Shown: positions 1-64,000 of the stretch, piece after piece | Numbering within the stretch: the stretch's first letter is position 1 | Layout: each line of letters begins with the position of its first letter | Source: Bacteroidota bacterium | GTDB taxonomy: Bacteria; Bacteroidota; Ignavibacteria; Palsa-1295 | Reading direction: 5' to 3' | DNA length: 64,000 nucleotides | Assembly (NCBI GenBank): GCA_018266755.1 | Contig: JAFDZW010000005.1 | Span: forward strand, 775,233-839,232 | Program-made: the position numbers and the translations under genes | Notes under the pieces: model-generated | What the model was told of the DNA's origin: nothing | Databases searched by the model: none | What the model saw: the letters and a program-made list of their open reading frames with translations, nothing else

Positions 1-34
1 CGACGATGAGCGGGAGGATGAGCGAAGTACGCAT
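1..34 (-). CDS. start of a gene with a signal-peptide-like N-terminus (partial)
   Basis: An ATG on the minus strand at 34-32 opens a frame reading MRTSLILPLIV before the window ends. It lies 4 nt downstream of the hslU stop codon. The run of hydrophobic residues after one Arg looks like the start of a signal peptide or membrane anchor. Only 11 codons are visible, so neither the product nor even the reality of the gene can be settled here. Its tight spacing suggests it belongs to the hslVU operon. Confidence 0.4.
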   Translation of the reverse strand, partial: MRTSLILPLIV

Positions 35-38
35 ACGT

Positions 39-1541
39 TCAAAGTATATAGCGTGAAAGATCGCGGTCGCGGGCGACACTTGCAAGTTTCTGCTCGACGA
101 GTTCCGGCGTGATGACAAGACGCTTGTCGGTAATTACGTCCGGCACATCGAACAGGATCGTATCGAGCAGCGTCGTCAGGATGGTATGAAGTCTTCGCGC
201 ACCGATATTCTCGACCGACTCGTTCACTTCGAACGCGATCCGCGCGATGGCAGCGATCGCTTCGTCAGTAAAGCTGATCTCAACGCCCTCGGTCGAAAGC
301 AATGCCGTGTATTGCTTGAGCAGTGCGTTCTCCGGCTGTGTGAGTATCTTCACAAAGTCATCTTGCGTCAGGGAATCGAGCTCGACGCGAATGGGAAAAC
401 GGCCTTGCATTTCCGGGATCAGATCGCTCGGCTTCGTCAGGTGGAATGCACCGCTGGCAATGAAGAGCACATGATCGGTCTTCACCGGGCCGTGGCGCGT
501 CGAGACGGTCGAGCCTTCGACGATCGGCAGCAAGTCTCGCTGCACGCCTTCGCGCGAGACGTCCGGCCCTCCGTCCTTGCCTTTGCCCGCGATCTTATCG
601 ATCTCGTCGATGAAGATGATGCCACTATGCTCGACGCGTTCGATCGCTTCTTTGACGAGCGCATCTTGGTCGATGAGCTTCGCGGATTCTTCCTGTATGA
701 AGAGCGTGCGAGCTTCGGCGATCGTCACACGGCGCTTCTTCGACTTCTTCGGCATCATATTGTTGAGCGCATCCTGCAAGCCCTGCGCCATTTCGTCCAT
801 GCCGAAGCCGCCGACCGGTCCCATGATTTGCATCGATGCGATCGGCGGCGGTTCGGTGACGTCGATCTCGATCTCGCGCGCATCGAGCTCGCCGTCACGG
901 AGCTTCTTGCGAAAGCGCGAGCGAGTCCGACTTGCCGATGCAGCTTGCTTCTGCTCTTCTTCAGTCGGTGCAGTGGCATCCGCCGCCTCGGTCGACTCTT
1001 TCTCGCCTGGAAATAAAAATCCAAACGGCGAAGCACTTCCTTCTCGCGATGCCATAGCCGGTGACGACACGGGCGGAACGAGGACATCGAGGATTCGTTC
1101 TTCTGCAAACACTTTCGCTTTCTCCTCGACCATCTTCAACATTTCCGTGCGCACCATGTTCACGCCCTGATCGACGAGATCGCGAACCATCGACTCGACG
1201 TCGCGACCGACGTAGCCGACTTCGGTATACTTCGTGGCCTCTACTTTGATGAACGGTGCACCCGCGAGTCGGGCAAGACGCCGAGCGATCTCGGTCTTGC
1301 CGACGCCCGTCGGTCCGATCATGATTATATTATTCGGCATGATCTCTTCACGCAGGCTACCGCTCACTTGCAGGCGACGCCAGCGATTGCGCAGTGCGAT
1401 CGCCACCGAGCGCTTCGCATTCTGCTGACCAATAATATATTTATCGAGTTCGCGCACGATCTCACGGGGCGTGAGCGAACGCTCCGGCCCGATGATAAAA
1501 CCACCCGAACTTGCTGTAGTTACAATCTGATTGTCTTCCAT
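39..1541 (-). CDS. hslU: HslU, ATPase subunit of the HslVU (ClpYQ) protease
   Basis: AAA+ unfoldase that recognises and threads protein substrates into the HslV peptidase in the cytoplasm. Visible signatures are the N-terminal 'PREIV.ELD.YIIGQ..AK' block, Walker A GPTGVGKT at residues 76-83, Walker B with IIFIDEIDK near 308-316, and the C-terminal 'DLSRYIL' tail that docks into HslV. The protein has 500 residues where about 440-460 is usual. The extra length lies in the intermediate domain (roughly 150-270), which is rich in Ala, Glu, Lys and Ser and probably flexible. ATG start. It follows hslV by 34 nt, so the two are surely co-transcribed. Confidence 0.97.
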
Positions 1542-1575
1542 GAATGAGCGTTGACGCAGCGATAGATGCGTCGGA

Positions 1576-2115
1576 TTAGACTTCTTCGACCGAAATATTC
1601 GTGTTGGTATAGATGCAGATCTCGCCGGCGATGCGCAGCGACGACTCGACGATCGCGCGGGAATCCATCGTCCCCGTCAGCGCAAACGCGCGGGCAGCCG
1701 CAAGCGCATACGGCCCGCCGGAGCCGATCGCGACGATCCCGCCTTCCGGCTCGATGACATCGCCGTTACCGGATACGAGCAGCGCAGACTCTTTGTTCAC
1801 AACGGCGAGCATCGCTTCGAGCCGGCGCAAGAACTTGTCGTTGCGCCAATCTTTGCCGAGCTCGACTGCCGCACGGCGCAGATCACCGCGAAATTCATTC
1901 AGCTTGGATTCGAACTTCTCGAAGAGCGTTAACGCATCGCTCGTCGACCCGGCAAACCCGGCGATGACTTGGCCGTTATAGAGTTTTCGGACTTTTTTTG
2001 CGTTGGCTTTCATGACGGTGTTGCCAAGTGTCACCTGGCCGTCGGAACCCAGTGCAGCCTTGCCGTCGCGGACGACCCCGATAACGGTCGTTGCGTGAAA
2101 TGTGGTCGGATTCAT
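1576..2115 (-). CDS. hslV: HslV, peptidase subunit of the HslVU protease
   Basis: Proteasome-beta-type threonine peptidase, 179 residues from the ATG chosen here. The N-terminus reads [13 protein letters not shown], and removal of the first eight residues would expose Thr9 as the catalytic nucleophile (TTVIGV). Family blocks '[14 protein letters not shown]', '[17 protein letters not shown]' and '[13 protein letters not shown]' are present. A longer frame runs upstream to 2202, but it lacks family similarity and overlaps the neighbouring gene, so the internal ATG is preferred. The gene is followed at once by hslU. Confidence 0.96.
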
Positions 2116-2156
2116 TGTACTAAGAACAGGAGTGGTTTTCTGCTGGTTCGGCGGCG

Positions 2157-3017
2157 TTATTCGCCGTAGATCTCTTCGATCGGATCGTGACTGACGGCCC
2201 ACGTCGAAAGCAGCGAAGCCAACGATGCGATCGTTACTCGCTCCTCGCTCTCACGGATCACGAGACCGTAGGTATCGGCGACGAACTGCATGTTCGTGAG
2301 GATACGCCGAACCTGCGCAGGCGTTACTTTGCCGTGCCAGTATGAGACCGTCTCTACAAGCATCTTCCCGTGGCGGCGCAAGAACTCGCCCATCGAAAGC
2401 ACGGGGCTCGCATCGTAGCGCGACGAGCGAGGGTGTGCGATTGCGAGCATGTCAGACACATATTGATCGAAGTGCTTTGCCAATACATCGTTACTTGGCC
2501 GGCGCAGTACCTTGGCGCGCTGTAGTGAGAAGTTCGCCTTTGACTGCACACGGAATAATGGTTTGACGGGATAGAGATCGAAATATTGTTTGTGCGTCCC
2601 GTCGCGGAGATAATCGTTATACACCCAACGCCGCTTGAGTTCGGTCCACGACGGAAGTCGAACGACCGGATCCTTTTCACTATCGAGTACGACGAACCGT
2701 TTGCTGCGCGCATTGTACCCAACGATCGTTACCCAATGCGCCCATTGGTTGATACAGATCAAGCACGGGATTCCCTGATCGAGGTATTTCGTCAGAGCCC
2801 GATATGCGGTGTCTTCATTGAAACGTTTGATCTCGATGAGCTTTATATGGAATCGTTTTGCCGCGCGGCGAAGCATTTTTTCGTCGGTGCCCCCACGAGT
2901 TGTATGAGCAGCACGCGAGATCGTTCGTTCATCGACAAAGAGTCCGAGAATGGCCAGCGCATGTTTCAGCGCAAACGGACCGCATTGCCAGGTATTCGGC
3001 TGAGGATAAAAACTCAC
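2157..3017 (-). CDS. C39-like cysteine peptidase (papain-like fold)
   Basis: 286 residues from a GTG start that lies 6 nt after the stop of the enoyl-CoA hydratase gene. The N-terminal half has the layout of peptidase family C39 and its relatives: Gln6 and Cys12 in a [10 protein letters not shown] motif, His94 in 'HWVTIVGY' and Asp112 in 'VVLDSEKD', which together make a plausible Cys-His-Asp site. The C-terminal half (about 150-286) is unrecognised, basic and helical-looking. There is no signal peptide and no ABC-transporter domain, so it is not a bacteriocin exporter of the usual kind. It sits 41 nt upstream of hslV and may be co-transcribed with it. The substrate cannot be deduced. Confidence 0.75.
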
Positions 3018-3023
3018 TGGACG

Positions 3024-3788
3024 CTACTTGTTCAGAAATTTGGCGATTCCTTTTTTGCAATCGTCCGTCGACCGAGCGAGCGCGTTCATCGACGCAGCAT
3101 ATTCGAGTGCGGGCTCCATTGACATGCCGGATACCGTTGAAAGCAGCGTCTTCGTAAGGCCGATCGCCGAGGGAGAATTCTTTGCAATCGCAAGCGCGTA
3201 GCTCTGCACCGTTGCCTCCAGTTCGGGGCACGGCACCACGGCGTTGATCATTCCAAGAGAATATGCTTCTTCGGCGCTAACTTTTCGTGCAGAAAGTAGC
3301 AGTTCGCGGGCATGCTGTTCGCCGATCTTGCGAATGAGGAACACCGAAACGAGCGCGGGGATGAAGCCGATAGCAGTCTCGGTGTATCCGAATTGTGAGT
3401 CGTCGCTTGCGAAAACCATATCGCACACAGTTGCCAGACCGCACCCGCCGGCAAGCGCCGGGCCATGCACTTGGGCAATGACAATCTTCGGGAATGTATA
3501 GATCTTCCAATAGAGATCTCGCAACGCTCGGGAGTCCGACAGATTCTCCTCGGCCCCGAACGATGAAAGCTGTTGGATATATGCAAGGTCAGCCCCGGCA
3601 CAGAAGGTCCCACCCTCGCCCGAGAGAATGACAACCCGCACGTCGCCGTCAGCGGCCGCATCGTCGAGGGCTGCCGAGATCTCGGCAATCATCGTCGGGC
3701 TAAGCGCATTGCGCTTTTCGGGGCGATTCAGGACGATCCGAAGAATCGGATGTTCGAGCGTTGTTTTGATCAGTTCGTAGGCTGCCAT
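3024..3788 (-). CDS. enoyl-CoA hydratase/isomerase family protein
   Basis: 254-residue crotonase-fold protein. It carries 'NRPEKRNALS', the oxyanion-hole segments 'FCAGADLAYI' and 'VHGPALAGGCGLATVCD', and 'FGYTETAIGFIPA' at the usual acid/base position. The pattern resembles the hydratases of fatty-acid or branched-chain (methylglutaconyl-CoA) degradation, but the exact substrate is not readable. It is transcribed divergently from a TetR-family gene across an 84-bp gap with an operator-like palindrome, so TetR control by an acyl-CoA or related ligand is plausible. Confidence 0.9.
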   Translation of the reverse strand: MAAYELIKTTLEHPILRIVLNRPEKRNALSPTMIAEISAALDDAAADGDVRVVILSGEGGTFCAGADLAYIQQLSSFGAEENLSDSRALRDLYWKIYTFPKIVIAQVHGPALAGGCGLATVCDMVFASDDSQFGYTETAIGFIPALVSVFLIRKIGEQHARELLLSARKVSAEEAYSLGMINAVVPCPELEATVQSYALAIAKNSPSAIGLTKTLLSTVSGMSMEPALEYAASMNALARSTDDCKKGIAKFLNK

Positions 3789-3838
3789 TGCGGTACGATT
3801 CTCAACCGCCTATGAACCAACATTCCGGCACAAAGGTT

Positions 3839-3858
3839 AACTGACTAACAAGTCGGTT
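3839..3858. promoter_or_regulatory. probable TetR operator in the divergent promoter region
   Basis: Inverted repeat AACTGACT-AACA-AGTCGGTT with 8-bp arms and one mismatch, 14 bp before the tetR start and 50 bp before the enoyl-CoA hydratase start. TetR-family proteins commonly bind such palindromes in the gap between their own gene and a divergent target. A related palindrome lies just beyond tetR. Confidence 0.55.
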
Positions 3859-3872
3859 TAGAGTTATACATC

Positions 3873-4466
3873 ATGGCGAAACACGAGAACGAAGAGACAC
3901 GAAAGCAGCAGATCCTCACCGCGGCTGCGAAATGCATTGCACGATACGGATACTATACCACATCGGTCGACATCATCGCGAAAGAGGCGAAGCTCAGCAA
4001 AGGTGCTATTTATTGGTATTACAAGAGCAAGGAAGAAGTCTTCGTCGCCCTTTCGGAGTGGCGCTGGAAACAGAATGTCGAGTATATGGAAGCGCTGGAG
4101 GCTAAGTCCACCACGTTCAGGGAATTCTTAAATACGATGGTCGAAGCCACCTCGCAGTTCATTCTGAGTGTAACCTATGAGCTCCGGACGATCCACGAAC
4201 TTAATGCCCTTGCCACCGAGAATGCAGAGCTCCGCCGGGTGCTCGTCGGCAACGATCTGGCCATGCATAAAATATTCGTCCGTGTCCTGAAACGCTTTGT
4301 GAAATCGGGCGAGCTCCGGAAAAATATTAAGCCGGACGAGGCGGCAACCTATATGCGCTGCGTCGTGGACGGCTTTGCCATTCACGCCGGCCGCGAAAAT
4401 GCCCCCCTCCTTGCCAAAACCATGAAAACCGCCTTTCTCTCGTTTTACCTCGATCTGAAGGCCTGA
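3873..4466 (+). CDS. TetR-family transcriptional regulator
   Basis: 197 residues. The N-terminal 55 form the usual TetR DNA-binding domain ('RKQQILTAAAKCIARYGYYTTSVDIIAKEAKLSKGAIYWYYKSKEEV', quoted only as its shape: helix 1, helix-turn-helix and the YYxSKEE cap). The rest is an all-helical ligand domain with no assignable ligand. It is divergent from an enoyl-CoA hydratase gene, which in this family often means control of acyl-CoA metabolism. Palindromes lie on both sides of the gene, suggesting autoregulation together with control of the genes downstream. Confidence 0.93.
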   Translation: MAKHENEETRKQQILTAAAKCIARYGYYTTSVDIIAKEAKLSKGAIYWYYKSKEEVFVALSEWRWKQNVEYMEALEAKSTTFREFLNTMVEATSQFILSVTYELRTIHELNALATENAELRRVLVGNDLAMHKIFVRVLKRFVKSGELRKNIKPDEAATYMRCVVDGFAIHAGRENAPLLAKTMKTAFLSFYLDLKA

Positions 4467-4495
4467 CGGATATTTTTTTTGTTTTTCTGAAACAA

Positions 4496-4509
4496 ACCGA
4501 CTGGTCAGT
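4496..4509. promoter_or_regulatory. second TetR operator-like palindrome
   Basis: ACCGAC-TG-GTCAGT, 6-bp arms with one mismatch, 33 bp before the next start codon. Its left part AAACCGACT equals the reverse complement of the right half of the palindrome before tetR, but the spacing between half-sites is shorter (2 bp against 6 bp for the same core), so binding by the same protein is likely but not certain. TATATA follows at 4512. Confidence 0.4.
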
Positions 4510-4541
4510 ATGTATATAAGGCATATACATTGACGACCCGT

Positions 4542-4865
4542 ATGTTTCATTCCACACTCGCACTGATTCTGACGCTTTTCACAATCGGCCCCAACGCCGG
4601 GCCCCCTGACGATTGCGTCATGCCCCGCATTCACTATACCACCGATACGGTGTATGTCTATGCCGATCGCCAGAGCCCGCTCGTCCTGCATGCACGTATG
4701 GCTGAGCCGGTGGCTGTCACAACTTGCAGTATGTGCAGCGGGAAGCACTGCGAACGTTCGGATGTCGCCGAACCGACCGATTCGGGGACAATCGTCCTCA
4801 GCGACGTCACTGTTCGCAGCAAACGATCGCGCTCAAACCACTTCTTTACCGGCCCGAATCACTAA
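4542..4865 (+). CDS. small secreted cysteine-containing protein, unknown function
   Basis: 107 residues from an ATG; a TTG 12 nt upstream is also possible. It has a short hydrophobic N-terminus (STLALILTLFTIG), Cys near residue 25, and a cluster 'CSMCSGKHC' near residues 62-70 that could bind metal or form disulfides. I do not recognise the family. It lies between an operator-like palindrome and a cytochrome c lipoprotein gene (46-nt gap), so it may be part of the same redox-related transcript. A spurious frame cannot be excluded. Confidence 0.45.
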   Translation: MFHSTLALILTLFTIGPNAGPPDDCVMPRIHYTTDTVYVYADRQSPLVLHARMAEPVAVTTCSMCSGKHCERSDVAEPTDSGTIVLSDVTVRSKRSRSNHFFTGPNH

Positions 4866-4911
4866 GCGAATTGTATCGACGATTTCAAATTATCATTCAC
4901 TTCGAATTCCA

Positions 4912-5541
4912 ATGAAACAGATATCTACTATCAAAAACTACTATCGTATTGCGAGCTTACTCGTGCTCGGTTCTGCCGGTATCGCGATGATCGCATCCGG
5001 TTGCAACACTCAGCCGAAGGCTAACGCCGCCGAAGAAAAGCAGGCCGCTGCCCCCGCTCAGTCGGCCGTCGAACGTGGGAAATACCTCGTTACCGCAGTC
5101 GGAGGTTGCAACGATTGTCACACTCCGTTCAAAATGGGGGAGCATGGACCGGAGCCGGACATGCAGCACATGCTGAGCGGCCACCCCGCAGAGTTCAAGC
5201 TGACAATGGCCGATGTTCCGAAGGTCGACAATCACAAGTGGGCAATGATCGGCTCGGTTACCAATACTGCCTTTGCCGGACCGTGGGGTATTTCGTTCGC
5301 AATGAACCTCACGCCCGATAGCGTCACCGGTATCGGCACGTGGGGTGAGGATCTGTTTGTCAAGACGATCCGTACCGGCAAGCATTGGGCGACGTCACGC
5401 CCGATCATGCCCCCGATGCCGCAGCCTGCATTTTCGCACATGACGGATGACGACCTTAAATCGATCTATGCCTATCTACGTACTGTACCAAAAGTTCACA
5501 ACCAGGTGCCGGATTACATCCCGCCGGTACAAGTTCAGTAA
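4912..5541 (+). CDS. lipoprotein cytochrome c (single haem)
   Basis: 209 residues. A lipoprotein signal ends at the lipobox IASGC (Cys31), followed by an Ala/Glu/Lys-rich linker. The haem site is CNDCH (Cys66, Cys69, His70), and a Met-Pro-rich segment (RPIMPPMPQP) supplies a candidate distal Met. The C-terminal 'MTDDDLKSIYAYLRTVP' is the usual last helix of class I cytochromes. An electron-carrying role at the periplasmic face of a membrane is expected. The ATG is chosen because it gives a clean lipoprotein signal; an upstream extension to 4654 does not. A strong terminator follows. Confidence 0.9.
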   Translation: MKQISTIKNYYRIASLLVLGSAGIAMIASGCNTQPKANAAEEKQAAAPAQSAVERGKYLVTAVGGCNDCHTPFKMGEHGPEPDMQHMLSGHPAEFKLTMADVPKVDNHKWAMIGSVTNTAFAGPWGISFAMNLTPDSVTGIGTWGEDLFVKTIRTGKHWATSRPIMPPMPQPAFSHMTDDDLKSIYAYLRTVPKVHNQVPDYIPPVQVQ

Positions 5542-5564
5542 CTGCCTCTGCCTTATCAACGAGA

Positions 5565-5606
5565 CAACCGCCGGCCCACCACACAGGCCGGCGGTTGTTG
5601 TTTTTT
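5565..5606 (+). terminator. rho-independent terminator after the cytochrome c gene
   Basis: Perfect 12-bp stem CAACCGCCGGCC / GGCCGGCGGTTG (5565-5576 and 5586-5597) with a 9-nt loop, then TTGTTTTTT. It ends the tetR/cytochrome transcript. Confidence 0.9.
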
Positions 5607-5675
5607 ACACCGGGATTTGTATTTGGTCCAACATTTGCTTAACTTTGGGGAATGTCTTAATCTAAATACGCCTCT

Positions 5676-7019
5676 ATGAAAACTCAACGATACCTCCTTA
5701 TGCTTCCCCTGTTCGTTACGATGCTCATCCCGATCTCCACGTTAGGCCAAAGCGCCAATAGCGGCAAAGACTTCTGGCTCGCCTTCCCGCAAAACGCCCG
5801 ATTCGAGCGATTTGCCGGAGAGCGTTTCCGTGTCTTTATTTCGGGCACAGAGGGCACGAACGGAAGGATTAAGGAATATGCAACCGGCACACAAACAGAA
5901 TTCACGATCCCGGCCTCGGGCATCGCTGAAATATCGATCGATACATCCGCGGAGCTGACCAGCCAGGGGGTTCATAAGGCCTCGGCCCATGTCACGGCTT
6001 CTGCGCCTGTCTCGATTGTTGCCGTCAGCTATCGGCCCGCGAGCATGGATAGCTACTGCGCAATCCCCACACCCCAGTTGGGACATGACTACGCAGTCAT
6101 TGGCTACGACTCTATCCCAGGTTTGGATCACTACCACACCCAGTGTGATGTGATTGCAGCGGAGGATGGCACCTCAATCACACTCCAATACCCCAGTTCG
6201 GTACATGATGCACATCTCATCCGGAGTTCTACCCTTGAGCGAGGCGAAGTGCTTCATCTCGGTGGCGACGAGGTCCATGCCGATATCACAGGAACGATGA
6301 TTCATTCGAACAAGCCGGTTGCCGTTATCACCGGCCATACTTGTGCGCAAGTCCCATCAGACGTGTACTATTGCGACCTCCTGATGGAAATGATTCCCAG
6401 CTCGGATAAACTCGGACAAACGTTCGCCATTGCTCCGTTCAAATGGCAAGTAGCTTCAAGCATCCGTGTCGTGGCGATGGAAGACAATACAATCGTGAAG
6501 CTGGGCGGGAACGTCGTTGCTACACTGACTCGCGGCAGTTACTATCAGAACGATGCAATCCGCCAGGCGACCATGCTCGAAACGAGCCATTCGACATACG
6601 CAATGCAATACATGCATGGGAGCGATGAAGCACAAGACTCATATGCTGCCGCCGATCCGTCCATGCTTAGTCTGATACCCATCGAACGAATGCCGACGGT
6701 CATTACATCGGCCATTCCCGCGATCCATCCGGGTGGTGGAACGGTCGCACCCGACGATCAGAATGCCTCCTGGCAGGACTTGGTAAATATTGTTACCCGA
6801 TCAGAAGATCTCTTAACATTGAAGCTCAACGGACATTCAGTCGATGCATCGTCCGTCGTTCCGATCGCAGGGAGCGATCTCGTGGTCGTGACTATTCCGG
6901 TTCGACCAGGAAAAATCGAACTGAGCGGTGCACCGTTCGCCGCATATTCGTACGGTGTCGGGCGAAAGGAGAATGCGTACGAATCCTATGCGATGACGCT
7001 TGGGATGAACCTAGAATAA
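5676..7019 (+). CDS. secreted IgGFc-binding-domain protein
   Basis: 447 residues with a signal peptide of about 24 residues ending near TLGQ. The mature start 'GKDFWLAFPQN' and the later 'VSIVAVSYRPASMDSYCAIPTPQLGHDYAVIGY' region (read as a pattern) match the bacterial IgGFc-binding N-terminal domain, a beta-rich extracellular module. Further conserved-looking pieces are 'NKPVAVITGHTCAQVP' and 'DLLMEMIPSSDKLGQTF'. In these bacteria such proteins are surface or secreted adhesin-like proteins; binding to antibody is only the family's name-giving property. No T9SS sorting domain was seen at its C-terminus. Its stop codon nearly touches that of the convergent ispG. Confidence 0.75.
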   Translation: MKTQRYLLMLPLFVTMLIPISTLGQSANSGKDFWLAFPQNARFERFAGERFRVFISGTEGTNGRIKEYATGTQTEFTIPASGIAEISIDTSAELTSQGVHKASAHVTASAPVSIVAVSYRPASMDSYCAIPTPQLGHDYAVIGYDSIPGLDHYHTQCDVIAAEDGTSITLQYPSSVHDAHLIRSSTLERGEVLHLGGDEVHADITGTMIHSNKPVAVITGHTCAQVPSDVYYCDLLMEMIPSSDKLGQTFAIAPFKWQVASSIRVVAMEDNTIVKLGGNVVATLTRGSYYQNDAIRQATMLETSHSTYAMQYMHGSDEAQDSYAAADPSMLSLIPIERMPTVITSAIPAIHPGGGTVAPDDQNASWQDLVNIVTRSEDLLTLKLNGHSVDASSVVPIAGSDLVVVTIPVRPGKIELSGAPFAAYSYGVGRKENAYESYAMTLGMNLE

Positions 7020-7021
7020 CG

Positions 7022-8134
7022 TTATTCCCCTACCGGCTGGAATTTTTCGATCTCTTCAAGGAGGACGGGGACAATCTCTTCCTCCTTGATGCGACGAACA
7101 ACTTCTCCTTTTCGGTAAAGAATGCCAACGCCCTGTCCAGCAGCAATACCGATATCAGCCTCGGCAGCTTCGCCCGGACCATTTACAACACATCCAAGAA
7201 TCGCAACCTTCACCGGCTTCTTGTAGTGCGCGGTTGCACGCTCGAGTTCGTCACAGACCTTGAATAGGTCGATCTCGAGGCGTCCGCATGTCGGGCATGC
7301 AATGATCTCGACGTTGCGGCTGGCAAGCGAGAGCGAACGCAGAATCTCTTTTCCGACTTCAACTTCACGTTCCGGCTCGTCGGTAAGTGAGACGCGAATC
7401 GTGTCGCCGATTCCTTCGGCAAGCAACGTACCGATCCCGACGGCGGACTTGATCGTGCCGACTCGGATCGTACCGGCTTCGGTTACTCCGAGATGCAACG
7501 GATAATCCGTACGTTCGGCGATCAACCGATATGCAGCGATCATGAGACGAACGTCTGTGGACTTCACGCTGATGATAATATCACCGAAGCCGAAGTCTTC
7601 GCAGATATTCACGTGGCGCATCGCCGATTCGAACAGCGCTTCGGCGGTCGGGTAGCCATACTTTTCGAGAATATCCTTTTCGAGCGAGCCGGAATTCACA
7701 CCGATTCTAATCGGTGTGCGGCGTTCTTTCGCGAGCCCGAGTACTTGGTGGATACGTTCGATGGATCCGATATTGCCCGGATTGAGTCGGACCTTTGCGA
7801 CCCCAGCCTCAAGCGCTTTGATCGCGAATACATGGTTGAAATGGATGTCCGCGACGATCGGCATTGTTGTGCCTTTTACAATGTCCGCAATCCCCTCTGC
7901 TGCTTCCCAATCGTTGACCGTCACGCGAACGATATCGACACCGGCCTCTTCGGCGCGGTGGATCTGTTCGAGCGTTGCTTTGACATCGCCGGTCTTCGTC
8001 TTCGTCATCGTCTGCACCGAGATCGGAGCGCCGCCACCGACCGGCACATTGCCGACCATCACCCGACGCGATTTGCGGCGGTGATTTTGAAAACTATCAA
8101 GTCCGGTCTGGGTGGAAACGATCGGTAATTCCAT
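7022..8134 (-). CDS. ispG: IspG (GcpE), 4-hydroxy-3-methylbut-2-enyl diphosphate synthase
   Basis: Penultimate enzyme of the MEP isoprenoid pathway, with a 4Fe-4S cluster. 370 residues is the usual length of the short bacterial form, without the central insertion found in plants and some other bacteria. Seen are 'SVQTMTKTKTGDV', 'VRVTVNDWEAA', 'KVRLNPGNIG', the cluster motif CPTCGR and the second ligand region 'GCVVNGPGEA'. It is preceded by a rhomboid protease gene with a 34-nt gap, probably one transcript. The polyprenyl synthase at 54.2 kb uses its pathway product downstream. Confidence 0.97.
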   Translation of the reverse strand: MELPIVSTQTGLDSFQNHRRKSRRVMVGNVPVGGGAPISVQTMTKTKTGDVKATLEQIHRAEEAGVDIVRVTVNDWEAAEGIADIVKGTTMPIVADIHFNHVFAIKALEAGVAKVRLNPGNIGSIERIHQVLGLAKERRTPIRIGVNSGSLEKDILEKYGYPTAEALFESAMRHVNICEDFGFGDIIISVKSTDVRLMIAAYRLIAERTDYPLHLGVTEAGTIRVGTIKSAVGIGTLLAEGIGDTIRVSLTDEPEREVEVGKEILRSLSLASRNVEIIACPTCGRLEIDLFKVCDELERATAHYKKPVKVAILGCVVNGPGEAAEADIGIAAGQGVGILYRKGEVVRRIKEEEIVPVLLEEIEKFQPVGE

Positions 8135-8168
8135 TGAGTCTAATCTACAGTTCGTTATTCACGCGTGT

Positions 8169-9122
8169 TCAGCGTCCGTCCATCTTCTTCGATGCTTCGA
8201 AGAGTATCTCGCGTTCGTCTTCGGTAAGGTTCTGATACCCCGACGCGGCGATCTTGTCGAGGATGCGATCGATATCTTCTTGCGTGATGACACGACCCAT
8301 TGTCGAGGTGACGTTCGACGCGTTCTTGCTGCGTGACGAACCGATCTCCTCATATTCGGCGTCGAGCGTCGAGTCATCGTCGTTCACATGACGCCGTCCG
8401 CCGAACGGGGTTCGAGGCTGTTGCCATGCCCCCATTCCTACAGAGGAGTTGGAACGACTTCGCCGTGCAAAGCTTGGTTTGTAGCCGTCGAACAACAGAT
8501 AAATAATACCCACGACAGCCCCGCCGAGATGTGCAAGATGCCCGACACCGTCGTTCGCTGGCAGCGATACTACTTCGAACAAAATATACAGCAGTACTGC
8601 ATACTTCGCCTTCATAGGGATGAAGAACTGGATCAGCAGAATCTGATCGGGGAACATCAAACCAAATGCGGCAAGCAGACCGAAGATCGCACCGGATGCA
8701 CCGACCAGCGGACCGGCACCGCCCGAGATCATCGGAGAAATGAGAATATGTGCTGCACCTCCGCCTAGACCGCAGAGCATATAATAAATAAATGTCTTTC
8801 GCGATCCCCACGTCATTTCGAGTGCAGGACCGAAGATGATCAGGGCGATCATATTAAATAAGATGTGCATGAATCCGCCATGCAGAAACATGTACGTGAT
8901 CGGCTGCCACAGGTAGAAATTACCAGACTGCGGGGGATACAGATAGAGATAACGCTGGATGAGATACTCGAGCGAGACTCCGCCCAAACGCAGCCCCCCA
9001 AAGAGCATCTCGACGAGAAACACTCCAACATTGACGTAGAGCATCGTACGGATCACCGGCGACCTCGCCATGAATCCGCCAAGACCTGCTCCGCCTCTGA
9101 AGGAACGGTTAAAACTGCTCAT
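8169..9122 (-). CDS. rhomboid-family intramembrane serine protease
   Basis: 317 residues. A core of about six membrane helices carries the catalytic Ser in GASGAIFG and the catalytic His in 'HLAHLGG', plus the structural 'HGGFMHILFNMIAL' region. After the core, about 100 polar residues form a cytoplasmic tail with Ser/Arg-rich and acidic stretches, ending in an amphipathic 'ITQEDIDRILDKI' segment. This tail is common in Bacteroidota rhomboids and contains no catalytic residue. A perfect hairpin lies just before its ribosome-binding site. Confidence 0.93.
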   Translation of the reverse strand: MSSFNRSFRGGAGLGGFMARSPVIRTMLYVNVGVFLVEMLFGGLRLGGVSLEYLIQRYLYLYPPQSGNFYLWQPITYMFLHGGFMHILFNMIALIIFGPALEMTWGSRKTFIYYMLCGLGGGAAHILISPMISGGAGPLVGASGAIFGLLAAFGLMFPDQILLIQFFIPMKAKYAVLLYILFEVVSLPANDGVGHLAHLGGAVVGIIYLLFDGYKPSFARRSRSNSSVGMGAWQQPRTPFGGRRHVNDDDSTLDAEYEEIGSSRSKNASNVTSTMGRVITQEDIDRILDKIAASGYQNLTEDEREILFEASKKMDGR

Positions 9123-9133
9123 GAATTGTTCCT

Positions 9134-9155
9134 ATGGGTACATTCATGTACCCAT
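9134..9155 (-). promoter_or_regulatory. hairpin in the rhomboid mRNA leader
   Basis: Perfect inverted repeat ATGGGTACAT-TC-ATGTACCCAT directly before an AGGAA ribosome-binding sequence and the rhomboid ATG. It could be a leader hairpin that limits translation, or an operator. A looser repeat (GAACAG...CTGTTC) lies a little further upstream. Confidence 0.4.
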
Positions 9156-9231
9156 TCAAGTGATTAGATACCCCCGAACAGGCACCCATAGATGTCTGTT
9201 CCACTGGTAGTATGCTCATCTATACGCAGTA

Positions 9232-11274
9232 TTGAAAACCACAGTTTCACATAGAAGGAACCATGAAGTCATCCAGCGCCGAATTCAGTGGTTACTTGTG
9301 GTATTGTGGGTTTCGATAGTACCGGCGACACTCTGTGCCCAGTGGACGGCCGTGGCCCCTGCCTTGCTTGGAAAACAGAGTTTCGGCATGGGGTCGATCA
9401 TCCATCGCGGAGGTCTCGTCTGGGCGGGCAGCCACGACGTCTGGATGTCACCCGATAGCGGCGTTACCTGGCAATCTCGCTCCGTCGGTAACCTCGGTAA
9501 CGATTACATCGATGACATCAATTTCTTCGATCGCTCGAGCGGCATCGTATGTACCCATTTCGGCAGCGTATATCTTACTCACGATCAAGGGTTTACCTGG
9601 AAACGCTTCCAACGGTTTGGGAGCGCAAACAGCGGAATATTCCTCGGGAATCCGAACGCGATCGCTATCGCGACCGGAATCGGTCAAACCGTTGACGTCA
9701 CGCTCGATGGAGGAACCACTTGGAGCAGTTCAAATCTCGGAACCCTCGTTACGTGCGTAAAACCGCTGCTCGGTGGAAGCGCACTCGCTCTTGGGGGCGA
9801 CCAACCAAGCGGCCGCTCGATCTATAAAACGACCGATTATGGCGCAACCTGGCAACGTCAAGCCGGGCACATCGACTTCGACTCCTGGAGCTTCGATGTC
9901 GACCCGTGTACGCCGCAGTATATCTATGCAGTCAACGAAGAATGCACGACCCCAGATGATAACAAAGCTGCACTGTATATTTCTTCGGATGAGGGTACAT
10001 CCTGGACATCAACCGGCCTTCAAGCTGTTCGGCCATATTATTGTGGTTCTGTCGCACTCGCCGCTCCGGGTGTCTTCGTTCAAACGACCGCGAACGGCAT
10101 ACTCCGCTCGACCGATCTCGGAGTAACGTGGAGCCCCATCGGCGGACCGAACGCGCCGTTCGATTCTCGGCTCGTGTGTCCGATCACAGCGAATATTATC
10201 CTTGCCGCAGACAACACCGGTACAATTTGGCGCACGTTCACGAGCGGCGGCGACTCATTACAGAACGTCAAGCCTTACGTGGGCCTCGAGATCTCGCCGT
10301 TCCAGCTTTTCGTATCCGATACACTACTCAACTGCGACTCACCAATACTGCGTGATGTCGACTTCACATTGCAGCTTTGCAGTTACCCAAAGATCGACAC
10401 GCAGTACATCGGCGGGCCTGATTCGTTGGACTACGTCATCGTTCGCCCAATTCTCGACTCGCTCTCAGGCTTTGATACGGCCACGATCTCGTTTCACCCG
10501 CGCGGAAGCGGGGACCGACATGGTGAGTATGTGATAGTGCTCGAAGACGGAACACACATTGGCGTCCCACTCGCTGGGTATGGCCGGGGAATCACGTTCG
10601 TAGAACCGTTGTCGGCATCGGTTGCGACCGACACGATCGGAGACGACGTTTCCGTGCCGATCATCATGACCGGCTTTCCTATCCGCGAGAATTTGGAAGT
10701 CGTGCTCAGATACGATCCGAAGCTCATCTATCTCGGCGCGTTTTCGAATACGGGGGTGCCGCTTGACATCCCTGGTGAGCAGTGGGCCGGTCGGTCACGG
10801 CTTCGAATCACCGCGGGAGACCTTTTAATCGACAGTGCATCAGGCGAGCTTCGCTTTCAAGTGTACCCTGACGGCGACACCTGTTTCAAGGCCGTCCTTG
10901 ATTCGCTATCGATCCTAAATCCGCTCGCTCCGTGCGAGTATTCCATCGGGGCCGGCGTACCGATCGACATCTGCCCGCCTCGAGGCTGTGGCGTAATGAC
11001 GATCACCAGATTCGTCCGATACCATCAACCGCCACGGTTTACCGTATTTCCCAATCCGTCCGCCGGCGTCGTCTATCTTTCATCGACGCAAGATGTGGGA
11101 GAAGCAACGATGGTGCTGAGTGACGAACATGGGACATTGCTTCATCTGCTGAGTACGACCGTTCGAAAAGGTACGACGAAACTCGATCTCGGCACCATAC
11201 CGAACGGATGGTATCGGCTCTCGTTGCACTCGGAATCTGCCGATGCGAGCTGTGCGGTTCTCGTCGCGAGGTGA
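9232..11274 (+). CDS. secreted Asp-box (BNR/Ycf48-like) protein with T9SS sorting domain
   Basis: 680 residues from a TTG start; no in-frame ATG gives a signal peptide, while this start yields a basic N-terminus and the hydrophobic run LLVVLWVSIVPATLCAQ. Residues about 40-330 contain several S/T-x-D-x-G-x-T-W Asp-box motifs ('SPDSGVTW', 'THDQGFTW', 'TLDGGTTW', 'TTDYGATW', 'SSDEGTSW'), typical of sialidase or Ycf48-type beta-propellers. A middle beta-rich part follows, then a T9SS type-A C-terminal domain ('FTVFPNPSAG...PNGWYRLSL'). It is presumably secreted and attached to the cell surface. It resembles the four paralogues at 43-52 kb in architecture but is clearly more distant. Confidence 0.8.
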   Translation: MKTTVSHRRNHEVIQRRIQWLLVVLWVSIVPATLCAQWTAVAPALLGKQSFGMGSIIHRGGLVWAGSHDVWMSPDSGVTWQSRSVGNLGNDYIDDINFFDRSSGIVCTHFGSVYLTHDQGFTWKRFQRFGSANSGIFLGNPNAIAIATGIGQTVDVTLDGGTTWSSSNLGTLVTCVKPLLGGSALALGGDQPSGRSIYKTTDYGATWQRQAGHIDFDSWSFDVDPCTPQYIYAVNEECTTPDDNKAALYISSDEGTSWTSTGLQAVRPYYCGSVALAAPGVFVQTTANGILRSTDLGVTWSPIGGPNAPFDSRLVCPITANIILAADNTGTIWRTFTSGGDSLQNVKPYVGLEISPFQLFVSDTLLNCDSPILRDVDFTLQLCSYPKIDTQYIGGPDSLDYVIVRPILDSLSGFDTATISFHPRGSGDRHGEYVIVLEDGTHIGVPLAGYGRGITFVEPLSASVATDTIGDDVSVPIIMTGFPIRENLEVVLRYDPKLIYLGAFSNTGVPLDIPGEQWAGRSRLRITAGDLLIDSASGELRFQVYPDGDTCFKAVLDSLSILNPLAPCEYSIGAGVPIDICPPRGCGVMTITRFVRYHQPPRFTVFPNPSAGVVYLSSTQDVGEATMVLSDEHGTLLHLLSTTVRKGTTKLDLGTIPNGWYRLSLHSESADASCAVLVAR

Positions 11275-11282
11275 CCCGACAG

Positions 11283-12065
11283 CTACTGCTGGTCAACCGG
11301 CGGCGACCCCGATTTCACGATGAAGAGGTCCACCTGGGTCCCTTCGAGCACCAACTCTCCCGGCTTCGGCGCCTGATCGAAGATCGTACCGGGTTTTGCA
11401 GAAGGCCTGTCTGTCGTGTCCTGGCGACCTTTGCCGAGATTCACATTTCCAAGCTTCACAACGGCTTCATTTACCGTTAGACCGGTCAGGTCGGGCACGG
11501 GAACACGTCCTGCTCTCGGCCCCTGCGATACAACAAGATCGATCAGTTGGGATGTCGTGACCGTCGTCCCCGCTTTCGGCGACTGCTTGAACACGACACC
11601 GGCAGGGATCGAGTCGGTGAAATCCATGTCTGTCTTGCCGACGTCCAGATTCGCTTTGACGAGCAGCAGTCGTGCATCACGAAGATTCTTCCCGATAAGA
11701 TTTGGCATCACGACGGACTCTTTCCCACCGGATATAATCAGATAGACTTTGCGTCCCGGTTTCGTCTCGTCACCACCTTCGGGTGTCTGGCGGATGATTG
11801 TACCGTCTTTGAATTTTTCGTCGAAGCGGGTCTCATACTTGATGGGTTCATATCCTGCCTCGTCAAGGACTTTGATCGCCTGATCGACGTTCATTCCGAC
11901 CACCTTCGGCAGTACACTTACCTCACCCCGCTTGACATACCATGGCAGGATTACTTTGTCGAGCAACAGCAGAAGCGCGAAGAAGGCCAGCAACGCAATA
12001 AGCGCGCCTGTTGCGAGACGTCGGAGTCTTCCCTGCGGTAATTTCGGTTGCTGAACGGGTTTCAT
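11283..12065 (-). CDS. membrane-anchored protein with three PASTA domains
   Basis: 260 residues from the internal ATG (MKPVQQP); the frame extends further upstream but without support. A short basic cytoplasmic part is followed by one transmembrane helix at about 17-36, then three PASTA repeats of about 65-70 residues. Marker sequences are 'VLPKVVGMNVDQAIKVL', 'VMPNLIGKNLRDARLLL' and 'PVPDLTGLTVNEAVVKL'. PASTA domains bind peptidoglycan-type ligands, but this protein has neither a kinase nor a transpeptidase domain. Such short PASTA proteins are usual in Bacteroidota. It converges on the preceding gene with an 8-nt gap. Confidence 0.85.
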   Translation of the reverse strand: MKPVQQPKLPQGRLRRLATGALIALLAFFALLLLLDKVILPWYVKRGEVSVLPKVVGMNVDQAIKVLDEAGYEPIKYETRFDEKFKDGTIIRQTPEGGDETKPGRKVYLIISGGKESVVMPNLIGKNLRDARLLLVKANLDVGKTDMDFTDSIPAGVVFKQSPKAGTTVTTSQLIDLVVSQGPRAGRVPVPDLTGLTVNEAVVKLGNVNLGKGRQDTTDRPSAKPGTIFDQAPKPGELVLEGTQVDLFIVKSGSPPVDQQ

Positions 12066-12135
12066 CACGCGAATATAAGAGAATAATCCTCGCGGCGTTG
12101 AGAACACGTACTGGGGGAATACCGTTTATCCTTCA

Positions 12136-12492
12136 ATGCCGTCGAAAGAATCGTATCTGGCGTATTTTCTCGCGATCAGCGCGATCCTCTTCCTGTTGCA
12201 GTGGTTCGTCTACCGCCAACTAAAGAAGGTGGTCGTTCGCGACTTCCCGGATCGATCCGCACTCATCGTCCGGATCGCCCGCATTACGTTCTTCGTAATG
12301 AACATACCGGTCGCATTCTTGTTCTTCCGACGTCAGATTAACGCCCAGTTACCCGTTCTGACGAATATCTTACTGGTGCCCTACACGATCTGGCAGGGAT
12401 TGATGATCGTCTGGACGCTTATCCTCGTCCCCATAGTCGTGTGGGAGCTCACGAGTAAGCGCCTGCGTAACCTCAGGCGCCGCCGGACGTAA
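12136..12492 (+). CDS. small membrane protein paired with the phosphoesterase
   Basis: 118 residues with about three hydrophobic helices (8-27, 46-65, 75-103) and a strongly basic C-terminus. In many bacteria, phosphoesterases of the next gene's type carry an N-terminal membrane domain of this sort, so it may be a separate version of that domain. It lies 50 nt before the phosphoesterase start chosen here. No enzymatic motif is visible. Confidence 0.7.
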   Translation: MPSKESYLAYFLAISAILFLLQWFVYRQLKKVVVRDFPDRSALIVRIARITFFVMNIPVAFLFFRRQINAQLPVLTNILLVPYTIWQGLMIVWTLILVPIVVWELTSKRLRNLRRRRT

Positions 12493-12542
12493 TATTAGAA
12501 TTGATGGACGAAGTACAGTTGCAGGAGTCGGGTAGCGGACGC

Positions 12543-13406
12543 ATGAACCGACGTAAGTTTCTTTATGGCGGAGTGGCGACGGTCAGTTCGCTTGCGATCG
12601 CCGGATGTATCGGTGGTATTGCCACACGAAATGACGTCCAAATTACCTACCGCGATATTTCCATCCCCAATCTTCCGCCTGAATTCAAAGGTACAACAAT
12701 CACACTGGCGAGTGACGTCCACTCCAGCCCGTATATGATGCGCGACGAGTTGATCAGCATCGCCCATACCATCAATAGCCTTCAATCGGACATCATTCTG
12801 CTCCCCGGCGATTTTGTCACGACACATCGCGACGAACTTCCGCCGATTGTCGAGGCATTTTCCCTACTGAAAGCGCCGATGGGCGTCTATGCGACGACTG
12901 GCAACCATGAGTTCTACGTCGATGCCGATCTTGTCAGCGAAGGAATTGCAAGCGCCGGGATTACGATGATCCGCAACGGGAACATACCATTAAAGAAAGG
13001 TGATGCTACCGTATATCTGCTTGGTGTCGACGATATCGACTCCGACGGCATTCTCGATCACGTCGACGGCAAGGTCGCGCCGCATATCGATGCTGTCTAT
13101 TCGGGCGTGCCGAATAACGCTGCAACCATCCTTATGTGCCACAAGCCGTACCGGTTCGAAGAATATGCCAAGACCGATGTCGGGCTGATCGTTTCCGGGC
13201 ATACCCACGGCGGACAGATTGTGCTTGCAAAATTCGGCAAGACCGTGATCTGCCCAAGCGCCTTCGCATCGAAATACATCCAGGGGATGTATACCAGCGA
13301 GAACGGCTCGAAGACACAGATGTATGTCAGCCGTGGCCTCGGGACCGTCGCACTTCCGATGCGACTCAACTGCCCGCCGGAGATCGTGAAATTCACGCTC
13401 GTCTAA
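12543..13406 (+). CDS. calcineurin-like metallophosphoesterase with Tat-type signal
   Basis: 287 residues from the ATG giving MNRRKFLYGG, a twin-arginine export motif followed by a hydrophobic run; an in-frame ATG at 12504 would add 13 residues. The metal-binding set of the YkuE/YaeI type is complete: 'ASDVHSS', 'LLPGDFVT', 'TGNHEFY', 'LMCHKPY' and 'SGHTHGGQ'. Substrates in the family are phospholipids or UDP-diacylglucosamine-like compounds, and the choice cannot be made here. It pairs with the small membrane protein just upstream. Confidence 0.88.
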   Translation: MNRRKFLYGGVATVSSLAIAGCIGGIATRNDVQITYRDISIPNLPPEFKGTTITLASDVHSSPYMMRDELISIAHTINSLQSDIILLPGDFVTTHRDELPPIVEAFSLLKAPMGVYATTGNHEFYVDADLVSEGIASAGITMIRNGNIPLKKGDATVYLLGVDDIDSDGILDHVDGKVAPHIDAVYSGVPNNAATILMCHKPYRFEEYAKTDVGLIVSGHTHGGQIVLAKFGKTVICPSAFASKYIQGMYTSENGSKTQMYVSRGLGTVALPMRLNCPPEIVKFTLV

Positions 13407-13499
13407 CCGGCAATTCGCTCACTTCGCGACGTTTGCAGAACCAGCACCCCATGCGTTCTTGTTGAGCACGTTCAACGCTCAATATTATACGCACCCGAC

Positions 13500-13976
13500 T
13501 TGTCCCAGCACCGACCGCACGTTACGATCTACACCGACGGAGCCTGTTCCGGCAATCCCGGGCCCGGTGGCTATGCAGCGATCCTCATCGACACCGAAGG
13601 CCGTCGTAAAGAACTCTCGCAGGGCTACAAGCGCACGACGAACAACCGTATGGAGTTGCTCGGCGTAATTTCCGGTCTCGAATCGCTGAAGGTACCGTGC
13701 ACGGTCAAAGTCTTCACCGATTCCCAGTATATCGTCAATGCCATCAACGAAGGCTGGCTCAAGAATTGGGTCAAGCGCGGTTGGAAGAAGGCCGACAAAA
13801 AACCGGTACTGAACGTCGACCTCTGGAAACGCATGCTCGATCTGTTCGAAACGCATCATGTTGCATTTTCCTGGACGAAAGGTCATAATGGCGACCCGCT
13901 CAACGAACGTTGCGACGAACTGGCTGTTGCGGCGTCGCGCTCCGACGATCTCCTCGTAGACGAAGGCGTGCAATGA
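13500..13976 (+). CDS. rnhA: ribonuclease HI
   Basis: 158 residues, the usual length. It degrades the RNA strand of RNA-DNA hybrids. The four acidic catalytic residues are present: Asp in IYTDGACSGNPGPGG, Glu in 'NRMELLG', Asp in 'TDSQY' and Asp in 'NERCDELA', with the basic handle 'NWVKRGWKKADKKPV' between. The start is TTG at 13500; no ATG or GTG lies upstream before a stop codon. The stop overlaps the next start (ATGA). Confidence 0.95.
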   Translation: MSQHRPHVTIYTDGACSGNPGPGGYAAILIDTEGRRKELSQGYKRTTNNRMELLGVISGLESLKVPCTVKVFTDSQYIVNAINEGWLKNWVKRGWKKADKKPVLNVDLWKRMLDLFETHHVAFSWTKGHNGDPLNERCDELAVAASRSDDLLVDEGVQ

Positions 13977-16516
13977 TCGCCCGCTTCATCTTTGGCGTAG
14001 TCGTGGTGCTGCTGTCGCTGGCCGCATCGATCTTCGTCCTCGGCTGGTTCGGCATCGATCGGTCGTTACCGCAATACAGCGGGACCGAACATCTCAGCCA
14101 CGCGACGAACCCCATTGAGATCTATCGCGACAGCTTCGCCGTCGTGCATATATATGGGCAGACGGAGCAAGAGGCATATTATGCTCTCGGCTTTGCACAG
14201 GCGCAGGAACGCCTCTTCCAAATGGACATGACGCGCCGCATCGGTCAAGGCAGACTCTCCGAACTGATCGGAGAGAAAGGTCTTGTCATCGATCGTTGGG
14301 CCCGAACCATCGGATTTTCAAAGATCGCTGTGTGGATGTGGAATGTCGCATCGCCGCAGACGAAGAAGTTTCTTTCGGCATATGCCGATGGCATCAACGA
14401 TTACATCGCCACCCATCACGGAAGGCTCGGCATGGAGTTCGACGGACTCCATTACGAACCGAACGCATGGAAGCCGACCGATTGCATGATCATCGGACGA
14501 CTGATGTCGTGGGAAATGAACTTCGGTTTTTGGAATGACGCTGCGTTCTCCGACATTGCCGACCGCGTCGATTCTGCGCATCTTGCATCATTGATGCCCG
14601 GCTATCCGGCGAATGCCCCGACCGTACTCGGCGACCAACACACCGCCTCGGCACAACCGCCGCACCGGCCGGACTCCGTACACATTGGCGGAGCAACCTC
14701 GGAAGCAGTACACCATGCCTTGCATTCGTTTTTTGCCGAATTGCACGATACACCATTCGGTGGCTCACAAGCCGGTGGCGGATCGAACACGATCGCCCTT
14801 TCCGCTCGCAAAAGTGCCAGCGGGAAACCGATGCTCGAGAACGATATGCATCTGGCCCTCGGCGCCCCGTCGAGATGGTTCGTCGCTCATCTGCATACGA
14901 ATGACGGACTCAATATCGCAGGCTTTACCGTTCCCGGTCTGCCGCTCGTCCTTAGCGGACGCAACGAGAAGATCAGTTGGGGACTGACGAACGGCATGAT
15001 CGACGAGTCCGATTATTTCATTCTTGACCTCGATTCGAACGGCCATGCGTATCACACGCCGAACGGATCGAAGCCGATCGCATCGAGCAAAGAGTTCATC
15101 CGCGTCCGTACCTCCGACGAAGAAATGCCGTACCGATTCGACACGCTCGAAGTCCGAACCACGGACCTCGGTCCAATCGTCAGCGACATCCCGACGTTCG
15201 GTCTTGGCAAGACGTTCGCGAATTCACCGAACACTCCCGTCTCCGATGCCCTCAGCCGTGACCGCGAACCAGGCACTGCCATCGCCGTCGAATGGAACGG
15301 CTATTTCGCACTCGGAGACGAACTCGGCAGCTTCTTCAAACTACACCGAGCGAAGACGTGTGGCGAAGCGATCGACGATATGTCCGAATTCGCCACTCCG
15401 TGCCTGAACCTATCGGTCGCCGGTGCTGGAGAATCGCAGATCGCATTTCAAGTCATCGGCCGCATCCCCGTCCGCAACGGTGGTGAAGGCCGCACACTGC
15501 TCCCGCGCCATGCGGAGGAGGCGTCGGAGCTTTGGCAGGGATTCGTTACGACGGCACATCTGCCGCATCAATCGGATCCCGCCGATGGATTTATCGTCTC
15601 GGCAAACAACCCGGCCACGGCGTTTCGTAGCAACCCGCACGGTGAAAACTGGGAGCCTCCGGAACGTGCCGAACGCATGACCCAGCTTGTCAGCGCCGCG
15701 AAAAAACTCGACCCGGCACAGCTTTCTCTCATCGTCCGCGACCTTGCAAGCCCGTTCGAGTTTCACGAACTTCGTGACCCGATTCTTCGCGTGTACCAGG
15801 ATACTTCCATCGGCGGGACGCATCTGAACCTCGTCACGCGAAAGGCACTGGACTACCTGACAAACTGGGACGGCGTGCAGGACAGCATGGACGTCAGCAC
15901 GACAATACTCAATGTCTTCCTCGTCAGGCTGCTCTCGAATACCTGTTGGGACGAACTTGGCGACCAACTCTATAATGAGTTCGTCTATGTTAATAACGTC
16001 CCGGCCCGTACGATCGCTCATTTACTCACCGAGCCGAACAACATCTGGTGGGACGACGTCCGATCGCCGCAAATCGAGACACGCGACGATATGATTCGTC
16101 GCTCGTTCGAGCAAACCGTCAAGTGGCTTACCTCGAAGTTTGGCCCCGACGTCCGACGCTGGACCTGGGGCACATTCCATACACTCACCTACCACAACCC
16201 GGCAGGAGCGGCATCGTCGGTCGTTGCGAACCTCAGCGACATCAATTCCGGCCCGAATGGCGGCAGCCTGACGACCGTCGCACAATCGAGCTATATGTTC
16301 TGGCAGCCGTTCGAAATGCGCGTTGGCCCGTCGATGCGCATGATCGCCGACATGAGCAAGCCCTCACTCTTCGTCTCACTGCCGACCGGCAACTCAGGCA
16401 ACATGTTCAGCCCCCACTACCGCGATATGGTCGATCAGTTCAAACAAGGTCGATTTGTCGAACTCCCGCTGAACCGCATCGAGCCAACTTGGCAGAAGCT
16501 GGTGCTGATGAAATAA
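13973..16516 (+). CDS. penicillin amidase/acylase family protein (peptidase S45)
   Basis: 847 residues from the ATG that overlaps the rnhA stop. It has an N-terminal membrane segment or signal (about 5-27), the alpha-subunit region with 'YGQTEQEAYYALGFAQAQERLFQMD', and Ser271 after GGG in 'GGSQAGGGSNTIAL', the nucleophile exposed by self-cleavage in this Ntn-hydrolase family. The following 'SGKPMLENDMHLALGAPS' and 'GLPLVLSGRNEKISWGLTN' are typical. Members hydrolyse amide bonds of penicillins, acyl-homoserine lactones or unknown physiological substrates. The TM anchor suggests a periplasmic location. Confidence 0.93.
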   Translation: MIARFIFGVVVVLLSLAASIFVLGWFGIDRSLPQYSGTEHLSHATNPIEIYRDSFAVVHIYGQTEQEAYYALGFAQAQERLFQMDMTRRIGQGRLSELIGEKGLVIDRWARTIGFSKIAVWMWNVASPQTKKFLSAYADGINDYIATHHGRLGMEFDGLHYEPNAWKPTDCMIIGRLMSWEMNFGFWNDAAFSDIADRVDSAHLASLMPGYPANAPTVLGDQHTASAQPPHRPDSVHIGGATSEAVHHALHSFFAELHDTPFGGSQAGGGSNTIALSARKSASGKPMLENDMHLALGAPSRWFVAHLHTNDGLNIAGFTVPGLPLVLSGRNEKISWGLTNGMIDESDYFILDLDSNGHAYHTPNGSKPIASSKEFIRVRTSDEEMPYRFDTLEVRTTDLGPIVSDIPTFGLGKTFANSPNTPVSDALSRDREPGTAIAVEWNGYFALGDELGSFFKLHRAKTCGEAIDDMSEFATPCLNLSVAGAGESQIAFQVIGRIPVRNGGEGRTLLPRHAEEASELWQGFVTTAHLPHQSDPADGFIVSANNPATAFRSNPHGENWEPPERAERMTQLVSAAKKLDPAQLSLIVRDLASPFEFHELRDPILRVYQDTSIGGTHLNLVTRKALDYLTNWDGVQDSMDVSTTILNVFLVRLLSNTCWDELGDQLYNEFVYVNNVPARTIAHLLTEPNNIWWDDVRSPQIETRDDMIRRSFEQTVKWLTSKFGPDVRRWTWGTFHTLTYHNPAGAASSVVANLSDINSGPNGGSLTTVAQSSYMFWQPFEMRVGPSMRMIADMSKPSLFVSLPTGNSGNMFSPHYRDMVDQFKQGRFVELPLNRIEPTWQKLVLMK

Positions 16517-16693
16517 CGAAGCCCCAGACCTGCTCGAAGGGCATCTAACTCCTTATTTCATTGCGAACTAACTTTACACACTCACCGTCGCAATACCCTG
16601 AGACTCGCGCAATGCGACTAAGATCACCATTACCTTAAGAGTCGGGCTTAACTACTGACGGCAGGTGGTAAGTATTGCATAATCCCAACCCAA

Positions 16694-16762
16694 CTACACA
16701 GGCCGGAGGGGCCATCATTCAGATTACAGGCCCCCCACTTGTTGAGAGGCCTGTATGTGTAG
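16694..16762. repeat. long imperfect hairpin between convergent genes
   Basis: Nested inverted repeats: CTACACA / TGTGTAG outermost, CAGGCC / GGCCTG next, and GGGGCC / GGCCCC inside. It lies between the penicillin acylase gene and an AT-rich minus-strand gene. It may be a bidirectional terminator, although no clear T run adjoins it, or the edge of an inserted segment. Confidence 0.55.
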
Positions 16763-16788
16763 TGAAGTAACAGCAGGTTTTATCCGCT

Positions 16789-17988
16789 TTACCTCGTTAT
16801 TAAGAATGGTTTCGTAACTACTGAGCCAGCCGTCTGCACCCTGAGGAAATAAGCGCCGCTTGGAATCTCATTTATATCAAGCAATATATGTTGATCTCCT
16901 TTAGATACATAACTGCTTCGTTTATGAATGAGGGCCTTGCCAAGTTGGTCATAGATCATGAAATCTGCTTCACCATCGGATGCAAGCTCGTAGTACACTG
17001 AAAGCGTCCGCATATCAGCATCTGTAACCACCCGCACATTCATCTCTTGGCCAGCAATTGCACTTACACGAACTCCCGCATCGGGAATCGGCTTCAGTGG
17101 GAACGTCAGCTTATAGAAGGGTGTGGTGTCCTCTGGTATCCTGGATTGGGTTACTCGGATGCCCTGTATTGCTTTCCAGCAGGCAGCATTTCCACCAGAG
17201 TCATCTGGAAATAACAACGTGATGTTATACCACATATTTGCTTCGGCGTTAAAGTCTATATGGCCGAGCGCATTCGCAAGACCATTTAATACGTAGTGTT
17301 GGTAGATTGCCTCCGAGTTTATCGGTTGCATCTTCACAAGCCAATTATATTGATTGACCCAAGGCTCTGTCGTGTTGATTGTTTGGGCATACCAAATATC
17401 AGCGGTACTAGTAAAAGCATACCGGAATGCATCGAGGGTCTCACCTGGATACACGGTTGCAAATGGATGGTACTCGACGTAAGAGCGCATACTGTCTCTG
17501 CACATGACTGGGTCGACACCAAAATATGTAAGTGCCTTTTCATAAAGACAGAGACTGTCCGGCCAATGTATGCCGTAATAGTAACAGTCATCATCAGATA
17601 TTGCTTGCGTTATAGACGGAGCATCTTTGCCATGTGGTGATGCCCAACCATTCCCACAACTAAAGTCAGCAGTGAGAGCTGTTACGTTCGATGAATTTGA
17701 ATATGTCACGTTCGGACAGTTAGTTGCATCTGTAGTAGGATTACCCAGATTAATGATTGGCGACCACTGATTTTGTGATACTTCATACGTGGGTGGTAGG
17801 ATATAAGTGCCACCAGAGGTATAATCCATTTGCTTGGCTCCCGAGTTGGATGGCAATGAAAAAACCGATACGCATGCTAGTACCAATATGGCGATCAGCA
17901 ACTCTGAGGCAGTTACTCCCGAAGCAATTGAATTAAGCAATTGTATAGGTATAATTACTTTTGAGGGCTTAAACTTGAAGGAAAGCAT
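16789..17988 (-). CDS. secreted protein of unknown function with T9SS sorting domain
   Basis: 399 residues. The N-terminal hydrophobic segment (SELLIAILVLACVSVFSLP, about 28-46) acts as the signal. The middle is rich in Cys, Tyr and Trp and shows no domain I recognise. The last 80 residues have the T9SS C-terminal-domain pattern ('LSVYYELASDGEADFMIYDQLGKAL' shape, then 'IPSGAYFLRVQTAG'). Base composition is visibly more AT-rich than its neighbours, and the flanks are AT-rich too, which suggests recent acquisition or relaxed codon choice. Confidence 0.75.
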   Translation of the reverse strand: MLSFKFKPSKVIIPIQLLNSIASGVTASELLIAILVLACVSVFSLPSNSGAKQMDYTSGGTYILPPTYEVSQNQWSPIINLGNPTTDATNCPNVTYSNSSNVTALTADFSCGNGWASPHGKDAPSITQAISDDDCYYYGIHWPDSLCLYEKALTYFGVDPVMCRDSMRSYVEYHPFATVYPGETLDAFRYAFTSTADIWYAQTINTTEPWVNQYNWLVKMQPINSEAIYQHYVLNGLANALGHIDFNAEANMWYNITLLFPDDSGGNAACWKAIQGIRVTQSRIPEDTTPFYKLTFPLKPIPDAGVRVSAIAGQEMNVRVVTDADMRTLSVYYELASDGEADFMIYDQLGKALIHKRSSYVSKGDQHILLDINEIPSGAYFLRVQTAGSVVTKPFLITR

Positions 17989-18305
17989 GTCGTGTATTCC
18001 CTTCTATCAATCTGTTCTGTATGATGTTAGCTTAATAAGTCCGTTTAGGTGCCAGAGACAACCTCTTGTAGTTTAATCAGACCGCTACAAACTACGTGAA
18101 CTACTTAGATTAATGATAAGGGATTCGAAATAATTCCACAACTCGTTAGTTAGATTTTGGTCTTAAGCCTATTCTCTATTCTGCGCCCTGGATTTTAGGA
18201 TCGTTATTACTGTCTTAGATTCGGGAGGCATCATAATGGTCACAGTGGGCCATGTCGGCCAGCCGTTCACGGAATATAATCCTGTCGGCGCCTGTTTGGA
18301 AATCT
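17989..18305. other. AT-rich intergenic stretch
   Basis: No gene recognised. It holds the promoter region of the AT-rich secreted-protein gene on the left and the leader of the HMA lipoprotein gene on the right. Weak frames in it have no coding character. No clear hairpin with a T run or known riboswitch core was found. Confidence 0.5.
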
Positions 18306-18659
18306 ATGAGAATCAGTACTAAAATTATTATAACGGTCGCGCTTCTTGGTGTGATCGCGTTCTTCGGCAACGGCTGTTCTGAAAAGTCGCAGGCTGAATC
18401 CAAGAAAGCCGTGATCGCGCTCCCGACCGCGAAGTGCGAAACGTGCAAGAAGACGATCGAAACAGCACTACAGAATGTGCCGGGCGTGCAGAATTCGCTT
18501 GTCACGCTCAAGGGCAGCAAGTCTGTCGAGGTTGTCTATACCCCCGGACAAACGGACGAATCGAAGATCCGCACCGCCATCTCAAAGGCTGGCTATACGG
18601 CCGACAACGTTCAGCGTGACGATGCGGCCTACCAGAAGTTGGAAGACTGCTGCAAGTAG
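18306..18659 (+). CDS. heavy-metal-associated (HMA) domain lipoprotein
   Basis: 117 residues from the ATG giving MRISTKIIITVALLG. The lipobox is FGNGC. The HMA fold follows: metal motif AKCETCKK, then 'IETALQNVPGVQNSLV' and 'AISKAGYTADNV'. It ends 'LEDCCK', adding a second Cys pair. It resembles MerP/CopZ-type metallochaperones but is anchored in the periplasm. No P-type ATPase or mer gene is nearby, so the metal is unknown. Confidence 0.88.
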   Translation: MRISTKIIITVALLGVIAFFGNGCSEKSQAESKKAVIALPTAKCETCKKTIETALQNVPGVQNSLVTLKGSKSVEVVYTPGQTDESKIRTAISKAGYTADNVQRDDAAYQKLEDCCK

Positions 18660-18674
18660 TTCGCACGTTAATCT

Positions 18675-18762
18675 GTCATTCCGAACGAAGTGAGGAATCC
18701 GGGACCGCACTATGCTTTCAATCATAGAGCATGTACGGATTCCTCCCTGCGGTCGGAATGAC
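18675..18762. repeat. dispersed inverted repeat, family A
   Basis: Two 26-nt arms (18675-18700 and 18737-18762) that are reverse complements with three mismatches; the left arm begins GTCATTCCGAACGAAG. This is a diverged member of the 'TCATTCTGAGCGAAGCGAAG' family found at several intergenic sites in this window. Confidence 0.8.
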
Positions 18763-18839
18763 ATTTGCCGAGCGAGTATCCACTTCTGAGCCATGATTCC
18801 TAATTCCTAATTTCTCATTTCCCAACCCCCACCGCTTCC

Positions 18840-19526
18840 GTGCGTATCGACGTCATCGCCGTTGTCCCGAAAGTTCTTTCCGGCCCTCTTTCCGAGAGTA
18901 TCATTAAACGTGCGCAAGAACGAGAGTTGGTGGAGATCGTCGTTCACGACCTTCGTGAATATGGTTTGGGGAAATATCATCAGATCGACGACGAGCCGTT
19001 CGGCGGCGGCGCTGGGATGGTATTGCGATGCGAGCCGATCTTCACGCTTGTTCGCAAACTACAATCGGAGCGCACGTACGACGAGATTGTATTCCTCACG
19101 CCCGACGGCAAGACTTTCGTGCAGGATGATGCGAACGACCTCTCGCTGAAGCAGAATATCATCATGATCTGCGGCCGCTACAAAGGTATCGATGAGCGCA
19201 TCCGGCAAGCGCTCGTGACACGCGAGATCTCGATCGGCGATTATGTGCTGACCGGCGGCGAGCTGGCTGCAGCCATTGTCGTCGATGCCGTGGTGCGATT
19301 GCTCCCCGGCGCGCTGGGCGACAGCGAAAGCGCCATGCTCGATTCGTTTCAAACAGGATTGCTCGATGCCCCGCTCTATACTCGGCCTGCGGAGTTCGAA
19401 GGAATGGCGGTACCCGACATATTACAATCGGGCGATCACAAGAAGATCAGTGAGTGGCGGCATGAACATGCGATCGAACGCACAAAACAACGAAGGCCGG
19501 ATATACTCGATCAACAGGACCATTGA
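18840..19526 (+). CDS. trmD: tRNA (guanine37-N1)-methyltransferase TrmD
   Basis: 228 residues from a GTG start. It methylates G37 next to the anticodon, preventing frameshifts. The trefoil-knot SPOUT motifs are visible: '[19 protein letters not shown]', '[12 protein letters not shown]' and '[14 protein letters not shown]'. It is not next to rimM, rpsP or rplS as in many bacteria. A hairpin with a T run follows. Confidence 0.97.
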
Positions 19527-19551
19527 CCCTCCCCGGTATCGTGGCGAGGCG

Positions 19552-19580
19552 CTGCACCGACTGAAGTCGGCGCTACTTTT
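19552..19580 (+). terminator. probable trmD terminator
   Basis: Stem around CCGACT-GA-AGTCGG (19557-19570), extended by flanking GC pairs, then CGCTACTTTTT. It overlaps the 3' end of the convergent gene. Confidence 0.55.
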
Positions 19581-20037
19581 TCTTAAACTCCTGTACCAGA
19601 TCTTTCACGAGCGAGAAGCCCTTGACGATGGTCGAGGCAAGGCCCGTCGAAGTATTGCGAACGACTTTGAGCGGCGACTCGATCGTATCGACGACTTCCG
19701 TTTTGATGCGCTCGACATCTTCGAGCACACCTTCGGCAATATCGAGTGCATCGTCAACCGTTTCGTAGATCCGATCGACGCGAGGCTGGAGCCCTTCGGC
19801 CACTTGCGAGACGCGGGTCGTGATCTCGCCGACGGAGTCGATGACCGGCACGACATGCATGCGGATCGTAGCAATCTCCTGCGTCATCTGATCGGCGTTC
19901 TTGCGAACATCATCGAGCAGCGATTCGGTATGTTGCAGCACGATCGAAACCTCTCCGAGCGTTTTTGCCGCACGCAAGAGGAAGTAAGCAAGTGCCAACA
20001 GCGCGATCGCGCCGGCTATGTATAGTACGATTTCCAT
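19573..20037 (-). CDS. DUF948-like membrane-anchored coiled-coil protein
   Basis: 154 residues: one N-terminal transmembrane helix (about 4-22) followed by a long heptad-like region with evenly spaced hydrophobic residues, resembling DUF948 and methyl-accepting-type stalks. It lies 31 nt downstream of a YtxH-domain gene. The pair YtxH plus DUF948 is common in Bacteria and is linked to envelope stress, but no biochemical role can be stated. Confidence 0.75.
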   Translation of the reverse strand: MEIVLYIAGAIALLALAYFLLRAAKTLGEVSIVLQHTESLLDDVRKNADQMTQEIATIRMHVVPVIDSVGEITTRVSQVAEGLQPRVDRIYETVDDALDIAEGVLEDVERIKTEVVDTIESPLKVVRNTSTGLASTIVKGFSLVKDLVQEFKKK

Positions 20038-20068
20038 GCGGGTCCCTTCGTCGAAGGTGAAAAACGTA

Positions 20069-20404
20069 TCAATCGGTCTTCATGCGCGAACGGGCGTCGT
20101 TGATGATGCGGTCCGCCTCGTCGATCAGCTCTTCGGCCTTACGATAGGCTTCGTGCATCGTTTCGCTCACGACTTCCGTCTCTTCATGCAGCAATTCTTC
20201 GCCGGTCTCTTTTGCCTTCTTGAGCAACGTCGTAAACCGATCGGAAAGGCCGCTCATTTTCTCGGAGATGTCTTCGCGCAATTCTTTGCCTCGCTTCGGG
20301 GCATAGAGCAACGCGAATGCAGCTCCGACCGCACCGCCAACGATCGCTCCGACCAAAAACGACTGGACCGACCCGCCGGATTGTCTGACTTCTTTCTCTG
20401 CCAT
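20069..20404 (-). CDS. YtxH-domain protein
   Basis: 111 residues from the ATG giving MAEKEVRQSG. The signature is a glycine-rich membrane helix 'FLVGAIVGGAVGAAFALLYAPKRGKELRED' (positions about 16-45), followed by a charged amphipathic coiled-coil region. YtxH proteins are small membrane proteins associated with general stress. It is the first gene of a pair with the DUF948-like gene. Confidence 0.85.
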   Translation of the reverse strand: MAEKEVRQSGGSVQSFLVGAIVGGAVGAAFALLYAPKRGKELREDISEKMSGLSDRFTTLLKKAKETGEELLHEETEVVSETMHEAYRKAEELIDEADRIINDARSRMKTD

Positions 20405-20468
20405 AATTGCGTTTGAATACACCGATTACAACAATTCCCCGTCATGCAATGTGCCGTCCAAAACGGCG

Positions 20469-20498
20469 ACTGCCCGAAGCATTGGACCTCCGGGCAGT
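20469..20498 (-). terminator. probable terminator of the TonB-dependent receptor gene
   Basis: Perfect 8-bp stem ACTGCCCG / CGGGCAGT around a 14-nt loop, starting 32 nt after the receptor's stop on the minus strand, followed by CGCCGTTTTGG. The short T run makes it a moderate call. Confidence 0.5.
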
Positions 20499-20529
20499 CA
20501 GTTCCATCCGAACAAGTAGGAGCGGGCGT

Positions 20530-23037
20530 TCAGATACGAACTTCAAGATTGAGCTGGTATGTGCGCGGCAAGCCGAAGTGTGTGCCGCCGAAACTCGATT
20601 CGAACTTGTAGAGATACTTTGTATCCAGCACGTTCAGAATCGTCCCGGTGATCTTTGCCGGGATATTCAGTGCCGGTTTGAGGTCGTATCCCGCCGCAAG
20701 GTCGAGCACGATATGAGCTCCGCTCGACTTGTCCGGCGAGCCGGGCATGTCCGACGTGAGCCCAAGCAGGTCAATGACCTCGTCGCTATATCCGCGCCGT
20801 TTAAGCTCGGCACGAGACGCGGCTTCGTCCAGACCGACACCATCCTTTGCGAGATCGAACGGCAAGCCGGAATCGAACCGTCCGCCAAGCGTTGCGAAGA
20901 GTCCGCCGGGCAGATCGTAGTTGAGCGTGAAGGACGCAGTGATCGGCTGGTTGTGCTCGGTCTGAAATGCGTCCTCCCCCGCGAACGGGTGTGAGTAGCT
21001 CGCCCCTTCTTCGCCAAGAATGAGTCCGGCAGCGATGGGTGTCGAACCGTCATCCGGCTTGAGTCCGCGCGAATCGCAGAACGAAAGCGAGAGCTTGCCG
21101 GAGAAGTGATTCCAATGATGCAGGTTCACGGTGAGGTCGCCCCCAAGCACGCGCCCCTGCTTGATGTTGATCGGGAAGATGATCCCCGAAACTCCGAGTT
21201 CGACCTTCGCAATGAAGTTGTCGATAAACTTTGCATAGCCGTCGAGATCGAGGTCGAGATATTCGTTGATGCGCCATGTGCCGCCGATATCGAAGACATG
21301 CTCGCGTTCGGCCATCACCGATGTCGGTACGGCGCCTTGCGCGGTATCGACGAGTACTCGGGCCTGCGGCGAGCTCGAGACAAGAATGTTCTCGATCGGG
21401 GCTTGCATAATCTGACGATTATACGAGCCCCGGAGCCAGATGTCGTCTGTCAGTTTATACGCTGCCGAGAGCCGCGGGGAAATTCCGGTCTCGTCAACCA
21501 CCATACTGATTGCATCGAAGCGCACGCCTGCGTTGACGACCCAGCGATCGAACGCGAGTTGGTCTTGCACATACGCCGAAAACCGCGTACCGGTGTTCGA
21601 CGTATCTACCAAAAATGGTTTGCCGCCGTGTCGGATATCGTACCTCTGATACCGGTAGTCCCCAGATTCCCCATACGCGAGGCTATCGTTCACGACGGCA
21701 AAACTGAAATACTCGGACGTTGGAAATCGCTCGCCACCGACACCAACCTTCACGACGTTCGGCACGTCGAACCATTTGGTATTCGCGCTGAATTCGAGCA
21801 TCCCTCCGAGTGCGTCATTCTCGCGATGTGAGCCGACAAAAAAATCTTCGTTGCGAAGCGCGGCGACGGAGTCGGCAGCCGTCACGATCCGGTTCAGTCC
21901 GCCGCTCATATTCGTTTGTTCGCTATGACGCTTGTATGCAAGCAGGCTCAGCGCTGAGGATTCGCCGATTGTCCAATTCAACCGGCCGCCGAGCATCCAG
22001 TCCGATACATCTTCTCGTTGGTTCTGCGTTGACGTATCGGCGTGATTGGCGATGCCGAAATTCGATAGATTACGAGAACCGATGACGACGAGGTCAAGGT
22101 CATCGGTCAGCAGAAAGTCGGCCTTGCCGAAATAGTTGTGCGAATAGCCGTCGTTATGGATTGGATCCCAGTTACTGACCGGATCGGTGTAGCGATCGGT
22201 TTCGGAGCCGGCATACGACAGGAAGAGCGCACCGCGCCCGCCAAGATTTCCGCCGACAGCAAGCGCCCTGTCTCGTGTTCCCCAACTACCGATCGAGGCG
22301 CTGCCATCGGCGAAAAACGGTTTGTCGAATCCGGAGCGTGTCGTAATATTCACGATCGCGCTCGTCGAAATGCCATACTCCGCATTGAGCCCCCCGCGGA
22401 GGATATCGGCAGATTTAATAAGGTTCGGATTGAAGAGGCTCGAATAGATGCGTGTCATGTTTGTCGTGATCGGTATCCCGTCGATCACATATTGAAGCAT
22501 GGCATCTTCACCTCGAACGTGCATGCGCCCGTCTTCGTCGGGCACCACGCCGGGAGTATTGAGCAAGATCGCTTCCATCTTCTTTGGGCCGGAGAATGCC
22601 GGCAGTTCGGAGATCGACTGTGCGGTGTACGGAGTCGAAATAACCGGTTTCGACATATCGGGCGTGACCGCCTCTACGACAATTTCTTCGCCTTTCTTCT
22701 CGATCACATTTCCAAGGACGATCTTCACCTCGACGGCGGAATTGATACTCACTCGTTTGCCTGCGACAATCGCATCTGTGCCTTCGACGAGCCATACATT
22801 GTACGTTCCGAACGGAAGGTCGTGGATAGTGACGATGCTGTCGTCAGGAATGTCATACTCAGCAGCCTTTTTCCCCGAGCGACTTTCGAACAATCGAATC
22901 GTGAAGCCCTGAAAGCGAGAAATTTGCTGGATCTGCACACGTACCTCGAGCGTACCGGTAGATTGTTGGGCCATGCTCCGTCGTGGCACTAGAGCAAGTG
23001 CCAACATAACGACAGAAAGGTAAACGATCGATCTCAT
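20530..23037 (-). CDS. TonB-dependent outer-membrane receptor
   Basis: 835 residues with a signal peptide of about 23. First comes a carboxypeptidase-regulatory-like beta domain (about 27-110), then the plug ('ILLNTPGVVPDEDGRMHVRGEDAMLQYVIDGIPI' region, about 155-190; 'DILRGGLNAEYGISTSAIVNITTRSG'). A 22-strand-type barrel follows, ending in the aromatic/charged strand 'YQLNLEVRI'. No cobalamin or other riboswitch could be identified in front of it, and no substrate-binding partner is adjacent, so the cargo is unknown. The nearest possible partner is the oligopeptide-binding lipoprotein encoded divergently 360 bp away. Confidence 0.92.
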   Translation of the reverse strand: MRSIVYLSVVMLALALVPRRSMAQQSTGTLEVRVQIQQISRFQGFTIRLFESRSGKKAAEYDIPDDSIVTIHDLPFGTYNVWLVEGTDAIVAGKRVSINSAVEVKIVLGNVIEKKGEEIVVEAVTPDMSKPVISTPYTAQSISELPAFSGPKKMEAILLNTPGVVPDEDGRMHVRGEDAMLQYVIDGIPITTNMTRIYSSLFNPNLIKSADILRGGLNAEYGISTSAIVNITTRSGFDKPFFADGSASIGSWGTRDRALAVGGNLGGRGALFLSYAGSETDRYTDPVSNWDPIHNDGYSHNYFGKADFLLTDDLDLVVIGSRNLSNFGIANHADTSTQNQREDVSDWMLGGRLNWTIGESSALSLLAYKRHSEQTNMSGGLNRIVTAADSVAALRNEDFFVGSHRENDALGGMLEFSANTKWFDVPNVVKVGVGGERFPTSEYFSFAVVNDSLAYGESGDYRYQRYDIRHGGKPFLVDTSNTGTRFSAYVQDQLAFDRWVVNAGVRFDAISMVVDETGISPRLSAAYKLTDDIWLRGSYNRQIMQAPIENILVSSSPQARVLVDTAQGAVPTSVMAEREHVFDIGGTWRINEYLDLDLDGYAKFIDNFIAKVELGVSGIIFPINIKQGRVLGGDLTVNLHHWNHFSGKLSLSFCDSRGLKPDDGSTPIAAGLILGEEGASYSHPFAGEDAFQTEHNQPITASFTLNYDLPGGLFATLGGRFDSGLPFDLAKDGVGLDEAASRAELKRRGYSDEVIDLLGLTSDMPGSPDKSSGAHIVLDLAAGYDLKPALNIPAKITGTILNVLDTKYLYKFESSFGGTHFGLPRTYQLNLEVRI

Positions 23038-23127
23038 TATAACTTCAAGACAATTGGGTGATAGTGAGTTAACACGCCGTTCCGTGGGGAATTGATGAGA
23101 AATTGATTAGAAATTAAAAGTCTCGAC

Positions 23128-23257
23128 AGCCGCCTCATTCGGGAGGTGGCTCAGTTTGAAACGGTGTTCGAAGCCATCATTCTGAGCGAAGCGAAGAATC
23201 TCTTCGGCGGAGACTTACTACGTTTCATCGAGGGATTCTTCGCTTCGCTCAGAATGA
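23128..23257. repeat. intergenic hairpin and family A inverted repeat
   Basis: The 360-bp gap between the receptor gene and the divergent oligopeptide-binding gene holds a 9-bp hairpin AGCCGCCTC / GAGGTGGCT at 23128-23151. Next to it is a perfect 24-bp inverted repeat (23177-23200 against 23234-23257) of the TCATTCTGAGCGAAGCGAAG family. Another partial arm follows at about 23268-23278. No gene is seen in this gap. Confidence 0.85.
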
Positions 23258-23398
23258 CAGTGGGTGCTCAGAATGACGATGGGGTGCTCGGAATAACTTC
23301 TTCTTGAACTGTTCACACGGAACCGCTACCGCACTCACCATACGGGAGTGCAAACGGCGGATGTCGGGTTACCAATAGTCTCAAATTCTGTGTATCGA

Positions 23399-25105
23399 AT
23401 GAAGAACCCACTGTTCATATTGATCTCGGCAACACTCGTTCTGGCTTCCTGTTCGAAGAAGAACACCACCTCTCATTCATTGCGCGAAGGCAAAGGCGGT
23501 AAGAAACTCGGCGGCACGCTCAATGTCAATGAGACCGGCGACTTGCGTTCGCTCGATCCCCCGCAAATCAACGATCAAACAAGCAACCACATCGGCGAGA
23601 ATATCTACGACCGATTGCTGGAGTTCGACAACAACCTCAATGTGAAGCCGTGCCTTGCAAAGGCATTGCCCGATATTTCACCCGACGGACTCACATACAC
23701 ATTCCATCTGCGGACCGACGTCTTTTTCCAGGACGATGCCTGTTTCCCGAATGGCAAAGGACGGAAGATGGTCGCGAAAGATATTGTCTATTGTTTCACG
23801 CGTGCTGTCGATCCGAGCACAAACACGCTTGCGCTTCCCTACTTCCAGGTGATCAAAGGCGCCAAAGAATACTTCGACAGCAAGGCAACACTCGCGGGCG
23901 GCGTCAGCGGTCTGGCTGCGCCGGACGATTCGACATTCGTCGTGACGCTCACCGCACCGTTCTCTCCGTTTATCAACTATCCGCTCCTCGGCTGCTCGTT
24001 CATCTATCCGCATGAAGCGGTCGAGAAATACGGCAAGGATTTTACGCACCACGGTGTCGGGACCGGTCCTTATCGTTTTGTAGACTATAAAGAAGGACAG
24101 TACTGCCTGCTGACCCGCAACGAACACTACTGGCAGGCGGATAAAGACGGCAACCGGCTTCCGTATATCGACTCGGTCAAATTTCGCTTTATTCAAGACG
24201 ATAAATCCGAGCTGCTGGAGTTCAAGGCGGGCAAACTCGATCACAAATATCGTCTGCCGAATGAGTTCTTCAACGACATTGTCGATGAGCACAAGGAATT
24301 GAAGGGCGATTACAAGAAGTATACGCTCGGACGCATTGCAGCGCTTGCGACGCAATTCCATGGCTTCAACACTGTCTATCCCGGCGTATCGAACGTGCAT
24401 CTGCGACGCGCGATCAGCTTTGCGATCGACCGTAAGAAGATCGTGAAGTATATTCTCAAAGGTCAGGCATTCGCACCGGGCGAGCACGGCCTCGTTCCGC
24501 CGGGTATGCCGGGATATCCGTTCGACCAGATTCAAGGATTTGTCTTCAACCCAGACAGTGCGAAGAACGAACTCGAGCTTGCGAAGAAGGAGCTCAACGG
24601 ACAAATGCCGGAGCTGACACTGTACGTCAACAAAGGCGGCGGACGCAACCAAGATGTTGCCCAAGCGGTGCAGGCACAGATCAAGGAAAATCTCGGGCTT
24701 GATGTGAAGCTCGAGATCAAAGAGTGGTCGCAGCTTACGCCCATGATCGACGACGGAAAGGCTGCCTACTTCCGGCTCGGTTGGGTTGCCGACTATCCCG
24801 ATCCGCAGAACTTCCTGAATCTGCTCTATGGCAAAAATATTCCGCCGAGCGGACCGAGCTCGATCAACCAGACGCGCTTCCGTAATGACGAGTTCGATCG
24901 CACATACGAAGCAGCCATTGCCGAAACCGACCGTGCAAAAGCGCTACAACTCTGGGCCAAGTGCGATCAAATTGCAATCGCGAGCGCACCGCAAGTGATT
25001 CTCTACTACGACGAAGACTACCATCTGATGCAGCCGTGGGTGAAGGACTTCCCCATCAATGCGCAAGACAACAACCCGTTCAAGTTAACGTGGTTTTCGG
25101 AGTAA
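23399..25105 (+). CDS. oligopeptide-type ABC transporter substrate-binding lipoprotein
   Basis: 568 residues from the ATG giving MKNPLFILIS; the lipobox is LASC. Family 5 extracellular solute-binding features are present: 'GGTLNVNETGDLRSLDP', 'DISPDGLTYTFHLRTDVFFQDD', 'VKAKDIVYCFTR'-like segment, 'GTGPYRFVDYKEGQYCLLTRNEHYW', and the C-terminal 'LGWVADYPDPQNFLNLL'. It should capture peptides or similar ligands in the periplasm. No cognate permease or ATPase genes are adjacent. A convergent-type terminator follows. Confidence 0.92.
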   Translation: MKNPLFILISATLVLASCSKKNTTSHSLREGKGGKKLGGTLNVNETGDLRSLDPPQINDQTSNHIGENIYDRLLEFDNNLNVKPCLAKALPDISPDGLTYTFHLRTDVFFQDDACFPNGKGRKMVAKDIVYCFTRAVDPSTNTLALPYFQVIKGAKEYFDSKATLAGGVSGLAAPDDSTFVVTLTAPFSPFINYPLLGCSFIYPHEAVEKYGKDFTHHGVGTGPYRFVDYKEGQYCLLTRNEHYWQADKDGNRLPYIDSVKFRFIQDDKSELLEFKAGKLDHKYRLPNEFFNDIVDEHKELKGDYKKYTLGRIAALATQFHGFNTVYPGVSNVHLRRAISFAIDRKKIVKYILKGQAFAPGEHGLVPPGMPGYPFDQIQGFVFNPDSAKNELELAKKELNGQMPELTLYVNKGGGRNQDVAQAVQAQIKENLGLDVKLEIKEWSQLTPMIDDGKAAYFRLGWVADYPDPQNFLNLLYGKNIPPSGPSSINQTRFRNDEFDRTYEAAIAETDRAKALQLWAKCDQIAIASAPQVILYYDEDYHLMQPWVKDFPINAQDNNPFKLTWFSE

Positions 25106-25129
25106 TAGAAGCATACCCTTGTATGAACG

Positions 25130-25161
25130 AAGAAGGCCGTGTATGCGGCCTTCTTTATTTC
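25130..25161. terminator. bidirectional terminator between convergent genes
   Basis: Perfect 10-bp stem AAGAAGGCCG / CGGCCTTCTT (25130-25139, 25146-25155) with a 6-nt loop and TATTT after it on the plus strand; it starts 24 nt after the substrate-binding gene and 2 nt before the end of the convergent lipoprotein gene. Confidence 0.8.
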
Positions 25162-25163
25162 AA

Positions 25164-25820
25164 TTACTGAACTGGTCCGATATACTTCATCACAGACCCG
25201 AAGTACGTGTCGGGTCGAGTGGAGCTCGAGTAGATCAAGCCGACTCCTCGTGCAAACCATTTCACCGTTGTATCCGACTCCGCAGTAACATATTGTACTT
25301 CGGTGACATCGTCGAATACTTGCCCTGCCGGCATTTTCATTTGTGCGCCTCGACGTGTGACTGTTGCCGTCACTACCTCAGGCGAATAGAAGTTGCCGGT
25401 ATTGAACTGCCATTGTTGGCCTTCGGTGAGCGGGCTCTTCAGATCGAGCCACGTGGCGCCCCCGCTGCCGCAGGAAACACTCCCTACGGTAGCAGCTTCG
25501 CTATCGTTCACTATGAAGTAGAGATCGCTATGAAATTGATCGCGGTTGCTGATCCCAACGGCGTAACAGCGACGATCCGGCGACAGGTCGACTGTTGTTT
25601 GGTCACGTCCGTTCATTGTCATGCGGACCGTATCGGTCCCGATCGAAGTCGCACGACAATACGCGAATGACACACCCACATCAGACAAGGGGAAATAGAA
25701 TTGTGAGACGTTGGTTATCGGTGCCGGATGTTGTGGCGCATCTGCGATCCCGCAGGAGGCGAGTCCCGCGGCGAGCAATACTGATGGCACTCGAAGTGCC
25801 CGGGTGGTGAGTCTCTTCAT
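25164..25820 (-). CDS. lipoprotein of unknown function in the ECF sigma operon
   Basis: 218 residues with a lipoprotein signal (lipobox near LASCG, Cys about 23). The rest looks beta-rich with four further Cys residues and no domain I know. Its start codon overlaps the stop of the upstream anti-sigma-like gene by one base (shared position 25820), so translation is likely coupled. Its place as third gene after an ECF sigma factor and an envelope-spanning protein suggests a sensor or accessory at the outer membrane; this is inference. Confidence 0.75.
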   Translation of the reverse strand: MKRLTTRALRVPSVLLAAGLASCGIADAPQHPAPITNVSQFYFPLSDVGVSFAYCRATSIGTDTVRMTMNGRDQTTVDLSPDRRCYAVGISNRDQFHSDLYFIVNDSEAATVGSVSCGSGGATWLDLKSPLTEGQQWQFNTGNFYSPEVVTATVTRRGAQMKMPAGQVFDDVTEVQYVTAESDTTVKWFARGVGLIYSSSTRPDTYFGSVMKYIGPVQ

Positions 25821-27025
25821 CAGAATCGGTATTGGATACCATAGTGAATACTGCCGTTGAGTGTCGTCCGAATGCCGGTCCCGGAGAAGAGCACGGGTGC
25901 ATTCGCCACGCTCGCGTTCGACAGCACAGCATCGGCACCGCCGATGTTCGAGTGCACGCGCGAGAGGGAAAAGTCAACAGCAAAATCGAAATGCTCAGAA
26001 GCCGGAATGCGAACCCCTGCTTCCGCAGCAACGGTATACCCGTTGGGAATAAAACCAGCCGAGGCGCCGATGAGTGCCGTGACCGGCGTATTGAACAACC
26101 CCGTGAAGTGATGCGCTGCATAGACCTCGCCGCCCCATGCGCGACGAGTCTCTAACGCTTGTTGCAGAACGGTCACCCCAGTTTCTTTCATCGACACGAC
26201 ACTGCCGGGCAATTGATATAATCCGGAGGTCACCCGAACTCCGATCACATTCGATCGCGTAATGAAATATCCGATGCCAAGACGCTGCTCGGCGAATGGC
26301 TTGATCGGCTGTGCGTCGGCCGGTGTCGTAAAGCCGCTGGACGTCTGAAGTGTAGCCTCGAACCGATCACGCTCTTCGCGTCGCTCCCCCTGGCGGAGAG
26401 TGACAAGATCGTGTGCACGTTCCGTCGTGATGCTGCCGACATCGCTCATCGCTGCCAGATTGACAACTGGTATTTGTACAACATCGGGTCCAATCCCCTC
26501 TGAATTCGACCGTGCAGCGATTACTTCGAGCGGTATCGAAGGATCATCCAACTTCTTGGTATGCGTTGGCACACTCTGACTCGGCATTACTGCATCGATC
26601 GATGAGGAAGAAGCTATATTCCGATCGCTGTGAGAATCAACATAGTCTGGGATGCTCGTCGAACCGATCGATGCAGTGTGGAGCGATCCTAGCGACCGAT
26701 CGGTGCCGTTTCGCAGCAAGAGCGACGATGTTACGATCGTACCGATCAGCAGAACAGCGAGTGTAGCGATTCCTACCGTGCGTTTGCGACGGGTAGACGG
26801 GATCGGCGAAGGGGTAGATGAAGCGATGGCCTCGAATGCAGCAGATGTCAGCAGCGGCGCGTGAACACTGTGGACCGAAGTCTTTGCGAGCGAGCGCAGC
26901 ATTCGGTGGTGTTCGAGCAACTCTGTTGCATGTGGCGACCGGCGCACCTCGCGCAAGAGCGCAGCACGAGCGTCAGGCGTAAGCCCGCCATCGAGATACT
27001 CTATGATGCGATCTTCCAAACTCAT
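25820..27025 (-). CDS. anti-sigma-like protein with one membrane helix and C-terminal barrel-like domain
   Basis: 401 residues. Residues 1-75 look like the cytoplasmic part of an anti-sigma factor ('LEDRIIEYLDGGLTPDA' opening, as in many mycofactocin-unrelated HC2-type proteins) but lack the His/Cys zinc motif. One transmembrane helix follows at about 84-105, then a Ser/Thr-rich linker. From about 240 onward a beta-rich domain alternates glycine and aromatic residues and ends in '...YGIQYRF', the terminal Phe typical of outer-membrane barrels. Similar layouts are known next to ECF sigma genes in Bacteroidota. It begins 21 nt after the sigma gene. If the topology is right, one chain spans the whole envelope. 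Confidence 0.75.
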   Translation of the reverse strand: MSLEDRIIEYLDGGLTPDARAALLREVRRSPHATELLEHHRMLRSLAKTSVHSVHAPLLTSAAFEAIASSTPSPIPSTRRKRTVGIATLAVLLIGTIVTSSLLLRNGTDRSLGSLHTASIGSTSIPDYVDSHSDRNIASSSSIDAVMPSQSVPTHTKKLDDPSIPLEVIAARSNSEGIGPDVVQIPVVNLAAMSDVGSITTERAHDLVTLRQGERREERDRFEATLQTSSGFTTPADAQPIKPFAEQRLGIGYFITRSNVIGVRVTSGLYQLPGSVVSMKETGVTVLQQALETRRAWGGEVYAAHHFTGLFNTPVTALIGASAGFIPNGYTVAAEAGVRIPASEHFDFAVDFSLSRVHSNIGGADAVLSNASVANAPVLFSGTGIRTTLNGSIHYGIQYRF

Positions 27026-27046
27026 TCAGAGCGTCCAGCAGGAATC

Positions 27047-27736
27047 TTATTGTTCGTGTTCTTCTGGGACAGAGGGAATTCGTGAGCCGAGCTCTGCACG
27101 AAAATGCGGAGCCAGCAGCTTACGGAGCATCTTCTTTGCACGATTGATCCGAACTTTGACGTTCGGCACCGATACGCCTGTAAGGTCGGCGATCTCGGCA
27201 TAGGAAAATCCTTCTACTTCCTTCAACAGAAACGCTTCCCGGTAGATCGGCGCAACGCGCTCGAACGCATACTGGAAGATCTGCTGCGGCATTGCCGGAT
27301 CGATCGCCTCGAACGACAACTCCTTCTGCCGATGCAGGATGCCTTCTTCGTCCTCGAAATCGGCATCGAGATAGACGAACTCCGGCGTAAACTTCGATGT
27401 GCGCGTGAGGTTCAGACACACCGACCGCGTAATCTTCATCAGCCACGATTTGATGGCTGCTCCTTCACGGAGTTGTTCGCGGTTTGAATAGATGCGAATG
27501 AGCACTTCCTGCAGTGCATCTTCAGCCGCACGGGTGTCACCCATGATGTAGAGGCAATACGCAAAGAGCGAATCTGCGTAGAATTCGTACACCTCTTTGA
27601 AGGCCTTCACATCCCCTGCAATAAATGCAGAAATGGTCGAAGAATCAAGACTCCGACGCAATGCGGTTCTTGACGCTTCACCACTGGGAGCGGGGCGCTT
27701 CGGTTCGGTCACTGTATGGGGAATAATTACTCTCAT
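27047..27736 (-). CDS. ECF-family RNA polymerase sigma factor
   Basis: 229 residues from the ATG giving MRVIIPHT; the open frame continues 18 codons upstream. Sigma region 2 ('AFKEVYEFYADSLFAYCLYIMGD..AAEDALQEVLIRIY') and region 4 ('APIYREAFLLKEVEGFSYAEIADLTGVSVPNVKVRINRAKKML' as pattern) are clear; region 3 is absent, as expected for ECF factors. About 45 residues before region 2 are Pro/Ser/Arg-rich and unusual. The gene heads an operon with the envelope-spanning anti-sigma-like protein and a lipoprotein. A TGTAAC-N17-GTC element directly upstream suggests autoregulation. Confidence 0.93.
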   Translation of the reverse strand: MRVIIPHTVTEPKRPAPSGEASRTALRRSLDSSTISAFIAGDVKAFKEVYEFYADSLFAYCLYIMGDTRAAEDALQEVLIRIYSNREQLREGAAIKSWLMKITRSVCLNLTRTSKFTPEFVYLDADFEDEEGILHRQKELSFEAIDPAMPQQIFQYAFERVAPIYREAFLLKEVEGFSYAEIADLTGVSVPNVKVRINRAKKMLRKLLAPHFRAELGSRIPSVPEEHEQ

Positions 27737-27740
27737 ATAA

Positions 27741-27769
27741 AAAGACACATTTAAACTAAAAAGGTTACA
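27741..27769 (-). promoter_or_regulatory. ECF-type promoter before the sigma gene
   Basis: On the minus strand TGTAAC (27769-27764), 17 bp, then GTCTTT (27746-27741). ECF promoters typically have an AAC-containing -35 and a GTC-type -10. With this spacing transcription would start near 27736, the annotated ATG, so the message may be leaderless or the true start may lie slightly downstream. The same element precedes each of the four Asp-box paralogues. Confidence 0.6.
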
Positions 27770-27830
27770 AAAAACTTCTGGGCAACCCACCCCGCCCCAG
27801 GCTTGTTAATCCGCCTCCAATTTCCAATTT

Positions 27831-29360
27831 ATGATCACAGGCTTCGCGACAGTAGAAGGGACGACATCGTTCCGTGACAGAGAAGGCATTATCTCTCATG
27901 AATTCAATCCATTAGGGAGGACCGGCCTCGTCGTCAGCCAGGTCGGTTTCGGCACATACCGTTGTGACGTCCGCTCGGCCGAGCACCGCGCGGCCCTCTC
28001 GAAGGCCATTCGAATGGGGGTGAACTTGATCGACACGAGTTCGAACTACGCCGACGGGAATTCCGAAACGCTTATCGGTGCGGTCCTTGCCTCGATGATC
28101 GAAGCGGGCGAGATCACGCGAGAGCAGATCGTTGTTGTCTCGAAAGGCGGGTATATTCAGGGGGAAAACTACAAGCGCATCGCTGCTGATGTCGAACGCC
28201 GCAAGCCGGATACGACCATCGGGAGCTACGACTCCGAGCTCGTGAAGTACAGCAATGGTCTTTGGCATTCGATCCATCCTGAATTCCTGGAAGACCAGAT
28301 CACCCGCTCGCTCGAACGACTCGGCCTCGAGACGATCGACGTATATCTGCTGCATAACCCTGAGTATTACATTCAGGCAGCGATCGACGACAACATTCCG
28401 GAAGACGAAGCGCGCGATACATACGAGAAGCGTATTGCGAAGGCACTCGAGTATCTGGAGACCGAAGTCGAGCGCGGCCGCATCAAGTGGTACGGCATCA
28501 GCTCGAACACATTTCCGAAGCCGGAGGAATCGGTCGACCGCACCTCGCTCGAACGCGTCTGGAAATCCGTCTCAGCCAAGCCGAATCATTTCGCTGTAAT
28601 TCAGCTACCGATGAATCTGTATGAGCGTGGGGCGATCACAGAGAAGAATCAGGAGAAGTCGTCGAAGTCGGTGATCGAGTTCGCTCGCGAGCACAACATC
28701 GGCGTGCTCATCAACCGTCCGCTCAATGCGATCAAGGACAAGCTCCTCATCCGCTTGGCCGATTACCCCATCCGCGAATTTCCACCGGAGCAGGACATCA
28801 GCGACCTGGTGCATGATCTCAAACTACAAGAAGACGAGTTCAAGAAGGGACCGCTCAAGGAGATTGCATTGAATCCGCAAGCCTACGATGCCGTCCAGCG
28901 TCTGCTTGCTGTCGGCGAGTGGCTCGACGGCAGCCGCTGGAGCGCGTTCTCGTCGTTCGAGGAGTGGCGCGATCTGCTCTTCGGCACACTGCGTCCGCGC
29001 TTGCAGTATGTGTTCGATCTGCTGCGTGAAGTGGGAGCTCAGCATCGCGAGGTGTTCATCGCATTGCAGGAGTATGCCGAATCGGTCGATGAAGTTGTCG
29101 AGCACATTACGAACTACTATCTGACAAAGTCGAACGAGCGCGCGGCATTCCTCCATACCAAGCTGCGCCCTGTTCTTCCGGCGGACCGCGAAGAGCTTTC
29201 GCTCTCCCAGAAAGCTATCATCATGCTTCGTTCGATTCCAGGCGTCTCGAGCGTGCTGGTCGGGATGCGTTCGGAGGAGTATGTGGACGACACGCTCTTC
29301 GGGCTGCAGTCGCCGAAACTTGAGAACGTCGAGGAGAAATGGCGGGAGATAGAGTTATAA
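27831..29360 (+). CDS. aldo/keto reductase family protein with large C-terminal insertion
   Basis: 509 residues, where about 300-340 is normal. The barrel residues are present: Asp and Tyr in 'LIDTSSNYADGNSE', Lys in 'VVVSKGGYIQ' and His in 'YLLHNPEYY'. After the barrel region 'VLINRPLNAI' (about 290) comes an inserted helical segment of about 150 residues. The frame then returns to a typical AKR end, 'AIIMLRSIPGVSSVLVGMRSEEYVDD'. Substrate unknown. It is divergent from the ECF sigma gene and ends at a strong terminator. Confidence 0.88.
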   Translation: MITGFATVEGTTSFRDREGIISHEFNPLGRTGLVVSQVGFGTYRCDVRSAEHRAALSKAIRMGVNLIDTSSNYADGNSETLIGAVLASMIEAGEITREQIVVVSKGGYIQGENYKRIAADVERRKPDTTIGSYDSELVKYSNGLWHSIHPEFLEDQITRSLERLGLETIDVYLLHNPEYYIQAAIDDNIPEDEARDTYEKRIAKALEYLETEVERGRIKWYGISSNTFPKPEESVDRTSLERVWKSVSAKPNHFAVIQLPMNLYERGAITEKNQEKSSKSVIEFAREHNIGVLINRPLNAIKDKLLIRLADYPIREFPPEQDISDLVHDLKLQEDEFKKGPLKEIALNPQAYDAVQRLLAVGEWLDGSRWSAFSSFEEWRDLLFGTLRPRLQYVFDLLREVGAQHREVFIALQEYAESVDEVVEHITNYYLTKSNERAAFLHTKLRPVLPADREELSLSQKAIIMLRSIPGVSSVLVGMRSEEYVDDTLFGLQSPKLENVEEKWREIEL

Positions 29361-29380
29361 TCCGAGGCAATACCGGAATA

Positions 29381-29411
29381 CAAAAAGAGCGGACACTGCC
29401 CGCTCTTTTTG
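29381..29411. terminator. bidirectional terminator
   Basis: Perfect 12-bp stem CAAAAAGAGCGG / CCGCTCTTTTTG with a 7-nt loop, lying between the converging reductase and rpmA genes; the A and T ends of the stem make it work in both directions. Confidence 0.9.
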
Positions 29412-29434
29412 TTATTCAAAGCTGATCCGACTGC

Positions 29435-29689
29435 TTAGTTCGGATAGACGCTGACGCGCTGGCGGTTCAAACGGAAACGCTCGAACTTCACCGTTCCTTC
29501 GGAAAGAGCGAAGAGCGTATCGTCAGAGCCCATGCCGACGTTCACGCCGGGATGGAACTTCGTGCCGCGCTGACGGACGAGGATATTCCCTGCAAGGACG
29601 TGCTCGCCGCCATACTTCTTGACGCCAAGTCGTTGCGCGTGTGAATCGCGTCCGTTCTTAGTACTTCCGGCTCCTTTTTTATGTGCCAT
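29435..29689 (-). CDS. rpmA: 50S ribosomal protein L27
   Basis: 84 residues, starting directly at [16 protein letters not shown] without the cleavable leader found in Firmicutes. '[27 protein letters not shown]' spans the typical core at about 22-48. It is the second gene of the L21-L27 pair, 87 nt after rplU. Confidence 0.98.
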
Positions 29690-29740
29690 TGTCTATAATC
29701 TCCTGCTAAACTTTATCGTGTACTTTCCCGTCCGAACTGC

Positions 29741-29766
29741 GGGCGAAGCATGCCTCGCCCCTACGA
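29741..29766. repeat. GCATGC-centred palindrome, family B
   Basis: GGGCGAAGCATGCCTCGCCC followed by CTACGAG, between rplU and rpmA. It matches the palindrome plus CTACGAG at 33893-33919 with few changes. Confidence 0.7.
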
Positions 29767-29776
29767 GTAAGGGACG

Positions 29777-30070
29777 TTAGATAGAAAACTCGTTGATGTT
29801 GAGCATCGTGTAATCCTGGCGATGACCGTGCGTGTTGCGGTATCCCTTACGACGCTTCTTCTTGAAGACGATGATCTTGCCGTCGCGGCCGTGCGAAGCG
29901 ACCGTCGCGGAGATCTTGGCCTTGCCGCCAACCTTGTCGTTAGCGATCAACACCTTGTCGAACGTGACCGCACTGCCCGGTTCGGCATCAGCGATATACG
30001 CAACACGAAGCTGCTTCATGTCGCCATCGATGCGATACTGTTCCCCTCTGAAATCTACAATTGCGAACAT
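29777..30070 (-). CDS. rplU: 50S ribosomal protein L21
   Basis: 97 residues with 'FAIVDFRGEQYRI' at the N-terminus and the signature 'KIIVFKKKRRKGYRNTHGHRQDYT' region at about 66-89. It heads the rplU-rpmA operon. Between the two genes lies a palindromic repeat. Confidence 0.98.
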   Translation of the reverse strand: MFAIVDFRGEQYRIDGDMKQLRVAYIADAEPGSAVTFDKVLIANDKVGGKAKISATVASHGRDGKIIVFKKKRRKGYRNTHGHRQDYTMLNINEFSI

Positions 30071-30145
30071 ATTACAATCCTTCCAAATAGCCGCGTTATA
30101 ATGCTTTTGGGTTTGAAAAAGTTCTAGAAATGTCCAATTTTATAC

Positions 30146-30252
30146 GTCATTCTGAGCACATTCACTTTGCTCAGTGTAAACTCCGCGAAGAATCCATTGA
30201 TGAAACGCAGTGAGGCTCCGCCAGAGGGATTCTTCGCTTCGCTCAGAATGAC
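30146..30252. repeat. dispersed inverted repeat, family A
   Basis: It starts GTCATTCTGAGC and ends GCTCAGAATGAC, with internal pieces GAAGAATCC and GGATTCTTC; the inner part 'TTGATGAAACGCA' recurs at 31.28 kb. It fills most of the gap upstream of rplU. Confidence 0.8.
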
Positions 30253-30270
30253 GCCATTTCAAAGGCTTCA

Positions 30271-31152
30271 TTAGAGCAGCTTTCGGAAGCACTTCTCGAT
30301 CTCGGTCTGCCCGAATTCAAACCCGGAATTCACCAGTGCCTTCGGCTCAACTCGTTGACTACCAAGCAATAAGCCCTCACCCATCTCACCGAGCAGCAGC
30401 TTCACTGCAAACGACGGCAGCGGCATGAACGACGGCCGCGAGAGTGCCTTGCCGAGGGCCTTAACAAACTCTTTATTCGTGACCGGATTCGGAGCGGTCC
30501 CGTTGACCGCGCCGCTGATCTTCTCATTGGTCAAAGCAAATTCGTAGGCACGGATCTGGTCGTCAAAGTCGATCCAACTCCACCACTGCCGTCCACTACC
30601 GACCGGCCCGCCGGCGCCAAGCTTAAATGGCAAGAGCAACTGCTGCAGTGCACCGCCTTTCGGTGAGAGCACCAACCCAGTTCGCATACGAATGACACGC
30701 AGCCCCTGAGTTTCGAGAGGCTTCGAGACAGCCTCCCACTGCTTGCACACATCGGCCAGAAAGTCAGAGCCCGGTGCGCTCGACTCGGTCAGCACCTCGT
30801 CTGAGCGATCACCATAGTAACCGATCGCCGATGCGCTAAGATAGACCGACGGCTTCTGCTTCATCTCGCTGATAAGCTCGACGAGAAAATTGCCCGTCTC
30901 AATGCGACTACGTAGGATTTCGCGTTTCTTCGAGGCCGTCCAACGCCCTGAGATCGATTCGCCCGATAGATTAATGACCGCGTCGAAGCCATGCAGCCGC
31001 GAACGGTCGATGCTCCGGGCATATGGGTCCCAGAGGAGTCCGGCGTGATGCGAATCTCGGACAAGCCTGACGACCGTGTGGCCGCCTTGCTGCAAGAGTT
31101 CAACGAGTGCGTTGCCAAGAAATCCTGTCGAACCGGAAATGAGAATCCGCAT
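30271..31152 (-). CDS. TIGR01777-family sugar-nucleotide-epimerase-like protein
   Basis: 293 residues. NAD(P)-binding GSTGFLG at residues 7-13 opens a short-chain-dehydrogenase fold; 'VINLSGESISGRWTASKKREI', 'SASAIGYYGDRSDE' (Tyr and the nearby Lys region), 'RTGLVLSPKGGALQ' and 'WSWIDFDDQIRAY' are specific to the YfcH/TIGR01777 group. The enzymatic role of this group is not established. It stands alone between two repeats. Confidence 0.92.
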   Translation of the reverse strand: MRILISGSTGFLGNALVELLQQGGHTVVRLVRDSHHAGLLWDPYARSIDRSRLHGFDAVINLSGESISGRWTASKKREILRSRIETGNFLVELISEMKQKPSVYLSASAIGYYGDRSDEVLTESSAPGSDFLADVCKQWEAVSKPLETQGLRVIRMRTGLVLSPKGGALQQLLLPFKLGAGGPVGSGRQWWSWIDFDDQIRAYEFALTNEKISGAVNGTAPNPVTNKEFVKALGKALSRPSFMPLPSFAVKLLLGEMGEGLLLGSQRVEPKALVNSGFEFGQTEIEKCFRKLL

Positions 31153-31252
31153 GGTCTGTGGTTGGTGACTGGTGGTTAGTGATTGGTGATTTTACCAATA
31201 TACGTTGTGAGGGCGCTGAGAGGATTTATGGGAATGACACCGCATCATCCGT

Positions 31253-31347
31253 GTCATTCTGAGCAAAGCGAAGAATCCCTTGATGAAACGCACAGAGGCT
31301 CCGCGAGAGGGATTCTTCGTCGGGCTAAAGCCACTCCTCAGAATGAC
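31253..31347. repeat. dispersed inverted repeat, family A
   Basis: Left arm GTCATTCTGAGCAAAGCGAAGAATCC shape at 31253-31278 and a right arm ending in CTCAGAATGAC at 31347, interrupted by a short GGGCTAAAGCC insert. It ends 24 bp before the tmRNA 3' end. The neighbouring 31153-31195 holds a GGTTGGTGACTGGTG-type low-complexity stretch. Confidence 0.75.
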
Positions 31348-31371
31348 AGTCAGCCCTTCTCAATGTAAAAG

Positions 31372-31778
31372 TGGAGGTGAGGGGAATTGAACCCCTGTCC
31401 GAAAAGCATGTCCCGGCGCTTCTACGATCGTAGCCTCTTGTTGATTAGTACTCGGCGCCAAAGCAAGAGGCCACCGACATCCAAGTACCGTCGTTCCTGC
31501 GATACTCCCGCAGGCGAACAACGCTCCTGCAGGAGAGACCGAACATGCGACACCCGTGATCAACACCGGTTCGTTCTAAGCGGTGTTGCGGATGGGCACC
31601 CGACTCACATAGTGAGTCTAGCAGCGTCAACGCGTCGCAAGGACGCGGAGCTTAGGCAGCCATTGCATAGCTATAGTCGGCGGTTAAGCCGCGTATGGTC
31701 TTGTTTACGGATGTTCCATACACCACCCGGATCGCGACGCTCGGAGCATCCGCCCCCCGTCGAATCCAATGCACCCCC
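31372..31778 (-). ncRNA. ssrA: transfer-messenger RNA (tmRNA)
   Basis: It rescues stalled ribosomes and tags the unfinished protein. The 5' end reads GGGGGTGCATTGGATTCGAC, the hallmark tmRNA start. The 3' end carries a T-arm with GGGGTTCAATTCCCC and CACCTCC, pairing with GGGGGTG to form the acceptor stem; CCA is not encoded. The tag frame is 31681-31652 on the minus strand: ADYSYAMAA then TAA, preceded by TAACC, which matches the known upstream pattern of a resume codon. The tag is one residue shorter than the Chlorobium tag. The partner smpB gene is at 41.1 kb. Confidence 0.96.
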
Positions 31779-31865
31779 AATTTTCAACGAACAACCTTCT
31801 TCTGAAGGGGTGTACGTAACGCCTGCCCCATTCGTTACGTTCGGCGTCACCCCATAACACCTGTC

Positions 31866-31895
31866 ATTCTTCGGTCGCTGCGGCGACCGAAGAAT
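31866..31895. repeat. perfect hairpin related to family A
   Basis: ATTCTTCGGTCGC-TGCG-GCGACCGAAGAAT, 13-bp arms, upstream of tmRNA. It follows CTGTC and is followed by CCATT, so it looks like a compacted family A element. Confidence 0.8.
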
Positions 31896-31933
31896 CCATT
31901 TCGCGCAGCCGTAGCATACCCACGCCAGTAGGA

Positions 31934-32304
31934 CGGACTCTCAGTCCGTCCCCTTTCGGCAGCCACAAACATTCGGTCCTGCCCCGAACCTCGCCCACGA
32001 ATGAATTCGTGGGCTACGCCTGTGGCCGTCCTGCCGGACTCAATGCGGCGAAGCCGCAATCTCCCGTTACCCCACCCCTCATTCTGAGCGAAGCGAAGAA
32101 TCCCTCTCGCAGAGCCGCAGCACGTCCAAAACCGGTGGCACGGACTCTCAGTCCGTCCCCTTTCGGCAGCCACAAACATTCGGTCCTGCCCAGAACCTCG
32201 CCCACGAATGAATTCGTGGGCTACATCTGTGGCCGTCCTGCCGGACTCAATGCGGCGAAGCCATAATCTCCCTTTACCTCACCCGTCATTCTGAGCGAAG
32301 CGAA
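31934..32304. repeat. two direct repeats of about 164 bp with 207-bp period
   Basis: Copy 1 (31934-32097) and copy 2 (32141-32304) align without gaps at an offset of 207 with few mismatches. Each contains the palindromes GGACT-CTC-AGTCC (extended outward), CCCACGAAT-GA-ATTCGTGGG and a family A arm. No coding frame in this gene-free stretch (31779-32896) looks real; apparent frames are made of the repeat itself. Confidence 0.85.
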
Positions 32305-32319
32305 CGTGCTCAGAATGAC
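32285..32319. repeat. short family A hairpin
   Basis: GTCATTCTGAGC at 32285-32296 and its perfect complement GCTCAGAATGAC at 32308-32319 with an 11-nt loop; the minimal form of the family. Confidence 0.8.
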
Positions 32320-32428
32320 CCAGAATACAACCCTCCCCCGTAACTCCAATAAACCGCGAGCACCCATCCCCACAATTACCAATAATATCAACAACATCGC
32401 TATACACACGCACAGCCGGCCCCCATAA

Positions 32429-32460
32429 TGCAACGAGTCCGCCGTGGCGGACTCGTTGCA
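32429..32460. repeat. perfect 15-bp inverted repeat
   Basis: TGCAACGAGTCCGCC-GT-GGCGGACTCGTTGCA. It has very short spacing and no T run. After it, 32461-32896 holds no gene that I can support, up to the prolyl iminopeptidase start. Confidence 0.85.
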
Positions 32461-32896
32461 AAGAACAGCTACACTATGGTGCTCGTCGTCTCATACTATT
32501 AAGATACGATATGCATAAATCCGTGTCAAGGTGCCCATCACAGATTTTCGATTAATTAATATTGCGTGCACCTGCTCACCGCCGCCGAAAGCCACTCCCC
32601 AACCATCCCGTGAATAGACGATAGACATCCTCAACAGGTCTGTTCAAGATGTCTGAAGTCTATCCCCCTCCCGTAACGAGAGGAGGATCGACTATACATT
32701 GCTTATGCTGGTTGAAGTAGAATCTCAAAAATAGAGATACGCATGAGCAACGGCAAATACGTCTCCTCCTCCCGCTTACGGGAAGTGGTTGGGAAGAGGG
32801 AGAGTACGACACTTCGTCGGTATCCAAGAAATCCGGAATCTATCTCTGCTGCAAATTCATTTTCATAGTTCATCTTTCATACTTCATATTTCGCTC

Positions 32897-33823
32897 ATGC
32901 CGTTGTATCCGCCGATCGAACCGTTCAATTCAGGGCACCTGCAGGTGTCGGACCTTCACACGATCTATTACGAAGAGGTCGGCAACCCGAACGGGCAGCC
33001 GGTCGTGGTCTTGCACGGAGGGCCAGGCGCTGGGTGTTCGCCCGATATGCGGCGCTTCTTCGATCCGAAGCATTACCGTGCGGTACTCTTCGATCAGCGC
33101 GCCTGCGGACGCTCGTCGCCGCTTGCGGTGCTCGAAGGCAACGATACGTGGAGCATCGTCGAGGACATCGAGAAGCTTCGCACGCATCTCGGCATCGAGA
33201 AGTGGGTGGTATTTGGTGGATCATGGGGTTCGACGCTTTCTCTCTCCTACGCCGAGACGCATCCCGAGCGTGTCACGCATCTGATCTTGCGCGGCATCTT
33301 CCTCTCGCGCGATCTCGATAACGACTGGCTCTATAAGTACGGCGCCAGCGAGATCTTCCCCGAGCAATGGGCCGATTTTTGTTCGGGTGTTACACGACAA
33401 GGAAATGAATCGTGGGTCGAGGCCTACTATCGCGTTCTCACCGGCCCCGACAAAGACGCGATGCTCGCCGCGGCAAAGCATTGGTCGAACTGGGAGTATT
33501 CCATCATCAAGCTCGTGACAACCGAGCGCCCGACCGAGGATCAGTTCGCGCTGAACTTCGCGCGCATCGAGTGTCACTTCATCATCAATCGTTGCTTCCT
33601 CGAAGAAGGACAGTTGGTGCGTGACGCACATAAGATCGCGCACATCCCGACCACTATCGTGCATGGACGCTACGACGTCATCTGCGCAATGCAGAATGCG
33701 TACGAGCTGCACAAGCTCCTTCCAAAGTCGGATCTTGTGGTCTGCCCGCGCTCAGGGCATTCGATGTTTGAAGACGAGATCAGCGAGGAGTTGGTCAGGG
33801 CGGCAGATAAGTATCGGATGTAG
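32897..33823 (+). CDS. pip: prolyl iminopeptidase
   Basis: 308 residues from the ATG giving MPLYPPIEPFNSGHL; an upstream extension is low-complexity and unsupported. Alpha/beta hydrolase that removes N-terminal proline. Seen are the oxyanion HGGPGAG, 'FDQRACGRS', the nucleophile elbow GGSWGS, Asp in 'VHGRYDVICAM' and His in 'RSGHSMFEDE'. The family's usual length is about 310-320. A 20-bp palindrome begins right after the stop codon. Confidence 0.94.
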   Translation: MPLYPPIEPFNSGHLQVSDLHTIYYEEVGNPNGQPVVVLHGGPGAGCSPDMRRFFDPKHYRAVLFDQRACGRSSPLAVLEGNDTWSIVEDIEKLRTHLGIEKWVVFGGSWGSTLSLSYAETHPERVTHLILRGIFLSRDLDNDWLYKYGASEIFPEQWADFCSGVTRQGNESWVEAYYRVLTGPDKDAMLAAAKHWSNWEYSIIKLVTTERPTEDQFALNFARIECHFIINRCFLEEGQLVRDAHKIAHIPTTIVHGRYDVICAMQNAYELHKLLPKSDLVVCPRSGHSMFEDEISEELVRAADKYRM

Positions 33824-33843
33824 GGTCGAGGCATGCCTCGACC
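33824..33843. repeat. GCATGC-centred palindrome, family B
   Basis: GGTCGAGGCATGCCTCGACC, a perfect 20-bp palindrome adjoining the pip stop codon. Confidence 0.8.
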
Positions 33844-33892
33844 GCCGTCGGGTACAGGCTGCACTACGTGAGATTCAGACTGACGAAAGAGC

Positions 33893-33912
33893 GGGCGACG
33901 CATGCGTCGCCC
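33893..33912. repeat. GCATGC-centred palindrome, family B
   Basis: GGGCGACGCATGCGTCGCCC, a perfect 20-bp palindrome followed by CCTACGAGG, just before the end of the convergent transporter gene. With the one at 33824 it may end transcription of both genes, but there is no clear T run except TTTTTT at 33920-33926. Confidence 0.8.
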
Positions 33913-33924
33913 CTACGAGGTTTT

Positions 33925-34806
33925 TTACATCCGTAGCGAGATCGCTGTTCCGATGAGTACGAGTGCGGAGCCGGATATTTCATATGCATCGAGTTTCTCG
34001 CCGAGAATAATCCACCCAAGGAAGACTGCGATTGCCGGCGTAATCACCGAGACGTAGCTCATTGTCACTGCGCTCGTGATCTTGATGAGCTTGAAGTAAA
34101 TGCCGAATGTGACAATCGTCCCAAGAATGGCGAGATAGAGGATCGGCCAAAGTTGGCTCCATGAGAGATCGATCTTGTCGATCGGCTCGGTAAAGAGCGC
34201 GATCACCCCAAGCACAAGCGCACCGACGGCAGTCGTGATGGCATTGACGGTCACGGCCGGGACGTCGTGGGTCCCACGCTTTGTAACGATTGCGCTCGCC
34301 GCACTGACGATCGGCGCAATTAGCAAGAGTCCCATCGCCCACAGTCCTTCCACTTTTACTTGCGAGAACTGCGGCAAGAAGATCGTCGCGATACCCAACA
34401 CGCCGATGACAATACCTGTGACACGTGTACGTGTCAGATGATCACCCGGAATGTAGTAGTGCGCGAATGCAGCGGTAAAGAGGGGCATCGTGCCAAAGAT
34501 CACCGCACCGAGACCGGAAGGGACATACAGCGATGTTGCATACACAATCCCGAACGACGCACCGTTACTCAGCAAGCCTACCGAGAGTGTCGCAAGCCAT
34601 TGCTGTTTGGTCTTCGGGACGGAGATGTTTTTTGTTGCAACAAAACCCCAGAGCAGTGACGACGCAACCGTAAATCGCAAGGCCGCAGCAGCAAATGGCG
34701 GCATCGCCGACGAATTGCCGAGATGGATCACGAGCCACGTCGAGCCCCAAATGAGGCAAATGATCGTATAGAGAACGAAGAACGTGGTACGAGATGGTTG
34801 CTGCAT
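33925..34806 (-). CDS. EamA-family (drug/metabolite) transporter
   Basis: 293 residues with ten hydrophobic helices in two repeated halves, as in the EamA/RhaT group: 'LIWGSTWLVIHLG' at the start, 'LLSNGASFGIVYATSLYVPSGLGAVIFGTMPLFTAAF' mid-first half, and 'SVITPAIAVFLGWIILGEKLD' in the second. Export of amino acids or metabolites is typical; the substrate is not predictable. A TGTAAC element with 17-bp spacing lies 31-36 bp before its start. Confidence 0.92.
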   Translation of the reverse strand: MQQPSRTTFFVLYTIICLIWGSTWLVIHLGNSSAMPPFAAAALRFTVASSLLWGFVATKNISVPKTKQQWLATLSVGLLSNGASFGIVYATSLYVPSGLGAVIFGTMPLFTAAFAHYYIPGDHLTRTRVTGIVIGVLGIATIFLPQFSQVKVEGLWAMGLLLIAPIVSAASAIVTKRGTHDVPAVTVNAITTAVGALVLGVIALFTEPIDKIDLSWSQLWPILYLAILGTIVTFGIYFKLIKITSAVTMSYVSVITPAIAVFLGWIILGEKLDAYEISGSALVLIGTAISLRM

Positions 34807-34860
34807 TGCGTGACGTTACGACGGGTCATGCGTACGGTTACAAAGATACGGGATTGGTAG

Positions 34861-34915
34861 ATGGTTATTGATTACAGATTACTGACTACTTGCTACTGAC
34901 TACTGGCTACTTTCT
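34861..34915. repeat. short degenerate repeat of the GACTACT type
   Basis: Repeated units ATTACTGACTACT, GCTACTGACTACT and GGCTACT, lying between divergent genes. Similar GGTGACTGGTG-like strings occur at 31.16 kb. Probably a slippage-derived intergenic repeat. Confidence 0.6.
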
Positions 34916-34946
34916 TCGTACTTTTGTAGGATCAAACCCACCGCAC

Positions 34947-35474
34947 ATGGGCTTCGGAGAACTACACATAGTATCGAACTACTTCACCGTCGCGCTGGTG
35001 ACGCTTGGCATTGCGTTCGAGCTGATCGGCCGCAAGCGCTCGAATGATGGCGCAGTACGGTACGGTTGGAATAGTCTGCGCCTCGGCTTCGTCTTCGCTA
35101 TCATATCCGTCTTTACCGGACTCGCCACCGAAAGTGCGACGAAGATTCCGTCGGATGCAAGTCTGAGCGAGATGTTTCATAAGACGACTGCGATGGGCTT
35201 CGCGGTGTTCGTCGTGATCGTCGTTGCATTCCGAATGGCGTTGGCGAAGGTAATCAACGCGCCCGATAAAGGTGCCGCGACACGCGGTGCATATCTGACG
35301 CTACAGATCGTCACGATCGCACTGATGCTTGTCACGTTGGTACTCGGAACACGGCTGGTGCGCACCTATGGCGTCGGGGTCGCACCGGTCGAAAAGATGA
35401 ACACCCTCCCGCCCACACCGCCTCAACCCGCTGGCGGCGGTATCCAACTGGACACGACACACTACCGTCCGTGA
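34947..35474 (+). CDS. DUF2231-like membrane protein
   Basis: 175 residues from the ATG giving MGFGELHIVSNYF. Four transmembrane helices (about 9-28, 44-64, 84-105, 119-139) and the N-terminal 'G.LHI..NYFTVAL' resemble the DUF2231 group of predicted membrane proteins; a Pro-rich tail follows. Function unknown. Its stop overlaps the GTG start of the next gene (GTGA), so the two are translated together. Confidence 0.7.
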   Translation: MGFGELHIVSNYFTVALVTLGIAFELIGRKRSNDGAVRYGWNSLRLGFVFAIISVFTGLATESATKIPSDASLSEMFHKTTAMGFAVFVVIVVAFRMALAKVINAPDKGAATRGAYLTLQIVTIALMLVTLVLGTRLVRTYGVGVAPVEKMNTLPPTPPQPAGGGIQLDTTHYRP

Positions 35475-37228
35475 CGCCAACGCCACCCCGCTCTTCCGTG
35501 CGCACACGCCGCCGCCGCATACTCGACGGTTCGCTACTCGTGCTGGGTATCGTAGCGATCGTCGTTCTTGTGACGCGCTATGGAATGCCGTTTCGCATGG
35601 ACGATGTGCTCTATATGCAATGGGCGATTCATCATCCGTTCACCGACTCGTTCAGCACCACCGCAGGCGAACTCTTCATGTCGTTCCGTCCGGTCATGGC
35701 GATGACCTTCTGGTTGCTGACACACCTCGCCGGGCCGGACCGCTACTGGATCTGGCATACACTTCTGGTCGGGGCATACTTCACGGCAATCGCGTTTACA
35801 GGTCTCACTGCGCGATACATCTGCGAGCGAATCTCTGCATTACCGATCTCGGCCGTTGCCTACTGGCTTGCCTTCCTGCCGATCCTGAACGTGCTGTTCT
35901 GGTTTGCGGATCTCACGTACGCACTCGAAATGATGTTCTGCTCCGCGGCGTGGTACTTCGGTATTCGCGCACTCGACGAATTCAGAACATCGTTCTGGGT
36001 GACCGCTAATATCATCGGGGTCATTGCAGTGATGACCAAAGAGCCGTCATTACTATTGATCCATGGCGTATTCCTCGGGATGGTCATCTTTCGCCGACGT
36101 CGCATTCAGCGCGGACTAAAACCCCTCTCGACAAACGGCCGCATCCTCTGGGCAGCGTCCTACGGATTATTTGCCCTCGTCTCACTGGTGATGTTCTTCT
36201 CATCGAATGCTACGAGCACCCGTTTTTTTCATTTCGGCGAGATCCCGCGGGAAACTCTGCACTTCTTGATGATGGACCGTCTGCGATACTATTCCGATAC
36301 CCTTGCGACAACGCCGTTCGTCGTCTTCGTATCGCTTGGGATCGTCGGGCTGATCGTGGCAGACTCGGCTCGCACGGTTCGCAAATCTGCGGTGATCGCG
36401 ACGATTTTCAGCGTATTGATCCTCGTGTGCTGGGTCGTGTACAAACCCTTATTATTGCTGACGATCCTGCTCGCAGCTCCATTATTCGCAATACAAGGAG
36501 GCAACCGCGGAAGCCGACGTGTATTGATTGTCCCGTTCGGCGCGATCGCTATCGTAAACTCGCTTGTGTTGCTGATCACCATGATGTTGGTCAAGACGCA
36601 ACTGGCCGAGCTCTCATTTTTGCTCACGCTCATCGCTTCGGTCGGCGTTGCGTCGCTTGTTGGTGTAATTTCTGAGCGACTGTTGGTCACATCATCGCTA
36701 CGAATCGGCGCAACAATCGGCATCGTCATAGCTGCAATCGGCGCGACGATATTTCTTCTGCCGAAGCTGCGCTCGAAGGAAGCGCTCTTGTGCGATGTTC
36801 GTTCGAGCCGGCTCCACGCGAACCAAGCAATCCGTCTGATGGCACACCAGCTCCCACAAAGCTCGACCGTCGCCGTGACTACCCCCGCACTCATCGGATT
36901 GCGGAGTGAAGACGAACTCACCTCAACAAGCGACGATTACAAAGTATATGCGCAGCACTCCTTCCAACAAGGCTTCGTTCGCGCATACTTCCAGGTGCTC
37001 GGGCGTCCCGATCTCCATCTTGCCTATCTTGCTGACTCGACAACACTGCCGCGCACGCTGGATTCGCTCCGCAGTGCACGCGATCATTACCTCTTTCTCG
37101 AAACCGGATTAGATGTCGATCTCGCGCATGGTAAACGCAACGGGCGCAACTGGTTCAATGGTCGAGATTCGTTGCTCGCGCGATTTGACGACGGAGGGTT
37201 CGCCTCGGAAGTCTGGAAACTTCGCTGA
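35471..37228 (+). CDS. polytopic membrane protein, GT-C glycosyltransferase-like
   Basis: 585 residues from a GTG start overlapping the previous stop. About ten or more transmembrane helices fill residues 15-435. The first large loop begins with 'GMPFRMDDVLYMQWAIHHP', where the Asp pair is placed as in GT-C (PMT/ArnT-like) lipid-linked sugar transferases. A soluble domain of about 130 residues ends the protein. The assignment rests on topology and this motif only; donor and acceptor are unknown. Confidence 0.6.
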   Translation: MTPTPPRSSVRTRRRRILDGSLLVLGIVAIVVLVTRYGMPFRMDDVLYMQWAIHHPFTDSFSTTAGELFMSFRPVMAMTFWLLTHLAGPDRYWIWHTLLVGAYFTAIAFTGLTARYICERISALPISAVAYWLAFLPILNVLFWFADLTYALEMMFCSAAWYFGIRALDEFRTSFWVTANIIGVIAVMTKEPSLLLIHGVFLGMVIFRRRRIQRGLKPLSTNGRILWAASYGLFALVSLVMFFSSNATSTRFFHFGEIPRETLHFLMMDRLRYYSDTLATTPFVVFVSLGIVGLIVADSARTVRKSAVIATIFSVLILVCWVVYKPLLLLTILLAAPLFAIQGGNRGSRRVLIVPFGAIAIVNSLVLLITMMLVKTQLAELSFLLTLIASVGVASLVGVISERLLVTSSLRIGATIGIVIAAIGATIFLLPKLRSKEALLCDVRSSRLHANQAIRLMAHQLPQSSTVAVTTPALIGLRSEDELTSTSDDYKVYAQHSFQQGFVRAYFQVLGRPDLHLAYLADSTTLPRTLDSLRSARDHYLFLETGLDVDLAHGKRNGRNWFNGRDSLLARFDDGGFASEVWKLR

Positions 37229-37236
37229 GATACCGC

Positions 37237-39444
37237 TCAGAACGATTGTCCGAGCGCGAATTGGAAGGAAGACAGGTCCCAAAAATTAAAGTGCCGGTTC
37301 CAGATCCATTCGCCGGTTGCAGTCGGTGACATCGGGCGGTCGCCGGTCGAAGATGGATCGGGATCGTAGAGCTTCATCCCAATATCCAATCGAATGACAC
37401 CGATGAGTGTATTATAGTGGATGCCGAGTCCGGCATCGAGCGCACAATTTTTGATCGCCGGCGAGAGCGGACGGTCCCAGATATTTCCCGCATCGGCAAA
37501 GAAGGCCAGGCGCAGATCGGTCAGCAGGCGTTGAAGGCTTGTGATTGCGACGGGATATTGAAACGGCGCATATCTCCACTCGATATTTGCTTCGATAGAC
37601 TTGTACCCGCCAAGTAACGGGCTATGCGCAGTATCCTGCGACACGACAATCCCGCGAGAGCCCCATCCACGCAACGAGTTTGGACCGCCGGCGAAGAGTC
37701 GGCGTTCGATTGGAATGTCGCGGTCTGGGTTCGACGGATTGGTTAACGCAATCGAGCCAAGCGAAAGACGAAGCGCTACGACACTTGTTCCGTTACGGGA
37801 AGCATCGAGATAGGTTTTCGCCTGTGCCGTCACCTTCGCATACGATGCACTCGGCAGCTTCGACTGAAATAAGTCTGCTATATCGGGCGTCGCAAATTGA
37901 AGTGCGCCGAGCAGAATGGACCCTGTTGTCGGGTTCAGCAGGTCGTTTGTCCAGTCGAGCGTTAGATTGATCGGTGTGATCGGCACATTGAACTGACGGC
38001 TTGTCAGCATCGGCGTTGGCGAGACGACACCGGTGTTATCGACTCGGTCGACATATTCAAGGCTGATGTCAGGTGAATATGTGACTCGCGGCAACGCGCC
38101 TGCATTGCTCAGCAAGATGTTCGAACTGAAAATTGCTTCGATCACCAGTTCTTTGTACAGATCGGTGATAGAGACGTTCGAAGCATTCCCCAGAATGATG
38201 AGCGGGCTGTGTCCGAACACATACGGCACGGAAAGCTGTAACGAACCGGAAACGCGACGATCGCTCTTCGGAATGAATTGCCACGAGAGCTGTGCCGTAA
38301 AACTCTCGGCGCCGTTGAATAACGATCGATTATTGAAGGTCGCCGCAAGACCACCGGCTCCTCTGCTCGCACCTCCGAACCCGGCAAACGCACTCGGCGT
38401 CAGGTCCATCGTGGATTGCATCCGTAGTTGTACCCGCACGGGCAAGGCCGTACCTTCGGGGATGGTATTGAGTTTGCCGCTATATGCCGAGGTATCGAGA
38501 TCGACGCGATAGGCTTCGAACACACCGAGCATTCCAAGATTACGCTCGGAATTTGCAAGATCCGTGTAGCGATACCATTGCCCTGAGTCGAGTTCGATCG
38601 ATCGTTTGACGACACCGGACCGCAACGTTCCTCGCGACCGAATGACGGTATCGTACGTGACCACCAATCCTCCATTTCGAACACGCGGACCGGTTTGGTA
38701 CACCAGATTAATATTGAGCGTCTTCCGATCGCGATCGACAAGTACCAACTTCGACGAATCGCGCGGCGAGGTGAAGAATGCATATCCATTCTCGCGCAGG
38801 ATGGTCTCGACACGGCGTGCTTCGGCAAGCAACGCCTGTTCGGTAAACGGCGAGCCATGGGTCAGCAGCGTTTCGCCGTTGACCTTTCGCGCCAGTGTCG
38901 AATCGATATGTTCCAGTCCTTCGACCGCGAAGTGATCGATCGAATATCGTGGCCCTTCATACACCTGAAACACAACGGTGTCGCTGACGTCCGGGAGATC
39001 GCCGGGATGTCTCGCCTGCTCGGTCATGCGATACCGGTCATAGGCACGCTGCCACTTCGCCGCACTGGCCGAATCTTCGTGGATCACGTAGCGTGCATGT
39101 GCATCGAGATATCCTTGACGTCGGTAATAGGCGATCAGTCGGAGCGTATCGGCATCCTGTACCTCGGGATCGATGTACTGCACCGGCATCCCGACCGTGG
39201 AAATGACACTATTGAAGAGATGTTCGTACCATTCGGAATGATACGTCTGGACGACACTCTGTAATTCGGCCGAACTAAGCGCTCCATTACCCTCGAAGCG
39301 GACAGCCTCGATGGTGCGTTTGCGAAGGCGGAGAATATCGGCTGAGTTCTGTGCTTCGGCGTTGGCGGCCATCAACGCACAGACGCTCAAATACAGAACC
39401 AACGAACGAGGACCCAACCGGCTGGGGAGTTTTCGGCGGAGCAT
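37237..39444 (-). CDS. Omp85 (BamA/TamA-like) outer-membrane protein
   Basis: 735 residues from the ATG that yields a signal peptide ending ANAEA; a longer TTG-started frame is less likely. POTRA-like domains occupy about 40-330 ('TIEAVRFEGNGALSSAEL', 'YSIDHFAVEGLEHIDSTL'). The C-terminal barrel contains the Omp85 lid signature region 'RRLFAGGPNSLRGWGSRGI' and 'FFADAGNIW'. With only two or three POTRA domains and no lpxD/skp neighbours, it is more likely a TamA-like or accessory assembly factor than the main BamA. Confidence 0.88.
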   Translation of the reverse strand: MLRRKLPSRLGPRSLVLYLSVCALMAANAEAQNSADILRLRKRTIEAVRFEGNGALSSAELQSVVQTYHSEWYEHLFNSVISTVGMPVQYIDPEVQDADTLRLIAYYRRQGYLDAHARYVIHEDSASAAKWQRAYDRYRMTEQARHPGDLPDVSDTVVFQVYEGPRYSIDHFAVEGLEHIDSTLARKVNGETLLTHGSPFTEQALLAEARRVETILRENGYAFFTSPRDSSKLVLVDRDRKTLNINLVYQTGPRVRNGGLVVTYDTVIRSRGTLRSGVVKRSIELDSGQWYRYTDLANSERNLGMLGVFEAYRVDLDTSAYSGKLNTIPEGTALPVRVQLRMQSTMDLTPSAFAGFGGASRGAGGLAATFNNRSLFNGAESFTAQLSWQFIPKSDRRVSGSLQLSVPYVFGHSPLIILGNASNVSITDLYKELVIEAIFSSNILLSNAGALPRVTYSPDISLEYVDRVDNTGVVSPTPMLTSRQFNVPITPINLTLDWTNDLLNPTTGSILLGALQFATPDIADLFQSKLPSASYAKVTAQAKTYLDASRNGTSVVALRLSLGSIALTNPSNPDRDIPIERRLFAGGPNSLRGWGSRGIVVSQDTAHSPLLGGYKSIEANIEWRYAPFQYPVAITSLQRLLTDLRLAFFADAGNIWDRPLSPAIKNCALDAGLGIHYNTLIGVIRLDIGMKLYDPDPSSTGDRPMSPTATGEWIWNRHFNFWDLSSFQFALGQSF

Positions 39445-39509
39445 AGAAGGGGCGCTCCGCACCGTGCGACGTGAGCCGCCGTTCTTGCGCGCCCCCACGA
39501 CGATACCGA

Positions 39510-39740
39510 TCAATATTCGTTCAATTCGTCGTCGTAATAAAACTCATCGGTTTCAGCCGAGTAATCCGGCCATACCTCTTCGATGGACTCGAAGACCTCT
39601 TCGCTATCCTCGATCTCCTGGAGATTCTTGATGACGGCCGGAGGTGCACCGATGCGTTCGCAATAATCGATCAGCTCATCGCGGGTTGCGGGCCACGGTG
39701 CATCTTCCAAAAATTGCGCTAGTTCGGGTGTCCAAAGCAT
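39510..39740 (-). CDS. DUF2795 family protein
   Basis: 76 residues. 'FLEDAPWPATRDELIDYCERIGAPPAVIKNLQEIEDSEE' (about 10-48) matches the small helical DUF2795 fold; the tail is highly acidic (DYSAETDEFYYDDELNEY). Members are common in Bacteria with no known role. It lies 119 nt downstream of tyrS and 65 nt before the Omp85 start. Confidence 0.88.
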   Translation of the reverse strand: MLWTPELAQFLEDAPWPATRDELIDYCERIGAPPAVIKNLQEIEDSEEVFESIEEVWPDYSAETDEFYYDDELNEY

Positions 39741-39859
39741 ACTATATCGATCTCTAAATTACAAATTAACTCTTGCGTTCTTTTAGGCAAATTACGCGCG
39801 TTTGGTTCCGAACGGTTCTGCTTTTTGAAAATTTATTGCAAACGCAATCAGCGCAACGC

Positions 39860-41080
39860 CTACGCACACCGCAGTTTCAGGAAGCGCCGCTTCCCTACTT
39901 TGAGAACGATCCCCTCTGTCGTTGGCGTGACACCTTCCTGGTGGCTTGTCACCTTTTCTCCGTTCAAAGATACACCACCGCCCTGAATCAGCCTGCGGGC
40001 TTCGCTCTTGGTCGGGGCAAGACCGGCTTCGACCAGCAGATCGACAATATTGCGCGACTCCCCGGATGGAAGCATCAACTCTTCGATATCGTCCGGCACT
40101 TCTTTGCGCACGAACATCTGCTCGAAACGTTCGAGTGCCGCATCGGCGGCGGCCTCGTCGAAAAATTGTGCGATGATCTCTTTCGCCAATCGAACTTTCA
40201 GGTTGCGCCGATTGCCGCTGTGGTCGTCGAGCTGCTGTTTGATCGCCGCCAGATCCTTCACGCGCGTCGCGAGTACAAAATACCGATAGATCAAATTATC
40301 CGGGATCGACATGGTCTTGCCGAACATTTCGTCGGCGCTATCGGAGAAGTTGATCGAGTTGCCGTACGATTTGCTCATCTTCCGCACGCCGTCGGTGCCT
40401 TCGAGCAGCGGCGTCGTCAGGATGCACTGCGGCTCGATCCCGTAGTGTCGCTGTAGTTCTCTACCAACGAGCAGATTGAACTTCTGATCGGTACCGCCGA
40501 GCTCGATATCGGATTTGATCGCGACCGAATCCATTCCCTGTGCAAGCGGATACAAGAATTCGTGCAGCGAGATTGGCTGCTCCTCGTCGAAGCGTTTGTG
40601 GAAGTCGTCGCGTTCGAGCATCTGGCTCACCGTGTAAGTACCGGCAAGTTTGATGACTTCGGAGAACGTCATCTTCCCAAGCCAGTCGTTATTCGAATGA
40701 ATGACGAGCCGTTCGCCAAGCAAAATCTTTCCTACCTGATCGACGTATGTCTTTGCGTTCGCCTTCGTTTGCTCCTCGGTGAGCATGGGGCGAGTCTTTT
40801 GACGGCCCGACGGATCGCCGATCATCGCCGTGAAGTCACCAATAATCAAGTGTGCTTCATGCCCAAGATCCTGGAAGGTGCGGAGTTTGCCGAGCGGAAC
40901 ACCGTGACCGATGTGCAGATCGGGGCTCGACGGGTCGGCGCCAAGCTTCGCGACGAGCGGCTTGTTCCGCGCTGCGCTGCGTTCGATCTTCTTTGCAAGT
41001 TCGGCTTCATCGATGAGATCGACCGCGCCGCGGCGGATCTCGTCCATCTGTTCGTTCAGTGGCGGAAAATTCGTTGGCAT
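39860..41080 (-). CDS. tyrS: tyrosyl-tRNA synthetase
   Basis: 406 residues. Class I motifs HIGH (56-59, 'PDLHIGHGVPL') and KMSKS ('DGVRKMSKSYGNS') frame the Rossmann domain. A C-terminal S4 RNA-binding domain is present ('APTKSEARRLIQGGGVSLNGEKV'). The 'IGDFTAMIGDPSG' and 'GGTDQKFNLLVGRELQ' blocks fit the TyrZ-type group. It follows smpB with a 2-nt gap, so the two are co-transcribed. Confidence 0.97.
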   Translation of the reverse strand: MPTNFPPLNEQMDEIRRGAVDLIDEAELAKKIERSAARNKPLVAKLGADPSSPDLHIGHGVPLGKLRTFQDLGHEAHLIIGDFTAMIGDPSGRQKTRPMLTEEQTKANAKTYVDQVGKILLGERLVIHSNNDWLGKMTFSEVIKLAGTYTVSQMLERDDFHKRFDEEQPISLHEFLYPLAQGMDSVAIKSDIELGGTDQKFNLLVGRELQRHYGIEPQCILTTPLLEGTDGVRKMSKSYGNSINFSDSADEMFGKTMSIPDNLIYRYFVLATRVKDLAAIKQQLDDHSGNRRNLKVRLAKEIIAQFFDEAAADAALERFEQMFVRKEVPDDIEELMLPSGESRNIVDLLVEAGLAPTKSEARRLIQGGGVSLNGEKVTSHQEGVTPTTEGIVLKVGKRRFLKLRCA

Positions 41081-41082
41081 AG

Positions 41083-41559
41083 TTATTCTCTATCCATTTC
41101 GCGCTTGATGTCGCGCTCTTTGATGCTCTCGCGTTTGTCGTGCGATTTCTTTCCTCGGGCAATGCCGAGCAATACCTTCACTTTATTCCCGCTGAAGTAG
41201 ATCGATAGCGGAATGAGCGTAATTCCCTTGGTCGCAAGTTTCGGTGCGAGCTTCTTTAACTCCGAAGCATGGATTAACAGCTTGCGCTTTCGAAGCGGCT
41301 CGTGGTTGGAGAGGTTCGCCTCTTTGTAGGTAGAAATGTGGACGTTCTCGAGAAAGAGCTCTCCGTCGGACACTCGGGCGTACCCGCCGGTCAACTGGAC
41401 TTTCCCCGCTCGCAGCGACTTCACTTCGCTGCCTTTGAGCACGATACCCGCTTCGATCTCATCGACAATAAAATATTCATGACGTGCAGACCGGTTCGTG
41501 GCGATCGATTTGATCGTCCGTTCTTTGGGTGTCCCGATATGTGCTGCGGCTTGTGCCAA
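41083..41559 (-). CDS. smpB: SmpB, tmRNA-binding protein
   Basis: 158 residues from a TTG start; only ATA and a stop codon lie upstream in frame. It binds tmRNA and brings it to stalled ribosomes. 'ATNRSARHEYFIVDEIEAGIVLKGSEVKSLRAGKVQL' (about 20-56) and 'KLLIHASELKKL' are typical; the C-terminal basic tail 'GKKSHDKRESIKERDIKREM' is the part that enters the mRNA channel. Its RNA partner is encoded at 31.4-31.8 kb. Confidence 0.97.
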   Translation of the reverse strand: MAQAAAHIGTPKERTIKSIATNRSARHEYFIVDEIEAGIVLKGSEVKSLRAGKVQLTGGYARVSDGELFLENVHISTYKEANLSNHEPLRKRKLLIHASELKKLAPKLATKGITLIPLSIYFSGNKVKVLLGIARGKKSHDKRESIKERDIKREMDRE

Positions 41560-41659
41560 ATGGTGTATCGAATTCTAATTGCGTTTTTGAGAGCGATGCA
41601 CGCTCTTCGTTCTACGCGATTCTGTAGTAATCGTGACGTATGAAACGCCCGAAAAACAA

Positions 41660-41688
41660 AACGCTCCGGCGGGTGAAGCCGGAGCGTT
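41660..41688 (-). terminator. rho-independent terminator after the NlpC/P60 gene
   Basis: Perfect 11-bp stem AACGCTCCGGC / GCCGGAGCGTT with a 7-nt loop; on the minus strand it continues TTTGTTTTTC. It starts 22 nt after the hydrolase stop codon and isolates smpB from it. Confidence 0.9.
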
Positions 41689-41710
41689 GAAAACTTCGAA
41701 GCTACTCGTG

Positions 41711-42658
41711 TTAGTTCGCTTCGTTGGTCGCTTCCGGAGCGGCATTCGCTGCCAGACGGAGTTTCTCCGTGATCTCGCGCTGTGCCGTTGCCGTGTTGGT
41801 GAACAACCGCTTGGCGAAGAGATAGTGCTTCGACCAATATTCGCTCTGGAGCGAACAGACCGTCACACCACGCGAGCAGCTTGCATTGGCGAAGAGCCCT
41901 TCCCCGACATAAATGCCGACGTGCGAAACGCGGGCATGACGTGCCGTATGGAAGAACACCAAGTCGCCGAAGTGCAGCTCGTTCTTTCGGACATCCTCGC
42001 CGAGGCCGGACTGTTCGCTGGCCGTGCGGGGCAATTCGACATTGAACGCTTTGCGGAACACCTCGCGGGTGAATGCAGAGCAGTCGATCCCGGTGCGGCC
42101 GACACCACCGAAGTGGTAGCGGGTCCCGACCCAGTCGATGATCTGCTGCATCACGTCCGAACGCGTCGCGGCGACACCCGGGTTGGACTCGTCAAAGAGC
42201 GTATAGTCGCTTTGGCGGTCCCGTGCGATCGCAGGATCTTCGGAGCTGGCGAGCAGGTCCTGATTATGGGACTTGATGAAGTCGTCGAGCGATACCTGGA
42301 TGTTATCTTCTTCGCGCTCTTCCTTTGCCGCTTGGGCAATATCGTCAGCGCTCATATCATCCTCGGTGACGGACTCTTGCGGCAGTGCCTCGGCACTGGC
42401 CATGGATTTGATCTTTCCGATGATCTCGGCTTTTTCGGCGGTCGAAAGCGGATGCAGGTTCGAACGGTGGCTTCGAGCAGAGAACTTCGAATGGCGTTTT
42501 GCTCTGTGCAGAGCGCTATGCGAGGTCTTCCGTCCCGTCGTCCGACTGCTGTGCCGCTTGCGAGCTTGGCTTTGGTTCGGTGTGAATGCCGTGAGGGCGA
42601 ACCCAATCACGAGCATCATCACCATCACCCAGCCACGCCCCAGGAAGCGTGTCAGCAT
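41711..42658 (-). CDS. NlpC/P60-family cell-wall hydrolase
   Basis: 315 residues. N-terminal hydrophobic export segment (about 10-25), a His/Arg/Ser/Lys-rich stretch (33-66), an acidic linker and the catalytic domain from about 165. Cys193 in 'GIDCSAFT' and His246 in 'VSHVGIYVGEG' are in place; the third polar position is Asn in 'LFANAS' where Spr-like enzymes have His. It should cut peptide crosslinks in peptidoglycan. A strong stem-loop precedes it and a terminator follows. Confidence 0.92.
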   Translation of the reverse strand: MLTRFLGRGWVMVMMLVIGFALTAFTPNQSQARKRHSSRTTGRKTSHSALHRAKRHSKFSARSHRSNLHPLSTAEKAEIIGKIKSMASAEALPQESVTEDDMSADDIAQAAKEEREEDNIQVSLDDFIKSHNQDLLASSEDPAIARDRQSDYTLFDESNPGVAATRSDVMQQIIDWVGTRYHFGGVGRTGIDCSAFTREVFRKAFNVELPRTASEQSGLGEDVRKNELHFGDLVFFHTARHARVSHVGIYVGEGLFANASCSRGVTVCSLQSEYWSKHYLFAKRLFTNTATAQREITEKLRLAANAAPEATNEAN

Positions 42659-42714
42659 AGGCTTGGTATTCGGTTGTGTGGTTAATGAACTAGTATATCG
42701 TCACGTACTATGAG

Positions 42715-42755
42715 TGCTCCCTCAGAAAGATACCGCGTATCTGTCTGAGGGAGCA
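42715..42755. promoter_or_regulatory. strong stem-loop upstream of the NlpC/P60 gene
   Basis: Outer 12-bp stem TGCTCCCTCAGA / TCTGAGGGAGCA and inner stem AGATAC-CGC-GTATCT, nearly continuous. On the minus strand no T run follows, so it is either a factor-dependent end of the array transcript or a structured leader of the hydrolase gene, whose start is 57 nt away. Confidence 0.6.
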
Positions 42756-42888
42756 TTCAGATATACAAATATACGCTATTTCCGTGCCACAAGTTCGAAA
42801 AATCGGATTTTGACGGCGGTTTTATTTTGCTACCGACAAGGGGAATCACCGTCCTACAAGTACAGCGAAGACCGCAAAATAAGTCATA

Positions 42889-45057
42889 TCAATGTATTAC
42901 AGAGACAGTAGTCGTGGCAGCCGCCCCGCCGGACGAAAGTGTGAGCACATACGTTCCGCTTGAGATCGAGCCGAAATTCAGCTCTTCGACGTGTTGGCCT
43001 TCCGTTTGGAGCCCAAGATCGAACATCGCAACCCGTGTGCCACGCATATCATAGAGCTCGACATACGTCGGAGCACTTTGGCTGAGCGTGTACTGCATCC
43101 GGATCCGGTTCACGGCCGGGTTCGGATAGATGCGCTCGATCTGCAACGTTGATACCGTTGCTGCTGTCGGATTCTTCACGTCGGCTTCCTCGTCCGTATC
43201 GATTCGCAAGATCGTCCCCCGGAAACCGCAAGTCCACCCGGCGTGGGTCGTGCCGAAAGTGACACTGAACAAGTCGGCGGTGGTCAGTGCGCGTTGGGGG
43301 TGCCATGAAGAATCGGGATCGACGGTATGGATGATCATCGCACCATGCCCGACGACCGTGGCATGATAGCCGTCGGCCGTATAGATACCGAGCGGTGCAA
43401 GCGTGGAGTATTCGGTAATATCGGTATATTTCCATGTGTCCCCACCGTCACTGGAATATGCAAGCGCACCGTGCCACTGTTGTTGCAGCGGTGGCACTCC
43501 GAGTCCGCCCAAACCGCCAAGATACAAACGCGATCGAGCAGCCCCAATTCCGATTGTCGAGAATACGTAAGTATCCGGGATATTCAGTTTTTTCCAGGAA
43601 ATCCCGGCGTCGCTTGTGCGGAAGACGCCATTAGGAGAAGTGATAAATCCGTATGACGAATCGAAGAACGCAAGACTTGTAATGCCCACCGTGTCCGGCA
43701 GCGGGCCATGATAGCGAGTCCAATATTGGCCGCCGTCGGTTGAACGCAAGAATAGCGCTGAATCGCCAACGGCATACACAGCATTGCGCGAAGCGAAGCT
43801 GACGGCTCGAAGGTGTCGTGTGGTGTTCGATGGGATGCGCGTCCAGGTTGTTCCGGCATCGGTGGTACCGAAGATGGTCCCGAATTCCCCGACAACGAAG
43901 CCGTTGCCGCGGTCATCGAGTGCCGAACCATAAAACGTACTCGTTGTACCGGTTTGAACCGGAAGCCACGTATGTCCGCTATCGACAGTCGTGAGGATGG
44001 CGCCGTAACTTCCGGCCGCAAAACCGCGACGGCCATCGTTCATCATGCGGATGGTTCGAAGTGCACTTGTCTGCGGTCTGCGCGGGATGAATGTCCAGCT
44101 CGTTCCTCCATCGGTCGTCTTGATCACCACACCATCTTGCCCGACCGCAATACCGGAATATTCCGAAAGCATCGAGACGCGCTTGATGGAAGTCATCGAA
44201 CCGAATTCGCTGCGAGACCACGAACTCCCGCTATTGCTCGAGTACAACAGTTCTCCGTGATCGCCAACGGCGATCATCGGACCGTTTCCCTTCTTATCGA
44301 CGCTGTTGAGAGGTTGTGCTCCGAGCGTGAAGTTCATCGAATCCTCAAACTGCCAACTATGTCCCGCGTCATTCGTGCCGAGGATATAGCGTCCCGGTCC
44401 GCCAACTGCGATGGCGTGACGATCGTCGAGATAATAGACATCGTTGATCGTATTGCCGGAGGGCATCCGAAAGGACTCGAACGTCCGGGCGGAGTCGCGG
44501 CTCGCATAGTACATTCCTCCGTCTCCGACGAACACAATAAGTCCCGGCCTCGGCATGCGAAGACGACGGATTGCACCGAACGACAACTCTTGTGGAAATC
44601 TGTTCCATGTCGATCCACCGTCACGGCTGATCAGCAACGTTCCAGCCGCTGAATTTCCGCCGCAGATCAGCGCCAGTTGGTTATCGACCATGAGGACATC
44701 CAGTAACGGGTCCGTCACTCCCGTAGACAACGTGGCCCAGGTTTTTCCGCCATCGGTCGTTTTATACGCTGTTCCATTCGCACCAACGACCATACCGGTC
44801 AGCGTATCGATAAAACTGACGCCATTAAGCGTGAGTGTGCCGACCTGACGGTTCGTCAGCGTCGTTCCTGCGTCGCTCGTCATGGTAACCAACCCTTTGT
44901 CACCGACCATCACGGCTGTCATCTCCGTGATGGCTTGCACCGAACGGTATGTGCCTGCAAGGTTGGAAGGATTCTGCGTGACCCACGTGTTCAGTTGAGC
45001 ACGAGCAGAATGAAACGCGATGCAACATAAGATCACGATGAGTCTGTGTGTCTTCAT
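42889..45057 (-). CDS. tandem Asp-box T9SS protein, paralogue 1
   Basis: 722 residues from the ATG giving MKTHRLIVIL; signal peptide ends near ARAQ. The mature part starts 'NTWVTQNPSNLAGTYRSVQ' like its three paralogues. It consists of repeated blades with 'VGDKG' and Asp-box motifs (e.g. TTDGGKTW, SRDGGSTW, STDGGQYW, SSDGGDTW), about eleven in all, pointing to a Ycf48/sialidase-type beta-propeller. A linker 'CGFRGTILRIDTDE' precedes the T9SS sorting domain ('ERIYPNPAVNRI...SGTYVLTL'). Expected on the cell surface; binding role unknown. Last and probably oldest or most diverged of the array, judged by its variant promoter. Confidence 0.85.
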   Translation of the reverse strand: MKTHRLIVILCCIAFHSARAQLNTWVTQNPSNLAGTYRSVQAITEMTAVMVGDKGLVTMTSDAGTTLTNRQVGTLTLNGVSFIDTLTGMVVGANGTAYKTTDGGKTWATLSTGVTDPLLDVLMVDNQLALICGGNSAAGTLLISRDGGSTWNRFPQELSFGAIRRLRMPRPGLIVFVGDGGMYYASRDSARTFESFRMPSGNTINDVYYLDDRHAIAVGGPGRYILGTNDAGHSWQFEDSMNFTLGAQPLNSVDKKGNGPMIAVGDHGELLYSSNSGSSWSRSEFGSMTSIKRVSMLSEYSGIAVGQDGVVIKTTDGGTSWTFIPRRPQTSALRTIRMMNDGRRGFAAGSYGAILTTVDSGHTWLPVQTGTTSTFYGSALDDRGNGFVVGEFGTIFGTTDAGTTWTRIPSNTTRHLRAVSFASRNAVYAVGDSALFLRSTDGGQYWTRYHGPLPDTVGITSLAFFDSSYGFITSPNGVFRTSDAGISWKKLNIPDTYVFSTIGIGAARSRLYLGGLGGLGVPPLQQQWHGALAYSSDGGDTWKYTDITEYSTLAPLGIYTADGYHATVVGHGAMIIHTVDPDSSWHPQRALTTADLFSVTFGTTHAGWTCGFRGTILRIDTDEEADVKNPTAATVSTLQIERIYPNPAVNRIRMQYTLSQSAPTYVELYDMRGTRVAMFDLGLQTEGQHVEELNFGSISSGTYVLTLSSGGAAATTTVSVIH
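43133..43230. repeat. 98-bp tract identical to one in the next paralogue
   Basis: Every base of 43133-43230 equals 45399-45496, while the flanks differ at many positions. It encodes the end of the propeller, the RIDTDEEADVKNPT linker and the first residues of the sorting domain. Identity at silent sites points to recent gene conversion. Confidence 0.9.
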
Positions 45058-45092
45058 TTCCGTTGTGGCTGCGAATGCGAACAAGCAGTCAG

Positions 45093-45121
45093 GACAACGT
45101 TTGAGGCCCTCTAAAGATACA
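45093..45121 (-). promoter_or_regulatory. ECF-type promoter of paralogue 1
   Basis: TGTATC (45121-45116), 17 bp, GTTGTC (45098-45093), 59-64 bp before the start codon for the -35 part. One base in the first element differs from the other three copies. A GCTGCCGA / TCGGCAAC hairpin at 45128-45150 lies just upstream, after the stop of paralogue 2. Confidence 0.5.
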
Positions 45122-45154
45122 ACCGTCGCTGCCGAAACGCAATCGGCAACGCCT

Positions 45155-47302
45155 CTAACGTGTCACCACGATCTGTGTCGTTGCGGCTGCATTTCCGGCT
45201 TCCACGACAAGAATGTACGTCCCCGTGCTCAACCCTCCGAGATTGAATTCGCATGCATGCTCGCCGTCGGACTGCAGCCCTTGCATTGAGCTCAACACTC
45301 TGGCACCGAGCAGATCGAAAACTTGTATCGTCGTCGGTGCCTGCTGATCGAGGCGATATAATAGATGAATCCGGTTCACCGCAGGGTTCGGATATACACG
45401 CTCGATCTGCAACGTTGATACCGTTGCTGCTGTCGGATTCTTCACGTCGGCTTCCTCGTCCGTATCGATTCGCAAGATCGTCCCCCGGAAACCGCAGCTC
45501 CAGCCGGCATGGGTTGTGCCGTACGCAATTCCGAAGAGGTCGTTGGATGTCGGGGTTGTCTGCGCAGTCCAGGCACTTGTGGGATCGGTCGTATGCAAGA
45601 TCAGTCCGTTTCGTCCGACCATAGTCGCGTGGTATCCGTCTGCAGTATAGATCGCTTGCGGAGGTTTCGGAGAGACGGTCTGCAGTTCGGTGGCGTTCCA
45701 TGTATCCCCGCCGTCGACTGTATAGGCTACTGCCCCGGTATAATTTCCAAAGCCAATCCCAACGGCATAGGCATGGGTCGGCGATGTTCCGACGGCGATA
45801 CTATTGAATGCAAAATCGGTGGTCGGCATGACAAGCCTCCACGAGATGCCTGCATCCGTTGTCTTGAAGATACCGGCCGGTGATGCGATCATTCCCCTCG
45901 ACGAATCGAAGAATGCAATGCCGTTAATACCGAACGAGTCGGGGAGCGGCCCATGATAACGGGTCCAATATTGTCCGCCGTCGGTCGAGCGAAGGAATAG
46001 TGCAGAGTCGCCGCCGATATAGATTGCATTGCGGCTGGCTTGTGTAATACAACGGAAATGCTTCGTCGTAGCCAGGGGGACCTGTTTCCAGCTCGCTCCG
46101 GCATTCGTCGTTGAAAGCATCGTGCCGAATTCACCGACGATAAACCCACGCCCGTCGGTGTCGAGGATGGATGCGAGCAAATTCTGATTCGTGCCGCTTA
46201 CCGTTGGCAGCCAAGTGTGACCGCTGTCCGAGGTTATCAGGATCGCCCCATTCCCGCCGGCAGCGAAACCGGTCTTGCCGTCCGGCATCATCTTTACCGT
46301 GCGGAACGTCTGGATCTCGGGTTTGCGCGGAATGAACTCCCATGTCGCTCCGCCATCCGTTGTTCTCATCAGGACGCCATCCTGCCCGACGACCATTCCG
46401 AGTTTATCGGAATACATCGAGACACCTTTGATCGAACTGAACGAACCGAAGTAGGAGCGATTCCAACTATTTCCCCCGTCGAATGAGTAGAGTATCTCAC
46501 CGTAGTCACCAACGGCTACCACGCTATTCGGGCTCTTGGAATCAACTCGGTTCAGCGCCGTACCACCGAGCGTAAAGTTGTTGCTGTCGAGCAAATGCCA
46601 ATGTACGCCCTGATCGGGAGACCCGATCATATAACGGCTCGGGCTGCCGACGGCCACAATATGTTGGTCGTCGAGGAAGCACAGGTCGTTGATCGTATTT
46701 TGATACGGGATCTGGAATTGCACGAAGGTATGGGCTGTGTCGTGCGATACGTAGAACGCGCCGTTATCACCGACGAAGACGATGAAATCCGGCCGCAGCA
46801 TACGAAGACCGCGGATAAACCCAAAGCCCAACTCGCCGCCATATTGACTCCACGTCTTGCCGCCGTCGCGCGTAATTCGGAGCAGGCCGTTGCTGGATGT
46901 CCCTCCGCAGATAATCGCGGTATTCTGGTCGACCATCAGCACACCGAACAACTGCTGGGTAATACCGATGTTCAACGTTTTCCAGGTTTGTCCGCCGTCG
47001 GTGGTTTTGTATGCCGCACCATTCGAACCGACCGTCATGCCTGTAAGGCTATCGATAAAATTCACGGCATAGAGGTTCTGAGACCCGATCGATTGATTGA
47101 CGATCGTTGCTCCCGCATCCGTCGAACGCGCAACCGTTCCTTTATCGCCAACCATAAACATCGTCGTCGGCGATACCATCTGGATCGCGCGGTAATACCC
47201 GGCAATATTCGACGGGTTTTGTGTGATCCAGGTATTGATCTGCGCGTCGGCAGATGAATAGATACACAGCGATACAATCAACAGAACGAATGAGCGGATC
47301 AT
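45155..47302 (-). CDS. tandem Asp-box T9SS protein, paralogue 2
   Basis: 715 residues; signal peptide MIRSFVLLIVSLCIYSSADA. Same plan as paralogue 1: 'NTWITQNPSN' opening, propeller with about eleven Asp-box motifs (TTDGGQTW, TRDGGKTW, TTDGGATW, STDGGQYW, TVDGGDTW), the shared 'YWTRYHGPLPD' block, the linker and a T9SS domain ('YPNPAVNRIHLLY...STGTYILVV'). The linker DNA is identical to that of paralogue 1 over 98 bp. 97 bp separate it from paralogue 1. Confidence 0.85.
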   Translation of the reverse strand: MIRSFVLLIVSLCIYSSADAQINTWITQNPSNIAGYYRAIQMVSPTTMFMVGDKGTVARSTDAGATIVNQSIGSQNLYAVNFIDSLTGMTVGSNGAAYKTTDGGQTWKTLNIGITQQLFGVLMVDQNTAIICGGTSSNGLLRITRDGGKTWSQYGGELGFGFIRGLRMLRPDFIVFVGDNGAFYVSHDTAHTFVQFQIPYQNTINDLCFLDDQHIVAVGSPSRYMIGSPDQGVHWHLLDSNNFTLGGTALNRVDSKSPNSVVAVGDYGEILYSFDGGNSWNRSYFGSFSSIKGVSMYSDKLGMVVGQDGVLMRTTDGGATWEFIPRKPEIQTFRTVKMMPDGKTGFAAGGNGAILITSDSGHTWLPTVSGTNQNLLASILDTDGRGFIVGEFGTMLSTTNAGASWKQVPLATTKHFRCITQASRNAIYIGGDSALFLRSTDGGQYWTRYHGPLPDSFGINGIAFFDSSRGMIASPAGIFKTTDAGISWRLVMPTTDFAFNSIAVGTSPTHAYAVGIGFGNYTGAVAYTVDGGDTWNATELQTVSPKPPQAIYTADGYHATMVGRNGLILHTTDPTSAWTAQTTPTSNDLFGIAYGTTHAGWSCGFRGTILRIDTDEEADVKNPTAATVSTLQIERVYPNPAVNRIHLLYRLDQQAPTTIQVFDLLGARVLSSMQGLQSDGEHACEFNLGGLSTGTYILVVEAGNAAATTQIVVTR
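45399..45496. repeat. 98-bp tract identical to one in paralogue 1
   Basis: Partner of 43133-43230; see there. The equivalent region of paralogues 3 and 4 is similar to each other (GTATCGATGCGCAAAATCG) but differs from this one, so exchange seems to occur within pairs 1-2 and 3-4. Confidence 0.9.
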
Positions 47303-47337
47303 AGAGCCAAAGAGTTACACACCAAATTCGAACTAAT

Positions 47338-47366
47338 AATAACCATCATTCCCCTAAAAGGTTACA
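47338..47366 (-). promoter_or_regulatory. ECF-type promoter of paralogue 2
   Basis: TGTAAC (47366-47361), 17 bp, GTTATT (47343-47338), with the first element 59-64 bp before the ATG. The stretch TGTAACCTTTTAG nearly equals TGTAACCTTTTTAG before the ECF sigma gene. A second TGTAAC occurs at 47319-47314 but is too close to the start to serve as a -35. Confidence 0.6.
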
Positions 47367-47422
47367 GTACCGTTACGGCTTGAATTCTATATGAGATACG
47401 ACTTTGTATTACCCCGATCGCC

Positions 47423-49579
47423 TCATTTGACAACGACGATCTGTGTGGTTGCGGCAGCGTTGCCAACAGAAAGAAAGAGCAGATACGAGCCGCTGGCAAG
47501 TTCGCCGAGGTTTAATTCGTCGGTATGCTCCCCGTTCGCTCGCATACCGAGCTGCGCGTCCAGCACTCGTACTCCGAGCTGGTCGAACACTTGCACGTTC
47601 GCCTTGCCGGGTTGGTCAAGCTGATACAACAAGCGCACCCGCGATACTGCCGGATTCGGATACACTCGTTCGATCGTGAGATGCGGCATTGCAATGACAT
47701 CGGGATTTCGGACATCCAATCCTTCGTCGGTATCGATGCGCAAAATCGTCCCGCGAATCCCGCAACTCCACCCGGCACGCGTCGAGCCATAGACAATACC
47801 GTACAGATTATTTGTTGTCGGCGCTGATTGCGTAGACCAAGTGACACCGCCATCAACCGAATGATAGATCAATCCATAGTGCCCTACAAAGGTCGCGTGA
47901 ACTCCATCCGGTGTAAAGACATCGGACGGTGGAAACGGACTGCGTTGTAATAATTCTGTACATACCCACGTCTCTCCCCGGTCGGTACTGTAGCCGACAG
48001 CACCGGTGAACTGTCCCCCCGTTGCAAGACCTACACCGATTGCATTCGGCATCATACTACTGGCCGATAATTTCATGAACCCGCACACAATCGGAGAGAG
48101 TACCAAATGCCACGAAATACCTGCATCGGTTGTCTTGAACACACCGAATGGCGAGCACACCAACCCTTGCAGCGAATCAAAGAAGGTCATCCCAGTGATC
48201 GCAAATGAATCCGGCAACGGCCCATGGTAGCGAGTCCAATACGCCCCTCCGTCCGTCGACTTCAGAAACAGTGCCGAGTCACCACCGATATAGAGCGTGT
48301 TCTTGCTTGCCTCGGCGATGCAATGCAATGTCTTCGACGTGGCGAGAGTAACGCGCGACCACGTAACGCCGGCATCGCTAGTCCGCAGCAGCGTGCCGAA
48401 GTCGCCTACGACAAACCCTCGCCCATCCTCATTAAGCACTGCTCCGTTGAGCCCGGTGATGACACCAGTTGCAGAGGGAATCCATGTGTGGCCACTATCG
48501 ACAGTATACAGAATCGTCCCGTAACCTCCGGCGGCGAATCCGCGCTGGCCGTCCGGCATCATCCGGATCGCTCGCAGCGTACGAACTTCCGGCCGACGAG
48601 GGATGAACTCCCACGTCACGCCGCCGTCGGATGTACGCATGATCAGTCCGTCCTGACCAACGGTGATACCATCAAGCGCAGAGTACATCGAAATCGCCTT
48701 CAATCCACCAAGCGATCCGAAGAAGCTTCGTGTCCAGTTCTCACCTCCGTTGGTCGAATAGAGGATCTCACCGTAGTCGCCGACGGTGACCACGTGCGCA
48801 AGATCGTTAGCATCGACACCGTTGAGCTGGGCGGATCCGAGATCGAAGTTCGCACTATCGAGCGCATGCCAATGCGTACCGCCATCGGATGTGCCAAGCA
48901 TATACCGGCCGGGGCTGCCGACAGCCACAATATGCTGCTCGTCGAGGAAACAGACATCATTGAGGTCGTTCTGATATGGCAGAAGATACTTCGTGAACGA
49001 CGCGGCATGGTTTCGCGTAACATAGAGCGACCCGTTCAAACCGACGAGGACAATGAAGTCCGGTCGAAGCATCCGAACCCGTTTGACAATACCGATCCCA
49101 AGTTCGGCAGCAAACAACGTCCACGTCGCTCCTCCATCGCGCGAAATATGAATCGTGCCGCTCTCCGACGTGCCACCGCAGGCGATCGCAAGGCTATCGT
49201 CAACCATCAATACGCTGTGTAGTGGTTCGTTCGATCCGGCACCGATATTCATCGGCAGCCACGTGGCCCCGCCATCGGTGGTCTGAAATGCGACGCCGGC
49301 TTCGCCCACACACATTCCACGGAGCGAATCGAGAAAGCTTACGCCGAGAAGCGACTTGGTCGTGAGCGATTTGCTCAAAAGTGTGTATCCCCCATCGGTG
49401 GAGTACGCGACGGTCCCTACGTCACCGACGGCGAACATGGTCGTCGGTGTCACCATCTGCACCGCGTGATAGACGCCGGCTAAGTTGGAGGGGTTCTGCG
49501 TAACCCACGTATTACGCTGTCCGTGCACGGAGTGCGCAAGACACAGCGATGCGACGAAAATGAGAATTGAGCGAATCAT
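47423..49579 (-). CDS. tandem Asp-box T9SS protein, paralogue 3
   Basis: 718 residues from the ATG giving MIRSILIFVASLCLAHS; the frame continues 23 codons upstream without support. Opening 'NTWVTQNPSNLAGVYHAVQ', about eleven Asp-box motifs (TTDGGATW, SRDGGATW, TSDGGTHW, STNGGENW, SVDGGVTW), 'YWTRYHGPLPD', linker 'CGIRGTILRIDTDE' and T9SS domain ('YPNPAVSRVRLLY...SGSYLLFL'). Closest to paralogue 4 in the opening ('MVTPTTMFAVGDVG') and linker. Confidence 0.85.
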   Translation of the reverse strand: MIRSILIFVASLCLAHSVHGQRNTWVTQNPSNLAGVYHAVQMVTPTTMFAVGDVGTVAYSTDGGYTLLSKSLTTKSLLGVSFLDSLRGMCVGEAGVAFQTTDGGATWLPMNIGAGSNEPLHSVLMVDDSLAIACGGTSESGTIHISRDGGATWTLFAAELGIGIVKRVRMLRPDFIVLVGLNGSLYVTRNHAASFTKYLLPYQNDLNDVCFLDEQHIVAVGSPGRYMLGTSDGGTHWHALDSANFDLGSAQLNGVDANDLAHVVTVGDYGEILYSTNGGENWTRSFFGSLGGLKAISMYSALDGITVGQDGLIMRTSDGGVTWEFIPRRPEVRTLRAIRMMPDGQRGFAAGGYGTILYTVDSGHTWIPSATGVITGLNGAVLNEDGRGFVVGDFGTLLRTSDAGVTWSRVTLATSKTLHCIAEASKNTLYIGGDSALFLKSTDGGAYWTRYHGPLPDSFAITGMTFFDSLQGLVCSPFGVFKTTDAGISWHLVLSPIVCGFMKLSASSMMPNAIGVGLATGGQFTGAVGYSTDRGETWVCTELLQRSPFPPSDVFTPDGVHATFVGHYGLIYHSVDGGVTWSTQSAPTTNNLYGIVYGSTRAGWSCGIRGTILRIDTDEGLDVRNPDVIAMPHLTIERVYPNPAVSRVRLLYQLDQPGKANVQVFDQLGVRVLDAQLGMRANGEHTDELNLGELASGSYLLFLSVGNAAATTQIVVVK

Positions 49580-49613
49580 GGCGCCAATCGATTCGCGAGT
49601 ACGTTGATCGAAT

Positions 49614-49642
49614 AGAGGCATCTTTTTAAGAACAATGTTACA
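49614..49642 (-). promoter_or_regulatory. ECF-type promoter of paralogue 3
   Basis: TGTAAC (49642-49637), 17 bp, GCCTCT (49619-49614); the first element is 58-63 bp before the ATG. Confidence 0.5.
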
Positions 49643-49681
49643 TCGCATCTATCGACCTCGCCACATAATAGACATACACCG

Positions 49682-51823
49682 TCACCGCACCACAACCAAT
49701 TGAGCAGTAGCTAAAGCCGATTCCGTCGTCAACGTGACGACATATGAACCGGCGGGTAATGCACGCACATCGAGTTCGGAACTGTGCTCCCCTTCGGTAA
49801 GGATACCAAGATCTCTTGAGAGAACCCTCTTCCCCTGGATGTCCATGATTGAAATCGTTGCCGAAGAGCTCTCCGGTGTTGAAATCAACAAGCGAATCCG
49901 GTCGGAAGCAGGGTTTGGATAAATACGCTCGATGTCCACGGTTGGCAGTACGACGTGTGTCGGATTGCGCACATCGGCCTGCTCGTCGGTATCGATGCGC
50001 AAAATCGTCCCGCGAATTCCGCAACTCCACCCGGCATGCGTCGAGCCGAAGCCGACACCGAAGAGGCTGTTCGATGTAAGTGTCGTCTGAAGCGACCACA
50101 CTCCATCCGGGCTGCTGACATGCGTGATCTGACCGTAGCGACCAACGGCGGTCGCATGGTAACCATCGGCAGTATAAATTGCATACGCCCGGCTCACGAC
50201 GCTCCCAGAGATCGCTATTCCCCATGTGTCGCCACCATCAGTAGTATGCGCATAAAACGAACCGTCAAACGAGGTACCAAGCGCAAATGCATTTGTCGGT
50301 GAACTACCAATCGCGACTGCAATCCACGCGGCAGGTAATCCGGTAGAAATGACCTGCTTCCAGGTAATTCCTGCATCGTCAGTCTTCCACATTCCGTCGG
50401 GCGAGCCAACAACCCCTCGCAACGAATCGAAAAAATTCAGCGAAGTGACTCCGAACGAATCGGGCAACGGCCCATGATACCGTGTCCAATACTCTCCTCC
50501 ATCTATCGATTTCAAGAACAATGCTGAGTCACCGCCGATATAGAGCGTATTGCGGCTCGCCTCTGCGATGCACGTCAATCGTCTACTTGTACTGAGCTTG
50601 ACCGTAGCCCATGTTGCGCCTGCATCGGTCGTCCGAAGCAGCGTCCCCATTTCGCCGACGATATAGCCCCGACCGTCGGCATTGAGAACTGCCGCGAGCA
50701 GCCCTGCAATAGTACCCGACTCGACCGGATTCCATGTGTGACCGCTATCCCGTGTAAACAAGATCGACCCGTAGCCCCCTGCGGCAAAGCCGGTACTTCC
50801 GTCCGGCATCATTCTCACCGTTCGAAGTGTACGGATCTCCGGTCGGCGCGGAAGGAACTCCCAACTCGCTCCTCCATCGGTCGTTCTCATAATCACTCCA
50901 TCCTGACCGACCACCAACCCACTCGTTGCCGAGTACATCGACACACCTTTGAGCGATGTCAGCGCACCGAAGTCACTTCGATTCCATGTGTCGCCTCCAT
51001 CGCTCGAGTACAAGAGCTCGCCGAAATCGCCGACGGCAACCACTGCATGCGGATCTTTCGAGTCCACCCCATTCAACTGGGCAGCGCCCAATGTGAAGTT
51101 ATTCGTATCGAGCGCCCGCCAATGGGCTCCTTGGTCCGATGAGCCGACCAAATAGCGGCTCGGACCGCCAACAGCAACGACATGCAATTCGTCGAGGAAG
51201 CAGACGTCGTTGAGATCGTTTTGGTATGGCAGTTGATATTGAAGGAAGGTCCGCGCGGAGTCCCGGGAAACGTAGTACGTCCCGTTCGCGCCGACGAAGA
51301 CGATAAAATCCGGGCGAAGCATTCGGATGTTTTTGATCGCGCCAACGCCTAACTCGCCTGAATACGGTTTCCAGGTAGCTCCTCCGTCGCGAGTGATGCG
51401 AAGGCTGCTAAAACTGCTCGCCCCGCCGCACACTAATGCCAAGTTGTGATCGACCATCAAGACCCCATAGAGCTGTTCGCTCCCGCCGATGTTCATTGGC
51501 AGCCACGTATTCCCCCCGTCGGTCGTCTTGAATGCATTGCCTTCTTCGCCGACGACCATCCCGGTGAGCGAGTCGGCGAAATTTACTCCGTAGAACGACT
51601 TTCGCATGATCGACCTGTTCTCCAGCGTTACCCCGCCATCTAACGATCGGGCGATGATCCCGACGTCACCGACGGCGAACATCGTCGTCGGCGTCACCAT
51701 TTGCACCGCACGATAGACTCCCGCAAGATTCGGAGGGTTCTGTGTGACCCAGGTATTGAGTTGGGCGTGCGCGACATGCGCTGCCACCAGCAGGATGAAG
51801 GATAGAATGAGTGTGTGTCTCAC
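49682..51823 (-). CDS. tandem Asp-box T9SS protein, paralogue 4
   Basis: 713 residues from a GTG start; signal peptide MRHTLILSFILLVAAHVAHA. 'NTWVTQNPPNLAGVYRAVQ', about eleven Asp-box motifs (TTDGGNTW, TRDGGATW, SSDGGDTW, TTDGGASW, TTDGGDTW), 'YWTRYHGPLPD', linker 'CGIRGTILRIDTDE' and T9SS domain ('YPNPASDRIRLLI...AGSYVVTL'). It is the first gene of the array in transcription order; 102 bp separate it from paralogue 3. Confidence 0.85.
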   Translation of the reverse strand: MRHTLILSFILLVAAHVAHAQLNTWVTQNPPNLAGVYRAVQMVTPTTMFAVGDVGIIARSLDGGVTLENRSIMRKSFYGVNFADSLTGMVVGEEGNAFKTTDGGNTWLPMNIGGSEQLYGVLMVDHNLALVCGGASSFSSLRITRDGGATWKPYSGELGVGAIKNIRMLRPDFIVFVGANGTYYVSRDSARTFLQYQLPYQNDLNDVCFLDELHVVAVGGPSRYLVGSSDQGAHWRALDTNNFTLGAAQLNGVDSKDPHAVVAVGDFGELLYSSDGGDTWNRSDFGALTSLKGVSMYSATSGLVVGQDGVIMRTTDGGASWEFLPRRPEIRTLRTVRMMPDGSTGFAAGGYGSILFTRDSGHTWNPVESGTIAGLLAAVLNADGRGYIVGEMGTLLRTTDAGATWATVKLSTSRRLTCIAEASRNTLYIGGDSALFLKSIDGGEYWTRYHGPLPDSFGVTSLNFFDSLRGVVGSPDGMWKTDDAGITWKQVISTGLPAAWIAVAIGSSPTNAFALGTSFDGSFYAHTTDGGDTWGIAISGSVVSRAYAIYTADGYHATAVGRYGQITHVSSPDGVWSLQTTLTSNSLFGVGFGSTHAGWSCGIRGTILRIDTDEQADVRNPTHVVLPTVDIERIYPNPASDRIRLLISTPESSSATISIMDIQGKRVLSRDLGILTEGEHSSELDVRALPAGSYVVTLTTESALATAQLVVVR

Positions 51824-51859
51824 GGCACTATTGAACAGGGGAACAGTATTCCTTAGAGA

Positions 51860-51888
51860 AGAAACTCTCGAGGGGGTGAAAAGTTACA
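51860..51888 (-). promoter_or_regulatory. ECF-type promoter of paralogue 4
   Basis: TGTAAC (51888-51883), 17 bp, GTTTCT (51865-51860); first element 60-65 bp before the GTG. The remaining gap to 52044 serves the divergent nfeD-like gene and shows no other structure. Confidence 0.55.
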
Positions 51889-52044
51889 GCCGCCCACGGG
51901 GCCGATAGTGCCCTGATTTGATTAACGTTAGGTTTGTGGGTCTCGGTGAGGCGAAGAATAGGGCACCAGATAGGAACGGGGCTCCTAGGCCGATGACACC
52001 CAAGCGAGTATTCGCGTGTTTGTTCGACAACGATACCACACTAT

Positions 52045-53367
52045 ATGCTCAGATCCTGCATTGTGATGATCGCCTTGTTGTTCGTGGTCGGGTCGTCCGC
52101 CGCTCAGCAAAAGGTCGAGGTCATCGATATCATCGGCGAAGTCGATCCCGCAATGTCGAACTATGTTGACCGTTGCGTCAACGAAGCACAGGAACAGCAT
52201 GCTGTGATCCTGCTGCGAGTCAATACATTCGGCGGCAGACTCGATGTTGCAACGCACATCCGCGATGCAATAATCAACGCGAAGGTCCCCGCAACGATCG
52301 CCTTTATCGACAAACGTGCAATTTCGGCCGGTGCGCTTATCACGCTTTCCGCACAGAAGATTTATATGTCGCCGGGCTCCACGTTCGGCGCGGCAACCCC
52401 GATCCACGAGACGGGTGAAAAGGCTTCGGAAAAAGTTGTTAGTTATATGCGCGCCGAAATGCGCACGACAGCCGAACTGCACCACCGCAACCCCAACGTC
52501 GCTGCCGCCATGGTCGACGAACAACTGGGCCTCGACAGTGCATCGGGCATCTCCCTGGCAAAAGGCAGCTTACTGACACTGACCAACGAGAGCGCACGCA
52601 AATCAGGGTATATCGACGGCGAAGTGAATACGCTCAACGAGGCTCTTACTACCGCAGGATATTCGAATGTGGTAGTCACAGAAGCATCGCAGACGCTCTC
52701 TGACGAAGTGATCCGCTTCCTGACACTGCCAATGGTCAGCAGTATCCTTATCCTCATCGGGCTTGTAGGTATTTTCTATACGATCAAGACGGGTCATGTC
52801 GGGATGATTACCCTGACGTCGATCGCGGCGCTCATCCTGTTCTTTACCGCCCAGTATGTGACCCAGATCGCACCGATCATGGCGTTGGTGCTTTTTCTCG
52901 TCGGTATTTTTCTTTTCCTTATCGAACTCACACCAATCCCCTCGTTTGGCGTAGCGGCAGTGCTTGGTTTGACCGGCGTATTCCTCGGCTTATTCCTTGC
53001 CCTTGCCGGCGATCTGCGTGCGCTGACACCCGAGCGGATCCGAACGACATCGGAGGTGCTTGCCGGCGCGTTGCTTGGCTTCATTGTCGCAATGTTCATC
53101 ATAATAAGGTATGCGCCGGGTTGGGGATTGATGCGGAAGTTTGTCCATCAAGTTTCGTCATCGTCGACGACAGCGATCAGCTCTGGTCGTAACGACCTTC
53201 TCGGACGATTCGGATTGGCGATCACACCGCTTCGGCCAAGCGGTACCGCAATGATCGACGGGAAGCATGTGGATGTCGTGACGACCGGCGAATTCGTGCC
53301 GGCAGGTTCGTCCGTCGAAGTAGTGCAGATCGCTGCCAGCAAGATTGTCGTTCGAACACGAGAGTAA
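52045..53367 (+). CDS. NfeD-family membrane serine protease
   Basis: 440 residues. Signal peptide (1-20), a ClpP-class domain with 'VILLRVNTFGGRLDVATHIRDAI' and the nucleophile region 'AISAGALITLSAQKIYMSPGSTFGAATPI', then four or five transmembrane helices (about 230-355) and a C-terminal OB-fold NfeD domain ('GLAITPLRPSGTAMIDGKHVDVVTTGEFV'). Long-form NfeD proteins usually pair with a stomatin (SPFH) gene; here the next gene, 5 nt away, is an ABC permease instead. Confidence 0.9.
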   Translation: MLRSCIVMIALLFVVGSSAAQQKVEVIDIIGEVDPAMSNYVDRCVNEAQEQHAVILLRVNTFGGRLDVATHIRDAIINAKVPATIAFIDKRAISAGALITLSAQKIYMSPGSTFGAATPIHETGEKASEKVVSYMRAEMRTTAELHHRNPNVAAAMVDEQLGLDSASGISLAKGSLLTLTNESARKSGYIDGEVNTLNEALTTAGYSNVVVTEASQTLSDEVIRFLTLPMVSSILILIGLVGIFYTIKTGHVGMITLTSIAALILFFTAQYVTQIAPIMALVLFLVGIFLFLIELTPIPSFGVAAVLGLTGVFLGLFLALAGDLRALTPERIRTTSEVLAGALLGFIVAMFIIIRYAPGWGLMRKFVHQVSSSSTTAISSGRNDLLGRFGLAITPLRPSGTAMIDGKHVDVVTTGEFVPAGSSVEVVQIAASKIVVRTRE

Positions 53368-53372
53368 GCGAA

Positions 53373-54200
53373 ATGGCACAGGGTATCAAACCGCTCCGCA
53401 TCCTGAACTATGCGTTGCTGATCGTCGCTTCGGTTGCGACGTTCTTCCCGTTGCTCTGGATGATCGTGTTGTCACTCTCGCCGAACCCGGCGGGATCTGC
53501 GACGATCTCGGAGCTCATCGCAAAAGGATTCACGCTGTCGAACTACTCCGATATTCTCTCTGCGGATAGTTATGGGCGCTACTTTGTCAATTCCACCGTG
53601 GTCGCATTCCTCGTTGCCGTTGGTAACTGCGTGTTGTGTTTGTACACGGCGTATGCATTCGCACGGCTGGACTTCCCCTTCAAGCGCACACTCTTTACAT
53701 CGGTGCTGCTGGTATTGATGCTCCCGGCGTATGTCGTGATGATCCCCTTGTACCGCGAAATGGTGACCTTCGGTTGGATCAACACATACTTTGCACTGAC
53801 GCTCCCGTTTCTTGTAACTCCGCTCGGTATCTTTCTGCTTCGTCAGTACATCGGCGAATTGCCCAAAGAGTTGGAAGAAGCGGCGTTGCTTGATGGCGCA
53901 AGCCTCATGAGCGTGATCCATAAGATCATTTTCCCCCTCACCCGTCCGGCGCTCATTGTACTGTTTCTCTACCAGTTTCTCAATACCTGGAATGCCTTTC
54001 TCTTCCCGTTTCTCTTTACCAATACGGACAAGCTCCGGACGTTACCTGTCGCGCTGACATTCTTTCAGGGACAACAATCCATCGATATCGGACACTTGAT
54101 GGCAGGCGCAGGGCTATCGGCGATCCCGGTGCTCATTCTCTTTGCAGTCTTTCAACGCAAGATCATTGCGGGGCTCACCGCAGGCGCCGTCAAAGGGTAA
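53373..54200 (+). CDS. carbohydrate ABC transporter permease (MalG type)
   Basis: 275 residues, six transmembrane helices. The EAA loop that docks with the ATPase is clear: 'LEEAALLDGASLMSVIHKIIFPLTRPAL' at about 169-196. 'LPAYVVMIPLYREM' is typical of the MalG side. No MalF-type partner, binding protein or ATPase gene is in the window, so the rest of the transporter must be encoded elsewhere. It is coupled to the nfeD-like gene by a 5-nt gap and converges on ispB. Confidence 0.9.
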   Translation: MAQGIKPLRILNYALLIVASVATFFPLLWMIVLSLSPNPAGSATISELIAKGFTLSNYSDILSADSYGRYFVNSTVVAFLVAVGNCVLCLYTAYAFARLDFPFKRTLFTSVLLVLMLPAYVVMIPLYREMVTFGWINTYFALTLPFLVTPLGIFLLRQYIGELPKELEEAALLDGASLMSVIHKIIFPLTRPALIVLFLYQFLNTWNAFLFPFLFTNTDKLRTLPVALTFFQGQQSIDIGHLMAGAGLSAIPVLILFAVFQRKIIAGLTAGAVKG

Positions 54201-54201
54201 G

Positions 54202-55191
54202 CTATTTCGAACGTTCGATCACAAAGTGGGAGAAATCTTCCAGCGCCTGTTTTGCTGCACTTGGTGGTAGCGGCGCGATGGCTGCTCGTGCGCGTGCGGA
54301 ATACTCTTCTGCTTTCGCACGAGCATAGTCGAGTCCGCCGGTTGCACTGACGAGATTGATGATCAGATCGCGCTCGGAAGCGCTGACCTTTTTCGATTTG
54401 ATCAGCGAGCGAATGCGCTTGGCTTCTTTGGGATCGATCGTAGAAAGCGTATGCAGAATCGGGAGTGTCAGCTTACGGTTTTCGAGATCATTACCAACAG
54501 GTTTGCCGACAATCGCCGCATTCCGTTCGTAATCGAAGAGATCGTCGCGAATCTGAAATGCGATCCCGACACACTCTCCATACTCGCGCAGCATCGCTCG
54601 TTCGTCGGCGTTGCGCCCGCCGTCGACCACGCTTGCCGCACCCATTTCCGTACACGTCGCGATGAGCGATGCCGTCTTGTCGGCGATTATACGAAAGTAT
54701 GCTGCTTCGTCCGTGTTCATCTGACGGGACTTCTGTAACTGATACAACTCGCCTTCGCTCATGCGACGGACTGCCGTCGAGGTGATCTCGAGCAGATGAA
54801 ATTGCTTCGAGTCGATCGTCAGTAACAACCCTTTCGCGAGCAAGTAATCGCCCATCAGCACGCCGGCCTTATTGCGCCAGAGCGCCCGTACACTCGCGAA
54901 CCCGCGCCGAGTGTCCGCCTCGTCGATCACGTCGTCGTGGACCAAGGTCGCGGTATGTAACAACTCGACGAGCAATGCGGCACGATAGGTGGTGTCGTCA
55001 ACAGTCCCGCATGCTTTTGCCGCCAGTAACACCAGCATCGGCCGGACCTGCTTCCCTTTCGTACGCACGAGATACTTTGCAATGAGATTCACGAGCGGCA
55101 CGTCGGAGAGCATCGCCCCTTTCATTCGCGAGCGAAACTCCGAGAGCTCCGCCGTCACGGGCAAGAGGATCTGGTCAAGGGAGACGGGCAT
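54202..55191 (-). CDS. polyprenyl diphosphate synthase (IspB-type)
   Basis: 329 residues. Long-chain trans-isoprenyl synthase; makes the side chain of quinones. First aspartate-rich motif in 'LVHDDVIDEADTRRG', second in 'FQIRDDLFDYE', with 'GKQVRPMLVLLAA' and 'YLLAKGLLLTIDS' as family markers. The start codon shares its T with the stop codon of tatC (TGATG), so translation is coupled. Chain length cannot be read. Confidence 0.94.
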   Translation of the reverse strand: MPVSLDQILLPVTAELSEFRSRMKGAMLSDVPLVNLIAKYLVRTKGKQVRPMLVLLAAKACGTVDDTTYRAALLVELLHTATLVHDDVIDEADTRRGFASVRALWRNKAGVLMGDYLLAKGLLLTIDSKQFHLLEITSTAVRRMSEGELYQLQKSRQMNTDEAAYFRIIADKTASLIATCTEMGAASVVDGGRNADERAMLREYGECVGIAFQIRDDLFDYERNAAIVGKPVGNDLENRKLTLPILHTLSTIDPKEAKRIRSLIKSKKVSASERDLIINLVSATGGLDYARAKAEEYSARARAAIAPLPPSAAKQALEDFSHFVIERSK

Positions 55192-55964
55192 CAGATCTGG
55201 TTCTCCAGTTCTTTCTTTCGACGGTGACGCTGCGCAAGCATCGACGCGAAGATGGAAAGTTCGAACAGAGCCCAGAGTGGCAGGAACAAGATCAATTGCA
55301 GCATCGGATTCCCGCCGGGCGAAAGAATCGCGGCAAGGAATAGTAATACGACGATCGTATGCCTGCGATAATGCCGCATGAAGGGCGGCGTCAGAATCCC
55401 CAGACGACCGAGAAAGTACGACACGAGCGGAAGCTCGAAGACGATGCCGGAGATAACGATCGTCATCAAGAATACGCTCAAATACTTATGAACATCCGGC
55501 ATGATCTTGATGTACTTCGAGCCGAAGTCCGCCGCAAAGTCAAGCGTCATGGGCAACATCACGAAATAGGCGAAGACCATGCCGACGAGAAAACTAAAGA
55601 CCGTGTAGAATGTAATGGTCTTGACGTATTTCTTCTCGTGCGAATAGAGGCCGGGCTCGACGAACTTCCAGATCTGCACGATCGAGTATGGGAAGGAGAC
55701 GATCACTCCGCCCCAGATAATGATCTGCATATAGAGATCGAGTTGACCGTAGATCTCTGTCGTGATAAATTGAAACGCCGGTGCGTATTTCCTCGCCGGC
55801 GAAAGAATGACTTGTTCGAGGATCCAGTCGCTGAAAATTGCACAGAGAATCATTGCAACGACGATCCCGATCGCCGCACGCATGACTACCCAGCGCAATT
55901 CCTCGAGATGGTCCCATACGGACATCTCGGGGTCGATACGTGTCGAACGATCTTCGTCAGCCAT
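55191..55964 (-). CDS. tatC: Sec-independent protein translocase TatC
   Basis: 257 residues with six membrane helices. The N-terminal 'MSVWDHLEELRWVVMRA' contains the signal-recognition Glu residues; 'EPGLYSHEKKYV' and 'FAYFVMLPMTLDF' follow. No tatA/B gene is adjacent. A possible Tat substrate, the phosphoesterase with RRKF, is at 12.5 kb. It follows glyA by 5 nt. Confidence 0.96.
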   Translation of the reverse strand: MADEDRSTRIDPEMSVWDHLEELRWVVMRAAIGIVVAMILCAIFSDWILEQVILSPARKYAPAFQFITTEIYGQLDLYMQIIIWGGVIVSFPYSIVQIWKFVEPGLYSHEKKYVKTITFYTVFSFLVGMVFAYFVMLPMTLDFAADFGSKYIKIMPDVHKYLSVFLMTIVISGIVFELPLVSYFLGRLGILTPPFMRHYRRHTIVVLLFLAAILSPGGNPMLQLILFLPLWALFELSIFASMLAQRHRRKKELENQI

Positions 55965-55969
55965 TCAGA

Positions 55970-57262
55970 TCAGAATATCCCTTCGTAGAGCGGGAAGCCC
56001 TTGGTGAGTGTCCGGACCTCCTCACGAACGCCGGCGATGACTTTGGCATCGTCGCTGTTCGTGATCACCCGGTCGATCAGTTCTGCGATCTGTACCATCT
56101 CGCCTTCGTTCATGCCACGGGTCGTGACCGCCGATGTGCCGATACGAATACCGCTCGTCACGAGCGCAGGTTTATCGTCGTACGGCACGGCATTTTTATT
56201 GACGGTGATCGCCGCATGATCGAGTGCTTCCTCCGCAGCTTTGCCGGTGATGTTCTTGGCTCGCAGATCCACGAGCATCAGATGATTATCGGTGCCGCCG
56301 GAAATAATATTATAGCCTTTCGACACCAGCGCTGCCGCAAGCGCACGTGCGTTCTTGATCACGCGCGCACCGTATGCCGTGAACTGATGGTCGAGCGCCT
56401 CGCCGAATGCAACGGCTTTTGCGGCGATCACATGCATGAGCGGCCCACCTTGAATTCCGGGCATCACCGTCGAATCGAGCAGTTCGGATACCATCTTGGT
56501 CCGTCCGCTTTTCGGTGCAACGGCGCCCCAGGTATTCTCAAAATCCTTGCCGAGCAGGATCATGCCGCCACGCGGTCCGCGAAGGGTCTTATGCGTTGTC
56601 GACGTCACGATGTGACAGTGCGGCAACGGGCTCGTCAGATGCCCTTTTGCGATGAGGCCTGCCGGGTGCGCCATATCGCACATGAGCCATGCACCGACGG
56701 AGTCGGCGATCTCACGCATACGCTTGAAGTCGATGTCACGCGAATATGCGCTTGCGCCGACCGTGATCATCTTCGGCTTGTTGGCGTGCGCTTGCGCTTC
56801 GACGTCGTTATAATCGATATACCCGGTTTCCTTCGAGACGCCGTAGGCGCTGAACTGATACAGCTGCCCGGAAAAATTTGCCGGATGCCCATGCGTCAAA
56901 TGCCCGCCATGGGCGAGGTTCATTCCGAGCACTTTGTCGCCAGGCTTCAGGAATGTGAAGTACACCGCCATGTTCGCTTGCGAACCCGAGTGTGGCTGCA
57001 CGTTGGCATACTCGGCCCCATAGAGCTTCTTGACTCGGTCGCGTGCGAGATTTTCGGCGACATCGACGAACTCGCAACCACCGTAATATCGCTTGCCAGG
57101 ATATCCTTCGGCATACTTGTTCGTCATCACGCTCCCCTGCGCTGCAAGCACCTGTGCGGAAACAAAATTTTCACTGGCGATCAGCTCGAGGCCTTCGCGC
57201 TGGCGTCCGATTTCCTGTGCGATCGCCTGGGCGATCTCGGGGTCTTGAATTGAAAGATTCAT
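55970..57262 (-). CDS. glyA: serine hydroxymethyltransferase
   Basis: 430 residues. PLP enzyme interconverting serine and glycine, source of one-carbon units. '[14 protein letters not shown]', '[20 protein letters not shown]' and the PLP lysine in '[17 protein letters not shown]' are all intact. Normal length. It sits 36 nt after rpiB and 5 nt before tatC in a co-directional run. Confidence 0.98.
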
Positions 57263-57298
57263 ATCAGTATTAGAATATGCAGTGGCGTCCGGCGCAAA

Positions 57299-57736
57299 CT
57301 ACTTCACACCCGAATCGATCTTCTCCACGCGGACCTGATGACGTCCGCCTTCGAAAGCCGTCGCAAAAAATGTATCGATGATTGTCATCGCGTCTTCCCA
57401 GCTCACAAGCCGCTCACCGAGCGCCAACACGTTTGCATCGTTATGCTCGCGGGCGAGCTTCGCCATTTCCGGCGTCATGGCATCGACGGCGCGAACACCG
57501 TGATGACGATTTGCCGTGATCGAAATGCCGATGCCGCTGCCGCACACAAATACTCCTTTATCTGCCGTGTGTGTTGCAACCGCTTCGGCAGCAGGATGTC
57601 CGAAATCGGGGTAGTCGCTGCGTTCGGCAGAAAATGCGCCGAAGTCGAGCACCTCGTATCCCTTCGATGCAAGATACTCTCGTACCTTTTCTTTATATGC
57701 AAATCCTGCGTGATCGCTGGCAACAGCTACCTTCAT
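57299..57736 (-). CDS. rpiB: ribose-5-phosphate isomerase B
   Basis: 145 residues. Interconverts ribose- and ribulose-5-phosphate. 'VASDHAGFAYKE', 'DYPDFGHPAAEAV' and the catalytic Cys in 'GVFVCGSGIGISITANR' identify the RpiB/LacAB fold, and 'AREHNDANVLALGER' completes it. The start overlaps the stop of the upstream barrel gene (ATGA). Confidence 0.97.
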   Translation of the reverse strand: MKVAVASDHAGFAYKEKVREYLASKGYEVLDFGAFSAERSDYPDFGHPAAEAVATHTADKGVFVCGSGIGISITANRHHGVRAVDAMTPEMAKLAREHNDANVLALGERLVSWEDAMTIIDTFFATAFEGGRHQVRVEKIDSGVK

Positions 57737-59013
57737 TGATCGTCATCCCTTCTGAGCGACACGAACCACTTTTCTCCGAGCATCATCGTGGCGCTGAATT
57801 TGAAGTAGGTATCTTTCGGTTCGATGTTCGCATTGCTTGGCGTACGAATTCCGAGTTCGGCTGCGAGATCGATCGACGAACCACCACCGAACGGAATGCC
57901 AAGACCAAACGAACCGCCTACCTCGTTCACGGTAACTCCGGCAGCAGGCTTGAACGGAAGCTGTGCATAGCTTGCACCGAGCCGAAGACCGACTTTCTCC
58001 CAGAACGCAGCACCGCGCGCATCCTGTGCGCCGAGCGCCATACGTTCGAACGCGAACGAGTAACGGTTCGACGAGCCGAGCGTCGGGTCGCCGATCAAGT
58101 CCTTCGTGAGTGAAAAGACACGGGCATTGGAAAAATCCTGTCCCGAGAGATTTGCTTCGACGCGATAGCGATCGCCGAAACGCCCTGCAAGACCGAGACG
58201 GATCGACGAAGGATAGTACCCGTAGCCGCCGACTTCGATCGTCGAATCGAGCGTTGTGGAGATTGGCGTGACGATCGTCCGCTGTGTCGCAGTTAACGTC
58301 GATGCCGTCGAGTACGATACACCGATCGTCAGTCCGCGCAACTGCGGGAAGAGCGAATCGAGCGCCAGCATAAACCCAAACGTCCCGCGTAATCCGCTTT
58401 CGGCATATTCACGCTGGAAAATACCGGCCTGAACGTCATTACCAGAAATATTCGCTTGTGTCTGGGTCCGGACGTTTCCGAAAATGATATCTAATCGAGC
58501 ACCGAGCGACAACGCTCCGAACGGTCGTGCGGCAAGCCCCATGTAAAACTGTGAGAGTCCGCCGGCGCGCTTGTAGATCGTGTTGCCTAGCGAATCCAAG
58601 CGTTCGGTCTGCGCTTCGGCGTCAGTGATCGGTGTGAAGCCAATTGCAGCGCCCATCGACGCAGCCGACCAGACCGATGTACCCGCCGAGAGTCCACCAA
58701 GCTTGACCATCGAGCTCACTCCCTGATCCGACCCGATCGTTGCTTTGTCATACGCATACCGCAGCCGCAGATCGACCATCGTGGCAGGGATATATGCGAA
58801 GCCCGCAGGATTCAACTCGTTGATCAACGAACCGTCCGTCAGTGCAACGCCTGTCTGGGACAATCCAAGCAGATGCGCGTGCGTACTCCCGACCGGATCG
58901 CCAAAGCCGAGGAACGAGTACGGCGACCCCTGCGCAAACGCCGAACTGCCGCTCATCAGCAGCACAGACACTGCGAACAGAATACGCAAATGCGTGAGCA
59001 GGTTACTCTTCAT
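57733..59013 (-). CDS. outer-membrane beta-barrel protein, unknown cargo
   Basis: 426 residues from the ATG giving MKSNLLTHLRILF, with a signal peptide ending SAFAQ. The mature start 'SPYSFLGFGDPVGSTHAHLLGLSQTGVAL' and the later 'NELNPAGFAYI' are typical of FadL/PorV-like barrels of Bacteroidota; alternating glycine and aromatic residues continue to the end. Its start overlaps the stop of the lipoprotein gene before it, and its stop overlaps the rpiB start. Confidence 0.8.
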   Translation of the reverse strand: MKSNLLTHLRILFAVSVLLMSGSSAFAQGSPYSFLGFGDPVGSTHAHLLGLSQTGVALTDGSLINELNPAGFAYIPATMVDLRLRYAYDKATIGSDQGVSSMVKLGGLSAGTSVWSAASMGAAIGFTPITDAEAQTERLDSLGNTIYKRAGGLSQFYMGLAARPFGALSLGARLDIIFGNVRTQTQANISGNDVQAGIFQREYAESGLRGTFGFMLALDSLFPQLRGLTIGVSYSTASTLTATQRTIVTPISTTLDSTIEVGGYGYYPSSIRLGLAGRFGDRYRVEANLSGQDFSNARVFSLTKDLIGDPTLGSSNRYSFAFERMALGAQDARGAAFWEKVGLRLGASYAQLPFKPAAGVTVNEVGGSFGLGIPFGGGSSIDLAAELGIRTPSNANIEPKDTYFKFSATMMLGEKWFVSLRRDDDQ

Positions 59014-60257
59014 TTCAGATAGGAGAACGCAATGGTGAGACGTGGGCGCTTGGTCGGGTCGAGAGCATCTTGTCCGTAACAGATCCATCGATTGACATTA
59101 TAGTCTTCCACGAAGATTGCCGTTCCTCCGAACGCGCGTGATGCATAGCCGGTCTGTACTTCCAGCACCACGCTGTCGACGCTGTGACGGACGGCATACT
59201 CAATCAGTGTACGGATCTGGTAATTGATAGCGTTGGCGTCCGTTGTGGAGCGCGACCCATACGACGCAATCGCAGCGATGGAATCGGCCGTGAGACTATC
59301 GCGATAGATCAACGCCGGTAGCGACGAGTCCGTCGGTACCGATCCGAAGGTGTGTTGTGTCGGGTCGGTGAACAACGTCAGCAAACCGGAATTGATCGTA
59401 GCGAACGGCCCGAGGCCGAGCTGCGTGCGTAATTGACGGGTGTCGATTACGATTCGTTCGCGGCGCCCGACACTCCCGCGCAGTTCGAACGTCCCGGTCG
59501 GGGGCGTTTGCGTTTCCTGCGCAACGTGAAAGTCGTATTCCGGTATGCGTGTTGTCGTGTAATTCCCCGCTGTCGAGAATGCTAGCAATTGAAGTGTGGG
59601 TTGCAGCGATGCGCTGCCGTTCTCGTTCGACGCAAAGGCACGAATCGTGCTCATGTTCGCGCTCGGAACGAGAACCAGCGAAAGCTGCGTCGTCCGCAGC
59701 GCCGGGAAGAGCCGGGCGGTATCGAGTTGGAGCGCGAGGTTCAAGACCGAGTCTGCGGCAACGATACCACTGTAGTGTGCAATTGGTGCACCGACCAGAT
59801 CGCTTGCGGAGATCGATGCCATCGAATCCGACACAGTATTCGAAATATAGATATCGAACTCGATCGTCGTCGATCCGGACGTCCCATAGTAAAAGGCGTT
59901 GCTCATGTGGAGCTTCAGCGTATCGTCGAGCAACTGCCCGACGCTATCTTGCAAGAACGGTAGTTTTAGCACCGGCCAGGCCGAAAGCCCTTCGGAGGCG
60001 ACTTGCCCGATGAAGAGGTATGGCGATGAATGGTTGGAGTTGTAGCTGCGGCCTTCGGACGAAACCGTAGGCTTCACGAACGAACTCAGCCGAAGCACCG
60101 AAGCATCGGCAAGTGACGAAGAACCACGGAATACGCTATCGCTGACGTAGTCGCTGCCGATCGTGGAAATGTTCTCTTTACACGACGATAGCAGCGAACC
60201 AAGCAACAGCATGGCGAGCGCGGCGAGATGAAAGGATGTGCGTCCGGTAATTTTCAC
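59010..60257 (-). CDS. DUF4270-like lipoprotein
   Basis: 415 residues from a GTG start (MKITGRTSFHLAALAM as read), chosen because it gives a good lipoprotein signal with lipobox LLSSC; the open frame continues to 60383. Right after the Cys comes 'KENISTIGSDYVSDS', as in DUF4270 proteins. The place directly after glgA also fits, since DUF4270 genes often follow glycogen/starch synthase genes in Bacteroidota. The rest is beta-rich. Function unknown; its coupling to a barrel gene suggests an outer-membrane complex. Confidence 0.75.
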   Translation of the reverse strand: MKITGRTSFHLAALAMLLLGSLLSSCKENISTIGSDYVSDSVFRGSSSLADASVLRLSSFVKPTVSSEGRSYNSNHSSPYLFIGQVASEGLSAWPVLKLPFLQDSVGQLLDDTLKLHMSNAFYYGTSGSTTIEFDIYISNTVSDSMASISASDLVGAPIAHYSGIVAADSVLNLALQLDTARLFPALRTTQLSLVLVPSANMSTIRAFASNENGSASLQPTLQLLAFSTAGNYTTTRIPEYDFHVAQETQTPPTGTFELRGSVGRRERIVIDTRQLRTQLGLGPFATINSGLLTLFTDPTQHTFGSVPTDSSLPALIYRDSLTADSIAAIASYGSRSTTDANAINYQIRTLIEYAVRHSVDSVVLEVQTGYASRAFGGTAIFVEDYNVNRWICYGQDALDPTKRPRLTIAFSYLK

Positions 60258-60379
60258 GTTGTGGGTAAACACCGTCACTCTACGGCGAGTTTGGGAGAAA
60301 TGTTGCCCTATGCGCCCAATAAAGACGCGCAATCGCTTCGGTCGTCGCAGACCGTCGGTTCGTGGGCCTTGGGAATTGT

Positions 60380-61894
60380 TCACTTTTTGGCCAGCACCTT
60401 TTCGTAGAGCTCGGCGTATTTTTGCGCCGAATTACTCCAAGAGAAATCCGCTGTCATCGCGGCCGTCTGCAACTCACGCCACTGGTCCTTGTGCTTACGG
60501 TAGGTTGTCATCGCACGCTCGAGCGCCTTCCAGAAGGAACGGCTGTCAAATTTGTCGAAGACGAACCCAGTTGCAGGCTTCTTCTTCGAGCCATCGGCCA
60601 GATCGATGACGGTATCCGCCAGACCGCCCGTACGCCGTACGACCGGGATCGTCCCGTAGCGCATCGAATACATCTGGTTGAGTCCGCAGGGCTCGTAAGC
60701 ACTTGGCATCAGGAACATATCTGCCCCTGCTTCGATCTTGTGAGCGAAGCCGTCATGGAAGCCGAGAAACAGCCCGAGCTGATCGGGGTGTTTTTTCTGC
60801 AGTTTTGTAAAGAGCTCCTCGTATTTGCGTTCGCCCGAACCCAGGATGACAAGCTGTGCCCCGCTCTTGAAGATCTGATCGATCGTTTCGTGCAAGAGTT
60901 CGATTCCCTTCTGCTCGACGAACCGAGCGATCAAGCCGATCACCGGTGTTCCTTCCTTGTACGGAAGATCGAATGCAGAGCACAAATCCTTTTTGCACTC
61001 TTCCTTCAGTTGGATCGAATCGAGATTGTACTTGCGGGCGGTATTCACATCGTTCATCGGATCCCAGATCGCCAGATCGATCCCGTTGAGAATCCCATGC
61101 ACATCCTTCTTCCGTTTCGACAGCAATCCTTCGAAACCACACCCATACTCTTTTGTCAAGATCTCATCGGCGTAAGTTTCACTCACGGTAGTGATCGCAT
61201 CGGCGTAGGAGAGTCCGGCCTTCATGTATGAGAACTGGCCGTAGTATTCGACTCCGTTCGGTGTAAAGTACTCCGGCGAGAGTTTGGTCTTGGCAAACGA
61301 AGCTGCAGGGAAATTCCCCTGGTACGCAAGGTTATGAATCGTGAACACCGTTTTCGTCCCCTTAAAAAACGGGTCGGTCTTTAAAGAATCTTTCAGCAGC
61401 AGCGGTATCAATCCCGATTGCCAATCATTACAGTGGATGATATCCGGTTTCCACAGAAGTCGGCGGCAGAGTTCGAGTACGGAAAGATTAAATGCGAAGA
61501 ATCGCTCGTCATTATCCGGATATTCCTTTCCCGTTTCGGGATCGGAATAGAGCCCCATGCGCGAAAAATACTCTTCAGATTCGCTGAGGTAAATCTGGAC
61601 GCGAGTCTTCGGCGTGAGGATGGCACTCGATTTGGCGCTCATGGTCACCGTGCGATCGCCGACCGCAAAGTCCATCCCCTGTAGTCGATTGATAATATGG
61701 ATTTTCTGCTTTTTTTCTCCAATAAATCCGTATTTCGGCATGATGATACGCACATCATGATTGAACTCCCGCAGCGCTTGCGGAAGCGCCGAAGAGACGT
61801 CTGCAAGCCCGCCAGTCTTGGCATACGGAAACACTTCGCTCGAAACGAAGAGGACACTCCTGGGTAGGATCGCTGTTTTCTGCTTATCGGGCAT
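60380..61894 (-). CDS. glgA: glycogen/starch synthase
   Basis: 504 residues, GT5 family. ADP-glucose site 'SEVFPYAKTGGLADVSSALP' with KTGGL at 26-30; 'DIIHCNDWQSGLIPLL', 'NGIDLAIWDP' and the C-terminal 'MPSAYEPCGLNQMYSMRYGTIPVVRRTGGLADTV' with the catalytic Glu. It extends alpha-1,4-glucan for storage. Head of the long co-directional run; 122 nt separate it from the lipoprotein gene. Confidence 0.95.
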   Translation of the reverse strand: MPDKQKTAILPRSVLFVSSEVFPYAKTGGLADVSSALPQALREFNHDVRIIMPKYGFIGEKKQKIHIINRLQGMDFAVGDRTVTMSAKSSAILTPKTRVQIYLSESEEYFSRMGLYSDPETGKEYPDNDERFFAFNLSVLELCRRLLWKPDIIHCNDWQSGLIPLLLKDSLKTDPFFKGTKTVFTIHNLAYQGNFPAASFAKTKLSPEYFTPNGVEYYGQFSYMKAGLSYADAITTVSETYADEILTKEYGCGFEGLLSKRKKDVHGILNGIDLAIWDPMNDVNTARKYNLDSIQLKEECKKDLCSAFDLPYKEGTPVIGLIARFVEQKGIELLHETIDQIFKSGAQLVILGSGERKYEELFTKLQKKHPDQLGLFLGFHDGFAHKIEAGADMFLMPSAYEPCGLNQMYSMRYGTIPVVRRTGGLADTVIDLADGSKKKPATGFVFDKFDSRSFWKALERAMTTYRKHKDQWRELQTAAMTADFSWSNSAQKYAELYEKVLAKK

Positions 61895-62053
61895 AGGTTG
61901 TTGCTAAAGATACCAACACGGCAATCTGCGCCGTGCGAGAGATCATAATTGTGCAAAAATACGGAATTTTAGGTCTTTTCTTCTCGGTTTTCAATACAAG
62001 GTACTGTGTCCCCATTTGGATGTACCTGAATGGTTGATATTCACGCTAACCCT

Positions 62054-64000
62054 ATGAATCGAATGAAACATCTTCGAGCGATTATTTTTCTCTCGATCGT
62101 TCTGAGCGCGCTTGGTGTCGGGAGCTTGCATGCGCAGAGCGATACAATTGTGATTTCCCCCGCGCATGGTACCTCAGATCCGTGCGGTTTCCACATGACC
62201 GTCAAGAACCGTAATAGCGCCAATGCGGCGATCTTTAAGATCAAGCTTGAGTTACTTTCCGCCGATGGTACCGGCTTCGGCGATCCGTCAGCGCCGTATG
62301 TCCCTACGGGGTGGGTTGCCGGGCTCGACCAGAATTCGACGGTCATCGATTCCTTCCAAGCACAGGTGAACGGTATCGCTGCGGGCGCCACACTCAGCGG
62401 TTTCAAATTTGCATATTTCAACGACGGTACGCACGAGTATGACGCTCCGAAGACCATCAAGTGGACCACGTACGACAATGCAGACAATCAGCTCTCTACA
62501 GGGCAGATCGCACCGACATGCGTACCATTCCAATTCTTCTCGACGTACGACACGGCGACCGTGTTTACCGATCTGAGCGGCTGCGATCCGATGTTCCACT
62601 TTACGGTCGGCAATCGTAACGATCTGGCTCGGCCGATCGGGTACATGCGCTTCCAGCTCGTGACCCCGACCTCGGGCACCCTGCGTCCGGCAAAGTGTAC
62701 CGCACCGAGCGATTGGGTGTTGGATTCCGTCACGGCGTATTCCGCATACTATCATACCGACAATAATGCGATTGAAACCGGCAATGGCAAAGGTATCTTC
62801 AATGTCGGGCTACGAGGCAATACGAACGTCACAAAGCATAGCTTTGCATGGTGGGCTTCGGACGATCAGAACTTCTTCATCGATCGCGATACGATCTTTA
62901 ATATTCCGATCCAAGCAACCTGCGTCACCTCCGATAACGACAGCATTACTGCCGACGCCGGTACGAACGGTTGCTTATACACCATGACGGTGCGCAACTG
63001 GCACGTTTCGAACCTCATCGCGCCGGGCCCGATCACAAAGATCGTACTCAAGTCACAAACACCGGGAGTGCATTTCGATGGCGCACCGAACGCGCCGGCA
63101 AAATGGACGAAGACAGTAACCGCAGATAGCATCGTCTATGCGGCCGATAGTGTCAAACGCGGTATTCCGGGCGGCATCATCAGCACGCAGTTCAGCTATT
63201 CGGTGACTGGCTCGACCACCACTCCGTTCACGATCGGTTGGCAGACGTACCGCCCGCAAGGACTCATTAGCTCGGGTTCCTATTCATCGACATGTGAAGT
63301 ACAGCAGCCGCGCGGCGACTCCTTGAAGGTCGATGCTGGTGCGAACGAGTGCGATTTTGTCGCCCATGTGATCAACTTGCACAATACGCCTGCATCGAAT
63401 ATCGGCAGCATTTCGCTTTCGATCCCGAGCGGGACGGGTCAGTTGATTGGGGTTGCCAGCTCGTCGGGCTGGAACATTGCCAGTGTATCGCCCACCGAAC
63501 TGAAGTATAGCGAAGCGGGCGCTCCGCAGACTACCGGATCGACGCAGGACCTTACCTTCACACTGAAGCCAAAGACTGCCGGCCAGCCGGTTACTCTTAC
63601 TTGCAAGACGAATGACGAATCGAGCACACAGGTGTGGACCGGTACCGCCGATATCACGTGCTCGCCGGCTCCAACGCCGTGCGATACGGTAACCGAAGGC
63701 TTGATTGCACCGATCGACTCCTGCTACCATTCGTTTACCGTTGCAAGCCGCGGAGGCGCAGACATCACCTCGATCACGTTTGCACCGAACCCAACGGCTT
63801 GGAAAGTCGATAGCATTCTTGCCACGCCGTCTAACTGGACGTCGTCGATCGACGCGAACGGCGTTGCAACGTTCACGTCGACGAGCGGGATCTTGTCCAA
63901 CGAATCGTTGGGCGGGTTCAACCTCAAATTCCAAGGAAACGATACGCCGGATAACTTCACGGTGACCGTCACTTCGACCGATCGCAACAATCATGCATGT
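62054..64000 (+). CDS. large secreted cysteine-paired repeat protein (partial, runs off the window)
   Basis: The frame is open from an ATG at 62054 (a second ATG at 62063) to the last base, 649 codons with no stop. A signal peptide ends near LHAQ (residue 28). The rest consists of five similar units, each opening at a Cys (44, 177, 307, 433, 557) within a pattern C-x-F-x-(V)-x-N-R/L and closing at another Cys (156, 290, 414, 536, 649). Unit spacing is 124-133 residues and the content is beta-rich, like Ig-fold modules with one disulfide each. The C-terminus, where a T9SS domain may be expected, is outside the window. The 159-bp leader contains ATTTGG...ATATTC, a possible promoter. Confidence 0.85.
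   Translation, partial: MNRMKHLRAIIFLSIVLSALGVGSLHAQSDTIVISPAHGTSDPCGFHMTVKNRNSANAAIFKIKLELLSADGTGFGDPSAPYVPTGWVAGLDQNSTVIDSFQAQVNGIAAGATLSGFKFAYFNDGTHEYDAPKTIKWTTYDNADNQLSTGQIAPTCVPFQFFSTYDTATVFTDLSGCDPMFHFTVGNRNDLARPIGYMRFQLVTPTSGTLRPAKCTAPSDWVLDSVTAYSAYYHTDNNAIETGNGKGIFNVGLRGNTNVTKHSFAWWASDDQNFFIDRDTIFNIPIQATCVTSDNDSITADAGTNGCLYTMTVRNWHVSNLIAPGPITKIVLKSQTPGVHFDGAPNAPAKWTKTVTADSIVYAADSVKRGIPGGIISTQFSYSVTGSTTTPFTIGWQTYRPQGLISSGSYSSTCEVQQPRGDSLKVDAGANECDFVAHVINLHNTPASNIGSISLSIPSGTGQLIGVASSSGWNIASVSPTELKYSEAGAPQTTGSTQDLTFTLKPKTAGQPVTLTCKTNDESSTQVWTGTADITCSPAPTPCDTVTEGLIAPIDSCYHSFTVASRGGADITSITFAPNPTAWKVDSILATPSNWTSSIDANGVATFTSTSGILSNESLGGFNLKFQGNDTPDNFTVTVTSTDRNNHAC

Follow-up and report, generated by a model that had tools for sequence, protein, structure and literature searches.

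Probable gene conversion at the joint of protein body and export tag in two tandem T9SS cargo genes

The tuf genes of bacteria are nearly identical to each other. Conversion between tufA and tufB is processive and intrachromosomal, and the cited part of the tuf study gives it a fitted walk of ~1000 nt (PMC5485169). The locus described here is similar in that two paralogous genes of one chromosome appear to have exchanged sequence, but the exchange covers 98 nt and the genes are highly diverged. In Mycobacterium tuberculosis, the ESX/PE/PPE genes provide a second precedent. Short non-reciprocal tracts pass there between paralogues for exported proteins, as we propose for our locus; the portion of the work drawn on here reports a median tract of 101 bp and fewer conversion events as divergence rises (PMC13061034). 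A phylogeny of 151 isolates served to date those events, which involved highly homologous paralogues, whereas here we deal with one genome and a pair of genes only 59.6% identical. Thus the length of our tract is ordinary; it is the divergence of the pair that is unusual.

Two other systems are alike in the kind of gene involved. Kgp, RgpA and HagA of Porphyromonas gingivalis are, like the proteins studied here, T9SS cargo with signals in the C-terminal domain (CTD), and they carry rearranged domain modules. Gene conversion by homologous recombination has been proposed for these gingipain/haemagglutinin rearrangements (PMC5266723, in the sections cited). They concern whole adhesin domains and were compared between strains, whereas ours is a linker tract of 98 bases on a single chromosome and belongs to an Asp-box propeller family. 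The Giant1-5 genes of Apilactobacillus kunkeei are consecutive surface-protein genes with recombination hot spots and homogenisation (PMC12863079, as excerpted). The tracts there are long (> 1 kb examined) and pass between strains, in contrast to the short tract between paralogues in our case. In sum, gene conversion itself is already known, and what distinguishes the present example is its landing site, the joint between a protein body and its export tag.

The window, by which we mean the whole stretch of 64,000 nucleotides that was analysed, holds four tandem paralogues, P1 to P4, all on the minus strand (Table 1). The P1 reading frame begins at TTG, and an ATG follows 9 codons further in. 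Profile searches assign each of the four proteins to the YCF48/PSII_BNR and Asp-box propeller families. All four also end in a sorting domain, seen both as Por_Secre_tail (PF18962; 33.4–47.4 bits, Pfam cut-off 27) and as TIGR04183 (37.3–42.9 bits, cut-off 23). A C-terminal domain scoring above the curated cut-off is one mark of T9SS type A cargo, and P1–P4 all have it. Their N-termini are visibly hydrophobic in the translations, and export of the four proteins is predicted.

Table 1. The array, its neighbours and the shared stretches, in window positions (a position on contig C5 minus 775232 gives the window position)
Feature	Position	Strand	Remarks
NlpC/P60 gene	41711-42658	minus	borders P1-P4 array on one side
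P1	42889..45084	minus	YCF48/Asp-box propeller + T9SS type A sorting domain
P1 Por_Secre_tail (PF18962)	42910..43131 (C5:818142-818363)	minus	adjoins 3' end of tract
Tract copy 1	43133..43230	minus	in P1, gene nt 1855-1952, residues 619-651: CGFRGTILRIDTDEEADVKNPTAATVSTLQIER
P2	45155..47302	minus	paralogue of P1, same architecture
P2 Por_Secre_tail	45164..45397 (C5:820396-820629)	minus	adjoins 3' end of tract
Tract copy 2	45399..45496	minus	in P2, gene nt 1807-1904, residues 603-635
P3	47423..49648	minus	paralogue, architecture as P1
P3 Por_Secre_tail	47432..47665 (C5:822664-822897)	minus	
Shorter P3/P4 stretch, P3 side	47724..47777	minus	35 + 18 identical bases, one mismatch
P4	49682..51823	minus	paralogue, architecture as P1
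P4 Por_Secre_tail	49691..49924 (C5:824923-825156)	minus	
Shorter P3/P4 stretch, P4 side	49983..50036	minus	same last-blade motif
NfeD-like gene	52045-53367	plus	borders P1-P4 array on other side

The profile of P1–P4 also matches solved Ycf48 chains, the best being 5ojr_A (E = 3.1e-20 over 155 positions), but the proteins differ from Ycf48/HCF136 in being longer and in carrying the T9SS tail. Against the YCF48 equivalog profile (NF010237) the four score 135.1–139.7 bits, with a cut-off of 326. Since these scores lie far under the cut-off, P1–P4 are best classed, on profile evidence, as members of the YCF48 fold family and not as YCF48 orthologues. Asp-box propellers are common across bacteria (PMC2716378, in the passage cited). 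A search of a genome-contig collection found 0 close relatives of P2 and likewise 0 of P4, which matched one distant Lentimicrobiaceae locus; phage records held no match to P2. The number of genes in the array is lineage-specific: a genome of the same genus (G001) has three, Q1–Q3.

Over 2145 aligned bases P1 and P2 have 59.6% DNA identity; their proteins are 56.5% identical. Within this diverged background the two copies of the tract are equal at 98 of 98 bases, silent sites included, and cannot be extended by even one base on either side. The flanks fall at once to 54% and 60% identity, which makes both boundaries sharp, and outside the tract every run shared by the two genes is < 18 bases. 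The identity and the differing flanks are therefore as first described. In the 3.55 Mb genome, a whole-genome search finds two copies of the tract, both in P1/P2. Alignment columns 1908–2006 are free of gaps in P1–P4, so the tract lies inside homologous sequence and is not an insertion. The copies form in-frame direct repeats 2266 bases apart. As both are in the same codon phase and start at codon base 1, recombination from one to the other would leave the reading frame intact.

The position of the tract with respect to the protein domains is also precise. By both Pfam and NCBIfam the sorting domain begins right after it, at residue 652 in P1 and 636 in P2. A structure model of P2, built from the four window proteins, has the last propeller strand at residues 609–613, a linker (pLDDT < 50) at 614–629 and a first CTD strand that begins at 631 (mean pLDDT 74.8; the pTM of 0.49 makes domain placement in the model weak). 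As modelled, the tract would take in the last propeller strand, the disordered linker and the opening codons of the CTD. The original prediction had put it in the linker ahead of the sorting domain; the domain coordinates and the model bear this out, and add the end of the propeller.

In-frame mobile palindromic elements go by the name of RPE. The tract contains a small hairpin, GCAACG...CGTTGC, and an RPE-like element was considered and rejected: P3 and P4 align without a gap, and there are only two genomic copies. Because the hairpin is restricted in the window to the two tract copies, the window has no dispersed hairpin element.

The check proposed at the outset, a four-gene alignment with a gene-conversion test, was carried out as a GENECONV-like permutation over 1326 polymorphic sites with 10,000 shuffles. 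The longest run of matching polymorphic sites in P1/P2 numbers 45 sites; the null runs averaged 6.6 and never exceeded 14. A stricter null held the amino-acid alignment fixed and redistributed codon matches within residue type only, again with 10,000 shuffles. The P1/P2 run is here 98 bases and the null maximum 53, so that the observed value was reached in 0/10,000. The codon counts agree: codons for the same residue are identical in 32/32 cases within the tract vs 140/352 outside. When only codons silent in all four genes were used, the P1/P2 run was 10 (P = 0.003) and the P1/P3 run was 8 (P = 0.0036); since the two pairs score similarly, this test alone would not single out P1/P2.

The gene tree points the same way. 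The maximum-likelihood protein tree is P1,(P2,(P3,P4)), with supports of 99/96 and 99/98, and the G001 genes form a clade of their own. The tree thus puts P1 outside P2–P4, and the equality of P1 and P2 in the tract conflicts with it.

Conservation in relatives is confined to one half of the tract. Its first 42 bases encode a motif of the last propeller blade, CGxRGTILR...DE, which is conserved in all of P1–P4 and, at the protein level, in the genus. It is recognisable in G002, G005 and G006. The linker that follows is without conservation in Q1–Q3 and the other relatives compared. In the Q1–Q3 array a significant tract was found in 0/3 pairs; the longest run, 27 bases in Q2/Q3 (P = 0.28), is at the same last-blade motif. 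The original prediction held that equal conservation in distant species would speak for constraint; G001 has no tract and keeps the protein motif alone, so conversion stands. An ancient constraint at the DNA level is rejected on the same ground, the same-genus array of three genes having no such tract.

P3 and P4 share a shorter stretch (Table 1), with P = 0.0034 by the polymorphic-site permutation and 0.0045 by the protein-conditioned null (35 nt), both uncorrected for six pairs. In the conserved-motif half of the tract the two genes agree at 40/42 bases, and in the linker half at 28/56. Compared with P1/P2 in the linker half, P4 agrees at 35/56 and P3 at 24/56, so P4 is nearer there to P1/P2 than to P3. 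The claim that P3 and P4 share another version of the region is therefore true of the first half only.

High local identity that includes silent sites, sharp edges, conflict with the gene tree and lack of conservation across species are marks of gene conversion, and all of these are found here. Both permutation tests, the codon counts and the tree conflict support conversion between P1 and P2, as had been suggested. Further support comes from the comparable but weaker run that P3 and P4 have at the last-blade motif, and from 45 identical bases at that motif in the neighbouring genes C and D of a class-level relative (G041; see below). Judged from sequence, a recent, non-reciprocal and intragenomic conversion is very probably the best explanation of the tract. 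The reading rests on one event in one genome.

A wider reading is that the tract is one case of a genome-wide overwriting of the 3' ends of cargo genes, linked or unlinked. It is a setting for the P1/P2 conversion and not an alternative to it, and we regard it as possible but doubtful. The array itself argues against it. From the end of the tract to the stop codon, pairs among P1–P4 agree at 111–143/241 bases, no better than the propellers do, and this goes against the proposal that exchange keeps the export end uniform. The sorting domains rank among the regions in which P1–P4 differ most. For the same residue, the CTD codons of P1/P2 are identical in 15/39 cases vs 89/170 upstream; the values are 12/34 for P3/P4 and 9/32 for P2/P4, no higher than upstream. 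The CTDs of P1 and P2 are thus not homogenised, and the tract ends where the CTD starts.

The evidence in favour comes from T9SS tails elsewhere in the genome. A PF18962 search of the genome, with 228 candidates at first look, gave 150 listed matches. All 150 listed CTDs were compared in register, each with as much as 900 bases of upstream and 200 of downstream sequence. Beyond whole-gene paralogues, three sets of unlinked genes among these matches share CTD DNA while their bodies have diverged. The first set has five genes (contig and position: C5:893608, C5:958152, C5:1369848, C7:97971 and C7:199386) whose CTD DNA is ~78–89% identical. For several pairs the similarity sets in no more than a few bases from where the CTD starts; for several it continues for tens of bases beyond the stop codon. 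Upstream protein identity in this set is mostly 33–48%, except that C5:893608 and C7:199386 are alike well upstream. The second set consists of three propeller genes (C10:440, C11:452 and C1:493633), two of them cut by contig starts, with CTD DNA at 77–90% and upstream protein at 50–53% identity. In the third, C2:152834 matches C10:19385 at 92% over CTD bases 69–241, with no upstream similarity by BLASTP, and matches C6:41879 at 82% over bases -14 to 95. By these alignments the CTD of C2:152834 appears to be a mosaic, its first part like C6:41879 and its last part like C10:19385. Since unlinked T9SS genes of the same genome share CTD DNA, over upstream regions that are diverged or unrelated, exchange is not limited to the linker and to adjacent pairs, contrary to what had been supposed.

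The share of identical codons is higher in the CTD than upstream in 12/14 such pairs (Fisher P < 0.05; e.g., 48/68 vs 18/74), a count to be taken as description rather than test, because the 14 pairs were picked by CTD similarity, share genes and so are not independent. The exceptions are C5:958152/C7:97971 (45/67 in the CTD vs 70/119 upstream) and C5:893608/C7:97971 (36/61 vs 27/61).

Two family members in other genomes have no tail at all. At L039 8948–10891 (G002) and L041 7518–9446 (G006) the gene of this family has its stop codon immediately behind the last-blade motif (...RITTNE) and lacks both linker and sorting domain. The genes end at the very place of the tract. These are sister sequences, and so the two early stops count as one event, which is a hint at where the module boundaries lie.

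We also compared the 30 best-scoring CTDs in each of three other genomes (G041, G003 and G027), one G003 CTD being dropped for length. Pairs with at least 90 CTD bases at 80% identity or more, and with at most 100 bases of upstream match, numbered 1/435, 0/406 and 0/435, respectively, which weighs against a general process. The G041 pair consists of tandem T9SS propeller genes, C and D, at locus L045 (10377–14690) of a class-level relative. Their propellers have ~40% DNA identity, and then come 45 identical bases at the last-blade motif, GGTILRTTTGGVTWVE. Past this run the identity is 0.69–0.82 over the linker and most of the CTD. A CTD stretch of 44 bases is common to genes D and B as well, so the tail of D, which otherwise resembles that of C, is a mosaic.

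An array screen of relatives covered 26 loci and 37 same-strand pairs with > 30% amino-acid identity among those listed. P was < 0.05 in 3/37 of the listed pairs (two in G041, one in G027), where ~2 are expected by chance; in all three the shared run falls within the last ~100 residues. With 10,000 shuffles the observed run was reached 0 times for C and D of G041, 21 times for B and D, and 140 times for the G027 pair. At the sampling used, two genomes of the class show tail exchange among the CTD pairs and two others do not.

We entertain only tentatively the idea that in this bacterium T9SS export tails are a recombining module. The DNA of the joint and the CTD, sometimes with the 3' flank, may have been copied repeatedly between tandem and distant cargo genes, so that bodies diverge while tails become homogenised or mosaic. 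The 98-base tract would then be the cleanest recent event, seeded by the last-blade motif. The matter is of some consequence, as the cargo genes that share one type of tail can number well above a hundred in a T9SS bacterium (150 listed matches in this genome). If tails move as DNA modules, ordinary recombination could give export to a new body or take it from an old one, and phylogenies inferred from tails would be misleading. In searches of the open-licence literature we recognised no paper on exchange of T9SS tails among cargo genes within one genome, which is a weak sign of novelty. In PMC5808330 the term gene conversion occurs in the reference list only.

Purifying selection could in principle produce a similar picture, the identity being kept by a constraint on the protein or on the DNA (an overlapping frame, an RNA structure or a binding site). 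The motif encoded by the first 42 bases is indeed kept in P1–P4 and, at the protein level, by the Q1–Q3 array and by two further genera of the family, but the linker half is conserved neither in P3 and P4 (24/56 and 35/56) nor in Q1–Q3, and the null conditioned on the protein was never attained in its 10,000 shuffles. The RNA fold of the tract copies is ordinary (z = -0.32 and -1.36). In P2 and P4, alternative frames on the same strand exceed a synonymous-shuffle null in length, and there is a weak match between the translations of these frames; however, such likeness is expected from the common main frame, and the P values (0.014 each, the two smallest of 20 tests) fail across the 20. Purifying selection is thus refuted in the main, and we give it very little credence.

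The alternative-frame ORFs are long in themselves. They lie on the minus strand at 45111–45701 (3' end of P2) and 49638–50225 (3' end of P4), and are 38% alike over 103 residues. An overlapping reading frame in P2/P4 was considered and set aside as most likely a by-product of the common main frame.

That the identity arose in assembly or polishing is highly improbable. The source is an assembled genome in 11 contigs with one run of N elsewhere in the genome, but the window is without N, and each copy has unique flanks, ~40% divergent, on both sides. By reasoning, a de Bruijn tangle may misjoin copies but does not make divergent sequence identical, and where one direct repeat encloses a single segment the parts can be ordered in one way only. 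Tandem genes whose number varies with lineage (four here, three in the same-genus genome) might suggest unequal crossing over, or a partial duplication of recent date. Either is scarcely credible, since one crossover would produce a single edge, with identity going on to the gene end on the other side, whereas identity drops to ~54–60% on both sides of the tract.

To return to gene conversion between P1 and P2, the likely course of events can be outlined. About 98 bases would have been copied non-reciprocally between the adjacent genes by ordinary homologous recombination, presumably with RecA-type strand invasion. The exchange may have started in the protein-conserved last-blade motif, CGxRGTILRIDTDE, and then extended through the otherwise variable linker as far as the start of the sorting domain. 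In some tandem paralogues of the propeller family the longest common run falls at this motif. Given that P1 and P2 are very diverged, and that events in M. tuberculosis are fewer at higher divergence, the motif seed would have to have been unusually similar beforehand. The case suggests that conversion is possible between genes only ~60% identical, probably given a short conserved anchor. From the resulting in-frame repeat, as a prediction, one gene unit could at a later time be deleted or duplicated, and tails would be exchanged in the process. Swapping of propellers through the 98-base repeats is in this sense a possible, predicted consequence.

Other repeats occur in the window apart from the array. 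A 25-base motif, GTCATTCTGAGCGAAGCGAAGAATC, is found at 23176–23258, 30228–30252, 31253–31277 and 32078–32102. The genome has 108 exact copies (58 forward and 50 reverse; the reversed control gave 0). The copies often form inverted pairs at a distance of 58 bases, in the manner of a REP-like dispersed repeat. A direct repeat of 173 bases, with a spacing of 207 bases and 94% identity, occupies 31925–32304, and related copies are present near C5:951827–952033.

Follow-up and report, generated by a model that had tools for sequence, protein, structure and literature searches.

A shared ECF-type promoter upstream of sister sigma factor operons and genes for exported proteins in a bacterium of the class Ignavibacteria

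RESULTS AND DISCUSSION

A promoter-like element, TGTA(A/T)C-N17-G(T/C)(T/C), recurs upstream of four tandem genes for secreted proteins and of an ECF sigma factor gene in a 64,000 nucleotide stretch of a Bacteroidota genome (contig JAFDZW010000005.1, positions 775,233 to 839,232; hereafter the window). To judge from its sequence and distribution the element is real and marks genes for exported surface proteins that envelope-sensing sigma factors probably switch on. The explanation that fits best, and that as a whole we consider rather likely, is that it serves at least four sister ECF sigma factors (A, B, C and D), which form a bank and each of which would transcribe its own operon from the shared promoter type, with a variant of the −10 box telling them apart. 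Dozens of exported proteins, many of them with type IX secretion tails and including the YCF48/BNR paralogues of the window, would be expressed from the same promoter type. The paralogue cluster would most likely be driven mainly by ECF-D, encoded on contig C6, and not mainly by ECF-A, the factor encoded in the window, though B or C may cross-recognise it to some extent. The motif, its position, spacing and conservation, the −10 classes, the operon layout and the predicted fold are all features of the sequences themselves.

The tandem paralogues and their promoter-like elements

Paralogues 1 to 4 lie on the minus strand at 42889–45057, 45155–47302, 47423–49579 and 49682–51823 respectively, and Pfam places them in the YCF48/BNR family, paralogue 1 being a secreted YCF48/BNR-repeat protein with a type IX secretion sorting tail (PF14870 and PF18962). 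All four have the features of type IX secretion cargo, with PF18962 matches above the cut-off and hydrophobic N-termini. Paralogue 1 begins with the ATG at 45057 and paralogue 4 with a GTG; for paralogue 3 the ATG at 49579 was chosen over a start at 49648, since the latter would place the motif within the gene.

The original prediction named five sites in the window, and all five match at the coordinates and with the pattern that it gave. The elements of the paralogues (P1 to P4) are all on the minus strand and read TGTATC-N17-GTT (P1, 45096–45121), TGTAAC-N17-GTT (P2, 47341–47366), TGTAAC-N17-GCC (P3, 49617–49642) and TGTAAC-N17-GTT (P4, 51863–51888), the higher coordinate being the first base of the hexamer in each case. 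With their extensions P2 and P4 read TGTAACCTT-N14-GTT and TGTAACTTT-N14-GTT. The ECF-A site, TGTAAC-N17-GTC at 27744–27769 on the same strand, is in full TTGTAAC-CTTTTTAGTTTAAAT-GTGTC, that is TTGTAAC-N15-GTGTC. The weak spots of the set are the hexamer of P1, TGTATC and not TGTAAC, and the atypical second box of P3, whose GCC triplet was found once upstream of signal-peptide genes in the sample described below. Counted from the start codons with which the products have signal peptides (45057, 47302, 49579 and 51823), the hexamer starts 63–65 nt upstream and the 3′ end of the second box lies 37–39 nt upstream, so that the fixed position proposed earlier stands, with a range tighter than the 58–65 bp then given.

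It is hardly credible that these likenesses are due to chance, or only to tandem copying. The loose pattern is indeed common genome-wide, but pairwise comparison of the four upstream regions outside the motif gives around 25% identity, with a range of 16–34% over 80 nt, which is about chance, and since these flanks are unalignable the shared position of the site is not a mere remnant of duplication. Conservation of the site in two other lineages and the genome-wide enrichment of TGTAAC-N17-GTY also tell against this explanation. The spacer of P1 is 65–71% identical to those in the promoters of homologues in a sister species (G001), with about 20% identity in the upstream flanks.

Distribution of the element in the genome

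The distribution was analysed by pattern counts over the whole 3.55 Mb genome and by statistics over 1.59 Mb of stretches, some of them picked for their ECF genes or their richness in cargo genes; genes and signal peptides were called by crude scripts. Throughout the genome the loose pattern TGTAWC-N16-18-GYY is not enriched, with 528 matches as against 639 for a backward control, and the pattern was therefore sharpened to GTY with a YTT extension. TGTAACYTT-N14-GTY occurs 16 times as against 2 for the backward control, P2, P4 and the ECF-A site being among the 16, and TGTAACYTTTT-N8-12-GTC occurs 4 times and not at all in the control. Within the 1.59 Mb sample, TGTAAC-N17-GTY is found upstream of 13 of 411 signal-peptide genes as against 5 of 854 others, and several of the non-exported genes that bear it are the ECF sigma genes themselves. 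When 120 permuted hexamers were placed before signal-peptide genes in the same way the mean count was 0.49 and the maximum 3, compared with 13 for TGTAAC; the count peaks at a spacing of 17 only (13, as against 0–5 at other spacings). Enrichment is thus a property of TGTAAC-N17-GTY before signal-peptide genes and not of the loose pattern. The signal is one of position, of TGTAAC with GTY at exactly 17 nt, and of conservation in relatives, and not of the bare pattern.

The genome contains 150 matches to PF18962, the type IX secretion tail, and 31 matches to sigma region 4. Genes with type IX tails bear TGTAAC-N17-GTY upstream in 7 of 80 cases, compared with 16 of 1185 other ORFs (1.59 Mb sample, p=3e-4), although with only about 9% of these cargo genes carrying it the site is no general cargo promoter. 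Bases outside the pattern by which the sites were picked are also conserved, namely TT after TGTAAC and T after GTY. The ECF promoters have clear A/T tracts before the hexamer, at distances of about 15, 26 and 36 nt; at the sites of secreted genes weaker tracts lie at about 15 and 26 nt.

Promoters of the primary sigma factor of Bacteroidota have a TAnnTTTG −7 box, which TATCTTTA and TAACCTTTTTA resemble, and the hexamer could in principle be such a box misread as a −35 element. This is very improbable: TTTG lies about 20 nt upstream of the TA in 2 of 43 ECF promoters as against 1.24 in shuffles, on which ground the reading was rejected, and there is a second conserved box 17 nt downstream with a sharp peak in spacing.

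Conservation in relatives

The ECF-A gene (27047–27736, minus strand, ATG at 27736) encodes a sigma factor of 229 aa with regions 2 and 4 both above the Pfam cut-off (Sigma70_r2, PF04542; Sigma70_r4_2, PF08281). Its promoter is kept in all 11 of the family genomes with an orthologue that were examined, with a spacing of 17 in the genus of the window and 18 in other family members, the −10 box being unchanged. The same promoter lies upstream of ECF-B, ECF-C and ECF-D orthologues, so that it precedes four ECF genes in the genome of the window (G000) and nearly all of their orthologues across 13 related genomes. The earlier reading of the ECF-A site as an autoregulated, ECF-type promoter is upheld by this conservation alone, and promoters of the type are found before genes for secreted proteins genome-wide. 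ECF promoters in general have an AAC −35 core, a GTC-like −10 box and autoregulation, and the AAC core, the GTY box and apparent autoregulation are common to the present ones; what would set these apart from the general type is a bank of sister sigma factors with private −10 codes, together with a regulon of secreted proteins. The ECF-A start codon is 7 nt past the GTC of its promoter (27736–27744) and those of ECF-C orthologues are 8–13 nt past their box, and with such short gaps the mRNAs of these sigma factors may have little or no leader. More distant ECF genes elsewhere in the class (at L051, L054, L055, L058, L059 and L064–L067) follow looser sites, with TGTAACYTT and then a box resembling GTT or GTC, which suggest that the promoter type is old.

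Homologues of the paralogues keep the element as well. The sister species G001 has three in tandem, each with TGTAAC-N17-GTT, and in a sister genus two have NCAAC-N17-GTT 33–34 nt before the ATG; no convincing site was found upstream of two divergent homologues in that genus (L087 and L088). Several other exported genes, named and paired by eye from sequence, have it in G000 and G001 alike, these being genes for a thioredoxin-like lipoprotein, an M16-like peptidase, a TWQYTG protein and a BNR-type protein.

The −10 classes and the candidate sigma factors

Each group of ECF orthologues has a −10 sequence of its own: GTGTC for A, (G/T)GGTC or GTGTC for B, GTGTT for C and GCGTT for D. Promoters were assigned to these classes with a two-block position weight matrix that allowed for the spacing of 18 found for class A in family orthologues. 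In leave-one-out trials 42 of 42 ECF promoters were placed in the right group, a result that, the orthologues being related to each other, measures consistency within groups. For the paralogue promoters, with all p-values uncorrected, P1 fits D only (19.4 bits, p=0.009), P4 fits D (p=0.004), then C and then B, and P2 fits B marginally (p=0.045); P3 and the third G001 homologue fit none of the classes A–D. G001 homologues b and c fit D (p<0.001), and the G001 ECF-D promoter, TGTAACTTTGGGGGTCCTCAAGCGTT, is closely matched by homologue promoters TGTAACTTCGGGGGTTCTCAAGCGTT and TGTAACTGATGAGGGTCTCAAGCGTT, which are near copies of it through the spacer.

The original prediction was of a sigma regulon joining the ECF operon of the window to the paralogues, and on this reading ECF-A would drive four genes that are 15–24 kb away. 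The two sets of sites do have the same −35 hexamer and 17 nt spacing, three of the four paralogue elements have GTY, and the spacer begins with CTTTT at both the ECF-A site and P2. The resemblance of TGTAACCTTTTTAG to TGTAACCTTTTAG that had been taken to link ECF-A with P2 is, however, common to the ECF-B promoter too and hence does not discriminate. The GTGTC box that is invariant in 11 ECF-A orthologues is present in none of the four paralogue promoters, none of which fits class A significantly (p=0.21–0.93) and three of which (P1, P2 and P4) are fitted better by other classes. Control by ECF-A is thus unlikely, and with P1, P4 and two G001 homologues falling in class D it is the weaker candidate for the cluster. 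A regulon served by an ECF-type promoter survives from the original prediction, but its assignment of the paralogues to the sigma factor of the window is probably wrong, and the sister module of ECF-D, encoded on a contig other than that of the window, fits better. That assignment, like sigma binding and the nature of the signal, is something that we infer.

The cluster is not uniformly of class D, since P3 and one G001 homologue are classless and P2 is only marginally of class B. A serious contender, though one that we think has somewhat less than an even chance, is that the paralogue promoters are recognised by several sister ECFs (B, C and D, perhaps with others) whose targets overlap, with a different mix for each gene. 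The TGTAWC hexamer common to all, the B fit of P2, the order D, C, B for P4 and the D-only fit of P1 are consistent with this, but in G001 the two strongest homologue promoters nearly duplicate that of ECF-D, which argues against it. The genome has 31 sigma-region-4 matches, and ECFs that do not use this promoter for themselves could also read the sites. One such factor has a claim by location: in G001 (L185:4288-5999) a different ECF gene, together with its anti-sigma-like gene, is the divergent neighbour of the tandem homologues. Its orthologue in G000 (C2:254332) is not adjacent to the paralogue cluster, and no TGTAAC-N17-GTY promoter is found upstream of this ECF in either genome, so that it too is an improbable regulator, slightly more so than ECF-A.

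The predicted sensing module

ECF-D, to which the cluster is here provisionally assigned, and ECF-A have operons of three genes. In the ECF-A operon the sigma gene is followed by genes for a protein of 401 aa (25820–27025, minus strand), the anti-sigma candidate, and a lipoprotein-like protein of 218 aa (25164–25820, minus strand); in that of ECF-D it is followed by genes for a protein of 470 aa, whose two ends are of a similar type, and an equivalent lipoprotein. A tmRNA gene lies further along the window, at 31369–31778 on the minus strand. The 401 aa protein has no Pfam match, and the FecR domain of FecI/FecR signalling was not found in it by Pfam; a zf-HC2 match occurs in only one of the ten members examined (E=0.047). 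An AlphaFold2 model built with ten orthologues has a helical N-terminal domain (good confidence), a hydrophobic helix at 83–106 that probably spans the membrane (pLDDT below 50), a disordered tether to about residue 218 (pLDDT below 50) and an eight-strand barrel that runs to the C-terminus (good confidence). In Foldseek searches the barrel matches OmpA, Ail, NspA and OmpX in the PDB with modest scores. This predicted layout of helical domain, helix, tether and barrel agrees with the envelope-sensing look that the original prediction saw in the ECF operon. The predicted anti-sigma factors of A and D would thus stretch from the cytoplasm across the inner membrane, with a disordered tether joining them to an outer-membrane barrel, and a change in the outer membrane would free the sigma factor and raise the expression of its own operon and of a set of surface proteins.

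Relation to known systems and significance

The closest parallel is in Bacteroides thetaiotaomicron, where the ECF21 sigma factors Das1 and Das2 have dual-membrane-spanning anti-sigma factors, Dma1 and Dma2 (PMC13088901). As is predicted for the ECF-A module, the ECF gene is followed by that for an anti-sigma factor with an anti-sigma N-terminus, one membrane helix, a long disordered tether and a C-terminal beta-barrel, and Dma2, like the ECF-A and ECF-D modules, belongs to a three-gene operon (PMC13088901). The lineage is a different one, and the Das/Dma outputs are vesicle production and polysaccharide loci, whereas the output predicted here is secreted surface proteins (PMC13088901). The PorY–PorX–SigP system of Porphyromonas gingivalis also ties an ECF sigma factor to type IX secretion, but SigP controls the secretion machinery and takes its input from a two-component system (PMC4800418), whereas cargo and other exported proteins are the predicted targets here; TGTAAC-N17-GTY does not match the SigP-type motif C(T)AAA... 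(PMC4800418), and the genes described here do not fall in a PorXY–SigP regulon by that test. In the part of the B. thetaiotaomicron study that we consulted, the non-canonical ECF-linked promoters of SigW-1 and SigH-1 have a −10 box with TGTT, like the GTGTT of class C, but no TGTAAC-like −35 element is given there, and the SigW-1 motif is described as not significant (PMC12596196).

As far as the literature searched shows, little is established about how type IX cargo is controlled, apart from work on the secretion machinery itself in one pathogen. In the present case the promoter code, its target genes and the matching sigma/anti-sigma modules can all be read from sequence, the predicted sensors would reach the outer membrane directly, and the recently described Dma design would be extended to another lineage. 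It is conceivable, though doubtful as yet, that the surface proteome of this lineage is run by a bank of sister modules of ECF and dual-membrane-spanning anti-sigma factor, alike in their −35 element and set apart by a −10 code, with the state of the outer membrane as sensed by each barrel choosing the exported proteins. What makes these bacteria change their surface is now a question that can be put to the test.
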